Of a DNA stretch of 12,315 bases, positions 1 through 12,315 are shown piece after piece (position 1 is the stretch's first letter; the number at the start of each line of letters is the position of its first letter). Source of the DNA: Deltaproteobacteria bacterium (GTDB lineage: Bacteria; Myxococcota; Myxococcia; Myxococcales; Myxococcaceae). The notes beneath the pieces were generated by a model that was given only the letters and a program-made list of their open reading frames with translations, ran no database searches and was not told the origin of the DNA. The DNA is taken from assembly GCA_016875515.1 (NCBI GenBank), contig VGRA01000031.1:1-12315 (forward strand). Direction: 5' to 3'. The position numbers and the translations under genes were made by a program.

Positions 1-1
1 C

Positions 2-808
2 CTGCGGCGGGAGGAGCTGCTGCCGCTGTTGGACCGCTGGCTGGGGGAGCAGGGGCTGCCCCTCCACGGGCAGGGGCACGTGGAGCGGCTGGCCGCTGCG
101 CACCGCGGCGGCCCGGGGCAGGCCGAGGTGGTGGCCCTGCGCGTGCCCCGCGAGGTGAAGCTGGTGCACGGGCTCGGCGGAGGGATGGCGGACGCGGCCC
201 GCATGTTCCACGCGCATGGCCAGGCGGTGGCGCTGTCCCACCGGGCGCCCGCGCTGCCGGCCGAGCTCCGGCTGGCCGCAGACGGCGCGCTGCTGCACGG
301 GGTGGGCGCCGCGTTCGAGCGGTGGCTCGCCGACGAGCGGTGGCTGCGGCGCTACGTGGGACTGTCCGCGCCCGCGGCCCGGGACGCGGCACGGGCCGCC
401 GCCTTCTGGCAGCTGCTGGGGCTGCGGCGCGCGTGCGGCCGGCTGCTCTGGGCGGTGGGGCTGCACGCCAGCGCCTCGCTGGAGCACGCGGAGGACAGCT
501 TCTCCGAGCAGCTGTCGCGGGCAAGCGGCGTGGCGGTGGAGCGCGGCGAGTGGCTGCGCGCGCTGCCCCGGGCGCATGCCGCGGGAGAGCCCCTCCGCGG
601 GGCAGGCCTGGAAGCGGCCCTGCACGCCGTGCTGGTGCAGCGCTTCGGCGAAGACCAATTTCGAAACCCGGCCGCAGGGGCCGAGTGGCGCATGCTGCTG
701 GCTGCGGCGCCGCGCGAGGGCGTGGAGGGGCTCCTCCGCCTGCTCGGCGCGGACGCGCAGCCGCTGCGAGGCGCCGGGGCGCGGCTCCTCGCAGTGCTCA
801 ACGCCTGA
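2..808 (+). CDS. M3-like metallopeptidase homologue lacking zinc-site residues (C-terminal part, 5' end outside window)
   Basis: The reading frame is open from the first bases of the window, so this is the C-terminal ~268 residues of a longer protein. The TTG at 29 is only an internal Leu codon. The pattern follows the C-terminal half of M3-type oligopeptidases: an Arg-Val-Pro-x-Glu-Val strand, a Gly-rich turn, the active-site helix, a Leu-Pro-x-Glu-x-Arg segment, a helical region, and a terminal Phe-Arg-Asn-Pro-x-x-Gly motif (about 656-680). At the active-site helix, where active members have His-Glu-x-Gly-His, this protein reads His-Ala-His-Gly-Gln (209-223). The downstream Thr-Glu-Gly that supplies the third zinc ligand reads Leu-His-Gly. 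I infer a non-catalytic pseudoenzyme. The role is unknown. It converges on the minus-strand gene ending at 841. The family call is from pattern recall, not a search. Confidence 0.62.
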   Translation: MRREELLPLLDRWLGEQGLPLHGQGHVERLAAAHRGGPGQAEVVALRVPREVKLVHGLGGGMADAARMFHAHGQAVALSHRAPALPAELRLAADGALLHGVGAAFERWLADERWLRRYVGLSAPAARDAARAAAFWQLLGLRRACGRLLWAVGLHASASLEHAEDSFSEQLSRASGVAVERGEWLRALPRAHAAGEPLRGAGLEAALHAVLVQRFGEDQFRNPAAGAEWRMLLAAAPREGVEGLLRLLGADAQPLRGAGARLLAVLNA

Positions 809-835
809 GGGGACGAACGCGTCCCCCCGGGGGAC
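809..835. terminator. Candidate hairpins between convergent genes
   Basis: The 32-base gap between two convergent stops holds overlapping inverted repeats: GGGGAC (809-814) can pair with GTCCCC (821-826), and GTCCCC (821-826) can instead pair with GGGGAC (830-835). Both are strong G/C stems right after the plus-strand stop. There is no T-tract on either side, so this is at best a U-less or bidirectional terminator. Confidence 0.35.
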
Positions 836-840
836 AGCTG

Positions 841-1146
841 CTACTTCTTCGCCTTCAGCGCGCGGACCAGCTTGTCCTTGGCCGGGCTCCGCGTCGGCGC
901 GGCCTTCGCCATGGCCGGCTTCGGGCCGAACTGCCGCATCAGCTCCATCTCGATGACCAGCAGCTCGTCCGCCAGCGCCGCGTTGCTGCCGGCGGCTCGC
1001 GCCAGCGGGGCGACGGGGTCCACGCCCTGCCCGTGCCGCAGGCGCAAGAGCCTCTCCTCGTCCGGGGCGAAGGTGGGGGCGGCCTTCTTCAGGGCCACCT
1101 TCACCTGCTCCGCCGTCACCACCGCCGTGCTGTTCTTGCTCGCCAT
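841..1146 (-). CDS. Small Lys/Ala-rich hypothetical protein (101 aa)
   Basis: I do not recognise this protein. The ATG at 1146 is preferred over an upstream ATG in the same frame (1242): the protein becomes a compact soluble 101-residue chain, and GAGG-containing purine-rich DNA lies just upstream. Residues 1-30 are polar with a Thr-Ala-Glu-Gln-Val helix start. Residues ~30-75 form a predicted helical core containing Asp-Glu-Glu-Arg-Leu-Leu-Arg-Leu-Arg. The last ~25 residues are Lys/Ala/Pro-rich and strongly basic, like nucleic-acid-binding tails, but no domain is identifiable. It has no signal peptide or membrane segment. Its stop faces the stop of the M3-like gene 32 bases away. The preceding region contains a plausible promoter (1223-1250). 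Confidence 0.6.
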   Translation of the reverse strand: MASKNSTAVVTAEQVKVALKKAAPTFAPDEERLLRLRHGQGVDPVAPLARAAGSNAALADELLVIEMELMRQFGPKPAMAKAAPTRSPAKDKLVRALKAKK

Positions 1147-1222
1147 ACCTGGTGCCTCACTTCCTCGTTGAACCGCTGAACACCTGCTCATGTCGGACTC
1201 GGCCCGTCCGCAAGCAGTGAGC

Positions 1223-1250
1223 AGTCTAGGAGGTGAAGTCACCGCGGCAA
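1223..1250 (-). promoter_or_regulatory. Candidate promoter for the small hypothetical gene
   Basis: Read on the minus strand, TTGCCG (1245-1250) and TAGACT (1223-1228) are 16 bases apart, each matching four of six bases of the housekeeping consensus. The predicted transcript would have a leader of about 70 bases before the ATG at 1146. It rests on sequence resemblance only. Confidence 0.35.
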
Positions 1251-1271
1251 GTTTTCAGCCGGGGCCCCCGT

Positions 1272-2306
1272 TCAGCGGGCGTCGTCCGGGGGCTCCTCCA
1301 CCCCGCCTCCGGCATCCGGCGTGCCGGCATCCGGCTTCACCCGCGGGATGCCGAAGCGGTCCATGGCCTCCGCAATGCCCACCGGCTTGTCCGCGTCCGG
1401 CAGCGCGTCCTCGGGGACCTTCAGTCCCGGGGGCTTCCCCACCCCGGTGACGATGGACTCCACCTTCAGCCGCAGCACGGCCGGGGTGGCCCTGGCCTCG
1501 TCCGCGCCCTGTCCGGGGGCGTTCAGCACCCCGTCCAGCCGGGCGCGCAGCACCACCGCCGTCACCGAATCCACCAGCACCTCGCCGGAGAGGGACTGTG
1601 GCTCGCGGCCGTTGAAGAAGGAGAGGCGCAGCGCGGTGTCCTCGTCCACGCCGCCGTCCCTGGTGGTGACGGGCGGGAGCAGCGCGGCCGGGCCCTTCCC
1701 TTCCCCCTTGCCCCCCAGCGAGACGGTGTACTTCCAGGCGGTGCGCCCCTCGTAGGTGGCGGTCCCCTCCGGCTTGAGCACCATGCGCCCGCCGAACAGC
1801 GCGTCCACCTCCGCGAGCACGCCGTGCAGGTCCTCCCGGGCGCGCTCCGCCATGCCGCGGTCCCGGAGTCTCTGGCGGTAGCGGCCGTAGCGGCTGCGCG
1901 CGTACACCTGGCCGCCCACGCGCAGCACGTCGAACCCCTGGTCGCGGCTGTTCTCCAGCGTGCCGTGGAAGTCCCCGGACAGGGCGCCGGCGGCGCTGCG
2001 CAGCGTGCGCGTCTCCGACAGCTTCACCGTGCCGTCCCCGTGGCTCCACTCGAAGGACACCTTCGCCGTGAAGGTGTGCGCCCCCAGCCGCTCCACCGCC
2101 TCGGCCCCGCCCATCCCCAGGATGCGCCGGGCCACGCGCGCGTCGTCTGCCACGTCCTCCGGCTTGAGCGTCTCGGAGGCAGCTGCCAGCACCTGGGGCG
2201 GGTCCTCCGGGGAGAAGATGCGGGCCTTGGCCGCGCGGTCCACCGGGTCCGCGCAGGAGAGCAGGCCGGCGAGGCAAAAGGCTGAGGACAGGACGCGGGA
2301 CGCCAT
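1272..2306 (-). CDS. Predicted lipoprotein, unknown function (344 aa)
   Basis: The N-terminus is a short basic start, a hydrophobic core and a lipobox Leu-Leu-Ser-Cys, with Cys18 as the predicted acylated residue. The mature protein should therefore be anchored to a membrane from the periplasmic side. The body (about 45-300) alternates short hydrophobic and charged stretches consistent with beta strands (Val-Ser-Phe-Glu-Trp, Val-Tyr-Ala-Arg-Ser, Trp-Lys-Tyr-Thr-Val-Ser). This gives a vague LolA/LppX-like impression but no motif that would prove it. The C-terminal tail is Pro/Asp/Gly-rich, including a Pro-Asp-Ala-Gly-Thr-Pro-Asp-Ala-Gly repeat. There is no clear Shine-Dalgarno before the ATG. 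Instead a possible -10 element lies only 12 bases upstream. It diverges from the DUF2058 gene across 92 bases. Confidence 0.72.
   Translation of the reverse strand: MASRVLSSAFCLAGLLSCADPVDRAAKARIFSPEDPPQVLAAASETLKPEDVADDARVARRILGMGGAEAVERLGAHTFTAKVSFEWSHGDGTVKLSETRTLRSAAGALSGDFHGTLENSRDQGFDVLRVGGQVYARSRYGRYRQRLRDRGMAERAREDLHGVLAEVDALFGGRMVLKPEGTATYEGRTAWKYTVSLGGKGEGKGPAALLPPVTTRDGGVDEDTALRLSFFNGREPQSLSGEVLVDSVTAVVLRARLDGVLNAPGQGADEARATPAVLRLKVESIVTGVGKPPGLKVPEDALPDADKPVGIAEAMDRFGIPRVKPDAGTPDAGGGVEEPPDDAR
1309..1335. repeat. Two 12-base direct repeats, 15-base period
   Basis: CCGGCATCCGGC occurs at 1309-1320 and again at 1324-1335, separated by GTG. On the minus strand the 15-base period encodes the Pro-Asp-Ala-Gly repeat in the lipoprotein tail, so it is an in-frame coding repeat that can expand or contract without a frameshift. 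Confidence 0.75.
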
Positions 2307-2318
2307 GGACGGCGCGGC

Positions 2319-2347
2319 AAGTTACGGGAGGTTGACACCCCCGGCAA
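2319..2347 (-). promoter_or_regulatory. Candidate promoter of the lipoprotein gene
   Basis: On the minus strand TTGCCG (2342-2347) and TAACTT (2319-2324) are separated by 17 bases. The -10-like hexamer ends 12 bases before the ATG at 2306, so the mRNA would start only a few bases before the start codon. No Shine-Dalgarno is visible there, which fits a nearly leaderless transcript. Confidence 0.35.
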
Positions 2348-2355
2348 GGCGGCCA

Positions 2356-2385
2356 TTGCCCCGCCGGGCAGTGCTCGGGTAGGAG
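2356..2385 (+). promoter_or_regulatory. Candidate promoter of the DUF2058 gene
   Basis: TTGCCC (2356-2361) and TAGGAG (2380-2385) lie 18 bases apart, 13 bases before the ATG at 2399. AGGAG inside the second hexamer could instead be a distant ribosome binding site, so the two interpretations compete. Confidence 0.28.
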
Positions 2386-2398
2386 CCCGTCCCCCACC

Positions 2399-2935
2399 AT
2401 GCAGGACCTCCGAGACAAGCTGCTGAAGGCCGGCCTCGTCACCCGCGAGCAGGCGGACCAGGCCACGCGCAAGGAGCCGCCCGCCGCCCCGCGCGCGCGC
2501 CCGGTCCAGGCCCCCGCCGAGCCGAGGGTGCCGAGGCTGCCCCCGCTGGCCCTGCCCGGGACGGCGGCCCACAGCCGGCTGCTCGCCCTGCAGCAGCAGG
2601 AGCTGGACGCGAAAATCCGCCAGGCGGTGAAGGCCGGCGAGGTGCCGCTCGAGCCCGGCGAGGTGACGTTCCACTTCGTCACCCGCAAGCAGAAGCTGCG
2701 GCGGCTGGAGCTCTCCGCCTCGCAGGCGAAGGCCCTGGAGGACGGGACGCTGGCGGTCGTGGAGCGGCCGGAGCCCGGCGGCATCGAACACGCGCTGGTG
2801 CCGGCCGCGGTGGCGGACCAGCTGGCGCTGGTGTCCAGCAAGGTGGTGCGGTTCTACAACCGCCCGGGCGCCCCCGTGGGCTTCGCCGAGGCGGCCCCCG
2901 CGGAGGGCTCCGGGGACGGCGGCGACGGGGGCTGA
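2399..2935 (+). CDS. YaiL-like DUF2058 protein (178 aa)
   Basis: The opening Leu-Arg-Asp-Lys-Leu-Leu-Lys-Ala-Gly-Leu-Val (residues 4-14) is the hallmark start of DUF2058 proteins such as E. coli YaiL, usually described as putative nucleic-acid-associated proteins. A Pro/Ala/Arg-rich linker (about 22-55) follows. The conserved C-terminal core starts near residue 60: an Ala-Lys-Ile-Arg-Gln helix, a Val-Thr-Phe-His-Phe-Val strand, Leu-Arg-Arg-Leu-Glu-Leu, then Leu-Val-Pro near the end. The length is close to the family norm. The usual long Lys/Gln-rich coiled segment is replaced here by a Pro-rich linker. The last ~12 residues are Gly/Asp-rich. Its 3' end overlaps the convergent kinase gene by 82 bases. 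The biochemical role of the family is not established. Confidence 0.72.
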   Translation: MQDLRDKLLKAGLVTREQADQATRKEPPAAPRARPVQAPAEPRVPRLPPLALPGTAAHSRLLALQQQELDAKIRQAVKAGEVPLEPGEVTFHFVTRKQKLRRLELSASQAKALEDGTLAVVERPEPGGIEHALVPAAVADQLALVSSKVVRFYNRPGAPVGFAEAAPAEGSGDGGDGG

Positions 2936-4197
2936 ACCGGCAGGCGCACGGTCAAGGTGGCCCCCTCCCCCTGCCGGGACTGAACGGACACCTCGCCCCC
3001 CCAGCGCCCAGGCAATCCCCTGCACGATGTAGAGCCCCAGCCCGAGCCCGCCGTAGCTGCGCTCGGACACCGCGCGCTCGAAGCGGCCGAAGATGCGTCC
3101 CAGGTGCTCCGGCGCAATGCCGATGCCGTGGTCCTGCACCTCCAGCGTGGCCGTGCCCTGCTGGCGCCTCACGCGCAGCTCCACCGCCCCGGCGCCGTAC
3201 TTGAGGGCATTGTCGAGCAGATTCACCACCACCTGCTCCAGCCGGCGCGCGTCCCAGTGGCCCACATACGCCTCGGCCTCATGGCGGAACTGCACCCCCG
3301 CCTGCTGGGCCTGGCCCTCCAGGCGCGCCGCCGCCTCGCGGACCAACTGCGCAAGGTCCACCGGCTCCAGCTGCATGCGCAGGCGCCCCGAGTCGATGCG
3401 GGAGACGTCCAGCAGGTCGTTCACCAGATCCGCCACCTTCCCCACCTGACGGAGCCCCATCCCCAGGTGCCGCCGCTCCCGCAGCGTGGCCTCGGTCTGC
3501 TCGCGGCCGGCCAGCTCCCGCATGAGCAGCTGAAGCTTCAGCTGCAGCGGCGTCAGGGGCGTCTTCAGCTCGTGGCTCGCCACCTGGAGGAATTCGTCCC
3601 GCAGCTTCACCGCTTCCCGCAGCGTGCGCTCCGAGCGCTTGATGTCCGTCATGTCCATCACCAGCGCCACGTAGCCGCGCACCTGGCCCTCCGCGTCCCG
3701 GTCCGGCACGCACAGGGTGGTGAGATCCCGCGCCTCGGGCCCCTCCCCCAGCCGGGCCACGGATCGCACCGCCTTGCCCTCGAACACCGGGGCCACCGCG
3801 GCCAGCGCCTCCTCGGCGGTATGGAAGCCGCCCAACCTGGCCGACCGGTTGGGATCCGCCGGGTTGCCGGCCACGTAGTCGGTGAAGGCCCGGTTCTGGA
3901 ACAGCGCCCGGCAGTCCCGGTCCACGTACAGGACCATGGCCGGGAGCGCGTCGATGACCAGCCGCAGCTGCGCCTCGCTGCGCTCCCGCGCAGCAGCGCC
4001 TCGTAGGCGTGCAGGCGGCCCACGATGACGTCCGTGGCGAACTGGATGTCCCGCTCGAACCGGGCGCGGTCCCGCGAGGCGGTGGCGCGCTGCTGCAGCA
4101 CGCCGGTGGCAAGGGTGAGCAGCAGGCCGCCTGCCAGCACGCCCCACGGCAGCCACCGGCCCGGCCTCCGCTGTCCCCTGCGCTGCGCCACCTCCAC
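2854..4197 (-). pseudogene. Sensor histidine kinase (TM / partial CHASE / PAS / HisKA / HATPase) broken by two frame lesions
   Basis: The parts of one kinase lie in two frames. Frame A starts at GTG 4197, or better GTG 4191, which sits 8 bases after GGAGG. It encodes a basic N-terminus, one membrane helix (residues ~15-36) and the beginning of a CHASE sensor domain, ending His-Ala-Tyr-Glu-Ala-Leu-Leu-Arg-Gly near 3985. The frame then changes between about 3990 and 3976, and the next recognisable unit is already the PAS domain (about 3980-3640). HisKA follows, with phospho-acceptor His in Ser-His-Glu-Leu-Lys-Thr-Pro at 3572-3574. Then come the N-box Asn-Leu-Leu-Asp-Asn, the G1 motif Asp-His-Gly-Ile-Gly-Ile near 3133-3116, and the G2 motif Gly-Leu-Gly-Leu-Gly-Leu. 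A run of seven C (2996-3002) throws the last strand out of frame. With six bases the expected Gly-Gly-Glu-Val-Ser-Val and Leu-Thr-Val-Arg-Leu-Pro appear and stop at 2854. Sequencing or assembly error is the main alternative. It lies ~32 bases downstream of gcdH, same strand. Confidence 0.75.
2996..3002. other. Seven-base G/C homopolymer at a frameshift in the kinase gene
   Basis: Plus strand C7, coding strand G7. Reading six G restores the standard end of the HATPase domain; reading seven sends translation into a long antisense frame that runs past the DUF2058 gene to 2024. It is the exact site of the 3' lesion. Confidence 0.8.
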
Positions 4198-4228
4198 GGC
4201 CTCCCCGAGCGGGCCGCGGCGGCGGACG

Positions 4229-5413
4229 TCAGCCGCCGAACGCGTCCAGGCCCGTGATGGCCTTGCCCAGGATGAGGGTATGCACCTCGTGCGTGCCCTC
4301 GTAGGTGAAGACCGACTCGAGGTTCAGCATGTGACGGATGGCGGGGTACTCGTCCGTGATGCCGTTGGCGCCGAAGATGCTGCGCGCGGACCGGGCAATC
4401 TCCAGCGCCGCCTTCACGTTGTTCCGCTTCGCCAGGGACACTTGCTCCGGCGTCACCTTCCCCTCGTCCTTCAGACGGCCGAGGCGCAGGGACACCAGCT
4501 GTGCCTTCACGATCTCCTGCAGCATGTCCGCCAGCTTCTCCTGCGTGAGCTGGAACCCGGCAATGGGCTTGCCGAACATCTGGCGCGAGAGCGCGTACTC
4601 CCGCGCCCCCTCGAAGCAGGCAATGGCCGCCCCGGTGACGGCAAACGCAATGCCGGCGCGCGCGGAGTTGAGGCAGCTGAGCGGCCCGCGCAGCCCCTGC
4701 ACCCCGGGCAGCAGGTTGGCCGCCGGCACGCGCACGTCCTGGAAGGAGAGTTCGGAGGTGAACGACGCGCGGAGCGAGAACTTCCCGTGGATGTCCTGCG
4801 CGGTGAAGCCCGGCATCCCCTTCTCCAGCAGGAAGCCGCGGATGCTCTTGCTGTCCCCGTCATCCACCTTCGCCCAGACGATGGCGACGTCCGCGATGGA
4901 GCCGTTCGTAATCCACGTCTTGCTGCCGTTGAGCACGTAGTGTTCCCCGTCCTTGCGCGCCCGGGTGCGCATGCCGCCCGGGTCGCTGCCGAAGTCCGGC
5001 TCGGTCAGCCCGAAACAGCCAATGGCGCGCCCCTTCGCCATCTCCGGCAGCCAGCGGCGCTTCTGCTTCTCCGAGCCGAACTGCCAGATGGGGTACATGC
5101 ACAGCGACGTCTGCACCGAGGCGAAGCTGCGCAGCCCCGAGTCCCCGCGCTCCAGTTCCTGCAGAATGAGGCCGTAGGCCACGTTGTTCATCCCCGCGCA
5201 GCCGTACTCGGTGGGCAGCGGCGCCCCGAAGACGCCCATCTCCGCCAGCGTGGGCACCACCTCCATGGGGAACTTCCCGTCCCGGAACCAGCGCCCCACC
5301 TTCGGCAGGTAGTCGCGGTCGATGAAGCCGGCCACGAGATCACGCGCGGCGCGCTCCTCGGCGGTCAGCATGTCGTCGATTCGGTAGAGGTCCGTCACGG
5401 GCGAGCGGGACAT
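4229..5413 (-). CDS. gcdH: Glutaryl-CoA dehydrogenase
   Basis: This is a full-length acyl-CoA dehydrogenase fold (394 aa). It oxidises and decarboxylates glutaryl-CoA to crotonyl-CoA plus CO2 using FAD, in the cytoplasm. GcdH-specific features are the Leu-Arg-Ser-x-x-Ser-Val-Gln-Thr-Ser-Leu segment, where Arg95 matches the arginine that holds the distal carboxylate of glutaryl-CoA. Others are Phe-Gly-Leu-Thr-Glu-Pro-Asp-Phe-Gly-Ser-Asp (134-144), and Ile-Phe-Gly-Ala-Asn-Gly-Ile-Thr-Asp-Glu-Tyr-Pro (346-357). The catalytic base is Glu372 in Tyr-Glu-Gly-Thr-His-Glu. The ATG at 5413 gives the usual family length; only a weak GGAG lies upstream. It is divergent from the SDR operon with 94 bases between them. 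In this setting it fits the last dedicated step for glutaryl-CoA from aromatic, lysine or tryptophan breakdown. The broken kinase gene follows it on the same strand. Confidence 0.93.
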   Translation of the reverse strand: MSRSPVTDLYRIDDMLTAEERAARDLVAGFIDRDYLPKVGRWFRDGKFPMEVVPTLAEMGVFGAPLPTEYGCAGMNNVAYGLILQELERGDSGLRSFASVQTSLCMYPIWQFGSEKQKRRWLPEMAKGRAIGCFGLTEPDFGSDPGGMRTRARKDGEHYVLNGSKTWITNGSIADVAIVWAKVDDGDSKSIRGFLLEKGMPGFTAQDIHGKFSLRASFTSELSFQDVRVPAANLLPGVQGLRGPLSCLNSARAGIAFAVTGAAIACFEGAREYALSRQMFGKPIAGFQLTQEKLADMLQEIVKAQLVSLRLGRLKDEGKVTPEQVSLAKRNNVKAALEIARSARSIFGANGITDEYPAIRHMLNLESVFTYEGTHEVHTLILGKAITGLDAFGG

Positions 5414-5454
5414 GGGGTTCTCGGATGCTCCGGCTGGTTGTGGTGTGCCAGAGC

Positions 5455-5484
5455 GGGTTAGCCGGGGCGTGCGCCCTTCGTCAA
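5455..5484 (-). promoter_or_regulatory. Candidate gcdH promoter
   Basis: Minus-strand TTGACG (5479-5484; five of six to the -35 consensus) is followed after 18 bases by TAACCC (5455-5460). This gives a leader of roughly 35 bases before the gcdH ATG. The -35 lies only five bases from the -10-like element of the divergent SDR gene, so the two promoters would be physically interlocked. Confidence 0.4.
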
Positions 5485-5489
5485 TCTGC

Positions 5490-5495
5490 TAGGGT
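5490..5495 (+). promoter_or_regulatory. Candidate -10 element of the SDR-RidA-crotonase-ACAD operon
   Basis: TGC-TAGGGT resembles an extended -10 and ends 12 bases before the ATG at 5508. A matching -35 is not evident. AGGG within it is too far from the ATG to be an ideal ribosome binding site. The same TAGGGTCYGC string occurs at 10262-10271 before the other plus-strand operon. Confidence 0.35.
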
Positions 5496-5507
5496 CCGCC
5501 GCCGCTC

Positions 5508-6260
5508 ATGGAATCCATCGCGGTCGTGACGGGGGCCTCGCGCGGCATCGGGCGCGCGGTGGCCGAGGCCTTCGCCGAGGCGGGACACGTCGTCTGGGCG
5601 CTCGCCCGCACGGAGGAGGCCCTGCAGTCACTCGCGGAGGCCCACCCGGGCCGGGTGAAGCCGCTCCTGTTGGACGCCTCCAACGCGAACTCGGTGGTGG
5701 CCGCCGCGAAGGCGGTGCTGCAGGGCGGCGCCCCGCGGGTGCTGGTCAACAACGCCGGCATCGCCCTGTCCGCGCCGCTGAAGCGCACCAGCACGGAGGA
5801 CTACCGCCGCGTCATGGCGGTCAACGTGGAGGCCCCCTTCCTGCTCTGCAGGGAGCTCATGCCCGCCATGGCGGACGCGGGCTTCGGCCGCGTCATCAAC
5901 GTGGCCAGCACCGCCGCGCTCAAGGGCTTCACCTACACCTCCGCCTACTGCGCATCCAAGCACGCGCTGCTGGGGCTCACCCGGGCGCTGGCGCTGGAGT
6001 ACGCCCGCAAGCACGTGACGGTGAACGCCGTCTGCCCGGGCTGGACGGACACGGACATGCTGCAGCGGTCGGTGGACACCATCGTGGAGGCCACGGGCCG
6101 CACCGCGGAGCAGGCGCGCGCGCAGCTGGCCGGGATGAACGCCATGGGCACGCTCATCCGCCCGCGGGACGTGGCGGCCCTGTGCCTCTTCCTCGCCTCC
6201 GACGCCGCCTCGGCCGTCACCGGCGCCGCGTACACCATGGACGGAGGGGAGGCGGTATGA
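5508..6260 (+). CDS. Short-chain dehydrogenase/reductase, FabG-like (250 aa)
   Basis: This is a classical SDR with every key motif: cofactor loop Thr-Gly-Ala-Ser-Arg-Gly-Ile-Gly (8-15), Asn-Asn-Ala-Gly (81-84), active-site Asn106, Ser134, Tyr147 and Lys151 (Tyr-x-x-x-Lys), and a Pro-Gly-Trp motif near 177-179. The closing Thr-Gly-Ala-x-Tyr-Thr-Met-Asp-Gly-Gly is typical of 3-oxoacyl reductases and 3-hydroxyacyl-CoA dehydrogenases of this fold. Length is normal. It is the first gene of a plus-strand operon; its TGA overlaps the ATG of the RidA gene (ATGA), implying translational coupling. With CoA enzymes on both sides, oxidation of a 3-hydroxyacyl-CoA or alicyclic hydroxy-CoA intermediate is the most likely role. 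The substrate and the NAD/NADP choice cannot be read securely. Confidence 0.9.
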   Translation: MESIAVVTGASRGIGRAVAEAFAEAGHVVWALARTEEALQSLAEAHPGRVKPLLLDASNANSVVAAAKAVLQGGAPRVLVNNAGIALSAPLKRTSTEDYRRVMAVNVEAPFLLCRELMPAMADAGFGRVINVASTAALKGFTYTSAYCASKHALLGLTRALALEYARKHVTVNAVCPGWTDTDMLQRSVDTIVEATGRTAEQARAQLAGMNAMGTLIRPRDVAALCLFLASDAASAVTGAAYTMDGGEAV

Positions 6261-6679
6261 GCCTGCGCGTGCTGCTGCCGGAGGGCTGGACGAAGCCGAA
6301 GGGGTACGCCAACGGCGTGCTCGCGGAGGGGCGGATGGTCTTCACCGGCGGGCAGGTGGGGTGGGACCCCACCTCCGAGACGCCGCGCTTCCCGGCGGAC
6401 TTCGCCGGCCAGTTCGAGCAGGCGCTCGCCAACGTCTGCGCCGTGCTGCGCGCGGGGGGCGCCGAGCCCTCGCACCTGGTGCGCCTCACCGTCTACGTCA
6501 CCGACAAGCGCGAGTACCTCGCCTCGCTGAAAGAGGTGGGGGCCGCGTGGAAGCGCCACGTCGGCCGCCACTACCCGGCCATGGCGCTGGTGCAGGTGTC
6601 AGGCCTGGTCGAGGACGCGGCCAGGGTGGAGATGGAGGCCACCGCCGTCATTCCCACGTCCCCCGGAGGACAGCCATGA
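6257..6679 (+). CDS. RidA/YjgF-family protein lacking the canonical substrate arginine (140 aa)
   Basis: RidA proteins hydrolyse reactive enamines and imines with release of ammonia. The fold is clear: Val-Phe-Thr-Gly-Gly-Gln-Val-Gly (28-35), the Gln-x-x-x-Ala-Leu-x-Asn helix (52-59), Val-Arg-Leu-Thr-Val-Tyr-Val-Thr-Asp (75-83), and terminal Val-Glu-Met-Glu-Ala (124-128). Where E. coli RidA has Pro-Ala-Arg (Arg105, which binds the free carboxylate of 2-imino acids), this protein has Pro-Ala-Met (Met109, codon 6581-6583). It therefore should not be a standard 2-iminobutanoate deaminase. A CoA-thioester or other enamine lacking a free alpha-carboxylate is a reasonable inferred substrate. The ATG at 6257 is chosen because it gives the ATGA overlap with the SDR stop, is preceded by GGGGAGG, and matches family length; a longer in-frame start at 6182 lies inside the SDR gene. 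Confidence 0.88.
   Translation: MSLRVLLPEGWTKPKGYANGVLAEGRMVFTGGQVGWDPTSETPRFPADFAGQFEQALANVCAVLRAGGAEPSHLVRLTVYVTDKREYLASLKEVGAAWKRHVGRHYPAMALVQVSGLVEDAARVEMEATAVIPTSPGGQP
6665..6670 (+). promoter_or_regulatory. Ribosome binding site of the crotonase gene
   Basis: GGAGGA lies five bases before the ATG at 6676, inside the end of the RidA gene. It fixes this start in a reading frame that otherwise stays open upstream to 6361. Confidence 0.75.
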
Positions 6680-7470
6680 GCCCGCAGAGCTTCCGTTACG
6701 AGGCGAAGGACGCGGTCGGCGTCATCACCTTCACCCGCCCGGACGTCCTCAACGCGCTGACCTTCGAGGTGTACCACGAGCTGCGCGACCTCTTCTTCGA
6801 GCTGGAGCGGGACACCGCGGTGCGCGCCGTGGTCATCACCGGCGAGGGGCGCGGCTTCTGCTCGGGCGGGGACGTCAACGACATCATCGGACAGCTGTTC
6901 AGCCGGGACATGCCGGGGCTGGTGGAGTTCACCCGGATGACGTGCGACCTCATCAAGAACATCCGCGCGCTGCGCAAGCCGGTGGTGGCGGCGCTCAACG
7001 GCACGGCCGCGGGCGCCGGGGCCGTCATCGCGCTCGCGGCCGACCTGCGCGTGGCCTCCGACAAGGCGAAGATCGCCTTCCTCTTCGTGAAGGTGGGGCT
7101 GGCCGGCGCGGACATGGGCGCCGCCTACCTGCTGCCGAAGGTGGTGGGGCTGTCCCGCGCCACGGAGCTGCTCTACTTCGGGGACGCCATCGACGCGGCC
7201 ACCGCGGAGCGGTACGGGCTGTTCAACAAGGTGGTGGCGCCGGAGGCGGTGCAGGACGAGGCGCTCGCCTGGGCCAGGCGCCTGGCCGCGGGCCCCACGT
7301 TTGCGCTCGGGATGACGAAGGAGTTGCTCAACGCCGAGCTGAACGCGGACCTCTACGGGGCGCTGGACAACGAGGCCCGCGCCCAGGCCGTGTGCATGCA
7401 GACGAAGGACTTCCGCGAGGCCTACGAGGCCTTCACGGAGAAGCGCCCCGCGCGCTTCACCGGACGCTGA
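6676..7470 (+). CDS. Crotonase-superfamily enzyme (enoyl-CoA hydratase-like, 264 aa) without the two hydratase glutamates
   Basis: The crotonase fold is well marked. It has the first oxyanion motif Gly-Phe-Cys-Ser-Gly-Gly-Asp (60-66), and [10 protein letters not shown] (106-115) for the second. Aligning by eye to rat enoyl-CoA hydratase, Glu144 falls on Val117 and Glu164 on Phe137. Both acid/base residues for water addition are therefore gone. Asp146, in Val-Gly-Leu-Ala-Gly-Ala-Asp-Met-Gly, lies where other members (PaaG, MenB/BadI-like, 4-chlorobenzoyl-CoA dehalogenase) carry a functional Asp. Ring-cleaving hydrolase or isomerase chemistry on a CoA ester is thus more likely than simple hydration; this is inference. 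It overlaps the RidA stop (ATGA) and has a strong GGAGGA site. The Lys/Arg-rich C-terminus is complete. Confidence 0.88.
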
Positions 7471-7483
7471 GGGGAGAGGCACC

Positions 7484-8608
7484 ATGGCCGTGGGACTTCT
7501 GACGGACGCGCACGAGCGGCTGCGGGCGGAGGTGCGGGAGCGCTTCCGGACGCTGGAGGCCCCCGCCCAATACGAGGGGGACGCCGCGGTGGCCGCCGCG
7601 GTGAAGGGGCTGGGGCTGTACGGCTACCTCGTGCCCGAAGTCTACGGCGGCGTGCACCCGGGCGTGGACGTGCGCTCGGTGTGCGTGCTGCGCGAGGAAC
7701 TGGCCTACCGCAACGGCGCGGCGGACTCGCTCTTCGCGGTGCAGGGGCTGGGCAGCCACCCGGTGCTGCTCGGCGGAAGCGAGGCGCAGCGGCAGGCGCT
7801 CCTCCCAGCCGTGGCCCGCGGCGAGCTGCTGTTCGCCTTCGCGCTGACCGAGCCCGAGGCCGGCTCGGACGTGGCGGGGCTGTCCACCTCGGCCCGTCCG
7901 AACGGACATGGCGGCTACGTGTTGGACGGCCACAAGCGCTTCATCAGCAACGCGGGGGTGGCCACGCACTACACCGTCTTCGCCCGCACCGGCGAGGGCA
8001 GAGGCGGCATCAGCGCCTTCGTGGTGCCGGCAGACGCCCCCGGGCTGGAGGTGCGCGCGGGGATGGCGCTGCTCGGGGACCACCCCATTGGCGAGCTGTT
8101 CTTCCGCGGCGTGCGCGTGCCCGCGGAGGCGCGGCTGGGGGCGGAGGGGGCCGGGATGAAGCTGGCACTCTCCACCCTGGACGTCTTCCGGGGCACGGTG
8201 GGGGCCGCGGCGCTGGGCATGGCGCGGCGCGCGCAGGACGAGGCGGTGGCGTACGCGAAGGGGCGCAAGCAGTTCGGCGCGCCGCTCGCGGAACTGCCCG
8301 CCGTGCAGGGGCTGCTCGCGGACAACGCGGTGGACCTGGAGGCGGCCACGCTGCTCGTCCACAAGGCGGCGGCCACCAAGGACGGCGGGGCCGAGCGCGT
8401 CACCTACGAGGCGGCGGTGGCCAAGCTGTTCGCCACGGAGGCGGCCCAGCGGGTGGTGGACCGCGCGCTGCAGGTGCACGGCGGCAACGGCGTGGTGCGC
8501 GGCTTCGCCGTGGAGCGGCTGTACCGGGACGTCCGCGCGCTGCGCATCTACGAGGGGGCGTCCGAGGTGCAGCGGCTCGTCATCGCCCGCGCGCTGCTCA
8601 AGGGGTAG
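7484..8608 (+). CDS. Acyl-CoA dehydrogenase (374 aa)
   Basis: This is an FAD-dependent acyl-CoA dehydrogenase, distinct from the GcdH paralogue in the same window. Domains run in the usual order: helical N-domain (1-115), beta domain opening with [11 protein letters not shown] (118-129), and the C-terminal helical domain. In the last are Arg-Lys-Gln-Phe-Gly (261-265), Val-His-Gly-Gly-Asn-Gly (331-336) and the catalytic Glu357 in Ile-Tyr-Glu-Gly-Ala-Ser-Glu. The base position is the common medium/short-chain type. It starts 13 bases after the crotonase stop behind GGGGAGAGG. Substrate chain or ring specificity cannot be deduced; operon context favours an intermediate of aromatic-acid breakdown. 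Its 3' end overlaps the convergent minus-strand gene by 11 bases. Confidence 0.92.
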
Positions 8609-9152
8609 CCGTCCCCGCGTCCGCCGCAGGGGGCGCCTTGTAGACGGGGTCCATCATCACCCCGCGGATGTCCTTGCGCAGCACGGGCGTCAGCGTGCTT
8701 GCGTCCAGCGTGTAGTCCGGCCGGTCCCCGAGCAGCAGGTAGGCCCCGTCCGGCAGCCGCCCGCCGTACGGGGCGAGGTGCTCGCTCATCACCTCCGCGC
8801 TCAACCGGGAGAAGCGGTAGGGCTTGCCGGCGGAGTTCCGCAATTCCGTCCCATTGACCAGCAGCACCCGGATGCCGCCGCGGGACTCCACCGTGAGGGT
8901 GTCGCCCGGCAGCGCCCGGGCCACCCGCAGCTGCGGGAAGGGGGATTGCGACAGCACCATCACCACGGCGCCGCGCTCCACGGGGAAGTCGCACTCCCCG
9001 GTGTAGACGTGGACGAACTCCCCCTTGCGCACCAGCGGGTGCAGTTGCCCGGTGCGCACCACCGTCCCCTGCCTCACGCACTCCGCGTGGGTCGCCATCC
9101 CCGCCATCCCCGCCACCACCGCCCACATCCTCCCAAGGCCTCGCACGTTCAT
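8598..9152 (-). CDS. Exported signal-peptidase-I-like (S26 fold) protein without the Ser/Lys dyad (184 aa)
   Basis: Residues 1-23 form a signal sequence ending Thr-His-Ala, with probable cleavage before Glu24. The rest follows the box order of S26 peptidases. A Gln-Leu-His-Pro (36-39) stands where Ser-Met-x-Pro holds the nucleophile and is followed by Lys-Gly-Glu (43-45). Then Arg-Val-Ala-Arg-Ala-Leu-Pro-Gly-Asp (76-84) stands where Lys-Arg-x-x-Gly-x-Pro-Gly-Asp holds the general base. Finally [11 protein letters not shown] (140-150) matches Gly-Asp-Asn-Arg-Asp-Asn-Ser-x-Asp-Ser. Neither catalytic Ser nor Lys is present, so the protein should be a non-proteolytic S26 homologue in the periplasm or envelope. 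The ATG at 9152 overlaps the stop of the glycosyltransferase gene (ATGA), which selects this start and couples the two. The family call is by eye. Confidence 0.6.
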
Positions 9153-10246
9153 GACTCCCGGCTCCACTCGGCCCACTTGCCCTTGTACTGGGACGCGCGC
9201 TGCAGCGTCTCCTTCAACGCGGCGAGCGCCACGGTGTTCCCGTCCTGCGCGTAGCCCTGCAGTTTCTCCTTGGCCGCCGGGATGCGGCGGAGGAACTCCG
9301 CCACCGCCTCTGCCGACAACTTCGGCACGTACATCCCGTAGCCCAATTGCTCCAGGTAGCGGGCGTTGAGTGTCTGCTCGAACTGCCCGACCACCGGCAC
9401 GGACAGCAGCGGCTTGCGCAGGTACACCGCCTCGCTCATCAGCGTGAAGCCGCCGCCCGCCACCACCCCTCGCGCCGTGCGGAGGTCCTCCACGAAGCGC
9501 TCCTCGCTGAAGGGCAGGTAGGTGAGGTTGTCCTCCACCACGGGCTCGGCCAAGCCGCGACGCAGGCCGTAGATGCGGCACGGCAGCCGCGTCTGCCGGA
9601 GGATGTGTGGGAGGTCCGTGTTGGACTCGGAGGTGGTGTAGACCACCAGGTGCTCGCCCGCCTCCGCGCGTGCGGCCAATATCTCCGGCCGCAGGATGGA
9701 CGGCACCAGCGTGGTGCGCTCCTTGCGCACCCGCGGGAAGAAGAAGCTGGTGACCAGGTAGTGGAAGCAGCCCGGCAGCTTCCCCTTCACGATGGAGCGG
9801 ATGAGCTCGAAGTTCCCCTCGAACCCCGCGAGCACCTCCGGCGGGTGCTCGCAGCGGTTGATGACCTGCATGTTGTCCACGCTCACCACGGGGACGCGCA
9901 GGTTCTTCCCCACGTAGAAGGCGAAGGACTCGAAGTCGCTCACCACCACGTCCGGGCGGAAGCGGCGAACCAGGTCCAGGTAGGTACGGACGTTGTGCGG
10001 CCAGCCCCGCAGCGCCCCCTTCGCGTTCTCCACGAAGGTGCGGACGTTCCGCACCGCGTTGTGCTCGTACTGGATGGTGAGGCCCCAGATGGGGTGGACG
10101 TTGGGGAAGCGGGCCGCCAGGAACGGCTGCGCTCGCCCCGAGGCCACCACCTGCACCTCATGGGACTTCACCAACTCCTCGAGCAGCACGCGCGAGCGGA
10201 TGGCGTGCCCCATGCCCTCGCCCACCACCCCGTAGAGGATGCGCAT
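9149..10246 (-). CDS. GT-B glycosyltransferase, MurG/UGT-like (365 aa)
   Basis: The N-terminal Rossmann half opens Tyr-Gly-Val-Val-Gly-Glu-Gly-Met-Gly-His (5-14), the Gly-x-Gly-His acceptor-side loop of GT-B enzymes. The C-terminal half has the nucleotide-sugar donor motif: Ala-Gly-Gly-Gly (263-266), Ser-Glu-Ala (271-273), Pro284, Gln288, Gln291 and Asn294. The N-terminal sequence resembles the MJ1255-type family of putative UDP-sugar transferases. No membrane helix or signal peptide is evident, so it should act on the cytoplasmic face. Sugar and acceptor are unknown. The ATG at 10246 is chosen because it starts exactly at the first beta strand; the frame stays open far upstream only as antisense of the ligase gene. 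It is co-transcribed with the S26-like gene, suggesting a cell-envelope or exported glycoconjugate role unrelated to the flanking catabolic genes. Confidence 0.85.
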   Translation of the reverse strand: MRILYGVVGEGMGHAIRSRVLLEELVKSHEVQVVASGRAQPFLAARFPNVHPIWGLTIQYEHNAVRNVRTFVENAKGALRGWPHNVRTYLDLVRRFRPDVVVSDFESFAFYVGKNLRVPVVSVDNMQVINRCEHPPEVLAGFEGNFELIRSIVKGKLPGCFHYLVTSFFFPRVRKERTTLVPSILRPEILAARAEAGEHLVVYTTSESNTDLPHILRQTRLPCRIYGLRRGLAEPVVEDNLTYLPFSEERFVEDLRTARGVVAGGGFTLMSEAVYLRKPLLSVPVVGQFEQTLNARYLEQLGYGMYVPKLSAEAVAEFLRRIPAAKEKLQGYAQDGNTVALAALKETLQRASQYKGKWAEWSRES

Positions 10247-10257
10247 GGGCCGTAACC

Positions 10258-10286
10258 TTAATAGGGTCTGCGTCCCCATGTCCCAA
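10258..10286 (-). promoter_or_regulatory. Candidate promoter of the glycosyltransferase pair
   Basis: Minus-strand TTGGGA (10281-10286) and TATTAA (10258-10263) are 17 bases apart. The -10 ends 11 bases before the ATG at 10246. An AAGG ribosome site nine bases from the ATG lies in the same stretch, so the 5' end decides which is used. Confidence 0.4.
10262..10267 (+). promoter_or_regulatory. Candidate -10 element of the ligase operon
   Basis: TAGGGT ends ten bases before the ATG at 10278 and overlaps the divergent glycosyltransferase -10 by two bases. No convincing -35 is visible and there is no Shine-Dalgarno near the ATG. It shares TAGGGTCYGC with the SDR operon. Confidence 0.33.
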
Positions 10287-10550
10287 CCCCACGGACTCCT
10301 CCGCGCAGCCGGCCTCGGCCTGGGCGCCGCCCTGTTCTTCGGCGGACTGGGGACGCTCTCGCTGGGGGCGCGCAGCGCGCTCACCACGGTGGACTGCGCG
10401 GCGCTGTCGGAGGCCGAGTGCGCGCTCGCGTCCGACCTGCGGCGGGACGAACTGCGGCTGTACCTGCCGGAGGGGGCCGCGCTGGTGATGCTGTCCGCGG
10501 CGGTGTTCCTGGGCCTGCGCAAGCTGGACAAGAGGGAGAAGACGCCATGA
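10278..10550 (+). CDS. Small two-helix membrane protein (90 aa), first gene of the ligase operon
   Basis: No known family is recognised. It has two hydrophobic helices (about 7-30, rich in Gly/Ala/Leu, and 61-80). They enclose a short loop with two cysteines (Cys40, Cys48) and acidic residues, and a basic tail Arg-Lys-Leu-Asp-Lys-Arg-Glu-Lys follows. Given the positive-inside trend the C-terminus should be cytoplasmic and the Cys-bearing loop periplasmic. The ATG at 10278 is preferred over the one at 10239, which lies inside the divergent glycosyltransferase coding region and would add a polar extension before the first helix. Its TGA overlaps the ligase ATG (ATGA), so translation of the two is coupled. 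The tight link to an aromatic-acid CoA ligase is suggestive, but no function can be assigned. Confidence 0.7.
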   Translation: MSQPHGLLRAAGLGLGAALFFGGLGTLSLGARSALTTVDCAALSEAECALASDLRRDELRLYLPEGAALVMLSAAVFLGLRKLDKREKTP

Positions 10551-12091
10551 CACTCGACCCACACGCGCTGCCCGAACGGCTCAACCTGGTGGAGCCGTTC
10601 CTGCTCTGGCAGGTACCCGGGCGGGAGAACGCCCCGGCGCTCATCACGGACGCGCGCACCGTCACCTACGGGGAGCTGGCAGACGCCGTGCACCGCGCCA
10701 CCGCCGTCTTCAAGTCTGCCGGACTGCTGCCCGAGCAGCGCGTCCTGCTCATGCTGCCGGACGTCCCCGAGTTCGCCTCCGCTTGGTTCGCCACGGTGAA
10801 GGCCGGGGGCGTGGCCTGCGCCATTAACCCGGAGCAGAAGCCCGAGGACGTCCGCTACTACCTGAACTACACGCGGGCGCGGCTGCTGGTGGTGCACGCC
10901 TCGGCGCTGCCGCTGGTGGAGCCGGTGCTCGCGGACTGCCCGCTCCTGGCGAAGGTGCTGGTGGTGGGCGGCGAGCCGGGGCGGCACCTGCGGTACGAGG
11001 CGGCGCTGGAGGCGGCCACCCCGGACACCTCCGTCTTTCCCTCGCACCGGGACGACGCGGCGGTGTGGCTCTTCACCTCCGGCAGCACCGGGCAGCCCAA
11101 GGCCGCGGTGCACAAGCAGCACGACTTCGTCTTCAACGCCCTCAGCTTCGGCCTCCCGGTGCTGGGCTACACGGCCGCGGACCGCTGCCTGTCCGTGCCG
11201 CGGCTGGCCTTCGGCTACGCGCTGGGCACCAACCTGCTCTTCCCGCTCATGGCGGGGGCCGCCGCCATCCTCTTCCCGGAGAAGCCCACCCCGGAGCGGC
11301 TGTGCGAGCAGGTGACGCGCCACCGCCCCACCTTCCTGACCTGCGTGCCCACCTTCCTCAACCAGGTGGCCCAGTCCGCGGTGGCGAAGCAGACGGACTG
11401 GTCCGGGGTGCGGCTGGCGGTGAGCGCCGGCGAGGCGCTGCCGGCGGAGCTCTATTACCGCTGGATGGCGGCAACGGGCGTGGAGGTGCTGGACGGCATC
11501 GGCTCCGCGGAGATGTTCCACATCTTCATCACCAACCGCGTGGGGGACGTGAAGCTGGGGAGCCTGGGCCGCGTGGTGGAGGGCTACGAGGCGAAGGTGT
11601 GCGACGACGCGGGGCGCGAGCAGCCCCACGGCGACATCGGAACGCTGTGGATCCGCGGGGACTCCATGGCGCTCGAGTACTGGCAGCAGCACGACAAGAG
11701 CAAGGCCGCCTTCCGCGGAGACTGGTGCGTGTCCGCCGACACGTTCTACCGGGACACGGAGGGCTACTTCTATTTCTGCGGCCGCGGGGATGACCTGCTG
11801 AAGGTGGGTGGCAAGTGGGTCTCGCCGCTGGAGGTGGAGGGGGCGCTGCTGCGCCACCCGGCCGTGGCGGAAGCGGCCGTGGTGGGCTTCAAGGACGCGG
11901 ACGGGCTGGAGAAGCCGCGCGCGTACTGCGTGCTGAAGCCGGGGACGGCGCCGGACGAACTGCTCGAGGAGGTGCTCCGGGCCCATGTGCGCGCGCTGCT
12001 GGAGCCCTACAAGGCGCCGCGGAAGGTGACGTTCCTGGACGCCCTGCCCCGCAGTGACCGCGGCAAGGTGCTGAAGGGGCAGCTGCGGTGA
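10547..12091 (+). CDS. Benzoate-CoA ligase family enzyme (514 aa), possibly 2-aminobenzoate-CoA ligase
   Basis: This ANL adenylate-forming enzyme activates a carboxylic acid with ATP and CoA. Motifs in order: Leu-Phe-Thr-Ser-Gly-Ser-Thr-Gly-Gln-Pro-Lys (175-185), the phosphate loop; Asp-Gly-Ile-Gly-Ser-Ala-Glu-Met-Phe-His-Ile-Phe (316-327), the form of the A5 motif typical of benzoate-CoA ligases; Gly-Asp-Trp (391-393) and Gly-Arg-Gly-Asp-Asp-Leu-Leu-Lys-Val-Gly-Gly-Lys-Trp (412-424), the hinge; and Arg-Gly-Lys507, the catalytic lysine of the C-terminal subdomain. Length fits the family. The start at 10547 overlaps the preceding stop (ATGA). The stop overlaps the next gene (GTGA). The aryl substrate is not readable from motifs alone. 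RidA and creatininase neighbours favour an amino-benzoate; benzoate itself or hydroxybenzoates remain possible. Confidence 0.92.
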   Translation: MTLDPHALPERLNLVEPFLLWQVPGRENAPALITDARTVTYGELADAVHRATAVFKSAGLLPEQRVLLMLPDVPEFASAWFATVKAGGVACAINPEQKPEDVRYYLNYTRARLLVVHASALPLVEPVLADCPLLAKVLVVGGEPGRHLRYEAALEAATPDTSVFPSHRDDAAVWLFTSGSTGQPKAAVHKQHDFVFNALSFGLPVLGYTAADRCLSVPRLAFGYALGTNLLFPLMAGAAAILFPEKPTPERLCEQVTRHRPTFLTCVPTFLNQVAQSAVAKQTDWSGVRLAVSAGEALPAELYYRWMAATGVEVLDGIGSAEMFHIFITNRVGDVKLGSLGRVVEGYEAKVCDDAGREQPHGDIGTLWIRGDSMALEYWQQHDKSKAAFRGDWCVSADTFYRDTEGYFYFCGRGDDLLKVGGKWVSPLEVEGALLRHPAVAEAAVVGFKDADGLEKPRAYCVLKPGTAPDELLEEVLRAHVRALLEPYKAPRKVTFLDALPRSDRGKVLKGQLR

Positions 12092-12315
12092 CGCGCGCCG
12101 CGCACGTCTCCTGGGAGGCGGCGAAGCGGCTCGCGGAGGCCGGCGCGGTGGCGCTGCTCCCCGTGGGCAGCACCGAGGCGCACGGCCCGCACCTGCCGCT
12201 GTCCGTGGACGTCCTCATCGCGGAGGCAGTGGCGGAGCGCACGGCGGCCCGGCTGGAAGCGGCGGGCCGCCGCGCGGTCATCTTTCCCGCCCTCAGCTAC
12301 GGCGTCACCGCGTTC
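12088..12315 (+). CDS. Creatininase-family amidohydrolase (N-terminal 76 residues, cut by window end)
   Basis: The GTG at 12088 overlaps the ligase TGA (GTGA) and opens a frame running off the window. Residues 23-41 carry the family signature Leu-Leu-Pro-Val-Gly-Ser-Thr-Glu-Ala-His-Gly-Pro-His-Leu-Pro and, after three more residues, Val-Asp. Glu30, His32 and Asp41 match in spacing three metal ligands of creatininase (Glu34, His36, Asp45). The remaining ligands lie beyond the window. The family includes creatinine amidohydrolase, MftE-type peptidases and other C-N hydrolases, so the substrate is open. Coupling to an aromatic-acid ligase suggests a nitrogen-releasing or amide-hydrolysing step of the same pathway rather than creatinine use. 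Confidence 0.88.
   Translation, partial: MTRAAHVSWEAAKRLAEAGAVALLPVGSTEAHGPHLPLSVDVLIAEAVAERTAARLEAAGRRAVIFPALSYGVTAF

Follow-up and report, generated by a model that had tools for sequence, protein, structure and literature searches.

A creatininase-family protein as a possible stand-in for kynureninase beside a probable 2-aminobenzoyl-CoA pathway in Myxococcota

The window analysed here is the whole of contig VGRA01000031.1 (C31; 12,315 nucleotides) from a member of the Myxococcaceae, and we consider it reasonably probable that its two gene blocks belong to an aerobic route that breaks down anthranilate (2-aminobenzoate) through CoA esters and is fed by tryptophan. We further propose, tentatively, that the PLP enzyme kynureninase has given way, in many Myxococcota and at least one Sphingomonas, to a metal-dependent hydrolase of the creatininase family; anthranilate would then arise from a kynurenine-derived intermediate by hydrolytic, PLP-free cleavage of a C-C bond (or coupled cleavage of an amide and a C-C bond) and be handed to a ligase that is often encoded beside the hydrolase. 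The evidence consists of gene content, conserved gene order, co-occurrence, family matches and residue changes, from which every reaction has been inferred.

Gene layout of the window

All seven proteins that a preliminary description had placed within an 8-kb part of the window were found as open reading frames at or near the places it gave. Block 1, on the forward strand, comprises a conserved SDR gene (positions 5508-6260; a putative 3-hydroxyacyl-CoA-type dehydrogenase, Pfam adh_short_C2), a Rid-family gene (6257-6679; PF01042, 75.5 bits), a crotonase gene of the NF006107/PRK08258 family (6676-7470; 384.4 bits against a cut-off of 330) and an acyl-CoA dehydrogenase (ACAD) gene with Pfam Acyl-CoA_dh domains (7484-8608), which is syntenic in relatives. 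Block 2, also on the forward strand, is formed by an aryl-CoA ligase gene (10547-12091) and the first 76 codons of a creatininase-family gene with a GTG start (12088-12315), which is cut by the contig end. Overlaps of 4 bases link SDR to Rid, Rid to crotonase and ligase to creatininase. The last 143 bases of C31 are, with one mismatch, the start of contig C129, on which the rest of the creatininase gene lies (L009:1-650), giving a full length of 244 amino acids, followed by a LysR gene and then unrelated genes. A small forward open reading frame of 90 amino acids (10278-10550), the end of which overlaps the ligase start, has no Pfam or NCBIfam match and only one weak counterpart (35%), in G024, among the relatives' loci compared.

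The gene at 4229-5413, on the reverse strand and divergent from block 1, encodes GcdH (glutaryl-CoA dehydrogenase). Its best PDB matches are the glutaryl-CoA dehydrogenases 3sf6 (461.1 bits) and 2eba (459.5 bits), and two residues that we take to be catalytic in these enzymes, Arg in DSGLRS and Glu in YEGT, align with those of the solved structures; we regard its identity as real. It was not retained as a pathway member, being near block 1 in only 4 of 18 fetched and 7 of 80 named loci (two Paracoccus). It is possible that GcdH is an ordinary neighbour of block 1, and glutaryl-CoA, with which the preliminary description had ended the pathway, is at most a hypothetical end product.

Block 1, the ACMR fusion protein and the ligase

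In gene content, block 1 corresponds to the known 2-aminobenzoyl-CoA pathway of the Azoarcus type. Its four genes (SDR, Rid, crotonase, ACAD) stand together in 15 of the 18 Rid loci fetched from relatives, and this grouping is not due to chance, because the gene order is conserved there. L061 starts a little ahead of Rid, and crotonase and ACAD are present in it with no SDR match; L064 (in G009) and L065 (in G010) have a Rid gene with no other block 1 genes adjoining.

The preliminary description had proposed a CoA pathway for 2-aminobenzoate and suggested looking beyond position 12315 for a monooxygenase/reductase homologue. Such a homologue, the ACMR fusion protein (NF006101), is indeed encoded in the genome (C89:5847-8081; 1094.9 bits, with the curated cut-off at 1078), not in the continuation on C129 but on a contig apart from both blocks and not physically clustered with them. 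In the single-contig genome G040 it lies about 95 kb from block 1, and the neighbourhoods of ACMR that were fetched from the family gave no match for Rid, crotonase, ACAD, ligase or creatininase, with SDR-like genes in two only. Both ACMR domains nevertheless co-occur with Rid in 18 of 60 genomes (our own included), Rid being alone in one, and ACMR is found in the flanks (up to 10 kb per side) of block-1-type Rid genes in 50 of the 80 named loci, mostly from Proteobacteria. These findings support the CoA pathway that had been proposed. Genes of the BoxABC type, whose presence next door would by the same description have spoken against it, were not noticed when the open reading frames of the window and C129 were read by eye. 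In 6 of the 80 named loci the gene for tryptophan 2,3-dioxygenase (TDO) adjoins that of the ligase or of ACMR, a Roseivivax crotonase/ACAD locus has kynA beside the ligase, and Paracoccus and Azospirillum clusters carry the same genes. TDO-like genes also occur near ACMR in G040 and G046; they are divergent and sit among Smr and EVE genes, and we give them little weight.

Reportedly, the Azoarcus cluster described by Schühle in 2001 includes, besides three beta-oxidation genes, one for a 'putative translation inhibitor'. An Azoarcus-type cluster with a Rid-type gene is thus not new, and the new part of the present system is block 2. The Azoarcus evansii pathway, reviewed in PMC4539516, is like ours in its ACMR fusion, 2-aminobenzoate-CoA ligase, beta-oxidation-type genes and Rid-type protein. 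Our genome differs in that the genes are spread over several loci, with a LysR gene and no MarR or ABC transporter gene seen beside them, in that the ligase has a creatininase-family partner, and in the lack of a kynureninase match. The plasmid cluster of Paracoccus denitrificans PD1222 (L014) has the order ACMR-SDR-MarR-crotonase-ACAD-thioesterase-Rid-ligase, and its ACMR, SDR, crotonase, ACAD and Rid proteins are 42-58% identical to ours; it differs in having an acyl-CoA thioesterase and an ABC transporter, in a ligase that falls under the TIGR02262 cut-off (357 against 375.25) and in having no creatininase gene in the 14.8 kb shown.

The crotonase had been described as non-canonical, and this holds at the residue level. 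Val117 and Phe137 occupy the positions of Glu144 and Glu164, which we take to be the catalytic glutamates of rat enoyl-CoA hydratase, so that neither glutamate of a canonical enoyl-CoA hydratase is present. Across 82 distinct loci the first position is Ile in 57, Val in 20, Ala in 2 and Cys in 1 (2 uncovered), the second is Phe in 81 (1 uncovered), and Asp146 is conserved in 81 (1 uncovered). The Rid protein shares its fold with RidA, which has Arg105 where the window protein has Met109; this position is Met in 91 and Ile in 2 of 93 distinct loci (100 loci before seven contigs counted twice were recounted without duplicates). Its score is below the TIGR00004 cut-off (63.5 against 106.25), and it lacks the arginine that marks the imine deaminases RidA and Rid1-3 and on which, according to PMC4433059, known imine hydrolysis by Rid proteins depends. 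AmnE, the 2-aminomuconate deaminase, likewise has the Rid fold and acts on an enamine of amino-aromatic catabolism, but it has a conserved Arg117 (PMC6742747), which we equate with Arg105. Met in place of Arg would be in keeping with a Rid substrate that, as a CoA ester, has no free carboxylate.

The ligase scores 452.4 bits (cut-off 375.25) with TIGR02262, a model for benzoate-CoA ligase, and its best PDB match is the anthranilate-CoA ligase 4wv3 (389 bits), followed by the benzoate ligase 2v7b (365 bits). It falls in the benzoate/2-aminobenzoate group and is probably a 2-aminobenzoate-CoA ligase. A different aryl acid as the substrate of ligase and ACMR, for instance salicylate, benzoate or a hydroxybenzoate, is suggested by the benzoate model itself and by annotated records that call the ACMR family salicylyl-CoA 5-hydroxylase/oxidoreductase. 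We think this very improbable: Rid is a constant companion, there are links to TDO, the closest structural relative of the ligase is an anthranilate-CoA ligase, and two Arthrobacter ligases, named together with ACMR homologues, have been shown to use anthranilate (PMC3534580). The same source has anthraniloyl-CoA and a C7H8O4 CoA ester present in Arthrobacter grown on anthranilate, and this ester may be the dione ester.

The creatininase-family protein and the distribution of kynureninase

Creatininase and FAPy deformylase are members of a family that hydrolyses cyclic amides and formamides. The C129 part of our protein matches PF02633 with 139.8 bits, and the AlphaFold2 model of an ortholog (pLDDT 92.5) has creatininases as its best PDB matches. 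Like creatininase of the 1j2t/1q3k type it keeps the fold (TM about 0.75) and the E, H, D, H, E positions that are presumably the metal ligands of creatininase: in 43 sequences E31, H33, D42 and H117 are invariant and E119 is present in at least 90%. By fold and metal ligands it belongs to the creatininase superfamily; unlike creatininase, to which it is about 25% identical, it has not kept Trp154 and Trp174 in the alignment, and it is not creatininase proper by TIGR04448 (76.2 for the C129 part and 106.9 for the ortholog L128; cut-off 235). Among the 20 of 365 matches listed from plasmid records there was no close relative (best 35%). In relatives the gene is paired with the ligase gene, and in the Sphingomonas changbaiensis operon (SDR-MarR-crotonase-Rid-ACMR-ligase-creatininase) it comes last.

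Our genome has TDO, on contig C326, and no match to kynureninase (TIGR01814). Among the 32 genomes of the same family with TDO, which are related and so not independent counts, 15 have the creatininase-family protein and 17 have kynureninase, with none having both and none neither. The creatininase-family protein is found in 17 of 18 ACMR genomes and in 1 of 42 others. S. changbaiensis also has TDO, and a kynureninase profile match was sought there and not found. Of 11 ACMR-cluster Proteobacteria with no creatininase in the locus six have TDO, all six with kynureninase. Not every observation fits this pattern. G045 and G058 have strong TDO matches, and G038, G043 and G052 divergent TDO-like ones, with neither enzyme. 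Outside the family, G076 (75% complete) has creatininase and ACMR with no TDO match, and G075 has creatininase, only a divergent TDO-like match and a kynureninase match of 247.5 (cut-off 246.4). Kynureninase occurs with no TDO match in the Proteobacteria G198, G200 and G204; weaker kynureninase-like matches (95-141 bits) were seen in G008, G022, G036 and G040; and G159, G160 and G164 have creatininase with no ACMR at E 1e-60. A conserved kynurenine aminotransferase was also considered and dropped, as the aminotransferase gene between the blocks in G008 was unmatched in the other loci fetched by then.

Since the creatininase-family protein tracks TDO and swaps with kynureninase, we infer that it may stand in for kynureninase or at least act between TDO and the ligase. 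The same complementarity might arise if a few clades simply share their ancestry: most of the genomes are from one family, and on a quick TDO tree those with the same enzyme group strongly together. That tree, which has some long branches and omits 6 of 56 rows as short or divergent (G196, G197, G040, G046, G205b and G207), nevertheless requires at least five changes of state, at least three of them forced by well-supported branches, and this, the separate Sphingomonas case and the lack of any family TDO genome with neither enzyme make ancestry a quite improbable explanation. The preliminary description had placed the protein in the lower pathway, as a candidate for removing nitrogen. Another role there would be hydrolysis of the dione ester ring, recalling IolN, a diketone hydrolase from this family to which there is a distant match (51.2 bits, cut-off 245). 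The gene is linked to that of the ligase, and S. changbaiensis has it in one operon with ACMR and the other pathway genes. Either lower-pathway role is decidedly unlikely. The protein is missing from G010 although ACMR and Rid occur there (the ACMR match is split, and the Rid is only 47% identical and outside block 1), and was undetected in 49 of the 50 named loci with ACMR, L139 alone having both; conversely, TDO, ligase and creatininase occur in G031, which lacks ACMR and Rid, and it is TDO that the protein follows.

The substrates of its relatives, together with the conserved fold and metal-site pattern, are also compatible with an aryl-formamidase acting on N-formylkynurenine or N-formylanthranilate, with an unrecognised, non-homologous kynureninase completing the upper route. 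Another formamidase is needed, because no KynB match exceeded the curated cut-off in any of the 60 genomes. The KynB model is, however, too patchy to tell formamidases apart, and G008, G024 and G036 already have a formamidase candidate alongside creatininase (KynB-like matches of 146-153 bits, cut-off 223). As a formamidase would also leave the absence of kynureninase alongside creatininase unexplained, we regard this as somewhat unlikely.

Proposed pathway and implications

The most likely place for the creatininase-family protein would be between TDO and the ligase; the place proposed for it is that of kynureninase, with anthranilate formed downstream of TDO. Kynureninase is a PLP enzyme of a different fold. 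Without PLP, kynurenine is chemically difficult to cleave directly, and our hypothesis is for this reason that the protein would do the job of kynureninase by, for example, hydrolysing a kynurenine-derived beta-diketone such as 2-aminobenzoylpyruvate. TDO would open tryptophan, an upper route using the metal hydrolase in place of kynureninase would lead to anthranilate, and the ligase would convert this to 2-aminobenzoyl-CoA. ACMR would hydroxylate and reduce the latter to 2-amino-5-oxocyclohex-1-enecarbonyl-CoA, the enamine of which the Arg-less Rid protein would hydrolyse to a cyclic dione ester and ammonia; the Glu-less, Asp-type crotonase would open the ring, and SDR and ACAD may take part in the chain steps.

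Among the literature matches listed, which in two cases were 10 of 102 and 8 of 89, no title or abstract start linked creatininase-family proteins to anthranilate or kynureninase, and creatininase and anthranilate came together only in a review of uremic toxins. The Arg-less Rid proteins, of a type considered unable to hydrolyse imines, would gain a candidate substrate, and the Asp-type crotonase becomes a candidate for opening the ring in the 2-aminobenzoyl-CoA pathway. The textbook route from kynurenine to anthranilate runs through kynureninase, and the clean presence/absence swap of this enzyme with an unassigned creatininase subfamily suggests a possible second solution.

Gene arrangement and the lower pathway

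The gene list of the preliminary description was borne out by open reading frames, overlaps and family matches, and the grouping of pathway genes at 4229-12315 is real. In block 1 the genes run in the order SDR, Rid, crotonase and acyl-CoA dehydrogenase (ACAD), with 4-base overlaps among the first three, and the glutaryl-CoA dehydrogenase (GcdH) gene is divergent from them across 94 bases. In block 2 a small ORF, the aryl-CoA ligase gene and a creatininase-family gene each overlap the next; the last of these is cut by the end of the contig and is continued, through a 143-base contig overlap, on a second contig of the genome (C129), which adds a LysR gene to the neighbourhood. Between the two blocks lies a pair of minus-strand genes, a signal-peptidase-like gene recognised by eye (8598-9152) and an MJ1255-type glycosyltransferase gene (9149-10246; 216.2 bits against a cut-off of 195.9 in a profile search), and in many relatives the latter lies beside the ligase gene in opposed orientation. 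By eye, the ORFs at 2399-4197 also include a minus-strand gene resembling a sensor histidine kinase and a small gene on the plus strand.

The window spans the whole of one contig (C31) of a fragmented genome (904 contigs, 87% complete). The 2-aminobenzoyl-CoA monooxygenase/reductase (ACMR) homologue that had been predicted as the missing gene was found on another contig (C89), where it scores 1094.9 bits with the ACMR family PRK08255/NF006101 (cut-off 1078). An ACMR with both domains is present in 18 of 60 genomes comprising our own, its family and its order, a count that includes G013, where the gene is cut by a contig start, and G010, where it is in two pieces in one frame. Rid of the window's type (E below 1e-30) occurs in the same 18 genomes plus G009 (Fisher 2e-14, relatedness not corrected for). 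Of the 18 Rid loci fetched, 15 carry SDR, Rid, crotonase and ACAD as one group.

The same genes form one cluster in Paracoccus denitrificans (ACMR-SDR-MarR-crotonase-ACAD-thioesterase-Rid-ligase-ABC transporter), and that of Azospirillum thermophilum is similar. Clusters of this type, with beta-oxidation genes and a gene for a Rid-type protein among their members, were reportedly described by Schühle in 2001. Among the best 80 of 418 named matches to the window's Rid, with neighbours counted by bit-score thresholds, the loci carry Rid (80), SDR (68), crotonase (66), ACAD (66), ACMR (50), thioesterase (49), TDO (tryptophan 2,3-dioxygenase; 6) and kynureninase (1). The thioesterase gene stands beside Rid in many proteobacterial clusters (for example L136, L140 and L014), and the Myxococcota loci gave only two weak matches to it, both away from Rid (L049, L124). 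ACMR pieces in two planctomycete genomes (G196 and G197; loci L145 and L135) are 59-65% identical to our own ACMR, closer than those of Paracoccus and Azospirillum (50-52%) or Sphingomonas (51%).

Because ACMR is present, the same genes are clustered elsewhere, Rid co-occurs with ACMR and the grouping is conserved, we conclude on sequence grounds that block 1 encodes the lower part of the anthraniloyl-CoA pathway already known. The pathway is of a known type, here with its genes split between loci, and what is new is its creatininase-family partner.

Predicted action of Rid, crotonase and GcdH

At the position of the carboxylate-binding arginine of imine deaminases, Rid has methionine in 91 of 93 distinct loci and isoleucine in the other 2, and the Tyr17 and Glu120 positions are each kept in 90 of the 93. 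The substrate would be a CoA ester lacking a free carboxylate, for which the arginine would be unneeded. In Arthrobacter grown on anthranilate, anthraniloyl-CoA was found, as was the CoA ester of a C7H8O4 acid, which may be a cyclohexanedione ester (PMC3534580). A cyclohexanedione ester is the expected outcome of deamination.

In the crotonase the first glutamate position is taken by Ile, Val, Ala or Cys and the second by Phe (82 distinct loci), and Asp146 is found in all 81 of the 82 whose alignment covers it. As both glutamates are replaced and Asp146 is present, the protein is not an ordinary hydratase, and it is a fair guess that it opens the ring. GcdH is by sequence a good glutaryl-CoA dehydrogenase, as first described; that glutaryl-CoA is the product of the pathway was also proposed, but we found nothing showing this. 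The gene is near block 1 in 4 of the 18 fetched loci and in 7 of the best 80 of 418 named loci.

Distribution of the creatininase-family protein

The creatininase-family gene adjoins the ligase gene in our genome, in most family relatives outside one genus (g5) and in two genomes from a different family of the phylum (L253, L254). It is apart from the ligase gene in genus g5 and in G036, G040, G070 and G164, lies about 3 kb from it in G046, and has a LysR gene within a few kb in many genomes. In Sphingomonas changbaiensis it is the last gene of an operon, SDR-MarR-crotonase-Rid-ACMR-ligase-creatininase. The protein has at least 1522 relatives at E 1e-20. The L128 ortholog stays below the cut-off of every curated model (TIGR04448, 106.9 against 235; TIGR03964, 93.3 against 172; IolN, 51.2 against 245), and its AF2 model (pLDDT 92.5) matches creatininases. 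The metal-ligand positions of creatininase are kept, and the conserved E/H/D residues are presumably metal ligands.

Orthologs called at E below 1e-50 occur in 18 of the 60 genomes, namely 17 of the 18 ACMR genomes and G031. The exception, G010, has ACMR and Rid and is a weak case, with its ACMR match in two pieces and a Rid only 47% identical and without block-1 neighbours. G031 (L256, L235) has TDO, the ligase and the creatininase-family gene, with no match to ACMR or block-1 Rid; either the assembly, which is in 1260 contigs, has gaps here, or anthraniloyl-CoA is put to another use. Kynureninase exceeds its cut-off in 20 of the 60 genomes, none of them among the 18 with the creatininase-family ortholog or the 18 with ACMR. 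Distant creatininase-like matches near 30 bits in four kynureninase genomes (G006, G047, G051, G055) were not counted as orthologs.

TDO is present in 43 of the 60 genomes: 18 have the creatininase-family ortholog, 20 have kynureninase, none has both and five have neither (G038, G043, G045, G052, G058). Within the window's family the 32 TDO genomes (of 36) divide into 15 and 17, with none having both or neither. Neither enzyme was found without a TDO match in any of the 60. Some TDO matches are divergent, in pieces scoring no more than about 80 bits (G038, G040, G043, G046, G052); with matches over 120 bits only, the 38 genomes comprise 16 with the creatininase-family protein, 20 with kynureninase, none with both and two with neither. 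In a quick TDO tree built from 50 of 56 rows (some branches long, including the row joining S. changbaiensis), the creatininase/kynureninase state needs at least five changes, three of them forced by well-supported branches.

Across the phylum the ortholog (E 1e-25) was found in 29 of 195 genomes, 25 of them with ACMR (17 of 18 in the 60-genome set and 8 of 11 further; no ACMR match in G031, G159, G160 and G164). Nine further genomes with the creatininase-family gene were checked for kynureninase (G070, G075, G076, G108, G109, G110, G161, G162, G195), and only G075 exceeded the cut-off, by 1.1 bits; its TDO match is divergent, and G076 (75% complete) has none. Among 11 Proteobacteria chosen for an ACMR cluster whose locus, the only region inspected, lacks the creatininase-family gene, kynureninase is present in nine, including all six with a TDO match and three without.

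A candidate role in anthranilate formation

In its distribution the creatininase-family protein is tied more closely to TDO and the ligase than to the ring enzymes, and it excludes kynureninase. Most simply, it would act in the step or steps from the TDO product to anthranilate, and we consider an upper-pathway role, all forms taken together, to be probable. That it replaces kynureninase itself we propose only tentatively. KynB-like matches of 146-153 bits alongside the ortholog in G008, G024 and G036 favour the kynureninase slot over the formamidase slot, although this argument is tempered by their falling below the cut-off of 223 and by kynureninase-like matches of 137-141 bits in G008 and G036. 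Cleaving kynurenine directly without PLP is chemically hard, but its transamination product, 2-aminobenzoylpyruvate, could feasibly be hydrolysed, with a parallel in IolN of the same family, named 3-dehydro-scyllo-inosose hydrolase in NCBIfam.

Beside TDO we observed a conserved protein, about 150 aa long and matching no Pfam family, and, in nine creatininase-bearing genomes, an Asparaginase_2 Ntn hydrolase (PF01112, tested on L223), a possible formamidase; the loci with these neighbours are L223, L225, L226, L229, L230, L231, L233, L235 and L280. Asparaginase_2 had no match in the three TDO loci of kynureninase genomes for which at least 10 kb was fetched (L236-L238), and none in eight further TDO loci of creatininase genomes, two of them short.
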